Source of the DNA: Pseudomonadota bacterium | GTDB taxonomy: Bacteria; Pseudomonadota; Alphaproteobacteria; Acetobacterales; Acetobacteraceae | Length of the DNA stretch: 64,000 bases | Direction of reading: 5' to 3' | Assembly: GCA_021845595.1 (NCBI GenBank) | Contig: JAJZVV010000009.1 | Coordinates: 1-64,000 of the forward strand | Shown here: one piece after another, positions 1-64,000 of the stretch | Layout of the letters: the number at the start of each line of letters is the position of its first letter | How positions within the stretch are numbered: position 1 is the first letter of the stretch | Program-made: the position numbers and the translations under genes | Notes under the pieces: model-generated | What the model was told of the DNA's origin: nothing | Database searches by the model: none | What the model saw: the letters and a program-made list of their open reading frames with translations, nothing else

Positions 1-1
1 G

Positions 2-124
2 CGCCAAGCCGCCATGCACCCCTGGCTGCACCACTACAATACCGCCCGACCACACGCCGCACTCGCAGGAAAGCCACCGATCTCAAGACTCACCAGGGAC
101 AACCTCCTTGGTAGCGACATCTAG
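2..124 (+). mobile_element. IS481-like transposase, C-terminal end (window edge)
   Basis: An open frame enters from the left edge and stops with TAG at 122-124, giving 40 residues. The segment HPWLHHYNTARPHAALAGKP followed by PISRL is the conserved C-terminus of IS481-family DDE transposases (W..HYN..RPH..L.G.PP). Only this tail lies in the window, so I cannot say whether the transposase is intact. No terminal inverted repeat is recognisable just after the stop; a palindromic repeat begins there instead. The family call is fairly secure, the state of the element is unknown. Confidence 0.7.
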
Positions 125-230
125 AGCGGGATGACCGCAGGTGGAATCGGCGCAGGTCTGAATCACGCGATCAAACCGAGAGCATAGAGTGGCATGGCTG
201 AGCGAACGCGATGTCATCCCACGCTATGCT
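121..230. repeat. Palindromic dispersed-repeat-like element between the transposase tail and livF
   Basis: The left end CTAGAGCGGGATGAC (121-135) is partly mirrored at the right, where GTCATCCCACGCTATGCT (213-230) reads in reverse complement as AGCATAGCGTGGGATGAC. Inside, AGCATAGAGTGG (181-192) pairs with 219-230 with one mismatch. The arrangement resembles the short palindromic intergenic elements ending in CTAGAGC-GGGATGAC that recur in alphaproteobacterial genomes; that resemblance is from memory. The 181-230 hairpin could also serve as the 3' end of the livF transcript. Confidence 0.45.
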
Positions 231-233
231 ACA

Positions 234-944
234 TCACACCGCCAGATAGCGGCGCTTGATCTCCTCGTCCTGGCTCAGCCGTTCGGCCGTGTCGCGGTGG
301 ACGATCTGGCCCTTGTCGATGATGACGATCTCGTCGGCGACATCGACGCAGAAAAACATGTTCTGCTCGGCCAGCAGCACCGTCATGCCCATCGTCCGCA
401 GCCGATGCAGCAGGGCCATGATGCGCTCGACCACCACCGGCGCCAGCCCCTCGGTCGGTTCGTCGAGCAGCAGCAGATCGGGGTTGCCCATGAGCGCGCG
501 CGCGATGGTCAGCATCTGCTGCTCACCGCCGGACAGCCGCCCGGCTGCGCGCGCGCGCAGCCGATGCAGTTCGGGCAGCACCTCGTAGACCGTCGCGATG
601 GTCCAGAAACGCTGTCCCGCCGGCCCCGGCTTCGCGCCGATCGCCAGATTGTCCTCGACGCTGTGTTCGGGAAACACCTGCCGATCCTCCGGCACGTAGC
701 CGATGCCGGCGCGCGCGATGCGATGCGGCGGCAGCCCCGCCAGATCGCGTTCGCCGAACCGCACCCGCCCGCGGCGCGGTGGCGCGATGCCGGCGATCGC
801 CTTGAAGGTCGTGCTCTTGCCGGCGCCGTTGCGCCCGAGCAGGGCGACGATTTCGCCCGCGCGCATCGCCAGATCGACGCCGAACAGGATCTGGCTGGCG
901 CCGTAGAATACGTCGATGCCCTCGACGGCGAGCGCGGTGCTCAT
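234..944 (-). CDS. livF: Branched-chain amino acid/amide ABC transporter ATPase, LivF type
   Basis: The 236-residue protein is one of two cytoplasmic ATPases driving a HAAT-family importer. Walker A (GRNGAGKST) is at about residues 37-45, the signature LSGGEQQ is near 138 and Walker B is LLLLDEPTEGL, a segment typical of LivF. The open frame extends 62 codons upstream, but the start at 944 is preferred: it begins the conserved MSTALAVEG sequence and overlaps the livG stop (941-943) as ATGA, implying translational coupling. It is the last gene of the operon, with a palindromic repeat just downstream. The substrate cannot be read from the ATPase. Confidence 0.92.
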   Translation of the reverse strand: MSTALAVEGIDVFYGASQILFGVDLAMRAGEIVALLGRNGAGKSTTFKAIAGIAPPRRGRVRFGERDLAGLPPHRIARAGIGYVPEDRQVFPEHSVEDNLAIGAKPGPAGQRFWTIATVYEVLPELHRLRARAAGRLSGGEQQMLTIARALMGNPDLLLLDEPTEGLAPVVVERIMALLHRLRTMGMTVLLAEQNMFFCVDVADEIVIIDKGQIVHRDTAERLSQDEEIKRRYLAV

Positions 945-1705
945 GGCGCGGCCTTGGCGTAGCGCGTGCCGAGGTAGGCGGCGATCACCTCGTCGTTGTC
1001 GCGGATTTCCGCCGGCGTGCCCTCGGCCAGCACGCGGCCAAATTTCAGCACGCGCACCGACTGGGCGATCTTGAAGACGATATCCATGTCGTGCTCGATG
1101 AAGATCATCGTCATCCGCCGCGCCGACCACAGCCGGTGCACGGTCTCGATGATCTGCCAGCGCTCGTCGCGCCCCATCCCCGCCGTCGGTTCGTCGAGCA
1201 GCAGCACGCCGGGATCGAGCGCCAGCGCCAGCGCGATGTCGAGCAGCTTCTGATCGCCATGCGAGAGATGCTGCGCCAGCCGGTCCGCGTGGGCATCGAG
1301 CCCGACCAGATGCATGACCTCGTCGGCACGGCCGCGGGCGGCGGCGAGCGGGAAACGCGCCAGCATGCGGTGCGTCTGGCGACGATGGGCGAGGATGGCG
1401 GCGGCGAGCGATTCGGCGACGGTGAACGATGGAAACAGGCTGGCGATCTGGAACGCACGGCCGATCCCGCGCGCCACGATCGCGGTTTCGGACCAGCCCG
1501 CGATGTCGGTGCCGTCGAGCAGCACGCGGCCGCCGTCGGGGCGAATGCGCCCGGTGATGAGGTTGAACAGGGTCGATTTGCCGGCGCCGTTGGGACCGAT
1601 GACGGCGGTCAGCGAGCCCGGCGGGAAATCCAGCGTGACATGGTCGGTGGCGACGACGCCGCCGAAATGCTTGACCAGATCGGCGATGGCCAAATGCGCG
1701 GTCAT
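941..1705 (-). CDS. livG: Branched-chain amino acid/amide ABC transporter ATPase, LivG type
   Basis: This is the second ATPase (254 aa) of the importer. It has Walker A GPNGAGKST (about 37-45), an LSHGDQ signature, Walker B LLLDEPTAGM and the H-loop in FIEHDMDIVF, the pattern of LivG proteins. The start at 1705 overlaps the livM stop (1702-1704) as ATGA and its own stop overlaps livF. LivG and LivF form a heterodimer beneath the LivH/LivM channel. Length and motifs are complete. Confidence 0.93.
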   Translation of the reverse strand: MTAHLAIADLVKHFGGVVATDHVTLDFPPGSLTAVIGPNGAGKSTLFNLITGRIRPDGGRVLLDGTDIAGWSETAIVARGIGRAFQIASLFPSFTVAESLAAAILAHRRQTHRMLARFPLAAARGRADEVMHLVGLDAHADRLAQHLSHGDQKLLDIALALALDPGVLLLDEPTAGMGRDERWQIIETVHRLWSARRMTMIFIEHDMDIVFKIAQSVRVLKFGRVLAEGTPAEIRDNDEVIAAYLGTRYAKAAP

Positions 1706-2643
1706 CGCGGGCGCAGCCGGGCCATGACGACGTCGAGCAGCCCCTGACGCAGCCCGAGCACCACGACGAGCAGCACCACGCCCATCACCATGCCATTATA
1801 TTCGGTGAAGCGCGTGACCGTGTCGTTGAGCAGCAGGAAGATCGCAGCCCCGAGCACCGGACCGAGAAAGACGCCGATGCCGCCGAGCATGATCATGAAC
1901 ATACCCTCGCCCGACAGCGTCCAGAAGGCGAAGTTGGGATAGGCGCCGGAGACGTAGAGCGCCATCAAGATCCCCGCCAGCGCGCCGAACAGCCCGGCGA
2001 TGACGAAGGCCGCGAGCTTGTAGCGCTGCACCGGCAATCCGAGCGCAGCCGCACGCGGCGCATTGTCGCGCACCATGCGCAGCGCGTACCCGAACGGCGA
2101 TTGCAGAATGGTGCGGATGGCAAGCAGCGAGGCGAAGAACGCGACCATCGTGACGACGAAAACCTGCCACGGATCGGCAAGGTTGATGCCAAGGAAGCGG
2201 GGTCGCGGGATGCCGCCCTGCAGCCCTTGATCGCCACCCGTCAGACCGACCCAGCTCAGGATCACCGCGTGCAGCAGCATCTGGAACGCCAGGGTGAGAA
2301 AGGAAAAATAGATGTCGGCGAGTCGGATGCACAGCGCACCGACGACGAGGGCGAGCACCGCGCTCAGCGCCAGGCTCGCCAGCGCCGCGGCCGGCAGGCT
2401 GGTCATCCCGGTCTGCATCAAGAGACCGAACGCGTAGGCGCCGAAACCGAAGAACATGGCGTGGCCGAACGAGACGAGCCCGGTATAGCCGACGAGAATG
2501 TTGAGCGAGACGGCATAGAGGCCGAAAATCGCGAGCCGCATCAGCGTATCGATCAGCGGCTTGCTACCCAGCGCCGCGGCGAGCAGGAGCGTCACCGCGC
2601 AGGCCAGCAGTGCCAGCAGCGCCTCTCGGGACGTCGCGCGCAT
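1702..2643 (-). CDS. livM: Branched-chain amino acid/amide ABC transporter permease, LivM type
   Basis: This 313-residue, strongly hydrophobic protein has about eight to nine membrane helices. It carries the LivM family stretch YTGLVSFGHAMFFGFGAYAF near residues 53-72 and the ALGLPVQRYKLAAF cytoplasmic loop that contacts the ATPases. Together with LivH it forms the transmembrane pore of the HAAT importer. The ATG at 2643 lies one base after the livH stop, and the 3' end overlaps livG, so the genes are cotranscribed. The solute is not predictable from the permease. Confidence 0.92.
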   Translation of the reverse strand: MRATSREALLALLACAVTLLLAAALGSKPLIDTLMRLAIFGLYAVSLNILVGYTGLVSFGHAMFFGFGAYAFGLLMQTGMTSLPAAALASLALSAVLALVVGALCIRLADIYFSFLTLAFQMLLHAVILSWVGLTGGDQGLQGGIPRPRFLGINLADPWQVFVVTMVAFFASLLAIRTILQSPFGYALRMVRDNAPRAAALGLPVQRYKLAAFVIAGLFGALAGILMALYVSGAYPNFAFWTLSGEGMFMIMLGGIGVFLGPVLGAAIFLLLNDTVTRFTEYNGMVMGVVLLVVVLGLRQGLLDVVMARLRPR

Positions 2644-2644
2644 C

Positions 2645-3547
2645 TCAGGCCGACCTGCGCGCGAACAGCCCCTGCGGGCGGATCAGCAGCACGATCACCA
2701 TGAGGCCGAACATCAGGCCGTCGGTGAACAGCGGAAAGCCGATGCTGCCGAAGGACCGCACCAAACCGAGCAGGACCGCGGCCGTGAAGGCCCCGGCGAT
2801 CGAACCCATGCCACCGATGACGGTGACGATGAAGGATTCGATCAGGATCGAAACGCCCATGCCGGGTGTCGCCGAGCGCACCGGCGCGGCCAGCGCACCG
2901 GCCGCGCCGGCGAGCAGCGCGCCGAGACCGAACACGGACGCATAGAGGAGCGAAGTGTTGATGCCCAGTGCCGAGACCATCTGCCGGTTGACGGCCGCGG
3001 CGCGGACGATCTTGCCGAACAGGGTGCGCTCGATCAGCCCGCCGAGGGCGATGGCGATGGCGATGGTGACAGCGACCAGGAAAACATAGAAGGGCGGCAC
3101 CAATCCGCCGAGCACGTGCAGCGGGCGAAGCGCGAACGCCGCCGGCATGCCCATCGACTGGAACTCCGCGCCCCAGATCATCTTCACGGCGTCGTCCAGG
3201 ATCAGCACGAACGCGTAGCAGACCAGCAACTGCATCAGAACATTGCTGTTATAGACGCGGCTCATGAACAGACGGTCGAAGGCGACGCCGAACAGCCCGA
3301 CACCCGCCGCCGCGCACAGCACGGCGGCGAGGTAGCTGTCGGTCAGCTGATAGGCGGTCAGCGCGAGATAGGCGCCGAGCATGTAGAAGGCGCCGTGGGC
3401 AAAGTTGATCACGCCGAGCACGCCGAAAATCAACGTCACCCCGCAGGCGACGAGGAACAGCAGCATGCCAATGATCAACCCGGCCGAAGTCTGGGTAATG
3501 AGGCACGAGGCGCTGGACAGGCAGCCGGCGAATGCGTCCAGGTTCAC
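2645..3547 (-). CDS. livH: Branched-chain amino acid/amide ABC transporter permease, LivH type
   Basis: A 300-residue permease with about eight membrane helices and the LivH motif GVINFAHGAFYMLGAY. It pairs with LivM to form the channel. The chosen start is GTG at 3545-3547 with GGGAG about 7-8 bases upstream; a few internal codons could also serve. It lies 25 bases downstream of the binding-protein gene and one base before livM, in the order binding protein-H-M-G-F seen in complete HAAT operons. Confidence 0.9.
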   Translation of the reverse strand: MNLDAFAGCLSSASCLITQTSAGLIIGMLLFLVACGVTLIFGVLGVINFAHGAFYMLGAYLALTAYQLTDSYLAAVLCAAAGVGLFGVAFDRLFMSRVYNSNVLMQLLVCYAFVLILDDAVKMIWGAEFQSMGMPAAFALRPLHVLGGLVPPFYVFLVAVTIAIAIALGGLIERTLFGKIVRAAAVNRQMVSALGINTSLLYASVFGLGALLAGAAGALAAPVRSATPGMGVSILIESFIVTVIGGMGSIAGAFTAAVLLGLVRSFGSIGFPLFTDGLMFGLMVIVLLIRPQGLFARRSA

Positions 3548-3572
3548 CGGCTACTCCCGGAGCTTCGGCCGG

Positions 3573-4835
3573 TCATGCCCAGCCCTTCTGCTTCTTCCAC
3601 TCCGTCTCACGCGCGGTGATCACCGTCCAGTCGGCGGGCTCCATGCCCTCGACGAACGGCGCCTGCGGAATGGTGACGCCCCAGCCGATGGCGTAATCCA
3701 CGATGGTCTGGTCCTCGGCGCGCATGGTAACCGTGCCCTTGGCGCCGAACGGCGATTCGACGGTCATGCCGCGCAGGGCGCCGGCCAGCACCTTGCCGTC
3801 GTCGCTGCCGGTCTTCCTGATCGCTTCGACCAGGAACTGCATCGCCAGCGCGTTCTGCCACGCCCAGTTGAGCGGCAGCACGCTGTAGCGCTTGTCGTAG
3901 GCAGCCGACCACTCGGCATTCGCCTTCGTCGCCGGGAATGTCGAGAGATAGCGGTTGCACGAGTAGATCCCCGCCGGCAGCTTCTTGACCGCGTGCAGCG
4001 TGGTGTAATCGGCCATGTTGATGGCGAAGAACTTCACCTGGTCGAACAGGCCGTAGAGATTGCCCTGGTCGATGAAACTGACGAGATCGCCGCTGTAGAG
4101 AGCGGAATAGAGGGCCTGCGGCTTCGTTTCCAGGATGCGGGTGACGTTCTCGGTGTAATCAGGCGCGAACAGCTTCGGCCAGGTCGCGCCCACCGCTTCC
4201 ACGCTCGGCTCGAACAATTTGAGGTAGTCGAGAAATTCGCTGCTGCTGTCGCGGCCATAGACATAGTCCGGCGAGCAGGTCATCCACCGCTTCAGCCCCT
4301 GCGCCTTGGCGATGCCCGCGGCGTAACTGCCGCCGACGATGGAATCATGCAGCACCTGGCGGGCGCAGCGGAACGCGTTGGCGGCGCGGATCTTCGGATC
4401 CGCGGTGAGGGACGTGGTCTCGGAATCGGCGTGGATGCACAGCGTGCCGGTCTCGCGCACCACTTCCTGCACCGCGAAGGCGCCGGAGGAAGCCTCGGAA
4501 TCGAGGATGATCTGGCAACCGTCATTGTTGATGAGTTCGCGCACGACGCGCGCCGCCTCGTCCGGCTTGCCTTTGGAATCCCGCGAGATCAGCTCGATGG
4601 TCCGCCCGTCCAGCCCGCCGGCGGCATTGAATGCATCGACCACCATCTGCGCGGCGTTGCGCGAGGAGATCCCGAGCTGGGCGATGCGCCCGGACAGGAT
4701 GCTGGGTTGGCCGATGCGGATCGGCTGCTTGCTCGCGCCTCGCGCCACGAACGGCAGCGCCAGCGTCGCCCCCGTGGCCAGGCCGGCCCTGAGAACGCTG
4801 CGGCGGCCCGGCCGCCCGAAACCCGAATGCGCCAT
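3573..4835 (-). CDS. HAAT-family ABC transporter substrate-binding protein with Tat-like signal
   Basis: This 420-residue periplasmic protein of the Leu/Ile/Val-amide binding family (type I fold) should bind solute and deliver it to LivHMGF. The reading frame is open for 31 more codons, but ATG at 4833-4835 has a strong GGGGGAGGAACC upstream and begins a signal GRPGRRSVLRAGLATGATLA with a twin-arginine pattern. The mature part opens with PIRIGQPSILSG, a family hallmark. The sequence reads more like amide/urea-type binders than classic LivJ, an impression rather than a measurement. It heads the operon, so the promoter should lie in 4836-4943. Confidence 0.88.
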   Translation of the reverse strand: MAHSGFGRPGRRSVLRAGLATGATLALPFVARGASKQPIRIGQPSILSGRIAQLGISSRNAAQMVVDAFNAAGGLDGRTIELISRDSKGKPDEAARVVRELINNDGCQIILDSEASSGAFAVQEVVRETGTLCIHADSETTSLTADPKIRAANAFRCARQVLHDSIVGGSYAAGIAKAQGLKRWMTCSPDYVYGRDSSSEFLDYLKLFEPSVEAVGATWPKLFAPDYTENVTRILETKPQALYSALYSGDLVSFIDQGNLYGLFDQVKFFAINMADYTTLHAVKKLPAGIYSCNRYLSTFPATKANAEWSAAYDKRYSVLPLNWAWQNALAMQFLVEAIRKTGSDDGKVLAGALRGMTVESPFGAKGTVTMRAEDQTIVDYAIGWGVTIPQAPFVEGMEPADWTVITARETEWKKQKGWA

Positions 4836-4943
4836 GGTTCCTCCCCCGGGGTCCGTGCCGCTGCCACGTCGGCGCGATCCAGCCCCGCAAATTTTGCAGA
4901 CCGTACGGCGCCGCGTTTCCGGGGTCAAGGTCGGCGCGCGCGG

Positions 4944-6281
4944 TCAGATCGGCAGCCGCAGGCGCGCCCGCAGCCCCCCGAGCGGGCTGTCCTCCAGCAT
5001 GATTTCTCCGCCATGGGCGCGGACGATGTCGCGTGCGATGGTCAGGCCGAGCCCGGTGCCGCCGGCGGCGCCGGACTCGAACGGGCGGAACACGCTTTCC
5101 CGCCGCTCCGGGGCGATGCCGGGGCCGTCATCGTCGATCGTGACTTCGACCGCGCGCTCCCCCGCCGGGGCGGCGGCGAGGGCGACACGGGAGGCGTGCC
5201 GGCGCGCATTGTCGACGATGTTGGTGAGGGCGCGCCGGATCGCGCCGGGGCGCAGCTTCACCGTCAGTCCGGACGGAGCGGACAGATCGACGGTGGCGCC
5301 GGACCGGCGGGCCGCCAGCACGACCTCCTCGAGCAGCGCCCCGAGATCGACGTCACTCGCCTGCTCAGTGCCCTCGCCGCGCGCGAAGGCGAGATAGCCG
5401 CCGATCATCCGGTCCATTTCCTCGACGTCGGTGGTCATTTCGGCGACTTCCGGGGCGATGTCGTCGCGCACCGGCAGCATCGCCAGCGCCAGGCGCAACC
5501 GGGTCAGCGGCGTGCGCAGATCATGCGAGACCCCCGCCAGCATCTCGGTGCGCTGGGCGAGGAAGCGCCGGATCCGCTCCTGCATGCGATTGAACGCCGC
5601 CGCGGCCTGGCGGACCTCGAGCGCGCCCTCGGGCTTGATCGGGCCGCGGTCGCGCCCCATGCCGAACGCCTCCGCCGCTACCGCCAGGCGGCGGATGGCG
5701 CGCACCTGGTTGCGCATGAACAGGGCGGCGATGAGGAACAGCAGCGCCGCCGAGCCAGCCAGCCAGAGGACGAAGAGGTAGAGCGTGCCGGTGTAGAGGC
5801 GCTTGCGCGGCGCTTCGATGTCGAGCACGCCTTCCGGCAACTGCACCTCGATCAGCACCGATTGCGGATCGGATGCCCAGTCCATCCGGAATGGCAGGCG
5901 GATCTTCTCGCTCAGCGCGGCGGCCAGGTCTTCGTCCATCGGCCCGGCCATCTTGCGGCTGCGCAGCGTCTCCAGCCTGGTGCCCGGTTCGAGGCGCATG
6001 GCCATGCCGAACTTGTCCGAGGCGAAGCCCAGCACCCAGTCGCGCTCGTGCGCATCGGGGGTTCGGCGCAGCAGCTCGACGGTGGCGGCGACCTCGCCGG
6101 CGACGGCGGCGGCGAAGCGGCGGGAGACGACGCCGAGATGGCTGCCGTAGAATATCTGCAGCGCCACCGCTTCGAGCAGCACCAGCGGCACCAGGATGAT
6201 GAGCAGGCTGCGTCCGAGCAGCGAGCGCGGGACCATGCGCCGCCGCGACGCGGCTTCGGGTTTGGCACGGAAGGCGCTCAT
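4944..6281 (-). CDS. Two-component sensor histidine kinase, EnvZ-like
   Basis: This 445-residue inner-membrane kinase has a first helix at about 25-44, a periplasmic sensor region (about 45-165), a second helix at about 165-189, then HAMP, a dimerisation domain with H-box VSHDLRTPLTRLRLAL (phospho-acceptor His253) and an HATPase domain with DDGPGI and GGTGLGLTIARDI boxes. It starts 16 bases after the response-regulator stop and ends the marR-regulator-kinase operon. The signal sensed is unknown. All catalytic motifs are intact. Confidence 0.93.
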   Translation of the reverse strand: MSAFRAKPEAASRRRMVPRSLLGRSLLIILVPLVLLEAVALQIFYGSHLGVVSRRFAAAVAGEVAATVELLRRTPDAHERDWVLGFASDKFGMAMRLEPGTRLETLRSRKMAGPMDEDLAAALSEKIRLPFRMDWASDPQSVLIEVQLPEGVLDIEAPRKRLYTGTLYLFVLWLAGSAALLFLIAALFMRNQVRAIRRLAVAAEAFGMGRDRGPIKPEGALEVRQAAAAFNRMQERIRRFLAQRTEMLAGVSHDLRTPLTRLRLALAMLPVRDDIAPEVAEMTTDVEEMDRMIGGYLAFARGEGTEQASDVDLGALLEEVVLAARRSGATVDLSAPSGLTVKLRPGAIRRALTNIVDNARRHASRVALAAAPAGERAVEVTIDDDGPGIAPERRESVFRPFESGAAGGTGLGLTIARDIVRAHGGEIMLEDSPLGGLRARLRLPI

Positions 6282-6297
6282 CGCTGCACCGCCGTCG

Positions 6298-6993
6298 TCA
6301 CGTGCCCGGCTTCAGCACATAGCCGCGGCCGCGCACCGTATGCAGGAAGCGCGGCTCGCGCGGGTCGGGCTCCAGTTTGCGGCGCAGGCGTGTCACCTGC
6401 ACGTCGATGGCACGCTCGCTGGCCTCGTCCATCTCCAGCGCCTGGGCCAGCGCCTCGCGCGAGAGCGGCTCGTTGGGCCGGCGCGCCAGCGCGGTGAGCA
6501 GCGCCGCTTCGCCGCCGGTCAGCCGGATGGTGCCGGCCGGGCCGCGCAATTCGCCACGCTCGACATCGAACACGAGCGCGCCGAGCGGGATCGGGCTGGA
6601 GGGGAGGGACGGCGCCGGCGGCGCGGCGCGGCGGAGGATGGCGCGGATGCGCAGCACCAGCTCGTCCGGCTCGAACGGCTTGGGGAGATAATCGTCGGCA
6701 CCGGCCTCGAACCCGGCGATGCGATCTTCCGGCGCGCCGCGCGCGGTCAGCAGCAGCACCGGCATCTCCGCCCCCTCGCGGCGCAGCGCCTCGGTGAAAC
6801 CAAGGCCGCTCTCGCCCGGCATCATCACGTCCATCACCACGAGATCGGGCTGCAGGACGCGCAGCGTCTCGCGCGCCTTCGCCGCATCGTCGGCGGTGCT
6901 GACCCGGAACCCGCGTTCGCCGAGAAAGCGGGCGAGCAGCCGGCGCAGCCGGGCATCGTCATCGACGATCAGGATGTGCGCCTCTTCCGCCAT
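6298..6993 (-). CDS. OmpR-family response regulator, PetR-like
   Basis: This 231-residue regulator has a receiver domain with acidic pocket DDD (11-13), phospho-acceptor Asp55 in VMDVMMPG, and a C-terminal winged helix ending in [10 protein letters not shown] form (TVRGRGY). The frame is open for 14 codons further upstream, but ATG at 6991-6993 starts the conserved receiver sequence and lies 7 bases after the MarR stop. A MarR gene followed by an OmpR-type regulator matches petP-petR of Rhodobacter, needed for cytochrome bc1 expression; here a histidine kinase follows as well. Function by analogy only. Confidence 0.88.
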
Positions 6994-7000
6994 CGGCGGC

Positions 7001-7549
7001 TCAAGCGCCGCTGCGCGTGGCCCGCGCGGCGGCACGGGCGCGGTCCAGCGCGGTGCGCGCGGCGGGCGTCAGCAACAGCCGCAGAACCCGGCGGAACCCC
7101 TCGACGGCGCCGCCACCGGCCTCGCGGTAAGCGGTGAGCAGGCGCTCGCGCTGGCGTTCGAACAGGGCCCGCTCCAGCGCCAGGCCCGGCTCGGTGAGGC
7201 GAAGCAGGCGCTGGCGGCGATCGCTCCGGCCCGCCATCTGCTCGATCAGCCCTGCGGCCTGCAGGGTGGCCAGCACGCGCGCCAGACTCTGCTTGGTGAT
7301 GCCGAGCAGGGCGAGCAGATCGCCGACGGTAAGGCCCGGCTGGCGGGCGATGAAGTGCAGCGCGCGATGGTGGGCGCGCCCCAGCCCGTGCTGAGCCAGC
7401 AGGGCGTCGGTATCGCGGGCGAGCTCGCGCGTGGCGAGCAGCAGCAGGTCCTGAGCCAGGCGCAGCTCCTCCTCGCGCAGGAACAGCAGCCCCGCGCCAG
7501 CCGCGGGGCCTGCCGCCTGGGTCGCTTGCAAGGACTGGGACTCGGCCAT
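7001..7549 (-). CDS. MarR-family transcriptional regulator, PetP-like
   Basis: This 182-residue protein has a winged-helix core with [20 protein letters not shown] as the recognition region and a [11 protein letters not shown] wing, standard MarR features. The frame stays open to 7642, but ATG at 7547-7549 precedes the alignable part and avoids overlap with the divergent aat. Position and pairing with an OmpR-type regulator recall PetP of Rhodobacter. The ligand or redox signal, if any, is unknown. The roughly 90 bp between this start and aat must hold both divergent promoters. Confidence 0.85.
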
Positions 7550-7640
7550 CGTCACCAGTATAGCGCCGGCACGGCCGCGCCGGCGACCCGCGCGCGCGGT
7601 TTCGCTGGCGCCCAGCGCGGGACCTGCGCAGAATGGGGCC

Positions 7641-8297
7641 ATGTCCAGGCGGGCGCTGGAACTGACGCCGGAGCTGATGCTGCGGGCCTACAGGGCGGGC
7701 TTGTTCCCGATGGCGGAGACGCGCCGCGGGGAGAAGCTCTACTGGCTCGATCCGGAGCAGCGCGGCGTGCTGCCGCTCGAGCGGTTCCACCTGCCGCGCC
7801 GGCTGGCGCGCACGGTGCGGGCCGGCTTGTTCGAGGTCACTGTCGATCGCGATTTCGCCGCCACCGTCCGCGGCTGCGCGGCGCCTGCCCCGGGGCGGGA
7901 AGACACCTGGATCAACCATGATATCGAGCGCCTGTTCCTCGCCCTTCACGCGCTCGGCCACGCCCATTCGGTCGAGTGCTGGGCCGAGGGGCGGCTGGTG
8001 GGGGGGCTCTACGGGGTCGCCATCGGCGGCGCTTTCTTCGGCGAGAGCATGTTCAGCCGGGCCACCGACGCGTCCAAAGTGGCGCTGGTCCATCTCGTCG
8101 CCCGCCTGATCCTCGGCGGCTATCGGCTGCTCGACACCCAGTTCGTCACGCTGCATCTGGCGCAGTTCGGCGCCGTAGAGATTCCGCGCGAGGACTACAA
8201 ACGCCGCCTGGTCGATGCCCTGGCGGCGCCGGCGCGCTGGCCCGATGCCACGCCCGAGGCGCTGACACATGCCATCGCGGCGTTGGCATCGGGCTGA
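7641..8297 (+). CDS. aat: Leucyl/phenylalanyl-tRNA--protein transferase
   Basis: The 218-residue Aat transfers Leu or Phe from aminoacyl-tRNA to proteins with N-terminal Arg or Lys, marking them for ClpS/ClpAP degradation. Diagnostic stretches are [11 protein letters not shown] near the N-terminus, the [10 protein letters not shown] region, [19 protein letters not shown] and [20 protein letters not shown]. Length matches the family. It is divergent from the MarR gene and followed 59 bp later by an unrelated secreted protein. Confidence 0.95.
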
Positions 8298-8316
8298 CGA
8301 CGCGCCATATCCCGCC

Positions 8317-8335
8317 CGTGCCGGTCGTCGGCACG
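8317..8335 (+). terminator. Short hairpin after aat
   Basis: CGTGCCG (8317-8323) pairs perfectly with CGGCACG (8329-8335) across a five-base loop, 19 bases after the aat stop. There is no T-tract, so it may be a weak terminator or only a pause or mRNA-end structure. Confidence 0.3.
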
Positions 8336-8356
8336 AGCGCGCACAAGGAGTGTTGA

Positions 8357-8953
8357 ATGTCTCGTCCAGTCTCGATCGGCCTCGCCGCCCTGCTGACCGG
8401 CCTCGCCGGGGCCGCGCTGGCGGAAGACCACCCGCCGCTCTTGCCGACGCGCGACGTCGCCGTGACCTACAATGTCACCGCCCGGCAGGCGAATGCGCCG
8501 CACGAGGCGCACCTGTTCTATTCCGCGGCGACGCAGAAGATCCGGATGGAGGCCGGCCGGCAAGGCTATGCGATCTTCGACCAGGCGGCGCATCGGCTGA
8601 CCATGGTCATGCCGCAGCAGCAGATGTACATGGTCAGCCCGATCAGCCCCTCGATGTCGCCCGGCGTGCTGCTCAACGACCGCATGCATTTCGTCCGCAA
8701 GGGCACGGACACCGTGGCCGGCCAGCCCTGCACGAACTGGGACGTGTCCGGCGACCGCGGGTCGGGCACCGCCTGCGTCACCGACGATGGCGTGCTGCTG
8801 CGCGTCGACGGCCGCGATCACGATGGCAACAGCGGCGGTCTGCTCGCCACCGCCGTCTCCTACGCGGCGCAGCCGGCCTCGCTGTTCGAGCCGCCAGCCG
8901 ATTTCCACAAGATGGACGTGCCGGCGGGCATGCCGACGCAAGCGCCGAAGTAA
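8357..8953 (+). CDS. Secreted DUF4412-like protein
   Basis: A 198-residue protein with a Sec signal peptide (about residues 1-22, ending in AALA) followed by a beta-rich domain. The pattern of a short lipid- or metal-like binding fold with YSAATQKIRMEA, HRLTMVMPQQQMYM and AGQPCTNWDV resembles DUF4412-type periplasmic proteins; the cysteines of PCTNW and GTACV could form a disulfide. AAGGAG lies about 5 bases before the ATG. The msrQ-like gene starts 8 bases after its stop, so the two are probably cotranscribed. Function unknown. Confidence 0.7.
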   Translation: MSRPVSIGLAALLTGLAGAALAEDHPPLLPTRDVAVTYNVTARQANAPHEAHLFYSAATQKIRMEAGRQGYAIFDQAAHRLTMVMPQQQMYMVSPISPSMSPGVLLNDRMHFVRKGTDTVAGQPCTNWDVSGDRGSGTACVTDDGVLLRVDGRDHDGNSGGLLATAVSYAAQPASLFEPPADFHKMDVPAGMPTQAPK

Positions 8954-8961
8954 GCGCGGGA

Positions 8962-9846
8962 ATGCCGGTGCGGCCTCGCCTGTCCGTGCTGTGGCGGGAC
9001 CGCGCCGGGCGCTTTTCGGCACTGAAGGCGGCGACCCTCCTGGCGCTGACGGTGCCGGCGCTCGCCCTCGCGCTGCGCTGGAGCCTCGTCGGCCTCGGCG
9101 CCCGCCCGCTGAACGCCGCGATCCACGATCTCGGGCTCTGGGGGCTGCGCCTGCTGCTGCTCTCGCTGGCCATCTCGCCGGCGCGGGCAGTGTTCGGCTG
9201 GGCGCGCGGGCTGATGATCCGGCGCATGGTCGGCCTGGCGGCAGCGAGCTATCTCGCGGCACATTTCACGCTCTACGCGCTGGACCAGGGATTCCGGCCG
9301 CTGCATATCGGCCATGAGATCGTCCACCGCGTCTATCTGGCGATCGGCTTCACGGCGCTGGTCGGTCTCGCCGCGCTGGCGGCGACCTCCACCAATGCCA
9401 TGATCCGCCGCCTGCGCCGGCGGTGGAAGCAATTGCACCGTCTCGTCTACGCCGTCGCCGCGCTGGGGCTGCTGCACGGGCTCATGCAGGCGAAGTCCGA
9501 CATCACTCAGCCGGCGATTCTGGTTGGGTTCTTCGCCTGGGAAATGCTGTTCCGCGCCCTGCCGGCGCGGCGGCAGAGCGCGCCGCTCGTTCTGTTCCTG
9601 CTCGCCTTCGTCGCTGCCGCGGCGACGGCTGGGCTGGAGGCGGGTTGGTATGCCGCGGCGACGAATCTGCCCTGGCGGCGGGTGCTCGACGCCAATCTGA
9701 TGCCGGAGCTCTACGGGCCCCGGCCTTCAGCATGGGTCGGCATGGTCGCGCTGGCGGTGGCGATCCTCGCCACCGCCCGCTCGGTGTTCAACCGCCGAGG
9801 GCGAGCTGGACCATCCGCACCAGAACCAGTCCCGCTGCGAGGATGA
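8962..9846 (+). CDS. msrQ: MsrQ/ferric-reductase-like haem membrane protein
   Basis: This 294-residue protein has six predicted helices and conserved histidines in LAAHFTLYAL, IGHEIVHRVYLAIGF and WKQLHRLVYAVAALGLLHGL, the ferric-reductase-like transmembrane pattern of MsrQ (YedZ). MsrQ passes electrons from the quinone pool to periplasmic methionine sulfoxide reductase MsrP. The frame is open far upstream, but ATG at 8962 starts the hydrophobic protein just after the previous stop. It is longer than E. coli MsrQ (about 210), with an extra C-terminal helix, and no msrP is adjacent, so a different electron acceptor is possible. Its last 59 bases overlap the convergent NRAMP gene. Confidence 0.75.
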   Translation: MPVRPRLSVLWRDRAGRFSALKAATLLALTVPALALALRWSLVGLGARPLNAAIHDLGLWGLRLLLLSLAISPARAVFGWARGLMIRRMVGLAAASYLAAHFTLYALDQGFRPLHIGHEIVHRVYLAIGFTALVGLAALAATSTNAMIRRLRRRWKQLHRLVYAVAALGLLHGLMQAKSDITQPAILVGFFAWEMLFRALPARRQSAPLVLFLLAFVAAAATAGLEAGWYAAATNLPWRRVLDANLMPELYGPRPSAWVGMVALAVAILATARSVFNRRGRAGPSAPEPVPLRG

Positions 9847-11392
9847 GGTAGCCGCGCAGCGTTCCCAGCCACAGCCGGATCGGACCCGTCAGCACCAGCT
9901 TCGGCAGACTGGCCAGCGGCTTCATCCGCCACGTCTCGCGCGGCCCCACCACCGCCGCCCCGCTGGTCATGCCGCGCAGCGCCGCCAGCGCGGCCGCCAG
10001 CGCCAGGACCCCGCCGACGACCAGGATGGTCAGGATCTGCGGGCCGGTGATGGCGGGGAATACCGTCGCCGCCGTCAGCACCAGCGAGAGCACCACCAGC
10101 GCGGCGATGATCACGCTGGTGAACAGGTTCATCACCCGCCCGTTCACCCACGGGCCGAGCACGGCGCGGTCGTTGCAGAGCAGCAGCAGGAACACGGTGG
10201 CGCTCGGCAGCAGCACGCCGGCCAGGGCCTGAACCGCCACCGTCAGCAGGCCGAGCGGCATGCTCGGCACCAGCACGAGGGCCGCGGAGCAGCCGACGAG
10301 GCCGGCATAGACCAGATAGAAGGCGCGTGCCTCCCACGGCTTGCGGTGCAGCGAGTGGCGCACCGAGAACATGTCGCCCAGCGCGTAGGCGGTCGAGAGC
10401 GAGACCGCGGCGGCGCCGAGCATCGCCGAGACGATCAGGGCGACGGCGAACAGCACCCCCGCCACCCGGCCGGCGACGTGCTCGAGCCCGAGCGCAGTGG
10501 CGCCGACGTCGGCAAACCCACCCGCTTCCGGCCGGCCGCCGAACGCATAGGCGCAGACCGCCACGATGGCCACCGCGCCGATGATGACGATGCCGATGCC
10601 GAGCCAGAGATCGGCGCGCTCATAGCGGATGAAGCGCGGCGTGATGCGCTTGTCGATGACGTAGCTCTGCTGGAAGAACAGCTGCCAGGGCGCGACCGTG
10701 GTGCCGACGATGCCGATGATCAGCAGCATCAGGTCCGAGGTCAGCCCGCCCTTCGGCAGGCCCGGGATGACGAAATGGCGCGCCACCTCGACGGCCGGCG
10801 GACCAACCCAGAAATAGAGCGGCACCAGCGCAAGCGAGCCGACGCACAGCGCCAGCGCCAGCCGCTCGAACCGGCGGAAACTGCCGGTGCCGACGGCGAT
10901 GGTGACGAGCGCCGCGGAGAGCGCGACGCCCGGCTTCTCCGGCAGGCCGAGATAGCGCAGCGCCAGGTCGATGCCGACGAACTCGGTGATGATGGTGAGC
11001 GCGTTGAGCAGGAACAGGTCGATGACGCTGAACGCGCCCCAGAAGCGGCCGAACCGCTCCAGGATGAGCCGCGCGTGGCCGACACCGCTGACCGCGCCGA
11101 GACGCAGCACCATTTCCTGGTTGACGTAGAGCACGGGGATCAGCAACGCCAGCGTCCACAGCAGCGTGTAGCCGTAATTCTGTCCGGCCTGGGCATAGGT
11201 CGCGAACCCGCCGGCATCGTTATCGCCGACCATCACGATCAGGCCGGGGCCGATGATGGCGAGCAAGGTCTTGAGCCGCGCCCATACATGGGTACGCGGG
11301 CCGGTATCATGGCGGCGAATGGTGCCGAGGGCGCCGCGGATATCCCCGACATGCGCCTCGTCGAGCACAGCGACGGTCTGGAGTTCGGTCAT
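9788..11392 (-). CDS. NRAMP-family divalent metal transporter with non-canonical motifs
   Basis: This 534-residue protein has about eleven to twelve helices. The canonical TM1 DPGN motif is replaced by VGDNDAGG, and the TM6 MPH motif by VAPWQLFFQQS, so the Met and His ligands for transition metals are absent. This matches a divergent bacterial branch of the family rather than MntH; a role in Mg2+ or another hard cation is possible but inferred. The ATG at 11390-11392 was chosen over the longer open frame because MTELQTVAVLDEAHVGDI begins a plausible N-terminus, and a small gene ends 32 bases upstream. The 3' end overlaps msrQ by 59 bases on the opposite strand. Confidence 0.85.
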   Translation of the reverse strand: MTELQTVAVLDEAHVGDIRGALGTIRRHDTGPRTHVWARLKTLLAIIGPGLIVMVGDNDAGGFATYAQAGQNYGYTLLWTLALLIPVLYVNQEMVLRLGAVSGVGHARLILERFGRFWGAFSVIDLFLLNALTIITEFVGIDLALRYLGLPEKPGVALSAALVTIAVGTGSFRRFERLALALCVGSLALVPLYFWVGPPAVEVARHFVIPGLPKGGLTSDLMLLIIGIVGTTVAPWQLFFQQSYVIDKRITPRFIRYERADLWLGIGIVIIGAVAIVAVCAYAFGGRPEAGGFADVGATALGLEHVAGRVAGVLFAVALIVSAMLGAAAVSLSTAYALGDMFSVRHSLHRKPWEARAFYLVYAGLVGCSAALVLVPSMPLGLLTVAVQALAGVLLPSATVFLLLLCNDRAVLGPWVNGRVMNLFTSVIIAALVVLSLVLTAATVFPAITGPQILTILVVGGVLALAAALAALRGMTSGAAVVGPRETWRMKPLASLPKLVLTGPIRLWLGTLRGYLILAAGLVLVRMVQLALGG

Positions 11393-11424
11393 GGGTCTGC
11401 TCCCGCCTGGGGGGTGTGGCGATT

Positions 11425-11592
11425 TCAGGCGCGGGCAGCTTGCCAGGAGCAGACCAGCCGGCCCTCGGCGTCGAGGTGCCAGTTGGCGCTCAGCCTCGCA
11501 GCGGCGGAATCCTGCAGCGGCCGCACACACCGTTCGGCCCGAACGGCGGCCTCATGGCGGCGGGAAACGACAAAATCGATGATGGTGGCCAT
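11425..11592 (-). CDS. Small 55-residue protein upstream of the NRAMP gene
   Basis: The ATG at 11590-11592 is preceded by AGGAGG with five bases spacing, an excellent ribosome site, and the frame ends with TGA at 11425-11427, 32 bases before the NRAMP start. The protein begins MATIIDFVVSRRHEAA and ends with NWHLDAEGRLVCSWQAARA, which has a His/Cys/Trp-containing hairpin-like tail. I recall similar short proteins with a C-x-W tail in Acetobacteraceae but cannot name a family. Its position suggests a leader or accessory protein for the transporter. No signal peptide or membrane segment is seen. Confidence 0.6.
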   Translation of the reverse strand: MATIIDFVVSRRHEAAVRAERCVRPLQDSAAARLSANWHLDAEGRLVCSWQAARA

Positions 11593-11607
11593 CGGGGCCT
11601 CCTGTCA

Positions 11608-11626
11608 CTCAAGCGGTTGGCTTGAG
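11608..11626 (-). promoter_or_regulatory. Perfect 7-bp inverted repeat in the leader of the small gene/NRAMP operon
   Basis: CTCAAGC and GCTTGAG flank a five-base loop, ending about 5 bases upstream of the AGGAGG of the 55-residue gene. It could be an operator or an RNA hairpin affecting access to the ribosome site. I looked for a yybP-ykoY (manganese) riboswitch core here and did not find one. Confidence 0.35.
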
Positions 11627-11955
11627 CCCGGAGCGCCCTCGACGCCGTCAGGTCAGCGCGCGAACGCCGATCCTGCTGGCAAGGAAGGAAAGCCCCGAGC
11701 CGGTGACCGGTACCGTGGATTGCCGAACGCCGTCGCGAGCGCGACGACTATGGCACTCCGCGGATCCGGAACTAGATCGCGGTTTCATTGTGTCCCTTGC
11801 AGTTGTTGAACCAGCCCCGCCGACTCAGCCGGCGGGCCGGGGGGCAGATGCGCCATCCCTCTTGTCGAAATAGGCGCCTCACGCTCGCGGCGCAAGCCAA
11901 AAATCGCGGCTCGACGCGCCCGGCGGGCCGACCCGCGCGCGCCCAGCCGGCCGCG
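11627..11955. other. Intergenic stretch upstream of the NRAMP operon
   Basis: About 330 bases without a supportable gene lie between the outer-membrane protein stop and the hairpin above. It should contain the NRAMP operon promoter and the 3' end of the HMA/outer-membrane operon. A short palindrome GTCGCGAGCGCGAC sits near 11732-11745. I see no convincing -35/-10 pair, tRNA or riboswitch. Confidence 0.4.
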
Positions 11956-12873
11956 CTACCAATGGTGTTCGGTGAAGAATGCGTAGCGGAACAGGCCGAG
12001 CACGCCCCAAGCATAGCGGCGCCCGCCAGCCGAGATATGCTGATACACGGGCAGCAGGGCGGTGGCATCGACCGAATAGCGTGGGGTCGTGTAGATGATC
12101 CCAGGATCCGCCGTCCAGAGCTGACCGCCGGAGCCCGGCACCATTGCGCCGATCATGCGGTCCTTATTGGTCGCGGTGTAGTTCGTCTCCAGCGAGGCGA
12201 AGATCTCGGCGTTGACATCGCCTTCGAGGTTCCGCGGCCAAAGCAGATAGTGAAAGCCGGCATCGGCGTAGAAGCTGTCGCCGAACGTGTAGCCGGCGGA
12301 CTGGGCGTAGTTTTCATACCCGACCTGCGCTTCGGCGTTCCAGAACAGCTTGTTCCAGGTCGCCGAGATCGCCTCGCGCTGGCCCCAGGCGCCGGTGCCC
12401 GGCTGCAGGCCGCGCGGCATCGCCGGATTGGCATTGTCCATCCCGGTCGGGGCAAAAATGCCGAAATACGGAGCGATACGGAAGGTCGAGCCGACGTCAT
12501 CGACGCTGTACAAAGTATAGCGCAGTTCCATCAGCGTATCGCCGATGCCCGTGGCGGTGCGGTTGGCGGAATGGCCGCCCACGGTTACCGGTGCGGTGTT
12601 CGAGACCAGGGTGTGATCCTGGACGATCACCGTCCAGTCGGGCGAGGCGCCGTAAAGCCCCACCGCGAGCAGGCCGGCACTCGAGGCATTGCCGCTGAAG
12701 CTGGTGATTTCCGGTTCGAGCCGCACCACGACATTCCCCGCGGAAACCGGCGAAGCGGAGGGAAAAGTCAGCTGGGCGCGCGCCTGCTGTGCGCCCAGCG
12801 CACTGGCGAGCAGCACCAGAAAGACCGTGAGGAATGCGCGGAGCGGGCCGCGGCAGCCGTGCGGACGGCGCAT
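11956..12873 (-). CDS. Outer-membrane beta-barrel protein, phenol-degradation MetA-like
   Basis: A 305-residue protein with a Sec signal (about 1-33, ending in QQARA) and alternating aromatic/hydrophobic strands throughout, ending in FRYAFFTEHHW with a C-terminal aromatic residue as in outer-membrane barrels. Segments such as GIGDTLMELRYTLY and IAPYFGIFAPTGMDNA resemble the transporter-like family once labelled MetA-pathway protein of phenol degradation. Its ATG directly abuts the stop of the upstream HMA-like gene (zero spacing), so the two are translated from one message. Substrate unknown. Confidence 0.7.
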   Translation of the reverse strand: MRRPHGCRGPLRAFLTVFLVLLASALGAQQARAQLTFPSASPVSAGNVVVRLEPEITSFSGNASSAGLLAVGLYGASPDWTVIVQDHTLVSNTAPVTVGGHSANRTATGIGDTLMELRYTLYSVDDVGSTFRIAPYFGIFAPTGMDNANPAMPRGLQPGTGAWGQREAISATWNKLFWNAEAQVGYENYAQSAGYTFGDSFYADAGFHYLLWPRNLEGDVNAEIFASLETNYTATNKDRMIGAMVPGSGGQLWTADPGIIYTTPRYSVDATALLPVYQHISAGGRRYAWGVLGLFRYAFFTEHHW

Positions 12874-13290
12874 TCAGCGCGGCGCCGGGCCGGGTTGGCT
12901 CGCCTGCGCCTTGGGCCGGAAAATCTCGCCCGGCGTATAGGCGGCGTTGACGATGGCGCGGCGCAGTTCAGTATCCGGCACGTCGCCGCCGGGCTTGAGG
13001 TGGATATGGGCCATGCCGTGCATCAGATCGAACCATACCGAATCGACCGCCGGAATCTGCTTCAGCCGGCGGATCAGGCCGAACTTCGAGAACGGGTAGG
13101 TGACGCCCTTCACGATCATCAGGATGTCGTCATCCGGCGTGGCCTGAGCCGCCAGCGCCTCCACTTCGGCGTGGACGGCGGGCGCCGCGGCGAGGCCGAC
13201 CGCGGACCACGCCACGACCAGTGCCAGGACCGAAACCAGACCCGGACGTCGGCGAGGCGGCAACGACCCTGAATTCGCAGTTCGGTGCAT
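12874..13290 (-). CDS. Exported HMA-fold protein lacking the metal-binding cysteines
   Basis: This 138-residue protein has a signal or anchor segment (about 17-41) and a domain at about 56-120 that follows the heavy-metal-associated fold: ILMIVKGVTYPFSKFGLIRR, then AVDSVWFDL and AHIHLKPG, then RRAIVNAAYTPGEI. In the usual motif G-x-T-C-P-F-C the two cysteines would be residues 65 and 68; here they are Tyr and Ser. So it probably does not bind soft metals as its relatives do. The gene abuts that of an outer-membrane barrel with no gap, suggesting a joint envelope role. Family call is by pattern. Confidence 0.6.
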   Translation of the reverse strand: MHRTANSGSLPPRRRPGLVSVLALVVAWSAVGLAAAPAVHAEVEALAAQATPDDDILMIVKGVTYPFSKFGLIRRLKQIPAVDSVWFDLMHGMAHIHLKPGGDVPDTELRRAIVNAAYTPGEIFRPKAQASQPGPAPR

Positions 13291-13423
13291 CGATTTACTG
13301 CCCTCCGTTGCAGTTCCCCACTGTCACATGAAGCGCCGCGGCGGGGCAAGCCTCCCCCGGCCGCCCCCGCCCCTTCACGCGGGCGGATTCGTGCGATATG
13401 CGGGACGATCGGAGGAGGCGTGG

Positions 13424-13675
13424 ATGCAAGCGACAAACATGACGGATGCAGGGCCCACCCCCCCAGTCCCGCCACCGCCGCACCGGGCGCGGCCGGTGCG
13501 CCTGCTGCTGCTCCTGCCCTTCATCGCCATGCTCGCCGTCCCGACGTTCAACTTCGCCGAGCCCGCCCTGTTCGGTCTGCCCTTCTTCTACTGGTACCAG
13601 CTGCTGTGGATCCTGATCTGTAGCGCGCTGGTCGGTGTGGTCTACATCGTCGAAGGCGGGAGTGGGCGGCGATGA
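13424..13675 (+). CDS. DUF3311 small membrane protein, symporter partner
   Basis: An 83-residue protein with two membrane helices (about 27-43 and 57-74) and the DUF3311 pattern ending FYWYQLLWILICSALVGVVY. Such proteins are encoded just before sodium:solute symporters and are presumed accessory subunits. Start ATG at 13424 has AGGAGG five bases upstream; a second ATG 15 bases later is less well placed. The stop overlaps the symporter start as ATGA. Confidence 0.85.
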   Translation: MQATNMTDAGPTPPVPPPPHRARPVRLLLLLPFIAMLAVPTFNFAEPALFGLPFFYWYQLLWILICSALVGVVYIVEGGSGRR

Positions 13676-15207
13676 ACTGGACCGCGACCGCGATCTTCAT
13701 CGCCCTGTTCCTGTTCGTGACCGCGCTCGGCTTCTTCGCCGCGCAATGGCGCAAGGGGGATCTCGACCTCCTGCACGAGTGGGGGCTGGGCGGGCGGCGG
13801 TTCGGCACGATGGTCGCCTGGTTCCTGCTCGGCGGCGATCTCTACACCGCCTACACTTTCATCGCCGTGCCGGCGCTGGTGTTCGGCGCCGGGGCGCTCG
13901 GCTTCTTTGCCGTGCCCTACACCATCGTCGTCTACCCGATACTCTATGTCGTGTTCCCGCGCCTGTGGGCGGTGGCGCATCGGCACGGGTATGTGACGGC
14001 GGCCGACTTCGTCCGCGGCCGCTTCGGCAATCCATGGCTGGCGCTGGCGGTCGCGGTCACCGGGCTGCTCGCGACCATGCCCTATATCGCGCTGCAGCTG
14101 GTCGGCATGGAGGTCGTCATCGGCGCTCTCGGCTTCCAGGCCGAGGGGTTCGCCGCCGATCTGCCGCTGATCATCGCCTTCGTCATCCTCGCCGCCTTCA
14201 CCTACACCAGCGGGCTGCGCGCGCCGGCGATGATCGCCGTGGTCAAGGACGTGCTGGTCTACATCACCGTCATCGCCGCGGTCATCGTGGTGCCGATGGA
14301 GCTGGGCGGATACGCGAAGATTTTCGCCGCCGTGCCGGTGGCCAAGCTCACCCTGCCGACGCCGCCGGCCGGTTCGCTGGGCAGCTACAGCGCCTATGCG
14401 ACGCTCGCCCTCGGTTCCGCCTGCGCGCTGTTTCTCTACCCGCATTCGATCACCGGCGTGCTCTCGTCCAGCGGCGCCGGGGTGATCCGCCGCAACGCCG
14501 CCATCCTGCCGGCCTACTCCTTCGTGCTCGGCCTGCTGGCCCTGCTCGGGTTCATGGTCCTGGCCATGGGCGTGGCGCAGAACCCGGCCTATGCCGAGGG
14601 TTTCCGCCGCTACGGCAGCAACTATGCCATCCCGGCGCTGTTCCTCGCCGCCTTCCCGTCCTGGTTCGTCGGCGTCGCCTTCGCCGCCGTCGCCATCGGC
14701 GCGCTGGTACCGGCCGCGATCATGTCCATCGCCAGCGCCAATACGTTCACCCGCAACATCTGGCGCGAGTTCCTGAACCCGGCCTGCACCGACGCGCAGG
14801 AGGCGGGCGTGGCGAAGATCGTCTCGCTCGTGGTCAAGGTCGGCGCGCTGTTCTTCATCATCTTCCTGCCCCAGCAATACGCGATCCAGTTGCAGTTGCT
14901 CGGCGGCGTCTGGATCATCCAGACCGCGCCGGCGGTGATGCTCGGGCTGTTCTTCCGCTTCTTCAACGGCTGGGCACTGCTCGCTGGATGGGCGGCGGGG
15001 ATCGCCACCGGCACGTGGATGGCGGCGATGCTGAATTTCAGGGCCTCGGTCTATCCGCTGCAGGTTCTCGGCATCACCATTCCCGGGTATGCCGCGCTCT
15101 ATTCCGTGCTCGTCAACGTCGCGGTGGCCGCGGCGCTCTCCCTGCTGCTGAATGTGTTGGCGCCGGACCGGCACCGCGACGTCACGACGGAGGCAGATTA
15201 CGGCTGA
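13672..15207 (+). CDS. Sodium:solute symporter, MctP-like
   Basis: This 511-residue, about 13-helix protein belongs to the SSS family. The region GLGGRRFGTMVAWFLLGGDLYTAYTF and the later VPAAIMSIASANTFTRNIWR, which contains the sodium-site serine/alanine pattern, fit monocarboxylate permeases such as MctP, also preceded by a DUF3311 gene. Likely substrates are acetate, lactate or similar acids; this is inference. Its last 26 bases overlap the convergent nth gene. Confidence 0.88.
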   Translation: MNWTATAIFIALFLFVTALGFFAAQWRKGDLDLLHEWGLGGRRFGTMVAWFLLGGDLYTAYTFIAVPALVFGAGALGFFAVPYTIVVYPILYVVFPRLWAVAHRHGYVTAADFVRGRFGNPWLALAVAVTGLLATMPYIALQLVGMEVVIGALGFQAEGFAADLPLIIAFVILAAFTYTSGLRAPAMIAVVKDVLVYITVIAAVIVVPMELGGYAKIFAAVPVAKLTLPTPPAGSLGSYSAYATLALGSACALFLYPHSITGVLSSSGAGVIRRNAAILPAYSFVLGLLALLGFMVLAMGVAQNPAYAEGFRRYGSNYAIPALFLAAFPSWFVGVAFAAVAIGALVPAAIMSIASANTFTRNIWREFLNPACTDAQEAGVAKIVSLVVKVGALFFIIFLPQQYAIQLQLLGGVWIIQTAPAVMLGLFFRFFNGWALLAGWAAGIATGTWMAAMLNFRASVYPLQVLGITIPGYAALYSVLVNVAVAAALSLLLNVLAPDRHRDVTTEADYG

Positions 15208-15901
15208 GCGCGGCGGCGGGGGCCGGGGTCTTGGCCGGATAGCGGCACCATTCGGCGCCGACGCAGCGCCAGCACTCCGGCTTGCGCGCCTTGCACACAT
15301 AGCGCCCGTGCAGAATCAGCCAGTGATGCGCATCGCGCAGCCGGTCGCGCGGGATGCGGGCCAGAAGCGCCTCCTCCACCGCGCGCACGGTCTTGCCCGG
15401 CGCCAGGCCGGTGCGGTTGCCGAGACGGAAGATATGCGTATCGACCGCCATGGTCGGCTCGCCGAAGGCGACGTTGAGTACCACGTTGGCGGTCTTGCGT
15501 CCGACCCCGGGCAGCGCCTCAAGCGCGGCGCGGTCGTGGGGAACCGTGCCGCCGTGGCGCTCGATCAGCAGCCGCGACAGGGCGACGACGTTGCGCGCCT
15601 TGCCCTGCCAGAGGCCGATCCGCCTGATGTGCTCGCCGACGCGCTCGGCGCCCAGCGCAACCATCGCCGCCGGCGTGGCGGCGGCCGCGAACAGCGTCCG
15701 CGTCACCTGGTTCACCGCCGCGTCCGTGGCCTGGGCGGACAGCACGACCGCGACCAGCAGGGTGAACGGGTCGTGATAGGCGAGCTCGCTGCGCGGCGCG
15801 GGATTGGCCGCGGCCAGGGCCTCGATGAACCGGCGCACCGCGCGCGGCGTCATCGTCGGCGCGGCGTCTCCCGGCTTCGGCGGGGGTCGCGTTGGGGCCA
15901 T
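15182..15901 (-). CDS. nth: Endonuclease III (DNA glycosylase/AP lyase)
   Basis: The 239-residue base-excision repair enzyme removes oxidised pyrimidines. The helix-hairpin-helix LPGVGRKTANVVLNVAF contains the catalytic Lys, VDTHIFRLGNR the catalytic Asp, and the C-terminal cluster C-x6-C-x2-C-x5-C (CKARKPECWRCVGAEWC) binds [4Fe-4S]. The start at 15901 adds a Pro-rich N-terminus; ATG at 15853 (MTPRAVRRFIEAL) is also plausible. The 3' end overlaps the symporter gene by 26 bases. Confidence 0.96.
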   Translation of the reverse strand: MAPTRPPPKPGDAAPTMTPRAVRRFIEALAAANPAPRSELAYHDPFTLLVAVVLSAQATDAAVNQVTRTLFAAAATPAAMVALGAERVGEHIRRIGLWQGKARNVVALSRLLIERHGGTVPHDRAALEALPGVGRKTANVVLNVAFGEPTMAVDTHIFRLGNRTGLAPGKTVRAVEEALLARIPRDRLRDAHHWLILHGRYVCKARKPECWRCVGAEWCRYPAKTPAPAAALSRNLPPS

Positions 15902-15915
15902 GGCGGTTTCTGGCA

Positions 15916-15943
15916 AGCGCCCCAGATATTGACAAGGGGCGCT
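15916..15943. promoter_or_regulatory. 8-bp inverted repeat between nth and the DUF2244 gene
   Basis: AGCGCCCC (15916-15923) and GGGGCGCT (15936-15943) are a perfect inverted repeat with a 12-base spacer that contains most of a TTGACA hexamer (15929-15934). Located between divergent starts, it could be an operator. No matching -10 is obvious, so this is only a candidate. Confidence 0.3.
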
Positions 15944-15962
15944 GATCGCCGCGAGGGGGGCG

Positions 15963-16499
15963 ATGGATCGGGGGCACATGCGGAGCCTGTCTCGCGATGC
16001 GGCGGAGCCGGAGGGATTGCTGTTCGAGGCCGTCATCACGCCGCATCGCAGCCTGTCGCGCCGTGGCGTCCGGGTTCTGTTGGTCGCGCTCGCCGTCGCG
16101 TTCCTCGTGCCCGGGCTGCTGTTCTGGGCCCTCGGCGCCTGGCCCGTGCTCGGCTTCTCGGGCGTGGAGCTCGGGCTGGCGGCGGTGCTCATCCAGCTGC
16201 ACGGCCGTTCGTTCCGGCGCCGCGAAATCGTGCTCCTTACCGCCGACGGCGTGTGCATCCAGCGCCGTGACGCCAGCGGGCGGCGCACCGAACGCCGGCT
16301 CGATCCGGCCTGGCTCCGCGTCGAACTCGAAGACCGGCCGGGCCGGGTTCCTGCGCTCATGCTGCGCGCACGCGGCGTCGCCGAGGAGGTCGGCGGCAGC
16401 CTCGGTGAGACCGAGAAGCGCGACCTCGCCGCGGCGCTCGGCCAGGCGCTGCATCGCTGGCGCAATCCCGTATTCGACAATCCTCAGCTGCGCGTGTGA
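15963..16499 (+). CDS. DUF2244 membrane protein
   Basis: A 178-residue protein with two adjacent helices (about 39-57 and 63-78) between charged segments; TPHRSLSRRG before the first helix and the C-terminal WLRVELEDR region fit DUF2244 proteins of alphaproteobacteria, of unknown function and often near nth or cytochrome oxidase genes. ATG at 15978 (MRSLSRDAAEPEG) is an alternative start. It is divergent from nth, about 60 bases apart. Confidence 0.8.
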   Translation: MDRGHMRSLSRDAAEPEGLLFEAVITPHRSLSRRGVRVLLVALAVAFLVPGLLFWALGAWPVLGFSGVELGLAAVLIQLHGRSFRRREIVLLTADGVCIQRRDASGRRTERRLDPAWLRVELEDRPGRVPALMLRARGVAEEVGGSLGETEKRDLAAALGQALHRWRNPVFDNPQLRV

Positions 16500-16571
16500 G
16501 GCGCCCGCGGGGCTCGACGGCGGCTGGCGCGGCGGCTAGCCTGCCGCGCATCGCAGGGACGGAAGGCGGCC

Positions 16572-17741
16572 ATGAGCATCAAAGGGAAATCCTACATCGT
16601 CGGTGCCTATGAGCATCCGACCCGCAAGGCGCCCGACAAATCGGTGGCGCAGCTCCATGCCGAAGTCGCGGCCGGCGCGCTCGCCGATGCCGGCCTCAGC
16701 AAGGAGGACGTGGACGGGTATTTCTGCGCCGGCGACGCGCCCGGCATGGGCCCGATCTCGATGGTGGATTATCTCAACCTGCGCGTCCGCCACGTCGACT
16801 CCACCGATACCGGCGGTTCCTCGTACCTCGTGCATGTCGGCCATGCCGCGGAGGCGATCGCGGCCGGCAAGTGCAATGTCGCGCTGATCACCCTCGCCGG
16901 GCGGCCGCGCAGCGAGGGCATGGCCACCGGTACCGCGCCACGGCAGGGCAACCCGGCGCAACCGGACCTGCAATGGGAGTATCCCTACGGCCCCACCGTC
17001 GTGAACATGTACGCGATGGTGGCGATGCGCCACATGTACGAGTATGGCACGACAAGCGAGCAGCTGGCCTGGATCAAGGTCGCCGCCTCGCACCATGCGC
17101 AGCATAATCCCAACGCCATGCTGCGCGAGGTGGTGACGGTGGAGGACGTCGTGAACTCGCCGATGGTCGCGGATCCGCTGCACCGGCTGGATTGCTGCGT
17201 CATCAGCGACGGCGGCGGCGCCCTCATCGTCACGCGGCCGGAGATCGCGAAAAGCCTCAAGCGCCCGCTGGTGAAATTGATCGGCGCCGGCGAGGCGACC
17301 AAGGGGCAGATGGGCGGCGCCGTCGACCTCACCTATTCGGCCGCCCGCGTCTCCGGCGCAGCGGCGTTCAACGAGGCTGGCGTCACGCCGGCGGACATCC
17401 GATACGCCTCGATCTATGACAGCTTCACCATCACCGTCCTGGTCCAGCTCGAAGATCTCGGCTTCTGCGAGAAGGGACAGGGCGGGCGGTTCGTCGCCGA
17501 CGGCAACCTGATCTCGGGCGTCGGCAAGCTGCCGTTCAACACCGATGGCGGCGGCTTGTGCAACAACCACCCCGCCAATCGCGGCGGCATGACCAAAGTG
17601 ATCGAGGCCGTGCGGCAGGTGCGCGGCGAGGCCCATCCGGCGGTGCAGGTCGCCAACTGCAATCTGGCCCTCGCCCACGGCACCGGCGGGCAGCTCGGCA
17701 CGCGGCATGGCAGCGGCACCCTGATCATGGAACGGGAGTGA
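16572..17741 (+). CDS. Thiolase-like protein without the nucleophilic cysteine (Ltp/SCP-x type)
   Basis: This 389-residue protein has the thiolase fold: YIVGAYEHPTRKAP at the start, IRYASIYDSFTITVLVQLED in the middle and NCNLALAHGTGGQLG near the end. Where thiolases have the nucleophilic Cys in a small-residue loop, this one reads DTGGSSYLVHVGHA (residues 79-92), so Ser replaces Cys. Such proteins paired with a DUF35 partner include steroid side-chain aldolases (Ltp2 with a DUF35 protein) and acyltransferase complexes. A DUF35 gene follows after 5 bases, so a carbon-carbon lyase or transferase complex is likely. Substrate unknown. Confidence 0.85.
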   Translation: MSIKGKSYIVGAYEHPTRKAPDKSVAQLHAEVAAGALADAGLSKEDVDGYFCAGDAPGMGPISMVDYLNLRVRHVDSTDTGGSSYLVHVGHAAEAIAAGKCNVALITLAGRPRSEGMATGTAPRQGNPAQPDLQWEYPYGPTVVNMYAMVAMRHMYEYGTTSEQLAWIKVAASHHAQHNPNAMLREVVTVEDVVNSPMVADPLHRLDCCVISDGGGALIVTRPEIAKSLKRPLVKLIGAGEATKGQMGGAVDLTYSAARVSGAAAFNEAGVTPADIRYASIYDSFTITVLVQLEDLGFCEKGQGGRFVADGNLISGVGKLPFNTDGGGLCNNHPANRGGMTKVIEAVRQVRGEAHPAVQVANCNLALAHGTGGQLGTRHGSGTLIMERE

Positions 17742-17746
17742 ACCCG

Positions 17747-18133
17747 ATGACCGAACGCACGCTTCCCGCGCCCACCCCCACGCCCGAGACCGAGGCCTTC
17801 TGGGCCGCCACCAGGGCGGGGAAATTCCTCGTCAAAACCTGCACCGAATGCCAGCGGGCGCATTGGTATCCGCGCGCCCTCTGCCCCTTCTGCTTTGCCG
17901 ACGCGACCGAGTGGCGCGAGGCGTCCGGCAAGGGCCGCATCTATTCCTTCAGCATCATGCGCCGCGCGCCGCAGCCCTACGCCATCGCCTATGTCGCGCT
18001 CGAGGAAGGGCCGATGATGATGACCAACATCGTCGGCTGCGACTTCGACCGGATCGCCATCGGCCAGCCGGTGCGCGTGGAACTGCGCGAGGCCGAAGGC
18101 GGCTTCCGGGTGCCGGTGTTCACGCCCGGCTGA
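17747..18133 (+). CDS. DUF35 OB-fold/zinc-ribbon acyl-CoA-binding protein
   Basis: A 128-residue protein with an N-terminal rubredoxin-like zinc ribbon ([19 protein letters not shown]-x2-C-x10-C-x2-C) followed by an OB fold ([20 protein letters not shown]). Such proteins bind CoA thioesters and partner with thiolase-like enzymes. ATG at 17747 is 5 bases after the thiolase-like stop; the longer frame upstream is a shadow of that gene. The 3' end overlaps convergent ureG by 14 bases. Confidence 0.88.
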
Positions 18134-18758
18134 ACGGGCGGGCGCGCAGCCCGCCGCTGCGTTCGATGAAGGCCGCCACCTCCGCGGCGCCGAGGCCGGC
18201 GCGGATATTGGCGAACAGGAACGGCCGTTCGCCGCGCATGCGCTTGGCGTCGCGCTCCATCACCTCGAGACTGGCGCCGACCAGCGGGGCGAGATCGATC
18301 TTGTTGATGACCAGCAGGTCGCTGCGCGTGATCCCCGGCCCGCCCTTGCGCGGGATTTTGTCGCCGGCGGAAACGTCGATGACGTAGATCGTCAGATCGG
18401 CGAGTTCGGGGCTGAAGGTGGCGGCGAGATTGTCACCGCCGCTCTCGATCAGGATGAGATCGAGCGCGGGAAAGCGGGTCGCGAGATCGGCGACGCCGGC
18501 CAGATTGATCGAGGCATCCTCGCGGATCGCGGTGTGCGGGCAGCCGCCGGTCTCGATGCCGAGGATGCGTTCGGGCGGCAGCGACCCGGCGCGGGTGAGG
18601 AACTCGGCGTCCTCCTTGGTGTAGATGTCGTTGGTGATCGCCGCGATCTCGTAGCGGTCGCGGAACTGCCTGCACAACGCATCCATCAGCGCGGTCTTGC
18701 CGGACCCGACGGGACCACCGACGCCGACGCGCAGCGGGCCATGCGCAGAACCTGTCAT
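18120..18758 (-). CDS. ureG: Urease accessory GTPase UreG
   Basis: The 212-residue SIMIBI-class GTPase drives nickel insertion into apo-urease with UreE, UreF and UreD. P-loop [16 protein letters not shown], the nickel/dimer motif [11 protein letters not shown] and [16 protein letters not shown] are complete. Its start overlaps the ureF stop as ATGA. It is the last gene of the urea operon and ends 14 bases inside the opposite DUF35 gene. Confidence 0.97.
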
Positions 18759-19399
18759 GAGCGGAACAACCTCGTGTACTGGGTTTCGTGCCGCATCGCG
18801 GCGATGTCGGAGCGGAAGCAGGCGCCGCCGAGCGCGTCGAGCGGCGCGCCCCGGGTGCCCTCGGCGGCGGCCAGGATCGATGCTTCGAGTGTCGCGAGCA
18901 CGCGCAATCCCGCGCTCTGGCCGAGCGGGATCAGGCGCACCGCCGCGGAGACGAGATTGGCCGTGAAGCCGTGCAGATAGGCGAGCACGGCGTGCTCGGC
19001 GTCGATGCCCTCGCGCCCCATCAGCGCGCCGGCGGCAACAGGATAGGCGCCGGCGCGGGTCCCGCCCCAGGGCACGGCGGCGGCGGCGAACGCCGTTCCC
19101 TGAGCGAGGGTTTCCATCTGGCGCTCGCGCGTCGGCGCCACCGCGCGCGCGAGTTCGGCAATGTCGGCGAGCGTTGCCGCGTCGTCGGCGGCGGCGTGCG
19201 CGGCGCGCAGCAGGATGGCGTCGCTGCGTCCGGCGCCGTGCAGGAGGATGGCCTCGATCCAGGCCAGCAGGCCGGTCTCGTCGGCGACATCACCCGCCGC
19301 CACCGCCCACTCCAGCCCGTGCGAATAGGCAAAGCCTCCGGTGGGAAAGCCTGGCGAGAACCAGGCGAGCAGGTGCAGCAGCGCGCGGGGCGCGATCAT
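18755..19399 (-). CDS. ureF: Urease accessory protein UreF
   Basis: A 214-residue helical protein with the UreF signatures [20 protein letters not shown] near the N-terminus and [14 protein letters not shown] near the C-terminus. It bridges UreD and UreG in the activation complex. Starting 6 bases after the ureE stop, it overlaps ureG as ATGA. No unusual feature. Confidence 0.95.
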
Positions 19400-19405
19400 C
19401 GCGGA

Positions 19406-19854
19406 TCAATCGTGATGATGCGCCCCGGCCCCGGCGTAGGCGCCGGGCTCGGGATCGAACGGCGCTTCGATCGCAGCGGCGTGCCCGCCGAGCGCTGCCA
19501 CCATGGCGCCGATGACATGGTCGGCCCGCACGCGCAGCCGGCGGGCGAGAAACTGCACCGGCAGATGGCGGTTGCCGAGATGCCACGCGATCCGGAGCAG
19601 GACCGGCGGGGCTGCGTCGATCTCGAGCAAGGGCTCCGGCACGGCGACGACGAGCACGATGCGGCCGTCCTCGCACACCAGCCCGTCGCCGTCATGCAGA
19701 TGCCGCGCGGCGGCGAGATCGAGAAGGAACTCCCCGCCGCGGTCGCCGTGCAGCAGGATGCGGCGGCGATGGCGATGGTCATGGTCGAGCTGCACCCGGT
19801 CGGCGGCATCCGCCGGGTTCCAGGTGCCGGCAGGGCGGATCTCGGTGGCGCGCA

Positions 19855-19855
<1 letters not shown>
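19406..19855 (-). CDS. ureE: Urease accessory nickel chaperone UreE
   Basis: The 149-residue UreE delivers nickel to the apo-urease complex. The conserved core is [12 protein letters not shown] followed by [12 protein letters not shown], and the protein ends in a short His-rich tail (AHHHD), much smaller than the long His tails of some homologues. ATG at 19853-19855 overlaps the ureC stop by one base (TGATG). The frame is open far upstream antisense-free inside ureC, which is a shadow. Confidence 0.93.
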
Positions 19856-21561
<1,706 letters not shown>

Positions 21562-21565
21562 CGGC

Positions 21566-21871
21566 TCAGACCTTTCCCATCACGTCGCCGCGGAACCCCT
21601 GCACGGTCCGCGCGCCGCGATAGGGGATCAGCGTCACCTCGCGGCTCTGCCCGGGCTCGAAGCGGATCGCGGTGCCGGCGGGAATGTCGAGCCGCATGCC
21701 GCGCGCGGCGGCGCGGTCGAAGCGCAGCGCCGGGTTGGTCTCGGCGAAATGGTAGTGGCTGCCGACCTGGATCGGCCGGTCCCCGGTGTTGGCAATGTTC
21801 AGCACGGTGCGCGGCAGATCGGCGTTGAGCGCGATCTCGCCCGGGGCGGTGAGAATCTCGCCGGGGATCAT
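21566..21871 (-). CDS. ureB: Urease beta subunit
   Basis: This 101-residue structural subunit starts [16 protein letters not shown] and contains the family [18 protein letters not shown]. It packs against UreC in the (UreABC)3 trimer. The start overlaps the ureA stop as ATGA. UreB and UreA are separate genes, as usual in alphaproteobacteria. Confidence 0.97.
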
Positions 21872-22170
21872 CGGATCGGCTCGTGCACGGTGACGAGCTT
21901 GGTGCCGTCGGGGAACGTCGCCTCGACCTGCACGTCGTGGATCATCTCGGCGATTCCTTCCATCACCTGGTCGCGCGTCAGCACATGCGCGCCGGCCTCC
22001 ATCAGATCGGCCACGCTTCGCCCGTCGCGCGCGCCCTCGACGACGAAATCGGTGATCAGCGCGATGGCCTCGGGATGATTGAGCTTCACCCCGCGCTCCA
22101 GGCGCCGCCGCGCCACCGTGGCGGCCATGGCGATGAGCAATTTATCCTTCTCGCGCGGTGTCAGGTTCAT
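21868..22170 (-). CDS. ureA: Urease gamma subunit
   Basis: The 100-residue subunit opens [17 protein letters not shown] and has [21 protein letters not shown] and [17 protein letters not shown], complete hallmarks of UreA. It starts 13 bases after the ureD stop and overlaps ureB as ATGA. Confidence 0.97.
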
Positions 22171-22183
22171 CCGCTTTCCCCGC

Positions 22184-23029
22184 TCAGCACTGCCAGACGC
22201 GGGGCAGTGTCCGCTGCCCGCGCAGCGCCTGCAAGCCCGCGATGACGGCCCGGCGCAGCGCCGCCCCGTCGGGCGCGAGAATCCTCGCCACCAGCATCCC
22301 GTCCCAGGCGGAAACCCCCGCCTCCGCGCCGTCGAGCGCCGCGCGCAGCAGGCCCACCGCCGCCTCCGCCTCGGCGGCGACGAACCACAGCGTCGCCAGC
22401 GCCGCCGCGCCGGCCGCCACTGCGGGGCGCGCCAACAATTCGGCGATCGGCTCGCCGCCCGCCCCGCCGAGGCGGATCGCGTCGTGGAGCACCAATCGCG
22501 CGTCGCGGATGATGCGCACGCTGTCGGTGAAGCTGCCGGAGCGGACCTGCTCGCCGCGCGCGGTGCGCCCGAAAATCACCTGCTCGGCGCCGAGGAACGA
22601 CGAATCCGCCGCCATGCGGACCGAGAGCCGCCGCTGCAGCAACGCGCCGTCGAACAGGATGGTCTCCTGCGGCAACCACTCGACGGCACCGCCGGCGCCA
22701 AGCGTGATCGTGGTCGCCAGTGCCGCGGCGGCGGAACCCGGCGGCGCGCGATAGACCCGCTCCGCCGCCGGCGTCACCAGGCTCGCGCGCGCGCCGGGGC
22801 CGAGGGTGATGGCGCTGTCCAGCACGTCGCCGCCGGCGATGCCGCCGGAGCTGTTCATCGTCACGATTTCGGTCCAGCCGCCCGGGTCGGGCCGGGGCAT
22901 GCGGGCCTTGAGGCAGCCTTCCTGCCGCAACCGGGCGAGCACCGTCCGCTCGTCCCGCCGGGCGAGGCCGACGCGCAACAGACCGCGGGCGCGCTGGAGC
23001 GGCTCAGACGGAGAGGCGGCGGCGGACAT
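22184..23029 (-). CDS. ureD: Urease accessory protein UreD
   Basis: This 281-residue scaffold protein has the UreD segments [24 protein letters not shown] and [18 protein letters not shown]. It binds apo-urease and channels nickel from UreG. The ATG at 23027-23029 lies inside the 3' end of urtE (26-base overlap), which ties the transport and enzyme parts of the operon together; a downstream start would remove the overlap but lose residues matching the family. Confidence 0.93.
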
Positions 23030-23699
23030 CCTGCGGGTCGAGCTCCTCGTTGCGGCCGTCGAGCACGATCTCGCCGCGGTCCATCACCGCGATGTGCTGG
23101 GCGAGGAGATGGGCGAAATCGAAATACTGCTCGACCAGCAGGATGGCCATATCCCCGCGCGCGCGCAACGTCGCGATCACGCGGCCGATATCCTTGATGA
23201 TGCTCGGCTGGATGCCTTCGGTCGGCTCGTCCATCAGCAGCAGACGCGGGCGCATGACCAGCGCGCGCGCGATCGCGAGCTGCTGCTGCTGGCCGCCGGA
23301 GAGATCGCCGCCGCGCCGGTTCAGCATCGTCCCGAGCACCGGGAACAGCGCGAACACATCCTCCGGCACACGGCGGCTGCCGCGCGGCAGCACGGCGAAC
23401 CCGGTCTCGAGATTCTCGCGCACGGTCAGGAGCGGAAAGATGTCGCGCCCTTGCGGCACGATGGCGATGCCGCGCCGGGCCCGGTCATAGATCGGCAGGC
23501 GGGCGATGTCCTCCCCCTCCCAGCGGATCGCGCCGCGCGTGAGCGGATGGGCGCCGACGATGGCGCGCAGCAGACTGGTCTTGCCGACGCCGTTGCGCCC
23601 GAGCAGGCAGGTGACGGCGCCCGTCTCCGCCCGGAGCGAGACGCCGCGCAGCGCGATGGCCGCGCCATAATGCAGATCGACGGCTTCCACCGAGAGCAT
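23004..23699 (-). CDS. urtE: Urea ABC transporter ATPase UrtE
   Basis: This 231-residue ATPase of the high-affinity urea importer starts MLSVEAVDLHYGAAIALRGV, has Walker A LGRNGVGKTSLLRAIVG, signature LSGGQQQQLAIARAL and Walker B LLLMDEPTEGIQPSII, the UrtE form of the LivF branch. It begins 3 bases after the urtD stop and overlaps ureD. Context assigns urea as substrate. Confidence 0.95.
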   Translation of the reverse strand: MLSVEAVDLHYGAAIALRGVSLRAETGAVTCLLGRNGVGKTSLLRAIVGAHPLTRGAIRWEGEDIARLPIYDRARRGIAIVPQGRDIFPLLTVRENLETGFAVLPRGSRRVPEDVFALFPVLGTMLNRRGGDLSGGQQQQLAIARALVMRPRLLLMDEPTEGIQPSIIKDIGRVIATLRARGDMAILLVEQYFDFAHLLAQHIAVMDRGEIVLDGRNEELDPQDVRRRLSV

Positions 23700-23702
23700 G
23701 GT

Positions 23703-24464
23703 TCAGCGTCCCAGATAGACTTCGATCACGCGCGGATCGCTGGAGACATGGTCGATCGAGCCCTCCGACAGCACCGAGCCCTCGTGCAGGACCGTGACCT
23801 TGACGCCAAGCGCGCGCACGAACGCCATGTCGTGCTCGACCACGACGACGCTGCGCGTGCGGTTGATCGCGCGCAGCAATTCGGCGGTGGCTTCGGTCTC
23901 CGCGTCGGTCATGCCCGCGACCGGTTCATCGACGAGCAGAAGCTGCGGCTCCTGCGCCAGCAGCATGCCGATCTCCAGCCATTGCTTCTGGCCGTGCGAC
24001 AGATCCCCGGCGCGGCGCGCGCGGTGCTCGATCAGCCGCGTCGTCGCCAGCACCTCCTCGATGCGCGTCCGCTCGTGCGCCGGCGCCCGGCCGAACATCG
24101 TGTGCGCCGGGCTGCGGTCCCCGGCCAGCGCCAGCAGCAGATTGTCCCACACCGTGTGCATCTCGAACACGGTCGGCTTCTGGAACTTGCGCCCGATGCC
24201 GAGCGCGGCGATGTCGGCTTCGTCGAGAGCGGTCAGATCGGTATGCTCGCGGTAGATGACCTCGCCCTCGTCGGGGCGGGTTTTGCCGGTGATGACGTCC
24301 ATCATCGTCGTCTTACCGGCGCCGTTGGGTCCGATCACGGCGCGCATCTCGCCGGGATCGAGCACCAGGGACAGGCCGTTCAGTGCGCGGAACCCATCGA
24401 AGCTGACGGTCACGCCGTTGAGATAGAGCAGCGTGTCGGACGCGGTGCCGATCGGTTCGGTCAT
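23703..24464 (-). CDS. urtD: Urea ABC transporter ATPase UrtD
   Basis: This 253-residue ATPase has Walker A GPNGAGKTTMMDVITGKTRP and the UrtD-typical RKFQKPTVFEMHTVWDNLLLA region, LSHGQKQWLEIGML and LLLVDEPVAGMTDAE. ATG at 24462-24464 overlaps the urtC stop as ATGA; a longer open frame upstream is a shadow of urtC. UrtD and UrtE power urea uptake. Confidence 0.95.
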   Translation of the reverse strand: MTEPIGTASDTLLYLNGVTVSFDGFRALNGLSLVLDPGEMRAVIGPNGAGKTTMMDVITGKTRPDEGEVIYREHTDLTALDEADIAALGIGRKFQKPTVFEMHTVWDNLLLALAGDRSPAHTMFGRAPAHERTRIEEVLATTRLIEHRARRAGDLSHGQKQWLEIGMLLAQEPQLLLVDEPVAGMTDAETEATAELLRAINRTRSVVVVEHDMAFVRALGVKVTVLHEGSVLSEGSIDHVSSDPRVIEVYLGR

Positions 24465-25576
24465 GTCGGCTGCTCCCCGACCGGCAGCGGCGTGGGCACC
24501 GCGCCATTGCCCGCACCACGGCGCCGCAGCAGCCCAAGCACGCCGTTCGGCAGCAACAGGGTCACGACGACGAACAGACCGCCGAGCGCGTAGAGCCAGA
24601 GCTCGGGCAGCGCGCCGGTGAAGTAGGTCTTGCCGAGATTGACCAGCACCGCGCCGAGGATGGCGCCGACCAGCGTGCCGCGCCCGCCGACCGCGACCCA
24701 GATCACCGCCTCGATCGAGTTCGCCGGCGAGAATTCGGAGGGATTGATGATGCCGACCTGCGGCACGTAGAGCGCGCCGCCGATCGCCGCCATCACGGCA
24801 GAGATGACCCAGACCACGAGCTTGTAGGATTCCGGCCGGTAGCCGAGGAAGCGGACCCGGCTCTCCGCGTCGCGCACCGCGATCAGAACCTTGCCGAAGC
24901 GCGAGCGCACCAGCGCGCGGGCGAGCAGGAGCTGCGCGCACAGGAATGATGCGGTCAAGATCAGCAGCCCTGCCCGCGTCGCGTCCGCGTGCAGCGGTAG
25001 GCCGAGAATGTCCTTGAAATCGGTCATGCCGTTATTGCCGCCGAAGCCCATGTCGTTGCGGAAGAAGGCCAGCAGCAGCGCGTAGGTCAGGGCCTGGGTG
25101 ATGATGGAGAGATAGACGCCGGACACGCGCGAGCGGAACGCGAGATAGCCGAACACCAGCGCCAGCACACCAGGCACCAGGGCGACCATCACGCAGGCGA
25201 ACCAGAACATGTCGAACCCGTGCCAGTACCAGGGCAGCCGGGTCCAGTTCAGGAACACCATGAAGTCCGGCAGCGTGGCGTTGCCATAGACGCCGCGGGT
25301 GCCGATCTCGCGCATCAGATACATGCCCATCGCGTAGCCGCCCAGGGCGAAGAACGCGGCGTGGCCGAGGCTGAGAATCCCAGCAAAACCCCAGACCAGA
25401 TCGACGGCGAGCGCCAGCATCGCGTAGCACAGATATTTGCCGGCGAGCGGCAGCACGAAGCTCGGCACGTGCAGCGCCGCATCGGGCGCGGTGGCGAGGT
25501 TCAGCACCGCGAGCAGCACCGCGCCGCCTGCCACCGCGACCAGTGTCACCCCGTCGCCGGCAGTGATCGCTCTCAT
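24461..25576 (-). CDS. urtC: Urea ABC transporter permease UrtC
   Basis: This 371-residue permease of the LivM type has about nine helices and the segments WGFAGILSLGHAAFFALGGY, NNGMTDFKDILGLPL and SRVRFLGYRPESYKLVVWV that mark UrtC. Start and stop both overlap neighbours as ATGA, indicating tight translational coupling within urtABCDE. Inner membrane. Confidence 0.95.
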   Translation of the reverse strand: MRAITAGDGVTLVAVAGGAVLLAVLNLATAPDAALHVPSFVLPLAGKYLCYAMLALAVDLVWGFAGILSLGHAAFFALGGYAMGMYLMREIGTRGVYGNATLPDFMVFLNWTRLPWYWHGFDMFWFACVMVALVPGVLALVFGYLAFRSRVSGVYLSIITQALTYALLLAFFRNDMGFGGNNGMTDFKDILGLPLHADATRAGLLILTASFLCAQLLLARALVRSRFGKVLIAVRDAESRVRFLGYRPESYKLVVWVISAVMAAIGGALYVPQVGIINPSEFSPANSIEAVIWVAVGGRGTLVGAILGAVLVNLGKTYFTGALPELWLYALGGLFVVVTLLLPNGVLGLLRRRGAGNGAVPTPLPVGEQPT

Positions 25577-27162
25577 GCCTCCACCGCCCGGCCCTTGAGC
25601 GGGAACATGCCGCGCGGGCGCCGCTGGATGAAGACGATGAGCAGCACGAGCACGGCGATCTTGCCGAGCACCGCACCGGCGACCGGTTCAAGGAACTTGT
25701 TGACGATGCCGAGTGTCAGGGCGCCGAGCGCGGTGCCCCAGAGATTGCCGACACCGCCGAAGACCACCACCATGAAACTGTCGATGATGTAGCTCTGGCC
25801 GAGATTGGGCGAGACATTGTCGATCTGGCTCAGCGCCACGCCGGCGATGCCGGCGACGCCGGAGCCGAGCCCGAAGGTCAGCGCATCGATCCACGGCGTG
25901 CGGATGCCCATCGCCGCGGCCATGAACCTATTCTGCGTCACGGCGCGCATGCGCAGGCCGAGTGGCGTCCGGCGCAGCGCGAGCATCAGCACCGCGAACA
26001 CCAGCGCCGCGAAGACGATGATGGTGAGGCGATTGGCGGTGATCGTCAGCCCGCCGAGCGGGAAGGCGCCGCTCATCCACGCCGGCGTGCTCACCTCACG
26101 ATTGCTCGGGCCGAAGATCGAGCGCACCACCTGCTGCAGGATGAGCGAAAGACCCCAGGTGGCGAGCAGGGTTTCCAGCGGCCGGCCGTAGAGGAACCGG
26201 ATCAGCCCGCGCTCGATGACGATGCCGACGGCGCCGGCGACGAGGAAAGCGGCCGGCACGGCGACGAACAGGCTGGCGCCGATGAGGCCCGGCGCATGGG
26301 CGCGCATCGCCTCCTGGACGACGAACGTAGTATAGGCGCCCAGCATCACCATCTCGCCATGGGCCATGTTGATCACGCCCATGACGCCGAAGGTGATGGC
26401 GAGCCCGGCGGCGGCGAGCAGCAGCACCGAGCCGAGGGAGAGCCCATAGAACACGCTCTCGCCAATGTCCCAGAGCTGGCGCTGACGCTGGATCGCGGTC
26501 AGCGCGTCGTGCGCGGCGCGCATCACCGCGGCCGGCTGGCCGGCGACGGACGCAAGCAGGCTGCTGGCTTCGAGATCGCCGCGCGCGCGCAACACGGCGA
26601 TAGCGGCGAGCGTGTCGGCCTCGCTCGCGCCACCGCCGGCGAGGATCAGCGCCGCGCGCGCCTGCGCCATCACCGATTTCACCCAAGCGTCCGTCTCCCT
26701 GGCCAGTGCGCGGTCCAGCGCCGGCAGCGCGGCTCGATCGCGGCCCTTGAACACCGCCTCGGCAGCGGCGGCGCGGGTGGACGGATCGGCGGCGAACAGA
26801 CGCAGTCCGCCGAGGGCGCCATCGAGCGCACGGCGGACCGCGTTGTTCATGCGCACTTCCTTGAGCGCGGCGGCATCGACGCCCGCGGCCGCGGCGCCGC
26901 TCACGGCTTCGCGCAGGCTGCCGTCCGCGGCGCGGAGATAGAGCGTGCCGTCGGCGCCGACGCGAAGCTGGCCCGCCTGCAGCGCGGCAAGGATCGCGGG
27001 CGCGCGGGCATCGCCCGACGTCGACAGGGTCTCGATCGCCGCGCGCATCGCCTCGTAATCATGCGTGGCGAACGCGGCGTAGGGATCGTCCGCCTGGGCT
27101 CGCGCCGCTGCGGGAAACAGCAGCGCGAGCAGCAGCAGACCGCGGGCGACGAACGGCGCCAT
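25573..27162 (-). CDS. urtB: Urea ABC transporter permease UrtB
   Basis: This 529-residue permease of the LivH type carries the long N-terminal extension usual in UrtB: a signal peptide (about 1-23) and a helical repeat domain (about 24-230) before the membrane part, which has FGVMGVINMAHGEMVMLGAY and FGGVGNLWGTALGALTLGI. ATG at 27160-27162 lies 2 bases after the urtA stop. The open frame continues across urtA only as a shadow. Confidence 0.94.
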   Translation of the reverse strand: MAPFVARGLLLLALLFPAAARAQADDPYAAFATHDYEAMRAAIETLSTSGDARAPAILAALQAGQLRVGADGTLYLRAADGSLREAVSGAAAAGVDAAALKEVRMNNAVRRALDGALGGLRLFAADPSTRAAAAEAVFKGRDRAALPALDRALARETDAWVKSVMAQARAALILAGGGASEADTLAAIAVLRARGDLEASSLLASVAGQPAAVMRAAHDALTAIQRQRQLWDIGESVFYGLSLGSVLLLAAAGLAITFGVMGVINMAHGEMVMLGAYTTFVVQEAMRAHAPGLIGASLFVAVPAAFLVAGAVGIVIERGLIRFLYGRPLETLLATWGLSLILQQVVRSIFGPSNREVSTPAWMSGAFPLGGLTITANRLTIIVFAALVFAVLMLALRRTPLGLRMRAVTQNRFMAAAMGIRTPWIDALTFGLGSGVAGIAGVALSQIDNVSPNLGQSYIIDSFMVVVFGGVGNLWGTALGALTLGIVNKFLEPVAGAVLGKIAVLVLLIVFIQRRPRGMFPLKGRAVEA

Positions 27163-27164
27163 GC

Positions 27165-28505
27165 CTACTTCGCCGCGCCGCCGCACTTGCCGGTCTTGAC
27201 GTTGAAATTGCCGCAGGAGAGCGGCGCCCGCCAGTCGCCGATGAGATCCTTGGTCTCGGCGACATACGGCGACCATTCCTGCGCGACCACGAGACCAGGC
27301 GTCTGGGAGACGATGTTGAACTGGCCATCGCCCTGGATCTCGCCGATCAGCACCGGCTTGGTGATGTGATGGTTGGGCATCATCGCCGAGTAGCCGCCGG
27401 AGAGGTTCGGCACGCTGATGCCGATCATCGCGTCGATCACCGCGTCGTGATCGGTGCTGCCGGCCTTCTCCACCGCCTTCACCCACATGTTGAACCCGAT
27501 GAAGTGCGCCTCCATCGGATCGTTGCTGGTGCGCTTCGGATTCTTGATGAAATCGTGCCACGCTTTGATGAAGCTCTTGTTCTCCGCCGTGTCCACGCTC
27601 ATGAAGTAGTTCCACGCGGCGAGGTGGCCGACCAGCGGCTTCGTGTCCATGCCCGCCAGCTCTTCCTCGCCGACGCTGAAGGCGACGACGGGAATGTCCG
27701 TGGCCTTGAGACCCTGGTTGCCGAGTTCCTTGTAGAACGGCACGTTGGCGTCGCCGTTGATGGTGGAGACCACCGCCGTCTTCTTGCCGGCCGAGCCGAA
27801 AGCCTTGATCTGGGCTACGATGTTCTGCCAGTCCGAATGGCCGAACGGGGTGTAGTTGATCATGATGTCGGCCGGGGCGACGCCCTTGGCCTTCAGATAG
27901 GCTTCGAGAATCTGATTGGTGGTGCGCGGATAGACATAGTCGGTGCCGGCGAGCACCCAGCGCTTCACGCCCTCTTCCGCCATCAGATAATCGACCGCGG
28001 GGATGGCCTGCTGGTTCGGCGCCGCCCCGGTATAGAACACGTTGCGGCTGCATTCCTGGCCCTCGTACTGGACCGGATAGAACAGGATGCCGTTGAGTTC
28101 CTCGAACACGGGCAGGACCGATTTGCGCGAGACCGAGGTCCAGCAGCCGAACACCGCGGCGCACTTGTCCTGGGCCAGCAGCGCGCGCGCCTTCTCGGCG
28201 AAGAGCGGCCAGTTGGAAGCCGGATCGACCACCACGGCCTCGAGCGGCCGGCCCAACAGGCCGCCCTTCTTGTTCTGCTCGGCGATGAGCATCAGCATGA
28301 CGTCCTTCAGCGTCGTCTCGCTGATCGCCATAGTGCCGGAGAGCGAGTGCAGCACACCGACCTTGATCGGCGGGCCGGAGGGCGCCTTGGCGGCGGCGGC
28401 GCGGCGGGCGCCGATCACCGGCGCGGCGGTGGCGGCCAGCGCAGCGGCGGCCAGGCCGAGGCCGCCGAGGGCACGGCGGGTGAAGGAAGGGGGCGGAGAG
28501 TCCAT
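27165..28505 (-). CDS. urtA: Urea ABC transporter binding protein UrtA
   Basis: This 446-residue periplasmic protein has a twin-arginine-like export signal (SFTRRALGGLGLAAAALAAT) and mature start PIKVGVLHSLSGTMAISE, with FYPVQYEGQECSRNVFYTGA, the UrtA/AmiC-type ligand region. ATG at 28503-28505 has GAGGAAA about 6 bases upstream. It heads the urea operon; the 285 bases upstream hold a sigma-54-like site. Urea specificity follows from family and from the urease genes behind it. Confidence 0.95.
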   Translation of the reverse strand: MDSPPPSFTRRALGGLGLAAAALAATAAPVIGARRAAAAKAPSGPPIKVGVLHSLSGTMAISETTLKDVMLMLIAEQNKKGGLLGRPLEAVVVDPASNWPLFAEKARALLAQDKCAAVFGCWTSVSRKSVLPVFEELNGILFYPVQYEGQECSRNVFYTGAAPNQQAIPAVDYLMAEEGVKRWVLAGTDYVYPRTTNQILEAYLKAKGVAPADIMINYTPFGHSDWQNIVAQIKAFGSAGKKTAVVSTINGDANVPFYKELGNQGLKATDIPVVAFSVGEEELAGMDTKPLVGHLAAWNYFMSVDTAENKSFIKAWHDFIKNPKRTSNDPMEAHFIGFNMWVKAVEKAGSTDHDAVIDAMIGISVPNLSGGYSAMMPNHHITKPVLIGEIQGDGQFNIVSQTPGLVVAQEWSPYVAETKDLIGDWRAPLSCGNFNVKTGKCGGAAK

Positions 28506-28624
28506 GCGGGTTTCCTCGCTGCTGGAGTGGTTTTCGCGGCGCGCGACGCCGAACGGCGATGCCGGAAACCTTCGTAGCAACGACCGTGCCAGCCACGCCC
28601 AGCGCGGCCATGCGCCGCTGGGCG

Positions 28625-28640
28625 GGCCACGGACATGCCA
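28625..28640 (-). promoter_or_regulatory. Sigma-54-type promoter candidate for the urea operon
   Basis: On the minus strand the 16 bases TGGCATGTCCGTGGCC fit the -24/-12 pattern: GG and GC with the required ten-base separation, and most of TGGCACG-N4-TTGCA otherwise. It lies 120 bases upstream of urtA. Nitrogen-controlled (NtrC/RpoN) transcription of urea uptake is known in other proteobacteria. The surrounding DNA is GC-rich, so a chance match is possible, and I see no clear NtrC box. Confidence 0.35.
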
Positions 28641-28790
28641 CCGGCCCAATTTTGCTCATATTTTCATCACGTCTGTGCGACCGGCCTGCGAATCGAGCAT
28701 TCGGCCGGGAACCTGGCGCGTCCGGGCGCGTCTTGACGGGCGGGCGAGGACGGCCAAGGCTGCGCGCCTGCAACGCGGACGGGGGGAAGA

Positions 28791-29795
28791 ATGAGTGGAC
28801 CCGAGACAATGCGCATCATCGCCGCCGCCGGGCCGGGCGGGCCGGAGGTGCTGGACCTGGCCACGGCGCCGAGGCCGGTGCCGAAGCCGGACGAGGTGCT
28901 GATCCGCGTTCTCGCCGCCGGCGTGAACCGGCCGGACGTGGCGCAGCGCCAGGGCATCTATCCGCCGCCGCCGGGCGCGAGCCCGATCATCGGCCTCGAG
29001 GTCGCCGGCGAGGTGGTGGCGATGGGCGCGGCGGTATCCGGCGTCGCCGTCGGCGACCGGCTCACCGCTTTGGCCAACGGCGGCGGCTACGCCGAGTATT
29101 GCGCCGTGCCGGCGACCCAGTGCCTGCCGTGGCCGCGCGGCTATGACGCGATCCGGGCCGCGGCGCTGCCGGAGACCTATTTCACCGTCTGGGCCAACCT
29201 GTTCGAGATCGGCGGCCTGGCGGCAGGCCAGACGGCGCTGATCCACGGCGGATCGAGCGGCATCGGGCTGACCGCGATCCAGCTCGCCCACGCCTTCGGC
29301 GCCACCGCCTACGCCACCGCCGGCAGCGACGAGAAATGCGCCGCCTGTGTCGGCCACGGCGCGCGGGCCGCGATCAACTATCGGACACAGGATTTCGCCG
29401 CCGAAATCAAGCGCCTGACCGAGGGGCGCGGGGTCGACGTGGTGCTCGACATGGTCGGCGGGCCCTACGCCCAGCGCAACGTGGCGAGCCTCGCTCCGCG
29501 CGGCCGGCTGGTGCTGATCGCCTTCCTCGGCGGGCCGAAGGCGGAGAATTTCGACTTCACCCAGGTGATGACGAAGCGGCTGACCATCACCGGCTCCACC
29601 ATGCGCCCGCGCAGCGCCGAGGAGAAAGGCGCGCTCGCCGCCAGCCTGCGCGCGAAAGTCTGGCCGCTGCTCGAGGCGGGCCGGGCCGGGCCGGTGATCC
29701 ATGCCGTCTTCCCGCTCGCCGAGGCGGCGGCGGCGCACCGGCTGATGGAGAGCAGCGCGCATATCGGCAAAATCGTGCTGCGGGTCGCCGATTGA
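28791..29795 (+). CDS. NAD(P)H:quinone oxidoreductase, zeta-crystallin type
   Basis: This 334-residue medium-chain dehydrogenase/reductase without structural zinc contains [35 protein letters not shown] and the nucleotide-binding [15 protein letters not shown] (GSSGIG). It is of the PIG3/quinone-oxidoreductase group. GGGGGGAAGA precedes the ATG at 28791; an ATG at 28809 is possible. The stop overlaps the following gene's TTG start. Confidence 0.9.
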
Positions 29796-30709
29796 GCCCG
29801 ACCGCAGGAGGCCTCTCCGCCCGCTCCGATCTGCCGGCGGCGGGGCTGGCGCAGCTGGCGGGCGCGGTCGTGCTGCTCGGCGGCGCCTGGCCGGTGACCA
29901 AGGTGGCGCTGGCGGCGGGAGCGGACGCGCTGTGGTTCGCCGAGGGCCGGGCGACGCTGTCCGGGCTCACCGCCTTCGCCGCGCTGGCCGCCTTCGGGCG
30001 GCTGCGCGTGCCCGGCCGGGCGGACCTGCCGGCGCTGCTCGCCGTCGGCCTGTTCCAGCTCGCCGGGTTCTTCGCGCTCGCCCACGCCGCCGTGCCCTAC
30101 GTGCCCGCGGGGCGGACGGTGATCCTGGTCAACACCACGCCGCTGTTCGTCGTGCCGTTGTCGCTCTTGGTGCTGCGCGAGGCCATTCCGCCGCGGCGTT
30201 GGGCGGCGGTGGTGCTCGGGCTGGCCGGGGTCGTGGCGATGACCGGGCCGTGGGCGATCGACTGGGCGGCGCCGGGCGTGCTGCTCGGCCACGCCTTCCT
30301 GCTCGGCGCGGCGGGCGCGTGGTCGGTGGCCATCATCGCCGTGCGGCGCTTCCCGCCGCGGCTGTCGATGCTCGAAATCCTGCCCTGGTGCTTCGCGCTC
30401 GGCGCCGTGGCGCTGCTGCCGATCGCCGCGCAGCACGATCCGGGGCGATGGCAGGCGCCCGCCATCGAGCTGCTCGGCTTCATCGGCATCGCCGCCGGAC
30501 CGCTCGGCACCTGGTGCGTGATGCAGGCGGCGCTGACCTTGCCGGCGATCGTCGCCTCGATCGGCTTTCTGTCGACGCCGGTGGTGGGGCTGCTCATCGC
30601 CGCGCTATGGCTGGGCGAGCGCATCGATGCCGGGCTCGCGATCGGGTCGGCGCTGATCGTCGGCGGCGTCGGCATCGCTGCCTGGCCGCGTGGGGCGCGG
30701 CGCTCGTGA
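29792..30709 (+). CDS. EamA/DMT-family transporter
   Basis: This 305-residue protein has ten predicted helices in two EamA halves; the first contains [20 protein letters not shown], the pore-lining [17 protein letters not shown] and the second [18 protein letters not shown]. Likely a small-molecule or metabolite exporter. The start is TTG at 29792, overlapping the preceding TGA; no ATG is better placed. The stop overlaps the next gene's GTG start. Confidence 0.85.
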
Positions 30710-31467
30710 TCCTGCACGCGGTGGAATCCGGGGCGGGGCCGACGCTCGTCCTGCTGCACGGGCTGTTCGGCTCGGCGCGCAATTTCGGCACCGTGCAGAA
30801 GCGTCTCTCCGCGTCGTTCCGCGTGCTGGCGCTCGACCTGCGAAACCATGGCGACAGTCCGCACGCGCCGGGGATGGGCTATCCGGTCCAGGCGCAGGAC
30901 GTGCTGGCGACGCTGCGCGCGCACGGCGCGCTGCCCTGTGCGCTGCTCGGCCACTCCATGGGCGGCAAGGTGGCGATGCGCCTGGCACTCGACGAGCCCG
31001 AAGCAGTGCGGCGGCTGATCGTCGCCGACATCGCCCCCGCGCCCTACCCGCCCCACCATCACGGCGAGATCGCGGCCCTCGCGGGGCTCACGCTCGCGCC
31101 CGGCCTGACGCGCGCCGAAGCCGACGCCGCGCTGGCCGCCGCCATCCCCGATATGGCGGTGCGCGGCTTCCTGCTGCAGAATCTCCGCACCGGGCCGGTG
31201 CCGTCCTGGCGGCTCGGGCTGCGCGAGATCGCAGCGGGAATGGCGGAGATCGAGGCCTGGCCGGAGCCGCCCGCCGCCGCCTATGCCGGTCCCACCCTGT
31301 TCATCCGCGGCGAGCGGTCCGACTATGTGCGCGAGCCGCACCGCCCGGCGATCAAGGCGCTGTTCCCGGCCGCGCGGGTGGTGACGCTGAAGGGCGCCGG
31401 CCACTGGCTGCACGCTGACGATTTCGCCGGCTTCATGGCCGCGGTCGAGGCTTTCCTGGCGGCCTGA
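30706..31467 (+). CDS. Alpha/beta hydrolase, YbfF-like esterase
   Basis: This 253-residue hydrolase has the oxyanion segment LLHGLFGSARNFG, nucleophile motif GHSMGGKVAMRLAL (Ser in GHSMG), LDLRNHGDSPHA and a C-terminal His in GAGHWLHAD. This resembles YbfF-type acyl-CoA/ester hydrolases. GTG start at 30706 overlaps the transporter stop. The substrate is not predictable. Confidence 0.85.
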   Translation: MILHAVESGAGPTLVLLHGLFGSARNFGTVQKRLSASFRVLALDLRNHGDSPHAPGMGYPVQAQDVLATLRAHGALPCALLGHSMGGKVAMRLALDEPEAVRRLIVADIAPAPYPPHHHGEIAALAGLTLAPGLTRAEADAALAAAIPDMAVRGFLLQNLRTGPVPSWRLGLREIAAGMAEIEAWPEPPAAAYAGPTLFIRGERSDYVREPHRPAIKALFPAARVVTLKGAGHWLHADDFAGFMAAVEAFLAA

Positions 31468-31480
31468 CGAGCGCGCCCCT

Positions 31481-32140
31481 TCAGGCCGGCGCGGTCGCCG
31501 GCGACCGCCGCGAACGGCGCAGCAGGCCGAGGCCGGCGAGCGCGGGCAGCAGCAGGGCGAGGCCGGCGGGCTCCGGCGCCGCGGTCTGCACGCTGCCCGA
31601 ACCGGTGAAGCCGGGATCGACGCCATAGGTGGCGGACCCGGTGAAGGTGAACGAGCCGACTGTGAGCGTGTAGAGCGGCGAGACCGGCCCACCCGTCTGA
31701 ACCGTGTAGAGCGGGGCACCCGTCTGGGTCGAGAGATCGAAGAAATCGGTGGGCACCAGCAGGCCGGTGATGTCCACGCTCAGCCCGCCGCCGTTGGTGT
31801 TGGAGGAGAAGATGGCGAGCTGGTTGCTGAATGTCTCGGTCTGGCCGTTATTGGAATAGGAACCGGCGATCCCGCTGACCGCGAACCCCGGATACGGGCT
31901 TACGAATGACGTCGTCAACTCGGCCGGAAGGCTGAAGGTCAGCACGAAGTTCTGCGCCGCGAAGGGCTGCGCCAGCGGGGTGGGCAGCGGCGCGGTGTAG
32001 CTGCCATTGAGGGTGATCGTATCGACTGCCGTCCCGACCGGCGTCGCCTCCGGGATCAGGATCAGGGCCGCCGCCGGGTGAATGCCGGCGCCGATCCATA
32101 CGCCCAGCATAGCGGCGGCTAGAAGAAAGCTGCGAGGCAT
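31481..32140 (-). CDS. PEP-CTERM-like sorted secreted protein
   Basis: A 219-residue protein with a signal peptide (about 1-25), a beta-rich body rich in Thr, Gly and Ser, and a C-terminus APEPAGLALLLPALAGLGLL followed by RRSRR: a PEP motif, hydrophobic helix and basic tail, the PEP-CTERM sorting signal normally processed by exosortase EpsH. No exosortase gene lies in this window. The body has no recognisable domain. Likely cell surface or extracellular matrix. Confidence 0.75.
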   Translation of the reverse strand: MPRSFLLAAAMLGVWIGAGIHPAAALILIPEATPVGTAVDTITLNGSYTAPLPTPLAQPFAAQNFVLTFSLPAELTTSFVSPYPGFAVSGIAGSYSNNGQTETFSNQLAIFSSNTNGGGLSVDITGLLVPTDFFDLSTQTGAPLYTVQTGGPVSPLYTLTVGSFTFTGSATYGVDPGFTGSGSVQTAAPEPAGLALLLPALAGLGLLRRSRRSPATAPA

Positions 32141-32250
32141 CGTCCTGCTCCCCTGCGGATTCGGCGCGGCCAGGGGCGCACGCGGTTGAGATCAGACCGA
32201 TCTTATCATCTCATTAATTGTTTGACATCGCCGATTCATTAAATTTTTGG

Positions 32251-32288
32251 TTAAAAGAGGCGCCGCGTCGCCCAAGCGACGCGGCCTC
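32251..32288 (-). terminator. Rho-independent terminator of the pcaF-type thiolase gene
   Basis: On the minus strand a GC-rich hairpin GAGGCCGCGTCGC-TTGG-GCGACGCGG-(CG)-CCTC (one bulge) is followed by TTTT, ten bases after the thiolase stop. It is the clearest intrinsic terminator in the window. The same segment lies upstream of the PEP-CTERM gene and would insulate the two. Confidence 0.8.
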
Positions 32289-32297
32289 CTTCCGGCC

Positions 32298-33500
32298 TCA
32301 GACCCGTTCGATCAGCGCCGCGATCCCCTGGCCGACGCCGATGCACATGGTCGCGATGGCCCGCTTCTGGCCCCGCTCCTCGAGCGCGCTCACCGCGGTC
32401 AGGGCCAGCCGCGCCCCGGAGGCGCCGAGCGGGTGGCCGAGCGCGATGGCACCGCCGTTCGGGTTCACCTGCTCGGCATCGTCCGCCAGCCCGAGCTGGC
32501 GCAGCACGGCCAGGCCCTGGCTGGCGAAGGCCTCGTTCAGCTCGATGACGTCGATCTCGCCGAGGCCGAGGCCGGTGCGCGCGAGCAGCTTCTGCGTCGC
32601 CGGTGCCGGGCCGATGCCCATGATGCGCGGGGGCACCCCGGCGGTCGCCATGGCGACGACGCGGGCGCGCGGCGTCAGCCCGTGCCGGCGCACCGCCGCC
32701 TCGCTCGCCAGCAGCAGCGCCGCCGCGCCGTCATTCACGCCGGAGGCATTGCCGGCGGTGACGGTGCCGGGCGTGCGGAACGGCGTCTTGAGCTTCGCCA
32801 GCCCGTCCAGCGTCGTCTCCGGGCGGGGATGCTCGTCGGTGTCGATCACCGTCTCGCCCTTGCGAGTCTTGATCACCACCGGGGCGATCTCGCGGGCGAA
32901 GAAGCCGCGCTCCTGCGCCGCCTTGCAGCGCTGCTGGCTGCGGAAGGCGAAGGCATCCTGGTCGGCGCGGGCGATCTGGAATTCCTCGGCGACGTTCTCG
33001 CCGGTCTCCGGCATCGCGTCGGTGCCGTATTTCACCTTCATCAGGCTGTTGACGAAGCGCCAGCCGATGGTGGTGTCGTAGATCTCGGCGCTGCGGGAGA
33101 AGGCCTCGCCCGCCTTGCCCATCACGAAGGGGGCGCGGGTCATGCTCTCGACCCCGCCGGCGAGCACCAGGTCCGCCTCGCCGCAGCGGATCATGCGCGC
33201 CGCGGTGCCGACCGCATCCAGCCCCGAGCCGCACAGCCGGTTGACGGTGGCGGCCGGCACCGCGGCCGGCAGCCCGGCCAGCAGCACCGCCATGCGCCCG
33301 ACATTGCGGTTGTCCTCGCCGGCCTGGTTGGCACAGCCGAAATAGCAATCGTCCAGCGCCTCCCAGTCCACGCCAGCATTGCGCTCCATCAGGGCCCGGA
33401 TCGGGTGCGCCGCGAGATCGTCGGCGCGCACGTCCTTCAGCACCCCGGCATAGCGCCCGATCGGCGTGCGCACGAAATCGCAGATATAGGCCTCTGACAT
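32298..33500 (-). CDS. pcaF: Acetyl-CoA acyltransferase, 3-oxoadipyl-CoA thiolase type
   Basis: This 400-residue thiolase opens [20 protein letters not shown] and has catalytic Cys in [12 protein letters not shown], His in [16 protein letters not shown] and the C-terminal CIGVGQGIA. The [16 protein letters not shown] start is typical of PcaF/PaaJ of aromatic (beta-ketoadipate) degradation, but no other pca or paa gene is in the window, so a general beta-ketothiolase role is possible. It is followed by a strong terminator. A palindromic repeat lies upstream. Confidence 0.85.
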
Positions 33501-33528
33501 GGCGTTCCTCCCGAAACCGATGGGGCGG

Positions 33529-33637
33529 CTAGTGGTCCGATGCCAACGCCCGCATCCGGGCGTTGGTTGAATCGGCCCACAAAATCAAGCTAGTGCTCTG
33601 ACGCACGGTGATCCATCCGAAAGTGTCAGAGCACTAG
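33529..33637. repeat. 109-bp MITE-like element made of two hairpins
   Basis: The ends CTAGTGGTCCGA (33529-33540) and TCAGAGCACTAG (33626-33637) are inverted repeats matching at 10 of 12 positions. Inside are two hairpins: CCAACGCCCG-catc-CGGGCGTTGG (33543-33566), extendable outward with mismatches, and CTAGTGCTCTGAC (33590-33602) perfectly paired with GTCAGAGCACTAG (33625-33637). The right arm contains the serA stop codon (33634-33636). It has no coding capacity. It looks like a non-autonomous mobile repeat or a bidirectional transcript end. Confidence 0.6.
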
Positions 33638-35220
33638 AACGACAGCGTCGCCGCCTGCACCACCATAGGCCAGCTGCGGATTTCCTGCAGCACCGGCTCC
33701 GGCACGTCCTCGTCCACCGAGGCGAGACAGATCGCATCACCCCCCGGCGCGGCGCGGCCGAGATGGAAGGTGGCGATGTTGATCCCCGCCTCGGCCAGCT
33801 TGGCGCCGAACCGGCCGATGAAGCCCGGCTTGTCCTGGTTGGTGACGTAGAGCATGTGGCGGCCGAAATCGGCCTCCACCTTGATGTCCTTGATCTCGAC
33901 GATGCGCGGGCGCGAGCCGGCGAACAGCGTGCCGGCGACCGCGCGGGTCTGCTGGTCGGTGGTGACGCGCACGCGCACCAGCGTCTGGTACTCGCTCGGC
34001 CGGTCGAACACGGTCTCGGCCACGTCGATGCCATGCTCGCGCGCGGCGACCGGGGCGCTGACCATGTTGATCCCGGACATCAGCGGCCCGAGCAGCCCGG
34101 CCAGCACCGCCGCCGTCAGCGGCCGGTGGTTGAGCTTCGCCGCCGCGCCCTCGTACTCGATGCTGACGGTGCGCAGCACGCCTTCGCGCGCCTGCGTCAT
34201 CTGTCCGGCGAAGGCGCCGAGCAGGCGGCACAGCTCCATGTACGGCTTCAGCCGCGGCGCGTCCTCGGCCGAGAGCGAGGGCATGTTGATCGCGTTCGCC
34301 ACCGCCCCGGTGAGCAGGAAGTCGCTCATCTGCTCGGCCACCTGCAAGGCGACGTTCTCCTGCGCCTCGGCCGTGGAGGCGCCGAGATGCGGCGTGCAGA
34401 CGACGTTCTCCAGGTCGAACAGCGGGCTGGCCTTGGCCGGCTCGGTCTCGAACACATCGAGCGCGGCGCCGGCGACATGGCCGGATTGCAGCGCCTCGAG
34501 CAGCGCCGCCTCGTCCACCAGCCCGCCGCGGGCGCAGTTGATGATGCGCACGCCGCGCTTCATCCGCGCCAGCGAGTCCCGGCCGATGATGTTGCGCGTG
34601 CTTTCGGTCAGCGGCGTGTGCAGGGTGATGAAATCGGCCCGCGCGAACAGCGCCTCCAGCTCCACCTTCTCGACGCCGAGGTCGATCGCGCGCGCCGCGG
34701 TGAGGAAGGGATCATAGGCGATCACCTTCATCTTCAGCCCGCAGGCGCGGTCGGCGACGATGGAGCCGATATTGCCGCAGCCGATGACGCCGAGCGTCTT
34801 GCCGAACAGCTCGACGCCCATGAAGCGGTTCTTCTCCCACTTGCCCGCCTTGGTCGAGGCGGTCGCCTCGGGAATCTGGCGCGCGAGGGCGAACATCAGG
34901 GCGATGGCGTGCTCGGCGGTGGTGATGGCGTTGCCGTGCGGCGTGTTCATCACCACGACGCCGCGCGCGGTGGCCGATTTCACGTCCACATTGTCGACGC
35001 CGATGCCGGCGCGGCCGACGACCTTCAGATTGTCCGCCGCCTCCAGCAGCTCCTTCGTCACTTTCGACGCCGAGCGGATGGCGAGCCCGTCATAGGGCGC
35101 GATGATGGCGCGCAGCTCGGCCGGGGTGAGGCCGGGGCGGACATCGACCTCGATGCCGCGGGAGCGGAAAATCTCGACGGCGGCAGGAGAAAGCTTGTCG
35201 CTGATCAGAACTTTCGGCAT
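33634..35220 (-). CDS. serA: D-3-phosphoglycerate dehydrogenase
   Basis: The 528-residue enzyme oxidises 3-phosphoglycerate in the first step of serine synthesis. Seen are GRAGIGVDNVDVKSATARG, the NAD site VIGCGNIGSIVAD, INCARGGLVDEAAL, the catalytic PHLGASTAEAQENVA, an intervening domain and a C-terminal ACT domain (about 450-528) for feedback control by serine. ATG at 35218-35220 lies 5 bases after serC; an upstream frame is non-coding. The stop codon lies within a palindromic repeat. Confidence 0.96.
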   Translation of the reverse strand: MPKVLISDKLSPAAVEIFRSRGIEVDVRPGLTPAELRAIIAPYDGLAIRSASKVTKELLEAADNLKVVGRAGIGVDNVDVKSATARGVVVMNTPHGNAITTAEHAIALMFALARQIPEATASTKAGKWEKNRFMGVELFGKTLGVIGCGNIGSIVADRACGLKMKVIAYDPFLTAARAIDLGVEKVELEALFARADFITLHTPLTESTRNIIGRDSLARMKRGVRIINCARGGLVDEAALLEALQSGHVAGAALDVFETEPAKASPLFDLENVVCTPHLGASTAEAQENVALQVAEQMSDFLLTGAVANAINMPSLSAEDAPRLKPYMELCRLLGAFAGQMTQAREGVLRTVSIEYEGAAAKLNHRPLTAAVLAGLLGPLMSGINMVSAPVAAREHGIDVAETVFDRPSEYQTLVRVRVTTDQQTRAVAGTLFAGSRPRIVEIKDIKVEADFGRHMLYVTNQDKPGFIGRFGAKLAEAGINIATFHLGRAAPGGDAICLASVDEDVPEPVLQEIRSWPMVVQAATLSF

Positions 35221-35225
35221 CGCGC

Positions 35226-36410
35226 TCACTCCGCCGCCTGGGTGGTTGCGTATTCGGCCGCCGTCGCCGCGTGCGCCCAGTCCAGCCACGGCAGGAGGGC
35301 GACGACATCGGCGGTCTCCACCGTCGCCCCGCCCCAGATGCGGATGCCCGGCGGCGCGTCACGGTAGGAGGCGATGTCGTAGGCGACGCCCTCCTTCTCC
35401 AGCCGCGCCGCGAGCTTCTTTGCCGCCTCGGCCTGCGCCTTGGCGTCCAGCCGGGTGAACCAGGGGGCAACGATGCGCAGGCAGATCGAGGTGTTGGAGC
35501 GCGTGGCCGGGTCCTCGGCGAGGAAATCCACCCAGTCCGTGCGCGCGACCCAGCCGGCGATGGCGGCGAGATTGGACTCGCTGCGCCCGATCAGCGCGTC
35601 GAGCCCGCCGATGCGCTCGGCCCAGCGCAGCCCGTCCAGCGCGTCCTCGACGGCGAGCATCGAGGGGGTGTTGATGGTCTCGCCGGCGAAAATTCCCTCG
35701 ATCAGCTTGCCGCCCTTGGTCAGGCGGAAGATTTTCGGCAGCGGCCAGGCCGGCTTGTAGGATTCCAGCCGGGCCACGGCGCGCGGGGAGAGCGCCAGCA
35801 TGCCGTGCGCGGCCTCCCCGCCCAGCACCTTCTGCCACGACCAGGTGACGACATCGAGCTTGTCCCAGGCCAGCGGCATGGCGAAGGCGGCGGAGGTCGC
35901 GTCGCAGATGGCCAGCCCCTGCCGGTCGGCCCGTATCCAGTCCGCGTTCGGCACGCGCACGCCGGAGGTGGTGCCGTTCCAGGTGAACACGATGTCGTGG
36001 TCGGCATCGACCGCGGCCAGATCGGGCAAGCTTCCATAGGGCGCGCCCAGCACGCGGGCATCGGCGAGCTTGAGCTGCTTCAGGATGTCGGTCGCCCAGC
36101 CTTCCGAAAAACTCTCGAAGGCGAGCACGTCCACCGGGCGGGCGCCGAGCAGGGACCAGAGCGCGATCTCGACCGCGCCGGTATCGGAGGCCGGCACGAT
36201 GCCGAGCCGCCATTGCGCCGGCATGCCGAGCAGGGTTTTAGACCGGGTGATGACCTCGTTGAGCCTGGCCTTGCCCTCCTTGGCGCGATGGCTGCGCCCG
36301 AGGAACGCGCCCTTCAGCGCATCCAGCGTGAAGCCGGGACGCTTGGCGCAGGGGCCGGAGGAGAAATTGGGATTGGCCGGTCGGATGTCCGGCGTGGCGG
36401 CGAGTGCCAT
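35226..36410 (-). CDS. serC: Phosphoserine aminotransferase
   Basis: This 394-residue PLP enzyme makes phosphoserine from 3-phosphohydroxypyruvate and precedes serA in an operon. It begins [17 protein letters not shown], carries [15 protein letters not shown] with the PLP Lys in WSWQKVLG, and is of the alphaproteobacterial SerC type. A long shadow frame on the opposite strand is not coding. Start at 36410 fits the family N-terminus. Confidence 0.95.
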
Positions 36411-36686
36411 GTGCGGCTCTCCCTTTCAGAAGAGAAGCGCCCCGGTGGGGGGGCGTGACCCGCTGGTGGGGATACAGGCTACGCCCGTCGCGGGCAAGGG
36501 GTTTTGCGGGGGGGTGGGTCGGTTTGAGTTTCGGCTTCCGACCCATCTGGATGATAGGCCGGCCGGGCACTCAAACCCGGAGTGGTCGTTCGCCGTGGGA
36601 CGAAATTCAAGAATTCTGCACCAAAACTGCAGCCTTGAAATCATGGGGCTTTTCCGGTGCGTAAACGAGGTGCATAACTGAGCCCC
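36411..36686. other. Junction between serC and the recombinase gene
   Basis: About 275 bases without a complete gene. It should hold the serC promoter (minus strand) and the left end of the inserted recombinase unit. Composition shifts from G-rich to mixed near 36540. On the minus strand at about 36523-36546 the translated MGRKPKLK repeats the MGRKPKL of the recombinase C-terminal part, with about 21 of 24 bases alike, a possible remnant. Confidence 0.45.
36656..36677 (+). promoter_or_regulatory. Tandem direct repeat upstream of the recombinase gene
   Basis: GGTGCGTAA (36656-36664) and GGTGCATAA (36669-36677) repeat with a 13-base period, ending 9 bases before the recombinase ATG. Serine resolvases often bind sites beside their own gene, so this could be part of a res-like or operator site. 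Confidence 0.4.
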
Positions 36687-37232
36687 ATGAAATATGGCTA
36701 TGCACGGGTATCCACCGACGGCCAGAGCGTGGCGGCACAGGTTGCCCAACTGCGGAAGGCCGGAGCCGCCAAGGTGTTCCGCGAAGTGGCGAGCGGAGCC
36801 AAGACCGGACGCGCCCAGCTTCGCAAGGCGCTCGACCAGCTCGACGCCGGCGACGTGTTGATGGTGACGCGGCTCGACCGGCTGGCGCGATCCACCCGCG
36901 ACCTGTTGAACACCATTGCCGCCATCACCGACCGCAAGGCCGGGTTCCGATCGCTGGGCGACGCATGGGCCGACACCACGACCGCGCACGGGCGGCTGAT
37001 GCTCACCGTGCTCGGCGGCCTGGCGGAGTTCGAGCGCGAGCTGATCCGCGCGAGAACAGGCGAAGGCCGCGCCCGTGCCGTGGCGCGAGGCGTGAAGATG
37101 GGGCGGAAACCGAAGCTCACCCCGCACCAGAGGAAGGAGGCGCTGCGGCGCGTTGATGCGGGCGAGCGGATGCGTGATATCGCGCGGAGTTACAACGTCT
37201 CACACAGCACGATTTCGAGGTTGACGACATGA
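36687..37232 (+). CDS. Serine recombinase (resolvase/invertase family)
   Basis: This 181-residue small serine recombinase has catalytic Ser9 in YARVSTDGQSV, the conserved RLDRLARSTRDLL, a GLAEFERELIRART dimer/E-helix region and a C-terminal helix-turn-helix (about 140-181) with MRDIARSYNVSHSTISRL. Complete for the Tn3-resolvase/Hin class. The stop overlaps the start of the next gene as ATGA. No transposase accompanies it, so it may belong to a small integrated element or be a leftover resolvase. Confidence 0.95.
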   Translation: MKYGYARVSTDGQSVAAQVAQLRKAGAAKVFREVASGAKTGRAQLRKALDQLDAGDVLMVTRLDRLARSTRDLLNTIAAITDRKAGFRSLGDAWADTTTAHGRLMLTVLGGLAEFERELIRARTGEGRARAVARGVKMGRKPKLTPHQRKEALRRVDAGERMRDIARSYNVSHSTISRLTT

Positions 37233-38035
37233 TAAAGTGGGCGCAAATCGGGGCGAAAGGATGGGCGCAACTAGCGATATTTGTGGCGGCGCTCTTAGTA
37301 TTGTCGTTCTCATATGCGTTACCAGATCCAGCCTATGCTTGGGGACGATCCTTCCTGCAAAATTTTGGAGCGGGTCTTTGCTCAGCTCTTGTTTTGATCT
37401 GGTTGTATGATCGGGTTCTTGAGCGTGAAGCCGAAAGAATAAGAGCAGAACGCAATCGAGTCGCTGCCGTGCAGTTTGTGGCTTTGCTAAGAGGCCATAT
37501 ATATGGCCTCTTATTTCCGATGTATCGAAGTGCGGTTGCCGCAAAGCCAGACAACGGGATCGTCAACTGGAAGGAATTTTTAACAGTAAGATTTCCCAAC
37601 GAAATGGCCAATCTTGATATTTCGGTAAGGTCGCCCGGAAGCTTTCCTCTGATCACACCGTACCCAAAATTTATAAGTGAGGGCTTGCAGGGGTTTTCGA
37701 GCGCGATTCAGTCATGGCTCGGAAAGTATGGCGCTGTTGTAGATGCAGATTTAGTTGATTCGTGCGAGAAGATTATAAGCAGCGGGTTCGTCATTCTAGG
37801 GTGCAGTTTAGAGCAGGTTGCGAATTTCGTTCCTCCCTCCTTTCCACCATCATATTCATTCGTTCGAGTGTTCAAATTCGATCCGGAGATGTGCCGAGAC
37901 TACGGAACAAAATTGAGCAATCTTGTTGATTCGGTCGAGCAAAAACTGCGTAAGCCGATAAGCAAATTCGAAGAGCAGTATTGGCACAATGCCTGCCTTG
38001 GCATTGGCTACGCGAGAAGGGCGCAACCGGTTTAG
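37229..38035 (+). CDS. Unrecognised two-helix membrane protein linked to the recombinase
   Basis: This 268-residue protein has two N-terminal helices (about 14-31 and 43-61), then a charged segment (DRVLEREAERIRAERNR, about 61-77) and a soluble C-terminal domain of about 190 residues with no motif I recognise. The ATG overlaps the recombinase stop as ATGA, so both are translated together. The DNA is visibly AT-richer than its surroundings and uses codons such as ATA, TTA and AGA that neighbours avoid, pointing to recent transfer. A cytoplasmic sensor or effector on a membrane anchor is a possible layout; function is unknown. Confidence 0.75.
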   Translation: MIKWAQIGAKGWAQLAIFVAALLVLSFSYALPDPAYAWGRSFLQNFGAGLCSALVLIWLYDRVLEREAERIRAERNRVAAVQFVALLRGHIYGLLFPMYRSAVAAKPDNGIVNWKEFLTVRFPNEMANLDISVRSPGSFPLITPYPKFISEGLQGFSSAIQSWLGKYGAVVDADLVDSCEKIISSGFVILGCSLEQVANFVPPSFPPSYSFVRVFKFDPEMCRDYGTKLSNLVDSVEQKLRKPISKFEEQYWHNACLGIGYARRAQPV

Positions 38036-38295
38036 CCCAACGTCGCGTTCCGGTGGCGTTGAACGGACTCTGTCGTAGCAACGCCGGATTTACCATAAAG
38101 CGGCTTATCGTTCAGTGCATGGTCGGGCAGAACCAGCAGCCCGTGGTCAGTTCCCCACTGCCACCGCCCGAAAGCAGCCCATCCGCTCCCCACCCAGTAC
38201 AGAAGCTCAAGCTGCCCACCCCCCGCGGCCGCCCCTTGCGCCCGGCCGCTCGGCGTGGCTGAGAAGACCTCCCGCCACGCGCCCGGAGCCCCGCC
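38036..38295. other. Right flank of the recombinase insert
   Basis: About 260 bases with no gene I can support. Composition returns to GC-rich near 38150. Several short overlapping frames exist on both strands, none with a good ribosome site or familiar sequence. It may contain the right boundary of the insert and the nitroreductase promoter. Confidence 0.4.
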
Positions 38296-38871
38296 ATGGA
38301 TCTCACCACCGCCATTCAGACCCGCGCCAGTGTCGGCGCCCTGACCGAGCCGGCGCCGGAGGGGGCGGCGCTGATGCGGCTGTTGGAGGCCGGGGCGGCG
38401 GCGCCGGATCATGGGCGGTTGCGGCCCTGGCGCTTCATCCTGGTGCGCGGGGCGGCGCGCGAGCGGCTCGGCGCGGTGTTCGCCGCCGCGCTGGCGCGGG
38501 CCGAGCCGGAGGCGACGGCGCCGCTGCTCGAGCGCGAGCGGGCCAAGCCGCTGCGCGCGCCGCTGATCCTCGTCGTCGCGGCGCATGTCGTGGCGCACCC
38601 CAAGGTGCCGGCGATCGAGCAGATTCTCGCCGCCGGGGCGGCGGCGCAGAACATCCTGCTCGCGGCGCACGCGGCCGGGTTCGGGGCCATGTGGCGCACC
38701 GGCGAGCCGGCCTACGATGAAGGGGTGAAGGCAGCGCTCGGCCTCGCGCCGGAGGATGCGGTCGTGGGCTTCCTCTATCTCGGCACGCGCCGCGACCCGG
38801 CCACCGAGCGGCGCCCGGCGGCGGCAGAGGCGCAGGAGTGGGACGGCCCGGGCAGCCTCACGCCGCTTTGA
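38296..38871 (+). CDS. Nitroreductase-family protein, YdjA-like
   Basis: A 191-residue flavoprotein with TRASVGALTEPAPEGAALMRLL, AAAPDHGRLRPWRFILVRG, AAAQNILLAAHAAGFGAMWR and VVGFLYLG, matching the short YdjA subgroup of FMN nitroreductases. It likely reduces nitro compounds or quinones with NAD(P)H. Its 3' end overlaps the convergent ferritin-like gene by 14 bases. Confidence 0.88.
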   Translation: MDLTTAIQTRASVGALTEPAPEGAALMRLLEAGAAAPDHGRLRPWRFILVRGAARERLGAVFAAALARAEPEATAPLLERERAKPLRAPLILVVAAHVVAHPKVPAIEQILAAGAAAQNILLAAHAAGFGAMWRTGEPAYDEGVKAALGLAPEDAVVGFLYLGTRRDPATERRPAAAEAQEWDGPGSLTPL

Positions 38872-39784
38872 GCGCCGCGCCGGCCCGGCGCTTGCGGCCG
38901 AGGAACAGCAAAGCGAGCCGCGTCAGCCTCGGCATCGTCGTCGGGCGCAGCAGGCGGCGGTCGTAGCCGTCCATGCGGCGGTCGTTCTCGGCCAGGCAGA
39001 TGCGCATGAGGTCGGCGATGTCCACGTCCTCGCTGCTCACCGCGCTGGAGCCGGTGACGGCGAAATTCGCGTCCTGCTTGCCCCCGCCCACGTCGCGCGC
39101 CAGGCCGACCCGCTCGCCGATCAGGAACGCCCAGACCGCCAGCGTCTTGAGCCACAGCCAGGGCCGGCGCCAGAGCGGCATGGTCGCCTTGTACCAGGCC
39201 AGCCAGTTGACGAAGAACAGGATGTGGCGGCCTTCCTCCTGGATCACCGGCTCGAACGTCTCCACCAGCTCGGCGGGGAAATAGCCGGAGCGCCGGGCCA
39301 GCTCGAACAGGCCGAAGGCGAAGAAACTGTCGATGCACTCGGAATAGCCGGTGACCAGGAAGCCCCATTCGGGGTCCTTCGGCACCTTGTAGTCCGGCTC
39401 CGGCTCCAGCTTGATGCCGTAGGCGGCGACGAGGTGGGAGAGCACGTCCTTGTGGCGCGACTCCTCGAACCCCATCAGGTCGAACGCCTCGCGCAGCGGC
39501 TGGGTCTCTACGGTCGCGGCGAAGCTCTTCACCCGCAGTCCGGCGCGGCCCTCGGTCTGCACCGCGATGTCCCAGATCGGCAGGCTGGTCACCCGCGCGC
39601 GCGCCTCGGCGTCGAGCGCCGGCCAGTCGATCACCGCCGGCTTGTAGGGGTTGAACGTGTCGAGCAGCATGCGGCTGAACATCCGCATGTGCTTGTCCTC
39701 ACCGGGCGTCACCGGCCCCGGCTCCGGGTAGCCCCAATGCCGTGCGGCGGTATCCGCCGCGGCGAGGGTCGCGCTGTCCACCAT
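38858..39784 (-). CDS. Ferritin-like diiron protein
   Basis: This 308-residue, mostly helical protein has two E-x-x-H motifs (ESRH at 108-111 and EGRH at 184-187) plus further glutamates at about 79, 149 and 161, which together suggest a carboxylate-bridged diiron centre. The C-terminal half has a hydrophobic segment (about 190-225) that could be a membrane hairpin. Enzymes of this layout hydroxylate or desaturate, but I cannot assign a substrate. No partner reductase lies beside it. Confidence 0.7.
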   Translation of the reverse strand: MVDSATLAAADTAARHWGYPEPGPVTPGEDKHMRMFSRMLLDTFNPYKPAVIDWPALDAEARARVTSLPIWDIAVQTEGRAGLRVKSFAATVETQPLREAFDLMGFEESRHKDVLSHLVAAYGIKLEPEPDYKVPKDPEWGFLVTGYSECIDSFFAFGLFELARRSGYFPAELVETFEPVIQEEGRHILFFVNWLAWYKATMPLWRRPWLWLKTLAVWAFLIGERVGLARDVGGGKQDANFAVTGSSAVSSEDVDIADLMRICLAENDRRMDGYDRRLLRPTTMPRLTRLALLFLGRKRRAGAALKAA

Positions 39785-39889
39785 GTCCCGCCGCTCCTTG
39801 CCCTGCCGTCCGCCCGCCGCTTCGCCCCGCTTATGTGTGGCGTTTTCGCCGGACCGGCAAGCCGGCGCGTCGATCCCGGCGCCAGCCGT

Positions 39890-41080
39890 TCAGTCGAGCT
39901 GGACCAGCAGCGATTTCAGATAGGCGCTCTCCGGCAGGCGCGGGTGCACCGGGTGGTCCGGGCCCGCGCCCCCGGCATGGACGATCCGCCCCTCGCGCCC
40001 GGCGCGGTGCAGCCCGTCGGCGATGGCGGCGGCGAAATCCGGCATCTGGGCGTGGTGGCTGCAGGAGGCGGCGAACAGGAACCCGCCCTCGGCGACGAGG
40101 CGGGCGGCGAGCCGGGCCATGCGCGCATAGCCGCGCAGCCCCGCGGCCTGGTCCTTGCGCGTGCGCACGAAGGCGGGCGGGTCGCAGATCACGATGTCGA
40201 AGCGTTCGCCCGCGGCGGCGAGCGTTTCCATCACCGCGAAGGCGTCGCCGCGGACGCTGCTCACGCCGGCGAGCCCGTTGGCCGAGGCCGCCGCCAGCGC
40301 CTGGGCGAGCGCCGCCGCGCTGGCATCGACGAGCCGCACCGAGGCGGCGCCGGCGGCGGCGCAGCGCAGGCCGAACGCGCCGGTGTGGCAGAACACGTCG
40401 AGCACGCTCGCGCCCGGCGCGAGCCGGGCGACGAGGTCGCGGTTCGGGCGCTGGTCGAAGAACCAGCCGGTCTTCTGGCCGCCGAGCGGATCGACCGGGA
40501 AGGTCAGTCCGCCCTCCTCGACGCGGGCCGCCGCGCTGTCGCCGTGCAGCAATGCGATGCTGTCGGCGAGCCCTTCGAGCTGGCGGACCGGGGCGTCGCC
40601 GCGCGCCACCACCGCGCGCGGCGCCAGCGTCTCGCGCAGGGCGGCGAGAATCTCGGGCAGCAGCCGGTCCATGCCGGCGGCGTTGGGCTGGAGGACGAGA
40701 AAATCGTCGTAGCGGTCGATGACGAGGCCGGGCAGGCCGTCCGCCTCGGCATGGACCAGACGATGGAAGCGGGTGCCGAGCAGGCGCGCGCGCAGGCCGG
40801 CGGCGACGCGGATACGGCGGGCGAACCAGGCGGCGTCGATCACCGCCTCGGGGTCGCGGTCCAGCCGGCGGGCGGCGATCAGGCTGTGGGGATTGAAGAA
40901 GAACGTGCCGGCCTGCCACCCGTCGGCCGCCTGCACCCGGACGAGGCCGCCGACCGGCCAGTCCCGATGCTCCGGGTGGAGCGCCAGCTCGTTGCTGAAG
41001 GCCCAGGGGTGGCCCGATTTCAGGCGGCGCTCGTGCCCCGGCCTGAGGTGCAGGGTCGGGCGCGGGGCCGCCGCGCTCAA
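39890..41080 (-). CDS. rlmI: SAM-dependent rRNA methyltransferase, RlmI type
   Basis: This 396-residue protein has an N-terminal PUA-like domain ([18 protein letters not shown]), a central domain with [20 protein letters not shown] and a Rossmann methyltransferase with [20 protein letters not shown] and catalytic-loop ICDPPAF. RlmI methylates C5 of a 23S rRNA cytidine. Start is TTG at 41078-41080, overlapping the hemA stop as TTGA; the longer open frame upstream is a shadow of hemA. Exact rRNA target is inferred. Confidence 0.88.
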
Positions 41081-42288
41081 GCCGCCCGCGCCACCGCGGG
41101 CCGCAGCACGGCGGCCAGGGCGGCGACGAGATCGTCCATCATCGCATCGGTGTGGAACGGCCCCGGCGTGAGGCGCAGGCGCTCGCCGCCGCGCGGCACC
41201 GTCGGGTAGTTGATCGGCGTGGCGTAGATGTTGAACTCGTCGAGCAGCCGCCGGCTGACGGCGCTGCACAGCGCCGCGTCGCCGACATGGACCGGGACGA
41301 TGTGGCTGGCCGAGGGCAGCCGGGCGATGCCGGCCTCGTCGAGGCGGCGCTTCAGCGTCTCGGCGCGTTCGAACAGCCGGGCGCGGCGCTCGTGGTCGGC
41401 GCGCACCTGGCGCACGCTGGCCAGCGCCGCGGCGGCGACCATCGGCGGCAGCGAGGTGGTGAAGATGAAGCCCGAGGCGGTGGAGCGGATGAAGTCGATG
41501 ACGTCGGCCGAGCCGGTGATGTAGCCGCCATGGGTGCCGAACGCCTTGGCCAGCGTGCCCTCGATGATGTCCACCCTCTGGGCGACGCCGTCGCGCTCGG
41601 AGACGCCGCCGCCGCTCGGCCCGTACATGCCGACGGCGTGGACCTCGTCGAGATAGGTCATGGCGCCGTAGCGCTCGGCGAGGTCGCAGATGGCGCCGAT
41701 CGGGGCGATGTCGGCGTCCATCGAATAGACGCTCTCGAAGGCGACGAGCTTGGGCGCGGAAGGCGGCGCGGCGCGCAGCAGGGTTTCCAGGTGGTCGAGA
41801 TCGTTGTGGCGGAAAATCACCCGCCTGGCCTGGCTCGCGCGCATGCCGGCGATCATCGAGGCGTGGTTCTTCTCGTCGGAGAACACGTGCCAGTCCGGCA
41901 GCGAGCCGAGGATGGTGCCCAGGGCGGCGTGGTTGGAGACGTAGCCCGAGGTGAACAGCAGCCCGGCCGCCTTGCCGTGCAGATCGGCGAGCTCGCTCTC
42001 CAGCGCGTCGTGCCAGGGGCTCGTGCCGCTGATGTTGCGCGTGCCGCCGGCGCCCGCGCCCATCGCCCGCGCCGCCACGCACGCCGCCTCCACCACCGCC
42101 GCGGCGGCGCCCATGCCGAGATAATCGTTCGACGACCAGACCACGATCTCGCGCCGCGCGCCGTCCTGCTCCAGCACGTAGCGCGGGAACCGGTCCGCCT
42201 GCTTCAGCAGCGGCGTGAAGGTCCGATAGCGGCCCTGGGCACGGATCTCGTCGAGCGCGGAGCGGCAGTGGAGCTGGAACGGGTGCAT
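41077..42288 (-). CDS. hemA: 5-aminolevulinate synthase
   Basis: This 403-residue PLP enzyme condenses glycine and succinyl-CoA, first step of tetrapyrrole synthesis in alphaproteobacteria. Visible are [50 protein letters not shown] and the PLP Lys in [18 protein letters not shown] at 42286-42288 begins the family N-terminus [21 protein letters not shown]-like start; the upstream open frame is antisense to the ATP synthase genes. Confidence 0.96.
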
Positions 42289-42453
42289 GGGCGGCTCTGG
42301 GTTCTGGCCTTGAACGGCCGGGGCATCGCATCCGGCGAGGCGGCGGCAGGATGGGCACAGCTCTACAGGCTCCGCCCGCCTGCTCAATCCGTTATTTCCC
42401 GTATCGCGCGGCGCTGCAAGAGCGATCGGCGCGGCGACGCGGTCGTGCCTTAC

Positions 42454-42482
42454 TTGACACTGTTCCGGGCCGTCGCTAGCAA
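42454..42482 (+). promoter_or_regulatory. Sigma-70-type promoter candidate for the atp operon
   Basis: A perfect TTGACA (42454-42459) is followed after 17 bases by TAGCAA (42477-42482), 41 bases before the atpI start. The -35 is ideal, the -10 weak (three of six), as is common in GC-rich alphaproteobacteria. The 234-base gap also holds the divergent hemA promoter. Confidence 0.45.
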
Positions 42483-42522
42483 GCGCCTGCCTTTCGGCAG
42501 GGCGACTTGCTGAGTGTGGACG

Positions 42523-42858
42523 ATGAGCGAAGAGCAGGGCCGTGTCAGTGGCTCCTTCGAGGAGCGGCTGGACGCGGCTCGCGACAGACACGGGCTGGAT
42601 CGCGCGGCCTCGGCCGAGCGCGGATCCGGCGGACCACCGGAGGGTGCGAACCCGATGGCGGTGGGTCTGCGGGTTGGGGTGGAGCTGGTTTCGGCCCTGG
42701 TGGTGGCGCTGGCCATCGGCTATGGGCTCGATCGCTGGCTGCACACGCGGCCGCTGTTCCTCATCCTGTTCGTCATGCTGGGGGGCGCGGCCGGAGTGCT
42801 GAATGTGTGGCGCCTGTTCGCGCCGCGCGGCGGCGGCTCCGGGCGCGGGACGGGTTGA
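42523..42858 (+). CDS. atpI: ATP synthase assembly protein AtpI
   Basis: This 111-residue protein has two membrane helices (about 42-61 and 68-90) in the AtpI/AtpQ pattern [20 protein letters not shown] and [19 protein letters not shown]. AtpI helps assemble the c-ring and precedes the F0 genes. ATG at 42523 was chosen over an upstream ATG at 42514. Confidence 0.85.
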
Positions 42859-42906
42859 CGGGTCGGCCGGCCAGGTTCCTGCCCGGCACAGCGGGAGACA
42901 GCGACG

Positions 42907-43665
42907 GTGGCGGCCGAAAAATCGACGATCGACGCGCTCGGGCAGTTCCACCTCGACACTGGGCTTGGCGCCATCGGCCGGTCGGTGAACTTCGCCAATT
43001 CGAACGTGATGATGGTGGTGGCCGCGGCGCTGGTGCTGCTGGCGCTGCATTACGGCATGCGCCGCCGCGCGGTGGTGCCGGGGCGGCTGCAGGCGCTGGC
43101 CGAGATCGGCTACCAGTTCATCCACGACATGTGCGTCGAGCAGATCGGCGAGGAAGGCAAGCGCTTCTTCCCGTTCGTGTTCGCGCTGTTCTTCTTCATC
43201 CTGATCGGCAATCTGATCGGGCTGTTCCCCTATTTCTTCACCTTCACCAGCCACATCGCCGTCACCGGCGCGCTGGCGGTGCTGGTGATCGTGCTGGTCA
43301 CCGCGGTCGCGCTGCGCATCCATGGGCTGCATTTCTTCAGCTATTTCTGGCCCGAGGGCGCGCCGGTGGTGCTGGCGCCGCTGATCGTGCCGATCGAGAT
43401 CATCTCCTACATCTCCCGGCCGGTCTCCCTCTCGATCCGACTTTTCGCCAACATGACCGCCGGGCACGTGATGTTCGAGGTGTTCGCGACCTTCATGCTG
43501 ATGCTGGTCGGCGCGCTCGGCGCGTTCGGCTACGTACTGGCGCTGGGTCCGCTGGTCATCAATGTCGCGCTGATGGGCTTCGAAGTGCTGGTGGCCTTCC
43601 TGCAGGCCTACGTGTTCGCGGTGCTCACCTGCATCTATCTCCACGACGCGGTGCATCTGCACTGA
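42907..43665 (+). CDS. atpB: ATP synthase F0 subunit a
   Basis: This 252-residue membrane subunit forms the proton half-channels beside the c-ring. ARPVSL-type region [20 protein letters not shown] contains the essential Arg (SIRLFANM), and [11 protein letters not shown] precedes it. Start is GTG at 42907. It lies 48 bases after atpI and 69 bases before atpE. Confidence 0.97.
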
Positions 43666-43734
43666 CGCCCCCCTCGCCCGGCGCGCGCTCGCCCGCCGGA
43701 TCGGCTCATCCCTACCCGACGAAAGGAACAGGAC

Positions 43735-43959
43735 ATGGACTTGGCTTCCGCGAAGATGATCGGTGCCGGACTGGCGGTGATCGCGCTTGCCGGTGTCGGC
43801 GCCGGTATCGGTAATATCTTCTCCTCGCTGGTCACCAGCATCGCCCGCAACCCCTCCGCCCGCAACCAGGTCTTCGGCCTCGCCATCCTGGGCTTCGCGC
43901 TGACCGAAGCGGTGGCGCTGTTCGCGCTGATGATGGCGTTCCTGATCCTCTTCACCTGA
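43735..43959 (+). CDS. atpE: ATP synthase F0 subunit c
   Basis: This 74-residue two-helix proteolipid forms the rotor ring. The Gly-rich first helix [20 protein letters not shown] and polar loop ARNPSARNQ are followed by the proton-carrying Glu in [25 protein letters not shown] precedes the ATG. Nothing suggests sodium specificity. Confidence 0.98.
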
Positions 43960-43994
43960 TCGGGGACGGTTCTCTGGCCGGACGGAGTGCGCCC

Positions 43995-44588
43995 ATGACG
44001 CGCCTGATGCGTGCTGGAATTGCCGCCCTGATGCTTGCCCCGGCCCTGGTGCTTGCCCCGGCGGGGGCCTGGGCCGGCGAGGGCGAGGGCATGCCCCAGC
44101 TCAATTTCGCCAACAGCCTGACCGGCAGCCAGGTCGTCTGGCTGGCGATCATTTTCGCCATCTTCTACGTCCTGCTCTCGCGCGTCGCGCTGCCGCAGGT
44201 GGCTGCGGTGCTCGAGCACCGCAGCGCCACCATCGCCGGTGATCTCGATGCCGCGCGCGGGGCGAAGGAACAGGCGGATCTGGCGGTTCAGGAGCTGACC
44301 CTGGCCACGCGCAAGGCGCACGCCGACGCGCAGGCCGCGATCGCGGCCGCCGTCGCCGAGGCGAAGGCCGAAGCGGCGCGGCATGCGGCGCAGCTCAACC
44401 AGGCGCTGGAGGCCCAGCTCGCCGCCGCGGAGCAGCAGATCAGCGCCGCCCGGGGCACCGCGATGGCCGCGCTGCGTGACGTGGCGACCGAGACGGCGTC
44501 GGCGATGGTCCAACGCCTGGCGTCGGTGGCGGCGCCGCGTGAGGCGGTCGATCGCGCGGTCGGCGCGGTTCTCGCCGGACGCGGCTGA
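43995..44588 (+). CDS. atpF': ATP synthase F0 subunit b'
   Basis: This 197-residue stator protein has an N-terminal signal-like segment (about 1-28), a membrane helix (about 50-66, [16 protein letters not shown]) and a long charged Ala-rich coiled coil. It differs from the following b subunit in having a longer N-terminus, as b' proteins of alphaproteobacteria do. One b and one b' form the peripheral stalk. Confidence 0.92.
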
Positions 44589-44601
44589 GGGAGAGGCGAA
44601 G

Positions 44602-45117
44602 ATGGTTCATGAATCGCTGATTGGCTTCCAGCTGATGAAGCCGGTCTTCTGGGTTGCGGTCGCCTTCGTCCTGTTCTTCCTGATCTTCGGCGGGCGGCTG
44701 TGGCGGGCGCTGACGTCGATGCTCGACAGCCGCGCCGAGACCATCCGGCGCGAGCTCGAGGAAGCCTCCCGGCTGCGCCGCGAGGCCGAAGCGATGCGGC
44801 GGGACGCGGAGGCGCAGCGCGAGGCGGCGCTGGCGGAGGCGAACCGCCTGCTCGCCGCAGCCAAGCAGGAAGCGGCCCGCGCCGCGGCGGAAGCGCTGGC
44901 GGAGGCCGAGGCTGCCTCGAAGCGCCGCGAAGCCATGGCGATGGACCGCATCGCCGCGGCGGAAAAGGCCGCCGTCAACGAAGTGCGCCAGGCCGCCGCT
45001 GAAATCGCCGCCCACGCGGCGCGCGCGGTGATCGCTCAGACGGTGACGGCGGAGGCCGATGCCGCGCTGATCGATCGCGGCATCGATCAGCTCCCCGCCG
45101 CCCTGCGCGCCGCCTGA
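44602..45117 (+). CDS. atpF: ATP synthase F0 subunit b
   Basis: This 171-residue stator subunit has one N-terminal helix (about 15-32, FWVAVAFVLFFLIFGG) and a long Ala/Glu/Arg coiled coil. ATG at 44602 is chosen; the open frame upstream overlaps b' and is a shadow. It ends the F0 operon; F1 genes must be elsewhere, the normal alphaproteobacterial arrangement. Confidence 0.95.
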   Translation: MVHESLIGFQLMKPVFWVAVAFVLFFLIFGGRLWRALTSMLDSRAETIRRELEEASRLRREAEAMRRDAEAQREAALAEANRLLAAAKQEAARAAAEALAEAEAASKRREAMAMDRIAAAEKAAVNEVRQAAAEIAAHAARAVIAQTVTAEADAALIDRGIDQLPAALRAA

Positions 45118-45170
45118 CGAAGGCGGCGCCGGCGCCCGGCGGGCATTCGGCCGAGGCGCGGCGGGGGCGG

Positions 45171-45677
45171 ATGGAGCGCGTTCTCGAACAGATTCTGTTC
45201 GCCAGCCGCTGGCTCCTGGCCCCGCTCTATTTCGGCCTGGCCTTGGTGCTGGTGCTGCTGGCCGCGCTGTTCTTCCGTGAGCTCGCCCATCTCGCCACCG
45301 CCGCCACCGCGCTGCGGGAGGTGGACGTCATCCTCGCCGCGCTCACCCTCATCGATCTGGCCCTGATCGGCGGGCTCGTGGTGATGGTGATGCTGAGCGG
45401 CTACGAGAACTTCATCTCGAAGCTGGACGAAGCCGCCGCGGGGCAGCGCATCGCCTGGCTCGGCAAGCTCGATACCGGCACGCTCAAACTCAAGGTCGCC
45501 GCCTCGATCGTCGCCATCTCCTCGATCCAGCTGCTGAAGGGATTCATGGAGGTGGACACGCTGCCCGACGACAAGCTGCTGTGGATGGTGGTGATGCACC
45601 TCACCTTCGTCGTCTCGGCGCTGATGCTCGCGGTGATGGAGCGCCTGATGGCGGGGACCGGCAAGGGCGGCAAATAG
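45171..45677 (+). CDS. YqhA/UPF0114 family membrane protein
   Basis: A 168-residue protein with three to four helices and the family stretches ASRWLLAPLYFGLALVL, DLALIGGLVVMVMLSGYENF and KVAASIVAISSIQLLKGFM. This is the TIGR00645/YqhA family, of unknown role, distantly like a voltage-sensor-domain protein. It stands alone 53 bases after atpF and may be read from the same transcript. Confidence 0.88.
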   Translation: MERVLEQILFASRWLLAPLYFGLALVLVLLAALFFRELAHLATAATALREVDVILAALTLIDLALIGGLVVMVMLSGYENFISKLDEAAAGQRIAWLGKLDTGTLKLKVAASIVAISSIQLLKGFMEVDTLPDDKLLWMVVMHLTFVVSALMLAVMERLMAGTGKGGK

Positions 45678-45710
45678 GCTCCGGTCTGCACCGCCGGCCG
45701 GCGACGCACG

Positions 45711-46070
45711 CTACTTGCAGCGCAGATCGACCTCGGCTTCGGCCTGGTGCAGCTTGTCCAGCTCTTCCTTCGCGATCGGCGAATCGCGGAACATCCCGCC
45801 GCGCTCGCCGAGCCCGCCCTGCTGCAGGCTCAGCAGCGTTGCCGCCTTGTCGTAGTCGTCGTAGGGCAGCATGTCGGCGATCGTGTCGATGCCGCAGGCG
45901 CATTTCTGCAGATAGAGCCGGTTGAAGCCGTTGCCGGCGAGACAGCCGATGACGTAGTCCGCGCGCGCAGCCGTCGGATAGTCGTATTTCGGGTGGTGCT
46001 CATCGTCCGCCCTTGCCGCCGTGATCGCGGCAAGGGCGAGCGGCAGCGCCAGGATCCAAGGCGCTCTCAA
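45711..46070 (-). CDS. Small periplasmic Cys protein of the formaldehyde/methanol locus
   Basis: A 119-residue protein with a signal peptide (about 1-21, ending in ARA) and a mature part containing YVIGCLAGNG, LQKCACGIDTIADMLPYDDY and a terminal RCK: four cysteines including a C-x-C. I recall such proteins beside PQQ methanol dehydrogenase genes in methylotrophs, without a settled function. Start is TTG at 46068-46070, overlapping the dehydrogenase stop as TTGA, so it is cotranslated. Convergent with the YqhA gene. Confidence 0.65.
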   Translation of the reverse strand: MRAPWILALPLALAAITAARADDEHHPKYDYPTAARADYVIGCLAGNGFNRLYLQKCACGIDTIADMLPYDDYDKAATLLSLQQGGLGERGGMFRDSPIAKEELDKLHQAEAEVDLRCK

Positions 46071-47176
46071 TAGATCACCACGCTGCGAATCGACTCGCCG
46101 CGCTCCATCAGGGTGAACGCGTCGTTGATGCGCTCGAGCGGCATGGTGTGGGTGATGAGATCGTCGATGTTGATCTTCTTGTCCATGTACCAATCGACGA
46201 TCTTCGGCACGTCGGTGCGGCCGCGCGCGCCGCCGAAGGCGGTGCCGATCCAGCGCCGGCCGGTGACGAGCTGGAACGGGCGGGTGGCGATCTCCTGGCC
46301 GGCGCCGGCGACGCCGATGATGGTCGAGACGCCCCAGCCGCGATGGCAGCACTCGAGCGCCTGGCGCATCAGCTTGACGTTGCCGACACATTCGAAGCTG
46401 TAGTCGGCGCCGCCACCGGTCAGCTCGACGAGATGGGCGACGAGATCGCCCTTGACCTCGCTCGGGTTGACGAAATGGGTCATGCCGAACCGCCGCGCCA
46501 GCGCCTCGCGCCTGGGATTGAGATCGACGCCCACGATCATGTCCGCGCCGACCAGCTTCGCGCCCTGGATGACATTGAGCCCGATGCCGCCGAGCCCGAA
46601 GACGACGACGCGGCTGCCTGCCTCGACCTTGGCGGTGAACAGCACCGCGCCGACGCCGGTGGTGACGCCGCAGCCGATGTAGCAGATTTTGTCGAACGGC
46701 GCGTCCGGGCGGATCTTGGCCAGCGCGATCTCGGGCAGCACGGTGTAGTTGGCGAAGGTCGAGCAGCCCATGTAGTGCGCGACCGGCTTGCCCTTGAACG
46801 AGAACCGCGACGACCCGTCCGGCATCAATCCCTTGCCCTGGGTGGCGCGGAGGGTGATGCAGAGATTGGTCTTGCGGCTGAGGCAGTATTCGCACTGCCG
46901 GCATTCCGGCGTGTAGAGCGGGATGACGTGGTCGCCGGGCTTGACGCTGGTGACGCCGGGCCCGGTTTCGACGACGATTCCGGCGCCCTCGTGGCCGAGG
47001 ATGGTGGGGAATATTCCCTCCGGATCGGCCCCGGACAGGGTGAACTGGTCGGTGTGGCAGATGCCGGTGGCCTTGATCTCGACCAACACCTCGCCGGCCC
47101 GGGGACCTTCGAGCTGCACGGTCTCGATCGAGAGAGGCTTGCCGGCCTCGAAGGCAACGGCGGCGCGCACGTCCAT
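46067..47176 (-). CDS. S-(hydroxymethyl)glutathione dehydrogenase (class III alcohol dehydrogenase)
   Basis: This 369-residue zinc enzyme oxidises the formaldehyde-glutathione adduct to S-formylglutathione with NAD+. Catalytic zinc ligand GICHTDQFTLSG, GHEGAGIVVE, structural-zinc Cys cluster CRQCEYCLSRKTNLC, and the coenzyme site VFGLGGIGLNVIQGAK are present. ATG at 47174-47176 has GAGGAAG upstream; longer frames add only untranslated leader. It is divergent from xoxF, which produces formaldehyde or formate. Some class III residues differ, so methanol-linked aldehyde rather than strict glutathione dependence should be kept open. Confidence 0.85.
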   Translation of the reverse strand: MDVRAAVAFEAGKPLSIETVQLEGPRAGEVLVEIKATGICHTDQFTLSGADPEGIFPTILGHEGAGIVVETGPGVTSVKPGDHVIPLYTPECRQCEYCLSRKTNLCITLRATQGKGLMPDGSSRFSFKGKPVAHYMGCSTFANYTVLPEIALAKIRPDAPFDKICYIGCGVTTGVGAVLFTAKVEAGSRVVVFGLGGIGLNVIQGAKLVGADMIVGVDLNPRREALARRFGMTHFVNPSEVKGDLVAHLVELTGGGADYSFECVGNVKLMRQALECCHRGWGVSTIIGVAGAGQEIATRPFQLVTGRRWIGTAFGGARGRTDVPKIVDWYMDKKINIDDLITHTMPLERINDAFTLMERGESIRSVVIY

Positions 47177-47372
47177 GGTCGCTTCCTCGTTCGCTTTCAT
47201 TGGCGCATTCGCTGGCCCCGGCCGCGGCCAGGACCCGTTGGCCGATTCCTTTGCATGCCGGCACGGAGCGCGCAAGTCGGCGAGCGTTTAATCGGGAATT
47301 CCGATCAATCGATCCGAAATTTCCGCGCGTCGCGCGAGAAGAACAGCGCCGCGATCGAATGTTCCGATCGGT

Positions 47373-47385
47373 CAATACGGTATTG
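47373..47385. promoter_or_regulatory. Palindrome in the xoxF/dehydrogenase control region
   Basis: CAATACGGTATTG is a perfect 6+1+6 palindrome placed between the divergent genes and about 30 bases upstream of the proposed xoxF -35. Its place and symmetry suit a dimeric regulator. No regulator gene is adjacent. Confidence 0.4.
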
Positions 47386-47414
47386 CATCATATTACGGGA
47401 GGCGGGAACGGTCC

Positions 47415-47444
47415 TTGCAATCGATGATGGAGCATGAATATGCT
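47415..47444 (+). promoter_or_regulatory. Candidate xoxF promoter
   Basis: TTGCAA (47415-47420) and TATGCT (47439-47444) with an 18-base spacer match sigma-70 hexamers at four of six positions each and would give a leader of about 75 bases before the xoxF ATG. Confidence 0.35.
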
Positions 47445-47526
47445 ATGCGGTCGACGCGGGGCTGACCGGTTCCGCTGTCGTTGCTGCAACGAAAAGCCAA
47501 CGAACCACCTGATTTCCGGAGGGAAC

Positions 47527-49329
47527 ATGAAAGTCACAAGCCGCTTTGCCGCGTGGTCCGTCGCCGCGTCCGCGTCCGCCGTGCTGCTGGCCGGCACGGC
47601 GCTGGCCAACGATCAGCTTGTCAAAATGTCGCAGGACCCCGCGCAGTGGGTCATGCCGACCGGGGACTATGCCAACCAGCGCCATTCCGCGCTGAAGCAG
47701 ATCAACACCGGCAACGTGAAGGAGCTGCGCCCGGTCTGGACCTTCTCGACCGGCGTGCTGCGCGGCCACGAAGGCGGTCCGCTCATCGTCGGGGACGTGA
47801 TGTATGTGCACACGCCGTTCCCGAACAAGGTCTTCGCGCTCGACCTCAACGACCAGGGCCGCATCATCTGGGCCTACGAGCCGAAGCAGGATCCGAACGT
47901 CATTCCCGTGATGTGCTGCGACACGGTGAACCGTGGCGTCGCCTATGGCGAAGGCATGGTGTTCCTGCACCAGGCGGACGCGACCCTGGTTGCGCTCGAT
48001 GCCAAGACCGGCAAGCTCGTGTGGTCGGTGAAGGACGCCGATCCGGCCAAGGGCGCGACCGGCACCTCGGCGCCGCAGGTGGTCAAGAACACCGTGCTCG
48101 TCGGCGTCTCCGGCGGCGAATTCGGTGTGCAGGGGCACGTGACGGCCTACGACATCAAGACCGGCAAGCAGGTCTGGCGCGCCTACTCGGAAGGCACGGA
48201 CGACCAGATCCTGTTCGATCCCGCCAAGACGACGAACCTGGGCAAGCCGGTCGGCAAGGATTCGTCGATCAAGACCTGGGAAGGCGACCAGTGGAAGATC
48301 GGCGGCGGCGCCACCTGGGGCTGGATCTCCTATGACCCGGCGCTCAACCTCGTCTATTACGGCTCCGGCAACCCGAGCACCTGGAACCCGACCCAGCGCC
48401 CGGGCGACAACAAATGGTCGATGACCATCTTCGCCCGCGACGCCGATACCGGCGTGGCGAAGTGGGTCTACCAGATGACCCCGCACGACGAATGGGACTA
48501 TGACGGCATCAACGAGATGATCCTCGCCAACGTCAAAGTGCACGGCAAGGAGACCAAGGCGCTGGTGCATTTCGACCGCAACGGCTTCGCCTTCGTGCTC
48601 GACCGGACGAGCGGCGCGCTGCTGCAGGCCAACAAGTTCGATCCGGCGGTGAACTGGGCCACCGGCTACAATCTCGAGACCGGCCTGCCGGAGCGGGTGA
48701 AGCAGTATTCGACCGAGGCCGGCGGCGCCGAGCACAACACCAAGGGCATCTGCCCCGCCGCGCTCGGCAGCAAGGACGAGCAGCCCGCCGCCTTCTCGCC
48801 GGAGACCGGCCTGTTCTACGTGCCGACGAACCACGTCTGCATGGACTACGAGCCGTTCAAGGTCGCCTACTCCGCCGGGCAGCCCTATGTCGGCGCGACG
48901 CTGTCGATGTTCCCGCCGAAGGGCGAGAAGCATCTCGGCAACTTCATCGCCTACGACGTCAACGAGGGTAAGATCGTCTGGTCCGATCCCGAGACCTTCT
49001 CGGTCTGGTCCGGCGCGCTGACGACGGCCGGCGGGCTCGCCTTCTACGGCACGCTGGACGGCAACCTGAAGGCGGTGGACGCCAAGACGGGCAAGGAACT
49101 CTACAAGTTCAAGACCCCGTCCGGCATCATCGGCAACGTCACGCCGTTCGAACATGGCGGCAAGCAGTACATCGCCGTGCTCTCCGGCGTCGGCGGCTGG
49201 GCCGGCATCGGCATGGCGGCCGGGCTCACCGAGGATACCGCGGGCCTCGGCGCGGTCGGCGCCTACAAGGCGCTGTCCAACTACACCCAGCTCGGCGGCG
49301 TGCTCACCGTCTTCGGCCTGGGTGACTGA
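47527..49329 (+). CDS. xoxF: Lanthanide-type PQQ methanol dehydrogenase XoxF
   Basis: This 600-residue periplasmic quinoprotein has a signal peptide (1-27, ending ALA) and an eight-bladed propeller with repeated DAKTGKxxW-type motifs. Key sites are the adjacent Cys130-Cys131 ([10 protein letters not shown]), metal ligands Glu198 (GGEFG) and Asn282 (GNPSTWNP), catalytic Asp324 and the additional Asp326 in DEWDYDG. MxaF calcium enzymes have Ala at the last position; Asp there is the mark of lanthanide-dependent XoxF. GGAGG lies 4 bases before the ATG at 47527. It oxidises methanol, passing electrons to the cytochrome encoded next. Confidence 0.95.
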
Positions 49330-49388
49330 GCGTCTGGGCGATTGAGCATCTCGGCGGCTGAGTCTCGCCGAGTGCGCCTTTCCTCCGT

Positions 49389-49416
49389 CCCGGCCGGCGC
49401 ATGCGCGCCGGCCGGG
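49389..49416 (+). terminator. Strong hairpin between xoxF and xoxG
   Basis: CCCGGCCGGCGC and GCGCCGGCCGGG form a perfect 12-bp stem with an ATGC loop, 60 bases after the xoxF stop. There is no clear T-tract, so it may be a partial terminator or an mRNA-stabilising 3' structure allowing higher expression of xoxF than of the genes behind it. Confidence 0.5.
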
Positions 49417-49444
49417 CGCCTTCCCTCACTGCGTAGCCTACGTC

Positions 49445-49467
49445 ACCGCGATGCGCTGCATCGCGGT
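49445..49467 (+). promoter_or_regulatory. Hairpin just upstream of the xoxG ribosome site
   Basis: ACCGCGATGC and GCATCGCGGT form a perfect 10-bp stem with a three-base loop, ending three bases before GGAG (49470-49473), which serves the xoxG ATG at 49480. It may modulate xoxG translation or be the second half of an attenuator. Confidence 0.4.
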
Positions 49468-49479
49468 TTGGAGTCCCGA

Positions 49480-49932
49480 ATGGCACGTGCCCACATGCTT
49501 GCCTGGTGCGCCGCGGCTTCCCTGCTCGGCGCCGCGTCCTGGCCGATCACGCACCCCGCACGGGCCGCCGATGGCCCTGACGCCGAACGGCCCTACACGA
49601 TCGAGAACGGCCATATCGATCGCGCCACCTTCCGCGGCTATCTCTATTACGGCGACGCCTGCCTGCGCTGCCATGGTCCGGACGGGTCCGGCAGCTCCTA
49701 TGCGCCGAGCCTCGTCGACTCGCTCAAGCATCTGAGCAAGCAGACCTTCGAGGAGACGGTCATCAACGGGCGCATGAACGTCGGCACCGCCAACGACAAG
49801 GTGATGCCCTCCTTCGGCACCAACGCCGACGTCGTCGAGCACCTGGAGGAAATCTATTCCTACCTCAAGGCGCGCTCGGACGGCGCGATCGGGCGCGGAC
49901 GGCCGAAGAAGATCGGCGAGACGGATGACTAG
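49480..49932 (+). CDS. xoxG: Cytochrome c electron acceptor of XoxF (XoxG)
   Basis: This 150-residue protein has a signal peptide (about 1-30) and one haem site C61LRC64H65; the axial Met is probably Met109 in VMPSFG. It matches the single-haem c-type cytochrome that takes electrons from XoxF. Start ATG at 49480 has GGAG seven bases upstream. It lies 150 bases after xoxF and 8 bases before xoxJ. Confidence 0.9.
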   Translation: MARAHMLAWCAAASLLGAASWPITHPARAADGPDAERPYTIENGHIDRATFRGYLYYGDACLRCHGPDGSGSSYAPSLVDSLKHLSKQTFEETVINGRMNVGTANDKVMPSFGTNADVVEHLEEIYSYLKARSDGAIGRGRPKKIGETDD

Positions 49933-49940
49933 GGTCGTGC

Positions 49941-50759
49941 ATGATTAAGGCCGGTCTCCTCGCCCTCGCCGTGCTCGCCGCGACGCGGCCCGAGGCCCGT
50001 GCGCAGGCGGGCGCCGATCTGGTGTCGCGCAGCGAATTGCGCGTCTGTTCGGACCCATCGGACCTGCCGTTCTCGGACCAGCACGGCGACGGATTCGAGA
50101 ACCGGATCGTCGATCTGCTCGCGCAGGATCTGCATCTGCCGGTGCGCTACACCTGGTATCCGAATTCGGTCGGCTTCCTGCGCAATACCTTGCTGGCGCT
50201 GAAATGCGACGTCGTCGCCGGCACCGTTTCCGGCGCGCCGATGATGCTGACGACATCGCCGTACTACCGCACCGGCTACATGATCGTCACCCGCAGCGCC
50301 GATCATATCGCCGCGCCCAGCCTGGCGGACCCGCTGTTCCGGGGCAAGCGCATCGGCCTGGTCGCCGGCACGCCGCCGGGCGACCTCGTGGTGCGCCACG
50401 GGCTGATGGCGCAGGTGCGTCCCTATGAGCTGAACGTCGATACGCGCATCGAATCGCCACCGCATCAGATGCTGATGGACCTCGTCGCCGGACGCATCGA
50501 CGTGGCGCTCCTCTGGGGCCCGATCGCCGGCTTCTATATCCACCGCGACGCGCTGCCGCTCGACACCGCCTTCCTGCAGCCGGAGGCCGGCGCCGCACCG
50601 GTGGATTATGCGATCGCCATGGGCGTGCGCAGCGCCGACGCCGCCTGGCGCGGCGCGCTCGACGCCGCGATCGCGCGCCATCAGCCGGAGATCACCCACC
50701 TCCTGCAGAGCTACGGCGTGCCGCTGCTGGACGCACAGAACCAGCCGCTGAAACCGTGA
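49941..50759 (+). CDS. xoxJ: Periplasmic solute-binding-like protein XoxJ
   Basis: This 272-residue protein has a signal (about 1-21), then ELRVCSDPSDLPFSDQHGDG and the bilobed binding-protein pattern through VALLWGPIAGFYI. It is the MoxJ/XoxJ family, required for methanol dehydrogenase and proposed to activate it; no transport genes accompany it. It follows xoxG by 8 bases. Confidence 0.9.
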   Translation: MIKAGLLALAVLAATRPEARAQAGADLVSRSELRVCSDPSDLPFSDQHGDGFENRIVDLLAQDLHLPVRYTWYPNSVGFLRNTLLALKCDVVAGTVSGAPMMLTTSPYYRTGYMIVTRSADHIAAPSLADPLFRGKRIGLVAGTPPGDLVVRHGLMAQVRPYELNVDTRIESPPHQMLMDLVAGRIDVALLWGPIAGFYIHRDALPLDTAFLQPEAGAAPVDYAIAMGVRSADAAWRGALDAAIARHQPEITHLLQSYGVPLLDAQNQPLKP

Positions 50760-50799
50760 TCCCTCGCCAGCCCTGAGACGGGCACCGGCGGCGCGCCGG

Positions 50800-51426
50800 T
50801 CACAGCGCGGCTTGCAGGACCCGAGCGTAGGCGCCGAGCCGGGCCTGGAGCTCGGTCGGAACGTGGCAGACCGCGCCCATCATCTGCGACTGCGCGCGAT
50901 AGGCGCGCAGCGCCAGATCCCGCTGCTCCAGGCTGTCCTCATCGGTCGCCGCCTCGAGCGTGCGCAGCTTGGCCGCGATCGCCGCCTGGCGTCGCCCGAG
51001 GCTTTCGATGCGGGCGATCGCGCTGCGGTGCTGCTGGTCGATCCGCGCGACGAGCCCGGCGAACACCACCGGCAGCACCCGCGCCCGCGCCGCCTGCGGC
51101 ACCTGTTCGGCGAACGCGGCGAGACGGGCGCTGCCCTCGGCGACCGGCACGGTATGCGCCGTCACCGCGTCGATGAGTGCCACCAGCGCCGCGTCGTCCT
51201 GCCAGCGCGCATCCGCCGGGATCGGCGGGTCTTCCCAGAACTGCCCCGCCGTCACGTCCGGCGCGCGCGGCTGCGGGCACGGCCAGTCCGCCGTGTCCCC
51301 GGTGACCGCGGCCCCGGTGCCCGCGGCCCCGATGTCCGCCGCGTGGGCGGTCCCGGCCACGAGCCCTGCGAGCATCAGCGGCAGACGGAGCCATGCGCCC
51401 GCTCCGCCACGGACCATCCGTCGCAT
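50800..51426 (-). CDS. Exported hypothetical protein beside the xox genes
   Basis: A 208-residue protein with a signal peptide (about 1-29) and a mature start containing DWPCPQPRAPDVTAGQFWED, then a helical region with RIDQQHRSAIARIESLGRRQ. The DWPC...W start looks familiar from proteins near quinoprotein dehydrogenases, but I cannot name a family. Two cysteines (in DWPC and AVCH) may pair. It is convergent with xoxJ. Function unknown. Confidence 0.6.
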   Translation of the reverse strand: MRRMVRGGAGAWLRLPLMLAGLVAGTAHAADIGAAGTGAAVTGDTADWPCPQPRAPDVTAGQFWEDPPIPADARWQDDAALVALIDAVTAHTVPVAEGSARLAAFAEQVPQAARARVLPVVFAGLVARIDQQHRSAIARIESLGRRQAAIAAKLRTLEAATDEDSLEQRDLALRAYRAQSQMMGAVCHVPTELQARLGAYARVLQAAL

Positions 51427-51544
51427 GCCGTCTCCTCTGCCGCCGTGTCGTGGTTCGCGGCTCGCCGCCGGCCGGGTAGGCCGCGCCGCGCGTGCGGGTC
51501 GCGGATCGACCCGTTCGGCGGCGCGGCCGGTGGCCCAGGCTGCG

Positions 51545-51607
51545 GCCAGCTCCGCGGGGTCAGCCGCCAGCTCCGCGGGGTCAGCCGCCAGCCCCGCGGG
51601 GTTAGCC
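51545..51607. repeat. Three tandem 21-bp repeats at the 3' end of the Bax-inhibitor gene
   Basis: Units of GCCAGCTCCGCGGGGTCAGC plus C occur at 51545-51565, 51566-51586 and 51587-51607, the first two identical and the third with two changes. The last unit overlaps the stop codon of the minus-strand gene (51602-51604). Variable repeat number is possible. Confidence 0.8.
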
Positions 51608-52378
51608 GTTGGAATTGCGGCTGCCCGTCAGCTGCAGCAGCAGCATGAACAGGTTGATGAAGTTGAGCAGCAATGAGAGCGAATCGTAGACCGCGCGCTT
51701 GGCCGCCTGCTCGGGCCCGTCGGCGTAGGCGTATTCGACGAAGGTCGCCTTGATGCGCTGCGTGTCATAGGCGGTCAGCCCGACGAAGACGAGCACGCCG
51801 ATGATGCTGATGGCGAACTGCAGCCCGCTCGACCCGACGAAGATGTTCACCAGCGAGGCGATGATGATGCCGAACAGGCCCATCATCAGGAACGACCCGT
51901 AGCGGCTGAGGTCGCTGCGCGTGGTGTAGCCCCACAGGCTCATCGCGGCGAAGGTGGCGGCGGTGATGAAGAACACGCGGGCGATGGATTCGCCCGAATA
52001 GACCAGGAAGATGTTGGTCAGGCTCGCGCCCATGGCGACGCAGAACGCCCAGTAGAGCGCCTGTGCGGCGCCGGTCGAGAGCCGGTTGACGCCGAAGCTC
52101 AGCACCATGACGAAGGCGAGCGGAGCGAGCATGGCCACGAACGCCAGGCCGCCGGTGGTGTGGCGCAGCCCGTAGGGCGTCTCCACCAGCGGGTAGAACA
52201 GGTTGATCAGCGAGGTATTGGCGATGCCGTAGGCGACGATGCCGGTGAGCAGGAGGCCCGACGCCATCCAGTTGTAGACGCGGAGCATGTAGCCGCGCAG
52301 CCCGGCATCGATGAGGTCGGGGGCATAGGCCCCGCGGGACGCGCCCGGGTAGGTCCGATAATCGGGACTGAAGGCCAT
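51602..52378 (-). CDS. Bax inhibitor-1/YccA family membrane protein
   Basis: This 258-residue protein has seven predicted helices and the family features LRVYNWMASGLLLTGIVAY, FVGLTAYDTQRIK and LLNFINLFMLLLQL, with the Asp of YDTQ. Relatives modulate FtsH proteases or leak calcium. A single gene, with tandem repeats at its 3' end. Confidence 0.92.
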   Translation of the reverse strand: MAFSPDYRTYPGASRGAYAPDLIDAGLRGYMLRVYNWMASGLLLTGIVAYGIANTSLINLFYPLVETPYGLRHTTGGLAFVAMLAPLAFVMVLSFGVNRLSTGAAQALYWAFCVAMGASLTNIFLVYSGESIARVFFITAATFAAMSLWGYTTRSDLSRYGSFLMMGLFGIIIASLVNIFVGSSGLQFAISIIGVLVFVGLTAYDTQRIKATFVEYAYADGPEQAAKRAVYDSLSLLLNFINLFMLLLQLTGSRNSNG

Positions 52379-52463
52379 GGTGTGTGTCTCTCTCCTGTCG
52401 AACAGGGACCGGGTGGATGGTTATCTTGGGCGAACGAGCCGCCCCCGCAAGCGGGTGGCGCCT

Positions 52464-55028
52464 CTATTCGTTGCGCAGCATCGGTCCCGCCTTGGCGGCG
52501 AGCGCCCGGGCGGTGGCAGCATAGCCCAGCGCCAGCATCAGCGCCATCGCGCCGAGCAGGGTCGCGGCCAGCACCCCGGGCAGGAAGCTCCACTCCGCGT
52601 GCAGCACGAAATGCATCACGCCGATGCTGGCCACCACCCCGACCAGCGCGGCGATGACGCCGGCGGCGAGGCCCAGCGTGCCGAACTCGACCAGCCAGGC
52701 GTGGAGAATCTGGCCCCGCCGCGCGCCGAGCGCGCGCAGGATCACCGCCTCCTGCACGCGCCGGCGCTGCCCGGCCGCCACCGCCCCGGCCAGCACCAGC
52801 GCGCCGGCGGCGAGGGTGAGGGTGCCGGTGGCGCCCAGCGCGGCGCCGAGCTGGCCGAGCAGGGCGGCGATGGCGTCGAGCACGTCGGTGACCGAAATGC
52901 CGGTGACGTTCGGCAGCGCGTCGGTGACCGCGCGGAGCAGCGCGCCGGCCTGCTCCGGGGCCACTTTCACCGCCGCGATATGCGTCGCCGGCGCCCCCGC
53001 CAGCGCGCCGGGGCTGGCGACGAGGGCGAAATTCAGCGCCAGCGACCGCCAGTCGATATCGCGCAGCGAGGCGACGCGGAGGTCCAGATCGCGGCCGAGC
53101 ACGTTGACCCGCAGCACGTCGCCGACACGCACCCCCCAGCCGCGCGCCAGGCCGGCGTCGAACGAAACCAGCGGCGGCCCGGCATAGTCCGGCGGCCACC
53201 AGGCGCCGGCGACGAGACGCGTTCCCGGCGGCGGCGCGGCGGCATAGGTGAGGCCGCGATCGCCGCGAAGCGCCCATTCGGTGCCGGGCGCCGCGCGGAC
53301 CTGCTCGGCCGGCACGCCGGCGACGCTGACGAGGCGGGCGCGCAGCGACGGCACTTCGTCCACCTTCGTCACCCCGGGGCTGGCGCGCAGAATGGCATCG
53401 AACCGCGCCACTTCGTCGGGCTGGATGTCGACGAAATAGAAGCTCGGCGCGTTGGCCGGGATGTCGCGGACGATCTGCCGGCGCATGTTGCCCTCGATCA
53501 GCGCCACCGTCGCCAGGGTGGAGAGGCCGAGGCCGAGCGAGACCAGCATCTGCGCCGTCGGCGCGCCGGGGCGATGGAGGTTGGCGAGACCGAGGCGCGC
53601 CGCCGGCGAGGCCAGGCGCGGCGCGAGCCGGGCAAGGCGGTCGACGGCCAGCGCGCCGAGCCGGAACACCGCCAGCGTCGCCACCGCGCCGGCGCAGAAC
53701 CACAGCGCGAAGCCACGGTCCGGCGCCGTCGCCACGGTGAGGACGATGAGTGCCGTGGCGAGGGCGAGAACGGCGCCGAGCAGCCGCCGCCCGGGCCGGG
53801 CCGGGGCCGGCAGCAGCGCGTCGCGAAACAGGGCGGCGGCGGGAATCGCGAGCGTGCGCCCGAGCGGGAGCAGCGCGAAGCAGGCCGCGGTCAGCAGCCC
53901 ATAGGCGGCGGCGAGCGCCAGCGGACGAGGATAGAGGCCGAGATGCGGCGGCACCGGCAGCAGGTCGGCGAGCAGGGCGCGCGCCAGGGCGGGCAGCGCG
54001 GCGCCGGCGACGAGCCCGGCGAGCACGCCCGCCGCCGCCAGCGCCATCACCTGCACCAGGCAGACCTGGAACACCAGCCGCCCCGGCGCGCCGATGCAGC
54101 GCAGCACCGCGAGGCTCTGCGCCCGCGCCTCCAGCCACGCGCGCACGCCGTTGGCGACGCCGATGCCGCCGACCAGCAGCGCCGTCAGCCCGACCAGCGT
54201 CATGAACAGCCCGTTCTGGTCGATGAAGCGCCGCGCCCCGGGCAGCGCGTCGCCGCTCAGGCGGATGCGCCAGCCCTGGCCGGGGAAGGCGTCGCGCAGG
54301 GCGCTGACGGTGGCCGCCGGGTCGGCTCCGCCGGGCAGCACCACGCGCACCCCGTGCTCGAGCATCGAACCGGGCTGAACGAGGTCGGTCGCCGGCAGCG
54401 CCGCGGCCGCGATCAGCACGCGCGGGCCGAAGATCGAAGCGGTGGCCACCCGGTCCGGCTCGTCGGTGAGGGCGCCGCGCAGGGTGAGGCTGGCCCGGCC
54501 GAGCCGCACCGTGTCGCCGACATGCAGCCCGAGCCGGTCCAGCACCAGCGGCTGGGCGAGCAGGCCGAACCGGCCGCCGACGTCAGCCCCCGCAGCAGCC
54601 CCTGGGGCAGCCCCGGGCGCGGCCCCGGGCACGGCGGCAAGCGCGGCGGCGAGCGGCCCCGCCGGGCGCAGACCGGCCGCGCCGACCAGCGGCCAGGCCG
54701 GATCCACCGCCTTGAGATCGACGAGCATGCGCTCGCCGGACGGCGCGATCAGCATCGAGCGCATGCGCACGATGGCCGACAGGCGCGCGCCGCGGGCGGT
54801 GAGCCAGGCCCGGGCCGCTTCGGGCAGGGGCTGCGCGCCGGTATCGATCTCGACATCCCCGCCCAGGATCCGCCGTCCGTCCGCCGCCAGGCCGCGCTCG
54901 ACCCCCTCGCGCAGGCTGCCGACGCCGGCGATGGCGGCGACGCCGAGGGCGAGGCAGGCCAGCACGATGCGCAGCCCCGGCGCGCCGCCGCGCAGCTCGC
55001 GCCAGGCCAGGCGCAGCGCCAGCATCAC
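52464..55028 (-). CDS. ABC exporter permease, YbbP/FtsX-like
   Basis: This 854-residue permease has an N-terminal helix, a periplasmic domain and two FtsX regions with four helices each, the YbbP layout (LRLAWRELRGGAPGLRIVLA, SLREGVERGL, then GGIGVANGVRAWLEARAQS and LGARRGQILHAWLVEF). Its start overlaps the ATPase stop as ATGA. Such systems are thought to extract or release lipids or lipoproteins. The TesA-like esterase next to it matches E. coli ybbAP-tesA. Confidence 0.9.
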   Translation of the reverse strand: MMLALRLAWRELRGGAPGLRIVLACLALGVAAIAGVGSLREGVERGLAADGRRILGGDVEIDTGAQPLPEAARAWLTARGARLSAIVRMRSMLIAPSGERMLVDLKAVDPAWPLVGAAGLRPAGPLAAALAAVPGAAPGAAPGAAAGADVGGRFGLLAQPLVLDRLGLHVGDTVRLGRASLTLRGALTDEPDRVATASIFGPRVLIAAAALPATDLVQPGSMLEHGVRVVLPGGADPAATVSALRDAFPGQGWRIRLSGDALPGARRFIDQNGLFMTLVGLTALLVGGIGVANGVRAWLEARAQSLAVLRCIGAPGRLVFQVCLVQVMALAAAGVLAGLVAGAALPALARALLADLLPVPPHLGLYPRPLALAAAYGLLTAACFALLPLGRTLAIPAAALFRDALLPAPARPGRRLLGAVLALATALIVLTVATAPDRGFALWFCAGAVATLAVFRLGALAVDRLARLAPRLASPAARLGLANLHRPGAPTAQMLVSLGLGLSTLATVALIEGNMRRQIVRDIPANAPSFYFVDIQPDEVARFDAILRASPGVTKVDEVPSLRARLVSVAGVPAEQVRAAPGTEWALRGDRGLTYAAAPPPGTRLVAGAWWPPDYAGPPLVSFDAGLARGWGVRVGDVLRVNVLGRDLDLRVASLRDIDWRSLALNFALVASPGALAGAPATHIAAVKVAPEQAGALLRAVTDALPNVTGISVTDVLDAIAALLGQLGAALGATGTLTLAAGALVLAGAVAAGQRRRVQEAVILRALGARRGQILHAWLVEFGTLGLAAGVIAALVGVVASIGVMHFVLHAEWSFLPGVLAATLLGAMALMLALGYAATARALAAKAGPMLRNE

Positions 55029-55765
55029 GCGGGGCCGGCGGCGCCGGGCGGGGACGGTGCGATGCGCCCGTCCACCAGCCGCAAGATCCGCCCGCAGCGC
55101 GCGGCCAGGCGCGGATCATGGGTGATCAGCAGCAGCGTCGTGGCGTGGCGCGCGCGCAGTGCGAACAGCAGGTCCATCACCGTCTCTCCGGTGGTCTGGT
55201 CGAGATTGCCGGTGGGCTCGTCGGCGAGCAGCACCGCCGGGGCGGGGGCGAAGGCGCGGGCGAGGGCGACGCGCTGCTGCTCGCCACCGGAGAGCTGGCC
55301 GGGCAGATGGGTGAGCCGGTGCGCCAGCCCGACGGCGGCCAGCGCCGCCCGCGCCCGCGCCGCCGCGTCCCGCGCGCCGGCCAGTTCCAGCGGCACGGCG
55401 ACGTTCTCCAGCGCGGTCATGGTCGGGATCAGGTGGAAGGCCTGGAAGACGATGCCGATGCGCTCGCGCCGCAGCCGCGCCAGCCCGTCCTCGTCGAGCG
55501 CGGTCACCTCCGCGCCGGCCAGGCGCACGGTGCCGGCGGTGGCGCGCTCCAGCCCGGCCAGCACCATCAGCAGGCTGGTCTTGCCCGATCCGGACGGCCC
55601 GACGAGGCCCACCGCCTCACCCCGCGCCAGGCGGAGATCGACGCCGCGCAGGATGTTGACCGGCCCGGCGCTAGACGGCAGGGTCAGCCGCAGATCGCGG
55701 ATTTCGAGGAAGGGCGCAGCGTCGGCCTGCTCCGGCGTCGCCGCGGACGAGGTGATGGCGTCCAT
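55025..55765 (-). CDS. ABC exporter ATPase, YbbA-like
   Basis: This 246-residue MacB/LolD-type ATPase has Walker A VGPSGSGKTSLLMVLAG, signature LSGGEQQRVALARAF and Walker B LLADEPTGNLDQTTG. ATG at 55763-55765 is chosen over a longer frame that would read deep into the divergent esterase gene. The two divergent starts overlap by 11 bases. It works with the YbbP-like permease. Confidence 0.92.
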   Translation of the reverse strand: MDAITSSAATPEQADAAPFLEIRDLRLTLPSSAGPVNILRGVDLRLARGEAVGLVGPSGSGKTSLLMVLAGLERATAGTVRLAGAEVTALDEDGLARLRRERIGIVFQAFHLIPTMTALENVAVPLELAGARDAAARARAALAAVGLAHRLTHLPGQLSGGEQQRVALARAFAPAPAVLLADEPTGNLDQTTGETVMDLLFALRARHATTLLLITHDPRLAARCGRILRLVDGRIAPSPPGAAGPA

Positions 55766-56444
55766 CGGACAGAAATATGGCCTTTGGCCGAGCCGACGCA
55801 ACGTCGTCCTCGGAATGGCGCTGCCGGCGCTGCTCGCCGCCCGGCGTGCGTGTGGCGCCCCGATGGCCACCCCGACGCCTCCCCCGCTCAAGCTGCTGGC
55901 ACTCGGCGACTCGCTCACCGCCGGCTACGGGCTGGCGCACGCCGAGGGGTTCGTGGCCCAGCTCCAGGCGGCGCTGCGTGCGCACGGGGCGACGGCGGTG
56001 GTGCTGGACGGCGGCGTCTCCGGCGATACCTCCGCCGGCGGGCGGGCGCGGCTCGGCTGGGCGCTGGCCGACGCGCCGGCGGCGGCGATCGTCGAGCTCG
56101 GCGCCAACGACGGGCTGCGCGGCATCGACCCGGCGGCGACCGAGGCCAATCTCGCCGCCATCCTCGATGCGCTCGCCGCGCGCCACATTCCCGCCCTGCT
56201 CTGCGGCATGTATGCGCCGCCCAATCTCGGCGCGGACTACGCCGCCGCGTTCCGTGCCGTGTTCGACCGGCTGGCCCGCCGCCCGGGCCTGCTCTACGAC
56301 CCGTTCTTTCTCGCCGGGGTGGCGGGTGATCCGGCACTCAACCAGGCGGACGGGATCCACCCCACGGCGCGCGGCGTGGCGATCATCGTCGCGCGGCTGC
56401 TGCCGCTGGTGGAACGGCTGATCAGCGAGGCAAGCAGTCCATGA
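55755..56444 (+). CDS. tesA: TesA-like GDSL arylesterase/lysophospholipase
   Basis: This 229-residue SGNH hydrolase has block I ALGDSLTAGYGL, block III GANDGLRGID and block V DGIHPT, giving the Ser-Asp-His triad. With the start at 55755 the N-terminus reads PSRRNVVLGMALPALLA, a twin-arginine-like export signal; ATG at 55815 would remove it. Divergent from ybbA, as in E. coli. Periplasmic thioesterase/protease I family. Confidence 0.9.
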   Translation: MASIGQKYGLWPSRRNVVLGMALPALLAARRACGAPMATPTPPPLKLLALGDSLTAGYGLAHAEGFVAQLQAALRAHGATAVVLDGGVSGDTSAGGRARLGWALADAPAAAIVELGANDGLRGIDPAATEANLAAILDALAARHIPALLCGMYAPPNLGADYAAAFRAVFDRLARRPGLLYDPFFLAGVAGDPALNQADGIHPTARGVAIIVARLLPLVERLISEASSP

Positions 56445-56977
56445 GACTCTTCGTCGGCCTGGAACTGCCCGCGGAGGTCAAGCAGCGCCTGGCGATGCTG
56501 GCGCGCGCCGGCCTGCCGGGGGCGCGATGGGTGGCGCCGGAGAACTACCACGTCACGCTGCGGTTCATCGGCGAAACCCCGGCGCACCGGGCCGAGGAGA
56601 TCGATCTCGGCCTGGCCGCGCTCACCGCGCGGCGGTTTCCCCTCGCCATCGGCGGCATCGGCACCTTCGCCAAAGGCGGCCGTCCGACCTCGGTCTGGGT
56701 CGGGGTCGAGCGCAACGAGGCGCTGGAGCGGCTGCAGGCGAAGGTGGAAACGGCGCTGCAACGCATCGGCCTGGAGCCGGAGCGGCGCCGGTTCTCACCC
56801 CATATCACCCTCGCCCGGCTGGACAATCCGGTCGAGCAGCGTCTTGCCGCCTTCGTCCAGGCTAACAATCTGTTCCGCATCGAGGCGGTGCCGGTGGGGC
56901 ATTTCACCCTGTTCAGCTCGCAGCCCGGCAAGGAGCAGCCGCTCTACACGCCGGAAGTGGAATACGCGCTCGCCTGA
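56441..56977 (+). CDS. thpR: RNA 2',3'-cyclic phosphodiesterase ThpR
   Basis: This 178-residue 2H-family protein has both catalytic motifs, H37VTL and H121ITL. It hydrolyses 2',3'-cyclic phosphates and ligates tRNA halves in vitro. It overlaps the esterase stop as ATGA. No unusual feature. Confidence 0.93.
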   Translation: MRLFVGLELPAEVKQRLAMLARAGLPGARWVAPENYHVTLRFIGETPAHRAEEIDLGLAALTARRFPLAIGGIGTFAKGGRPTSVWVGVERNEALERLQAKVETALQRIGLEPERRRFSPHITLARLDNPVEQRLAAFVQANNLFRIEAVPVGHFTLFSSQPGKEQPLYTPEVEYALA

Positions 56978-56978
56978 G

Positions 56979-57476
56979 ATGACGATGAGGATGCACCCGA
57001 TGCCCCGCATGGCCCTCGCCGCCACCCTGCTCACCCTGCTCGCCGCCGGCCCCGCGCCGCCGGAGGGGAGCGAGGCGCGGATCGAGGCCGGGAAGCTGGT
57101 CATTCTCCATCCCTGGAGCCGCGCGACGGCGGCGGCCGGGGCGCCTGCCGTCGGCTATCTCAGCATCACCAACACCGGCGCGGCGCCGGAACGCCTGCTC
57201 GGCGCGGACTGCGCCATCGCCGGCATGACGATGCTGCACACGACCACGCGCGACGGCGCCGTGGCGCGGATGCGGGCGGTGGACAGCCTGCCGATCCCGC
57301 CCGGCGGCACGCTGACCCTGGCGCCGGGGGGAAGCCACCTGATGCTGATGGACACCACTCAGGCGCTGGCACCCGGCGGCCGGTTCGCCTGCACGCTGCG
57401 GTTCGCGACCCAGGGGCCGGTGGCGGTGGAGTTCGCGGTGCAGCCGGCCGGCGCGGGGCCGAAGGCGCCGATGTAG
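56979..57476 (+). CDS. Periplasmic copper chaperone PCu(A)C
   Basis: A 165-residue protein with a short signal (about 1-25) and the DUF461/PCu(A)C fold. The copper motif is recognisable as MTMLHTTTRDG, MRAVDSLPIPPGGTLTLAPG and HLMLM: His and Met ligands are present. It delivers copper to cytochrome oxidase. Several in-frame ATGs follow the first (56979, 56985, 56991, 56999 region), so the exact start is uncertain. Confidence 0.88.
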   Translation: MTMRMHPMPRMALAATLLTLLAAGPAPPEGSEARIEAGKLVILHPWSRATAAAGAPAVGYLSITNTGAAPERLLGADCAIAGMTMLHTTTRDGAVARMRAVDSLPIPPGGTLTLAPGGSHLMLMDTTQALAPGGRFACTLRFATQGPVAVEFAVQPAGAGPKAPM

Positions 57477-57495
57477 CGGCCGGTCGGCGGGCGGG

Positions 57496-58137
57496 ATGCG
57501 CCCTGCGGCCCCCGACACCATCCGCGCGCTGGAACGCGCCGGCGCCGAGGCGCGCGCCTGCACGCGCTGCGCGGCGACGCTGCCGCTCGGCCCCCGGCCG
57601 GTCTTCCAGCTCGGCGCCGGGGCGCGGCTGCTGATCACCAGCCAGGCGCCGGGCACGCACGCGCATGCGACCGCGACGCCGTTCAACGACGCCTCCGGCG
57701 AGCGGCTGCGCGGCTGGCTCGGGCTGACGCGGGCGCAGTTCTACGATCCTGCGCGCGTCGCCATCGTGCCGATCGGGCTGTGCTATCCGGGCCGGCTGCC
57801 CCGCGGCGGCGACGCGCCGCCTGCCCCCGGGTGCGCGGCGCTGTGGCATCCGCGCCTGCTGCCGCTGCTGACCGAGGTGCGCCTGACGCTGCTGGTCGGC
57901 GGCTATGCGCAGGATTTCGTCCTGGGCAAGGGGCGGATGGCGGAGCGGGTGCGCGACTACGCCGCTTTCCTGCCGCGCCATTTCCCGCTGCCGCACCCCT
58001 CCTGGCGCACCACCGCGTGGGAGCGCCGCAATCCTTGGTTCGCCGCCGAGCTGGTGCCCGCACTGCGCCACGCCGTCGCCGCCGCGCTCGATCCCGGATG
58101 CGGCCCCGAAGCCGGCTGCTGGCGGTGTGGCGCCTGA
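57496..58137 (+). CDS. Uracil-DNA-glycosylase-superfamily protein
   Basis: This 213-residue protein of the small UDG-like family starts with ACTRCAATLPLGPRPVFQLG, has LLITSQAPGTHAHATATPF (equivalent of the catalytic loop), GLCYPGRL and a C-terminal LPHPSWR segment with the conserved His. It lacks the full four-Cys Fe-S set of family 4 enzymes, so activity on uracil is unproven. Confidence 0.8.
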   Translation: MRPAAPDTIRALERAGAEARACTRCAATLPLGPRPVFQLGAGARLLITSQAPGTHAHATATPFNDASGERLRGWLGLTRAQFYDPARVAIVPIGLCYPGRLPRGGDAPPAPGCAALWHPRLLPLLTEVRLTLLVGGYAQDFVLGKGRMAERVRDYAAFLPRHFPLPHPSWRTTAWERRNPWFAAELVPALRHAVAAALDPGCGPEAGCWRCGA

Positions 58138-58219
58138 GGCGGCCGGCTATGCGCCGCGCGCAGGGTCCGGCGCCGGCGCCGGGGCTGTTTGCTGCGCTGC
58201 GGCATGATAAGACCCGGCC

Positions 58220-59611
58220 ATGATGCAGCACTTTGTCCCAATCTGTGCGGCGGTAGCGATAGTCGCCGCCGCGGCGTGCCCGGCGGCGCGGGCCGACGAC
58301 GGCAGCCCCGCCGCGCCGCCGGGTTCGATCTGGGAGCAGACCTCGCTGTTCGGCGATCTCGGCGGCGTGCGCCCGGCGCTCGCCGGGGTCGGGATTTCCG
58401 TGGGCCTGCAGGAGACCAGCGAGGGGCTCGGCAACCTCACCGGCGGCAGCCGCCGGGCGCTCGACTATGAGGGCGTGACGGAGATGAGCGTCGGCATCGA
58501 CACCGGCCCGGCGTTCGGCTGGCGCGGCGGCACGTTCAATATCAGCGCGCTGCAGATCCACGGCCGCAACCTCAGCGCCGACGCCCTCGGCGTGCTCGAC
58601 CTCGCCAGCGGCATCGAGGCGGAGCGGGCGACACGGCTATGGGAGCTGTGGTTCCAGCAGACCCTGTTCGACGGCGCCGCGGACGTGAAGATCGGGGCGC
58701 AGAGCCTCGATCAGGAGTTCATGGTCAGCCAGTACGGCGGCCTCTTCATCAATGGCATGTTCGGCTGGCCGTCGCTGCCGTCCTACGACCTCTATGGCGG
58801 CGGCCCGGCCTACCCGCTCGCCTCCCCCGGCGTGCGGGTGCGGCTGCATCCGACCCAGTCCCTCACGCTGCTCGCCGGCGCGTTTGCCGACAATCCGTCC
58901 GGGGCCGGCTTCTTCGCCAACGCGCAGCGGCTCGATCCTTCGGGGACCAGTTTCAGCCTCGCCGGCGGCGTGCTGTGGATCGCGGAACTGCAGTACACGC
59001 GCGGCGGCGGCACGGATGAGCACGCGCCCCTGCCGGCGGCCTACCGCGTGGGGCTGTGGTACGACAGCGGCGCGTTCCCCAGCCGCGAGTACGACAACCA
59101 GGGGATTCCCCTGGCCAGCCCGGCCAGCACCGGCGTGCGCCAGATGCGCCGCGGCGATGCCAGCGCCTACGCCGTGGTCGATCAGACGGTCTGGAAGCCC
59201 GAGCCGGCGAGCCCGCAGGCGCTCGGCGTGTTCGCCCGCGCCTTCGGCGCGCCGAACGATCGCAACCTGATCGATTTCGCCGCCAATGCCGGCCTCGTCA
59301 TGCGCGCGCCGCTGGCCGCGCGGGAAAACGACAGTGTCGGGATCGGCCTCGGCTACACCCAGGTCGGCGCCGCCGTCGGCGCCCACGACCGGCAGCTGGC
59401 GCTGTTCGGCGCCAACCCCGGCTATCCGGTGCGCACCGCCGAGACCTATGCCGAGCTGACCTACCAGTTCCAGCTGACGCCGTGGTGGCAGCTTCAGCCG
59501 GACTTTCAATACGTGTTCAACCCCGGCGCCGGCGTGCCCAACCCCCGCAACCCCGGCAAGCGCCTCGGCGACGAGGCGATCCTCGGGCTGCGGACGGTGG
59601 TGGCGTTCTAG
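58220..59611 (+). CDS. OprB-family carbohydrate-selective porin
   Basis: This 463-residue outer-membrane protein has a signal (about 1-26) and the OprB pattern: WEQTSLFGDLGGVRPALAGV, VKIGAQSLDQEFMVSQYGG, then ETYAELTYQFQLTPWWQLQ and a C-terminal Phe (RTVVAF). It admits sugars or related solutes. It stands alone. Downstream DNA changes character. Confidence 0.92.
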   Translation: MMQHFVPICAAVAIVAAAACPAARADDGSPAAPPGSIWEQTSLFGDLGGVRPALAGVGISVGLQETSEGLGNLTGGSRRALDYEGVTEMSVGIDTGPAFGWRGGTFNISALQIHGRNLSADALGVLDLASGIEAERATRLWELWFQQTLFDGAADVKIGAQSLDQEFMVSQYGGLFINGMFGWPSLPSYDLYGGGPAYPLASPGVRVRLHPTQSLTLLAGAFADNPSGAGFFANAQRLDPSGTSFSLAGGVLWIAELQYTRGGGTDEHAPLPAAYRVGLWYDSGAFPSREYDNQGIPLASPASTGVRQMRRGDASAYAVVDQTVWKPEPASPQALGVFARAFGAPNDRNLIDFAANAGLVMRAPLAARENDSVGIGLGYTQVGAAVGAHDRQLALFGANPGYPVRTAETYAELTYQFQLTPWWQLQPDFQYVFNPGAGVPNPRNPGKRLGDEAILGLRTVVAF

Positions 59612-59942
59612 TGGATAAAATCAGACGAAAGGGTCCGCTCAGTCTGGCAGGTTCCCGCCAGTCTGGCCGGGGGAAGCGGGCACCAAACGTTAGATTCTCT
59701 CCGCTAGATCGGCGCAGGAATCCCAGAATGGACTTTTCCGTCGGGGCTATCCAATAGGATATTGGAAGAAACTAAATGGATCGGCATTCTGCGTTGCGCT
59801 CATGAGCTTGACTCCCCGGTATTATTTTTGGCTGTCGGAACAAATCGGAAAATTCGATATGCTGTTAAAAATAAAAGTACTGGGTATGCCATTATAAACC
59901 AATAATAACCCGTTATGAGAAAACACTCTCTCATATCTAAAA
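59612..59942. other. AT-rich intergenic stretch after the porin gene
   Basis: Composition drops sharply from about 59760 (long A/T runs around 59810-59940). A short minus-strand frame at 59800-59991 encodes 63 residues with a hydrophobic segment, overlapping the next gene's 3' end in another frame; I do not call it. A small CTGGC...GCCAG hairpin lies near 59655-59675. Confidence 0.4.
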
Positions 59943-60479
59943 TTAATAAGTGACTGGATTCAAAGAAATACCAAAACCTGCGATGATCCATAAAATGGAC
60001 AAAGAGCTTATTATTATTGATTTTAGCAACATTTTGGTATCTGATTGATTATATACAAGCACAAATGAGGCGCTCATATCGAGATTCAAATAGCTAAGTT
60101 GTTTCTTATCTCGTGATGAAATCAAAATAACTACAATTGACAATAAAATAATACTCAGTGGAATCGTAAGAGTTGTTTTCGTTATCGCATATATATAAGC
60201 AACAACATGACCAGAAATATCGGCGGACGCGCAATGATCCTGAACATAGCGCGAAATATGACGTGGCAGCAGGGGCATCGTCAGGGAATTGATCCACCGG
60301 ACGGAGCACGCCGCTCCCTGCACGCGCTCAGGGTCGACATGCTGAAGATGCACCAAAGTCAGATCCGAGAGCCCGAATCCGACCGGCTGCCCGAGCACAA
60401 TCAGGTTCTTGATCCGATGCAGCCATCTGGCATGCTCTTCGACCGCTCCCCAAGCGCGCACCCCGCGTAGAAGGCCCAT
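59943..60479 (-). CDS. Unrecognised AT-rich membrane protein after hlyD remnant
   Basis: A 178-residue frame whose ATG is two bases after the hlyD stop with GAGGGAGAG upstream. The first half is GC-rich with no motif; the second half, encoded by strikingly AT-rich DNA, has two hydrophobic helices (about 97-118 and 152-173) separated by a polar loop. The composition break inside the frame suggests a chimera or foreign insertion. I cannot name a family, and the frame may be a degenerate gene. Confidence 0.4.
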   Translation of the reverse strand: MGLLRGVRAWGAVEEHARWLHRIKNLIVLGQPVGFGLSDLTLVHLQHVDPERVQGAACSVRWINSLTMPLLPRHISRYVQDHCASADISGHVVAYIYAITKTTLTIPLSIILLSIVVILISSRDKKQLSYLNLDMSASFVLVYNQSDTKMLLKSIIISSLSILWIIAGFGISLNPVTY

Positions 60480-60481
60480 CC

Positions 60482-60886
60482 CTATCTCTCCCTCATCCCC
60501 TCATGCGCATAGCGCTGCAACGGCGAGAGCAGATAGCTGATCACCCTTCGCCGCCCGGTCCTGATCTCGGCGGGGGCCTCCATGCCCGGCTCCAGCTTCC
60601 GCTTGTGCCCGTCGACATCGAGGCTAGCGCGGTCGAGCGCGATGCGCGACGTAGCCGCTCGCTGCCGCAGCCGCTCCGCCGGTGTCACCACCCCGCCGAC
60701 GGTGTGGATGGTCAGTTGCTGCACCGTGCCGTCGATCGGCGCCGTCAGCACCGTCTGCCCGGGCTTGTGCGCCGCCGCGGCCCGTTGCTGCTCGAACTGG
60801 CGCGCCAGGCCCTGCTGCGCCAATGCGGCCAGTTTCGCCATCTGCTCCGCGCGGCGGCGGATGAGCGCGCCTTGCCGGCGCGCCCG
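60482..60886 (-). pseudogene. hlyD-type membrane fusion protein, truncated and internally deleted
   Basis: In frame after the tonB TAA, the translated QGALIRRRAEQMAKLAAL leads into LTAPIDGTVQQLTIHTVGGV, the lipoyl region of type I secretion HlyD proteins, then jumps to LEPGMEAPAEIRTGRRRVIS and YLLSPLQRYAHEGMRER, the normal C-terminus. The usual N-terminal anchor, first coiled-coil half and the beta-barrel middle (about 80-100 residues) are absent. A start ATG at 60841 exists, but a working adaptor is unlikely. Confidence 0.75.
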
Positions 60887-61735
60887 TTACTGCGTCGCCA
60901 GGTGAACGGTCAGGTTGAAGGTTTTCGCCGCGTGGCCGAGCTCGTCGGGGAAGGCGGCGAACTGGCTGGCCCGCACCGCGGCGAGCGCGGCGCGGTCGAT
61001 CGGCGCGGCGCCGCTGGTGGCGACCACGGTCGCCTGCTCCAGCGCGCCGTCCGGTGAGAGGCGGATGGCGACGATGGTATCGCCGCTCAGATGCATCATC
61101 CGCACTTCCATCGGCACGACCAGCGCCCCCTGCACGCGCGCGCGCAGCTCCGCCAGGTAGCGCTGCAGCGCGGTGGCGGCTTGGGCGGGGCTCGTCGCCG
61201 GCCGGGGCGGCGGCGGGGGCCGTGGATCGTCGATCGGCGGCGGCGGCGTGTTGGTCTGCACCTGCTGCACCGGCGGCGGCGGCTTGCGCGGGGTGCGCTT
61301 GGGCTTGACCGGCGTCGGCTTGGGCGGCGGCGGCGGCGGCTCCTCGACCACCGGCGCCGGCTGCGGCGGGGGGGGTGGCGGCGGGGGCTCCGGCGGTGGG
61401 GGAGGCGGCGGCGGCTCGGGCGGCGGCGGTTGCGGCGGCGGTGGCTCCGGCGGCGGGGGCGGCGGCGGTTCCTCCTTCGGCGGCTCGACCGGCTTCGGCG
61501 GCGGCGGCAGCTCCACCATGTGAACCTGCACCACGGGCTTTTCCGGCGCGTCGGTGGCGGCCTCGAACAGGCTCGGATGGGTGATCAGCCACAGGCCGAC
61601 CGAAACCTCGAGCACGGCGGCGGCAAGCAGCGCCAGCGCGAAGCGGCCATTCCCGCTTTCCCGCGGGAAGATCGCTGGCGCAGCGCTCTCCGGCACCGCC
61701 CGGTCGGCGGCCACGGCGATCTGCTCGGCTGGCAT
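60887..61735 (-). CDS. tonB: TonB energy-transducing protein
   Basis: This 282-residue protein has an N-terminal anchor helix (about 31-55), a very long Pro/Glu/Lys spacer (about 75-170) and a C-terminal TonB domain with YLAELRARVQGALVVPMEVR and SPDGALEQATVVATSGAAPI. It carries energy from ExbBD to outer-membrane receptors. The gene follows exbD by 12 bases. Confidence 0.92.
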   Translation of the reverse strand: MPAEQIAVAADRAVPESAAPAIFPRESGNGRFALALLAAAVLEVSVGLWLITHPSLFEAATDAPEKPVVQVHMVELPPPPKPVEPPKEEPPPPPPPEPPPPQPPPPEPPPPPPPPEPPPPPPPPQPAPVVEEPPPPPPKPTPVKPKRTPRKPPPPVQQVQTNTPPPPIDDPRPPPPPRPATSPAQAATALQRYLAELRARVQGALVVPMEVRMMHLSGDTIVAIRLSPDGALEQATVVATSGAAPIDRAALAAVRASQFAAFPDELGHAAKTFNLTVHLATQ

Positions 61736-61747
61736 GCTGCGCCCGGC

Positions 61748-62155
61748 TCAGCCGCCGACCGGCTGGGTGGCGATGCCGATATCGCTCACGCCGGCCTTGC
61801 GGCAGGCGTCCATGACCCGCACGAAGAACTCGAACGGCACATCCTTCGAAGCCGCGATCGTGACCTGCGTCTTCGCGGTGTCCCCGTCGTTCTGCAGCAT
61901 CGCGATGAAGGCATCGACCGTCATGGTCTCGTTCTTGACGACGATGCTGCCATCGGTGGCGACGTTCACGGTGAATTGCGGGTGCGGCAGATGCTCGGCC
62001 TGGCTCGCCTGCGGCAGCTGCAGCGCCAGCCCGGAATCGGGGATCATCTGCAGCGTGACGATGATGAAGAAGACCAGCAGGAACAGCATCACGTCGATCA
62101 TCGGAATGATCTCGATGCGGCCGCGGCGGTGCTCGAAATAGCGGAGCTTGGACAT
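61748..62155 (-). CDS. exbD: TonB-system proton channel protein ExbD
   Basis: This 135-residue protein has one N-terminal helix with the essential Asp in IPMIDVMLFLLVFFIIVTL and a periplasmic domain. ExbD works with ExbB as proton-driven motor of TonB. It starts one base after the exbB stop. Confidence 0.95.
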   Translation of the reverse strand: MSKLRYFEHRRGRIEIIPMIDVMLFLLVFFIIVTLQMIPDSGLALQLPQASQAEHLPHPQFTVNVATDGSIVVKNETMTVDAFIAMLQNDGDTAKTQVTIAASKDVPFEFFVRVMDACRKAGVSDIGIATQPVGG

Positions 62156-62156
62156 A

Positions 62157-62867
62157 TCAGCGGCGCGCCTCGCGCAGCGGCCGCGCCGCCTCCTCGGTGC
62201 GTGGCGCGGCGGCGGGTGCGCGGGCCCCCAGCGGCACCAGCGGCGCGCCGTCCATGCGGTTGATCAGCATCATCTTCACGGTATCGAGCTGCAGCAGGAT
62301 GGTGCGGATCTGGTTGTTGAACCCGTTGTAGGACAGCAGCCCGACCATGGCGATGAAGATGCCGACCGCGGTGGTGACCAGCGCGTCCGCGACGCCGCCG
62401 GTGATCGCGGTCGGCGGCGCGCCGGGCCGGGCCAGGGCGCCGAATGCGTGGAACATGCCGAGGATGGTGCCGAACAGGCCGAGCAGCGGCGACAGCGTGA
62501 CGATGGTGTCGAGCACCCACAGCCGCCGGTCGAGCGTCGGCGCCGTCAGCATGATCGCCTCGTCGAGCCGGTTGGCGAGCGCCTCGCCATGCGCCTGGCC
62601 ATGATGGCGCGCCGCGGCGTCGATGATCGCCGCTTCCGGCAGCCGCCCGGCGGCGCGGCGCAGCAGTTCGATTTCGCCCGGATGCAGCTCCGCCAGCCGC
62701 GCGAGGCCACGAACCACGCGCGCGCCACCGACGATGCTGCGGCGAAGGAACCAGAACCGGTCCAGCATCACCGCCAGCGCCAGCAGCATCAGGGCGGCGA
62801 GAGCGTAGATCACGCCATCCGAATAGGCGGCGAGGTGGAGGAGATAGTCTGTGTCCATCGTTTGCAT
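62157..62867 (-). CDS. exbB: TonB-system proton channel protein ExbB
   Basis: A 236-residue MotA/TolQ/ExbB protein with three helices, including LSPLLGLFGTILGMFHAFGA and the ITGGVADALVTTAVGIFIAM segment that lines the pore. ATG at 62865-62867 is chosen; a GTG at 62888 and an ATG at 62858 are alternatives. It heads exbB-exbD-tonB. The upstream 400 bases hold the promoter. Confidence 0.92.
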   Translation of the reverse strand: MQTMDTDYLLHLAAYSDGVIYALAALMLLALAVMLDRFWFLRRSIVGGARVVRGLARLAELHPGEIELLRRAAGRLPEAAIIDAAARHHGQAHGEALANRLDEAIMLTAPTLDRRLWVLDTIVTLSPLLGLFGTILGMFHAFGALARPGAPPTAITGGVADALVTTAVGIFIAMVGLLSYNGFNNQIRTILLQLDTVKMMLINRMDGAPLVPLGARAPAAAPRTEEAARPLREARR

Positions 62868-63135
62868 CTTTTCCGTCGTAACCGTCACCGGGCGGGCCGG
62901 GGCCGGCCCCGCGAGCGGGGAAAATCAGTTCCGTGCGCCGAGCCGAACCCTTCCGCGCAATCGCACACAGCCTCAGGTGCGGGCACGGACGACCGCACCC
63001 ACACCAATGTCATGGATCGGGCGACCAAGCGGGCCCCTTCCCCCGAACACGTCACGCCACACACGCCACGTCCGATCGGATCACTCCATCGGATCAGCCC
63101 ATGCTCTGAAACCAGTCAAATCGAAAGCAACGCTG

Positions 63136-63176
63136 CTCCGATCTGCCCGGGCCGAAACGGCTCGATCAGATCGGAG
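63136..63176. promoter_or_regulatory. Nested hairpin between the receptor gene and exbB
   Basis: CTCCGATCTG (63136-63145) and CAGATCGGAG (63167-63176) are a perfect 10-bp inverted repeat; within the loop GCCG-AAA-CGGC (63151-63161) makes a second stem. No T-tract follows on either strand. It may end the receptor transcript or act as an RNA or protein control site for exbBD-tonB. Confidence 0.4.
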
Positions 63177-63202
63177 GTTGCTCTAGACGACCCCGCCCGG
63201 CC

Positions 63203-63235
63203 CGTGTGCGACAGTTCCGTGACGTTACGCACACG
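63203..63235. terminator. Inverted repeat downstream of the TonB-dependent receptor
   Basis: CGTGTGCG (63203-63210) pairs with CGCACACG (63228-63235) across a 17-base loop, about 35 bases after the receptor stop. It may be part of a terminator; no T-tract is present. Confidence 0.3.
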
Positions 63236-63269
63236 CGGCCGGCCGAGATGCACTCAGACGCTGTTGGCC

Positions 63270-64000
63270 TCAGAAGCTGATGCCGATCGAGCCATAGGCG
63301 GTGAACGGCGCTCCGGGGTAGGCGAGAGCGTAGCCACCGTTCGCCGTGTTGAAGTAGCCGCCGCTCGAAATATATTCGTAGGTGTTATATTTGCCGCCAC
63401 CCATGTTGAGGAGCGCCAGGTTGAGATCGACCGTCCTGGTCTTGCCCAGGACCTGGAGCGGGACCTTGGTGTCGAGCGACATGTTGATGGTGCCGTAGCC
63501 CGGCATCGTCTGCTTCGAGGGGGCGCCGGTCAGGTTGTTGAAGATCGACTGGGAGCCCGTGTAGCTATACCACAGCGTCGGCGTCACCACCGCCTTGTCG
63601 TAGACGTTGAAGGCGTAGTCCGCGCCGATGTTGAGCGTCACATTCGGCACATACGGCACCGGCAGCTTGTTGTAGTTGAACCCGCCGGTGGCGCCAGGGA
63701 CGTTCTGGGTATTGTAGCTCTGATAGTAGGAGTCGATGTAGGCGGCATCCAGGAAGGTATGGATGTTGTAGATCGGCTTGTCTTCGAAATACAGATTCAT
63801 ACCCTGGTAGATCGAGGTGCCCTTGGCCGTGATGAAGTTGCCGGCATTGCCGACCCCGACATTGATCTCCTGGTCGGCGAGGCGGGTGTGGAAGTAGTTG
63901 ATCTGCATCAGGAAGTTGTTGAGGAAATACTGCGGCTTGTTGTCCACATGCGCCTTGAAGCCGATCTGCGCTTCCTGTGACAGGACGAGGCCGTAATAGG
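63270..64000 (-). CDS. TonB-dependent receptor, C-terminal part (window edge)
   Basis: The frame runs in from the right edge and stops at 63270. About 243 residues are visible, beta-barrel strands with YFHTRLADQEINVGVGNAGN, NVTLNIGADYAFNVYDKAVV and TVDLNLALLNMGGGKYNTY, ending in GSIGISF with the C-terminal Phe needed for barrel assembly. The plug and TonB box lie outside the window, so the ligand is unknown. It lies upstream of exbB-exbD-tonB, the likely partner system. Confidence 0.85.
   Translation of the reverse strand, partial: YYGLVLSQEAQIGFKAHVDNKPQYFLNNFLMQINYFHTRLADQEINVGVGNAGNFITAKGTSIYQGMNLYFEDKPIYNIHTFLDAAYIDSYYQSYNTQNVPGATGGFNYNKLPVPYVPNVTLNIGADYAFNVYDKAVVTPTLWYSYTGSQSIFNNLTGAPSKQTMPGYGTINMSLDTKVPLQVLGKTRTVDLNLALLNMGGGKYNTYEYISSGGYFNTANGGYALAYPGAPFTAYGSIGISF

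Follow-up and report, generated by a model that had tools for sequence, protein, structure and literature searches.

The locus described here is probably a Mg2+-import operon, in which a leader open reading frame (ORF2) is followed by a small gene (sORF1) and a transporter gene of the NRMT type (NRAMP-related Mg2+ transporter), and which would be controlled by a translation attenuator, probably a Mg2+-responsive one. It lies within a window of 64,000 nucleotides from an Acetobacteraceae contig (JAJZVV010000009.1). The evidence shows that the main regulatory device is the leader, comprising ORF2 and a set of alternative helices, of which the first-pass annotation had noticed one hairpin. ORF2 was absent from its list and is the most conserved part of the locus. 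The small frame beside this NRAMP branch is conserved as well: relatives have the frame with its start and ribosome site, together with the hairpins, for which reason the features of the locus are, on comparative grounds, not attributable to chance.

Table 1 Features of the NRMT locus, in window coordinates
Feature	Position	Strand	Basis
ORF2 ribosome site, AAGGGA	11793..11798	minus	Sequence; AAGGA/AGGGA conserved in relatives
Leader RNA element, sole copy in the genome	11692..11798	minus	Covariance model R1, E 3e-15
ORF2, leader ORF, 46 aa, MKPRSSSGSAECHSRR...	11648..11788	minus	Open frame in 29/29 leaders; coding z 2.5
S3 hairpin, CGTCGC-GCTC-GCGACG, within ORF2	11731..11746	minus	Covarying in 27 sequences
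S1 antisequestor, 5' arm GGCTCGGGGC, within ORF2 codons 30-33	11692..11701	minus	Covariation
S1 antisequestor, 3' arm GCTCCGGGCT, overlaps S2	11625..11634	minus	Covariation, folding
S2 sequestering hairpin, GCTCAAGC/GCTTGAGT inside GGGC-CTCC/GGAG-GCCC, buries the sORF1 ribosome site	11595..11638	minus	Covariation, folding
sORF1 ribosome site, AGGAGG	11598..11603	minus	Sequence; kept in relatives
sORF1, 55-aa small protein, C-terminal beta-hairpin W..D..GRL.C.W	11425..11592	minus	Coding z 6.8; AlphaFold2
Transporter ribosome site, GGGAG	11400..11404	minus	Sequence
NRMT-type transporter gene, 534 aa, predicted Mg2+ importer	9788..11392	minus	Pfam Nramp; best PDB match EleNRMT

The transporter matches the Pfam family Nramp with an E value of 3e-80. 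As had been claimed earlier, the DPGN and MPH motifs are missing from it, and VGDNDAGG and TVAPWQ occupy their positions. These non-canonical motifs do not leave the protein unclassified: they define the known Mg2+ class NRMT. DxxG and TxxA have been reported as the signature of NRMT proteins (PMC8806188), and alignment with EleNRMT places them at D59-A-G-G62 and T231-T-V-A234 of the transporter; D59, T231 and A234 are invariant across 27 orthologues. When compared with solved structures, the transporter matched EleNRMT best (7qia, E 1.6e-47), followed by the next NRAMP at 9e-22 and MntH at about 1e-17. Like other members of the class, it lacks the Met ligand, and a Trp takes the place of the first His of helix 6b (Shin et al. 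2014, PMC4072509; EleNRMT, PMC8806188). It differs from them in its length of 534 residues, with a longer C-terminal part, and it is only a distant relative of EleNRMT by sequence. Judged by these sequence features, the transporter is a member of NRMT, and the signature and best match agree with the earlier view that its ion is probably not Mn or Fe. Alpha-, beta- and gammaproteobacteria as well as Actinobacteria have orthologues with 60-67% identity. Close relatives, one labelled Acetobacteraceae and one only Proteobacteria, are metagenome assemblies with transporter identities of 96-97%. The source genome (3.6 Mb) contains five NRAMP-family genes.

Some members of the class are under M-box control, and in seven actinobacterial orthologues (L108, L112, L119, L128, L134, L136 and L142) Rfam detected this Mg2+ riboswitch directly 5' of the NRMT gene. 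Together with the NRMT signature and the match to EleNRMT, this makes Mg2+ the likely substrate of the transporter, with the reservation that one NRMT clade member studied by Shin et al. rescued Mn but not Mg transport and so behaved as a Mn2+ transporter (PMC4072509). In the same study, NRAMP-related genes under M-box control came mostly from Clostridia and Deltaproteobacteria, and a study of M. avium listed an M-box before a 'manganese/iron transporter' (PMC3774663). The Mg2+-linked regulation of the class is thus seen through the actinobacterial M-box and not in the window itself. An Rfam scan of window positions 9000-13500 gave no match at E up to 1, M-box (ykoK, RF00380) included, and a search of the window and 48 other loci returned no known leader RNA for the window or the proteobacterial loci. 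The window leader therefore shares with the M-box its position before orthologous NRMT genes but neither sequence nor structure, and the locus departs from the NRMT class in having a leader ORF and an attenuator in place of an M-box.

The actinobacterial loci contain further elements. In Streptomyces and related NRMT loci (L108, L112, L134 and L136), the M-box is followed by a conserved ORF of about 25 codons (MDGSCSSPGHSRP...SGTR) with its own ribosome site, so that riboswitch and leader ORF are combined in these Streptomyces-type loci. The same ORF is present in L069 and L073, where the Rfam scans gave no M-box match. A second M-box lies in the Actinacidiphila locus (L134, 1491-1668, minus), on the strand opposite to the M-box of the NRMT gene.

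ORF2 is situated about 55 nt 5' of sORF1, inside an RNA element of about 200 nt. In the leaders collected by alignment-based extraction its frame is open for 41-46 codons in every case, and the other two frames close early, with one exception. Protein and nucleotide sequence are both conserved over the first 16 codons (typically MNPRSSSQPTESHSRR). As every codon position of ORF2 shows nucleotide conservation and its coding score is modest (z 2.5), constraint at the RNA level is mixed into this conservation. We infer that ORF2 is translated.

Four helices of the leader are supported by covariation, namely S0, S1, S2 and S3. S0 pairs two parts of ORF2; it is conserved in the family but, by inspection, badly preserved in the window. 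In S1, codons of ORF2 around position 30 base-pair with a stretch that immediately precedes the ribosome-site hairpin of sORF1. In the alignment, 98.9% of the S1 cells are paired, with 11 double changes, and the paired fraction falls to 65-68% when the helix is slid by one column. For S2, 86% of cells are paired, with 14 double changes and a similarly sharp drop. The hairpin that the first-pass annotation placed just 5' of the sORF1 ribosome site corresponds to GCTCAAGC-CAACC-GCTTGAGT (11627-11607). It is present but forms part of a larger structure, in whose outer stem the ribosome site itself is paired. Because some bases belong to both S1 and S2, the two helices are mutually exclusive. A window transcript that ends just short of the ribosome site folds into S1, and one that includes the site folds into S2. 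At equilibrium, S2 is better than S1 by about 9 kcal/mol, so the switch would have to be kinetic.

It could be argued that such a leader is a riboswitch, the conserved 5' part of which binds Mg2+ or another ligand while the ORF2 frame is incidental or secondary. Many nucleotides around the ORF2 start are indeed near-invariant, the covarying helices S0 and S3 lie upstream of the switch, and the actinobacterial orthologues do use a riboswitch at the same place. However, an aptamer is not expected to keep a ribosome site, an ATG and a long open frame in all 29 leaders, unrelated leader ORFs are found at the same place in other lineages, and the Rfam scan was empty. We regard this explanation as unlikely.

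We instead favor attenuation by translation of ORF2. S2 would hide the ribosome site and start codon of sORF1, leaving the first cistron off, whereas S1, which has an arm in the second half of ORF2, would dismantle the stem by which S2 occludes that site. During normal translation of ORF2 the ribosome would cover the S1 arm, S2 would form and expression would be low. If a ribosome stalled or dropped off early in ORF2, S1 would form cotranscriptionally, before the ribosome site is made; the site would then be free and sORF1 would be translated. The NRMT gene, 32 nt downstream, would presumably be carried along by translational coupling. The trigger is most likely low Mg2+, as in MgtL and mgtQ, given that the transporter is of a Mg2+ class, that orthologues have an M-box and that MgtL-like leaders occur elsewhere.

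The MgtL-like leaders belong to NRMT genes of Burkholderiales, which have a different leader ORF at the same place: MPDSDSYPLCR, MPDPEPCSC or MSDPDPSRS. Their DPEP and DPDP starts match the EPDP motif of MgtL, which makes ribosomes fall off at low Mg2+ (PMC11282234). NRMT genes of other lineages have short Ser/Asp/Asn/Pro-rich starts at this place. An acidic, Pro- or Ser-rich leader ORF was found in 31 of 71 NRMT upstream regions, compared to 1 of 71 on the opposite strand, a count that describes rather than tests, as the criterion was chosen after seeing examples. These leaders also bear on a further explanation, in which ORF2 would respond, by way of classical attenuation at its codons for Ser, Arg or Pro, to amino-acid supply and not to Mg2+. 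The first 16 codons of ORF2 are rich in these residues and include conserved CGA, TCT and AGT codons, expected to be rare in a GC-rich genome. Yet the controlled gene belongs to a Mg2+ transporter class and not to a biosynthetic pathway, and the Burkholderiales leaders are of the MgtL type, making amino-acid sensing improbable.

The small ORFs near NRMT genes vary between lineages. In three proteobacterial loci (L075, L076 and L122) the order is reversed: a small ORF resembling W..D..GRLVC.W comes first, and a short D/N/P/S-rich ORF stands between it and the NRMT gene. Other small ORFs lie directly 5' of betaproteobacterial NRMT genes, in L084, L086, L089, L104, L110, L117, L120, L124, L127 and L143 and in L100, L125 and L139; the ORF reads MNFGLLLSQLPHV.ESR.HYD... 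in Burkholderia relatives and MRKF...NHGYAAAAIRLSRTYW in Ralstonia. In betaproteobacteria, the slot for a small ORF is kept and the protein differs.

A covariance model of the leader found 50 copies in 48 of 200 family genomes, and coordinates and direct reading placed 45 of them before an NRMT gene. The leader-bearing transporters comprise a main clade and two other clades, at 36-38% and 43-46% identity. Before the NRMT genes of these two clades the same helices recur with other sequence; the S2 stem often has other bases, for example GATCCCTCC/GGAGGGATC, and the pairing with the ribosome site is kept. Outside the family, the leader was found in Dyella, Sphingobium and Telmatospirillum. The other five copies have no adjoining NRMT; among the five, the three that come from related genomes retain both the leader and sORF1. 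In L178, L179 and L188 (also L177 and L176), the leader is kept with sORF1 or a remnant of it and no NRMT gene lies downstream; the next gene in L178 is on the opposite strand.

Further upstream, L041, L048, L012, L088 and L058 contain ATACCC-N-GGGTAT palindromes about 100-130 bases 5' of ORF2 that overlap a possible -10 region; no such palindrome was seen in the window. We presume a resemblance to operators of CsoR/RcnR-type metal repressors. The two genes 5' of the leader in the window (11956-12873 and 12874-13290, minus) have no Pfam match and, by their N-terminal sequences, possibly encode secreted proteins.

The small gene had been described as a well-initiated frame of 55 codons, and this description holds: AGGAGG (11603-11598) lies five bases before its ATG, and the frame ends 32 bases before the transporter ATG, as stated. 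Its substitution pattern is that of a coding sequence (z = 6.8 in a column-permutation test, to be read with caution because the alignment was made at the protein level). In leaders from the family and from Dyella, the start behind the leader usually opens a frame that begins with MAA and ends with W..D..GRL.C.W. AlphaFold2 predicted a beta-hairpin at the C-terminus (residues 33-53) with confidence and modelled the N-terminal half with low confidence. Searches of Pfam and NCBIfam at E up to 1 matched no family. When 200 genomes of the order were searched with a profile, only one strong match lay anywhere other than directly behind the leader, which indicates that sORF1 belongs to this locus. 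Taken together, sequence conservation identifies sORF1 as a real gene tied to the NRMT locus.

As a role for the protein, the first-pass annotation proposed a small subunit or regulator dedicated to the transporter, and the coding signal, the conserved beta-hairpin and the confinement of strong matches to the leader, bar one, would point that way. In L043, L054 and L065, however, sORF1 is absent while leader and NRMT are kept, the controlled ATG being that of NRMT itself, and in L049 and L064 it is truncated to 16 or 32 codons beside an intact leader and NRMT. sORF1 also evolves fast: among the three closest sequences its dN/dS is 0.44-0.72, compared to 0.07-0.09 for NRMT, and one of the three has a 15-base in-frame insertion. 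Natural loss weakens the idea of a subunit, and as three relatives retain transporter and leader without it, sORF1 is not an obligatory one. It may serve translation coupling only. Conversely, its retention in three genomes without an NRMT gene in cis suggests that it may act by itself, and in loci of the L178/L179/L188 type it may have a function of its own. A dedicated partner thus seems possible but doubtful.

The proposed device resembles that of Salmonella mgtQ-mgtB. There, when translation of a short ORF is aborted, stem-loop 2:3 forms in preference to 3:4 and the ribosome site of mgtB becomes accessible (PMC8092293). In both cases, a short ORF lies just 5' of the controlled genes, a Mg2+ importer is encoded downstream, and the RNA can form two alternative helices, of which one masks the ribosome site of the following cistron and the other would free it when ribosomes do not read through the ORF; as in the known system, one of the exclusive helices of the window has an arm in the ORF. 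In contrast to mgtQ, which has 8 codons with Asp2 and Glu5, ORF2 has 46 and is Ser/Arg/Pro-rich, and its control of an NRAMP-type importer would run by way of an additional small gene. MgtL of E. coli mgtA is likewise a leader peptide before a Mg2+ importer (PMC11282234), but it acts by Rho-dependent termination, whereas the window leader is proposed to act on a ribosome site. The acidic, proline-containing start that destabilizes ribosomes is present in the MPDPEP and MSDPDP leaders of Burkholderiales and not in the window, where ORF2 starts MKPRSSSGSAEC, has its first acidic residue at codon 11 and contains no MgtL-type acidic-proline run. As it has no early acidic residue, we describe the window leader as one that would work like the mgtQ and MgtL attenuators and do not file it as a member.

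Both the transporter class and the attenuator principle are already known. Neither the leader peptide family nor the sORF1 family was found in the literature and family libraries searched, and the same is true of the use of such a leader on an NRAMP-type Mg2+ importer; none of the open-access papers searched linked NRAMP or NRMT genes to a leader ORF. Leader-peptide sensing of Mg2+ has been described for the enterobacterial transporters mgtA and mgtB (PMC11282234, PMC8092293), and the present locus suggests a mechanism of the same kind for another class of transporter in distant bacteria. We tentatively suggest that such sensing could be general for NRAMP-type Mg2+ importers across Proteobacteria and Actinobacteria, by means of several unrelated peptides and alongside the M-box; the Acetobacteraceae version might then represent a new, non-acidic leader peptide family that drives new small Mg2+-starvation proteins ending in W..D..GRL.C.W. 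Covarying helices and natural variants are at hand for testing, and sORF1 adds a small-protein family with a defined genomic context. As clade membership alone does not settle whether a transporter carries Mg2+ or Mn2+/Fe2+ (Shin et al., PMC4072509), the leader would also offer regulatory grounds for predicting whether an NRAMP-like gene serves Mg2+ or one of the other two ions.
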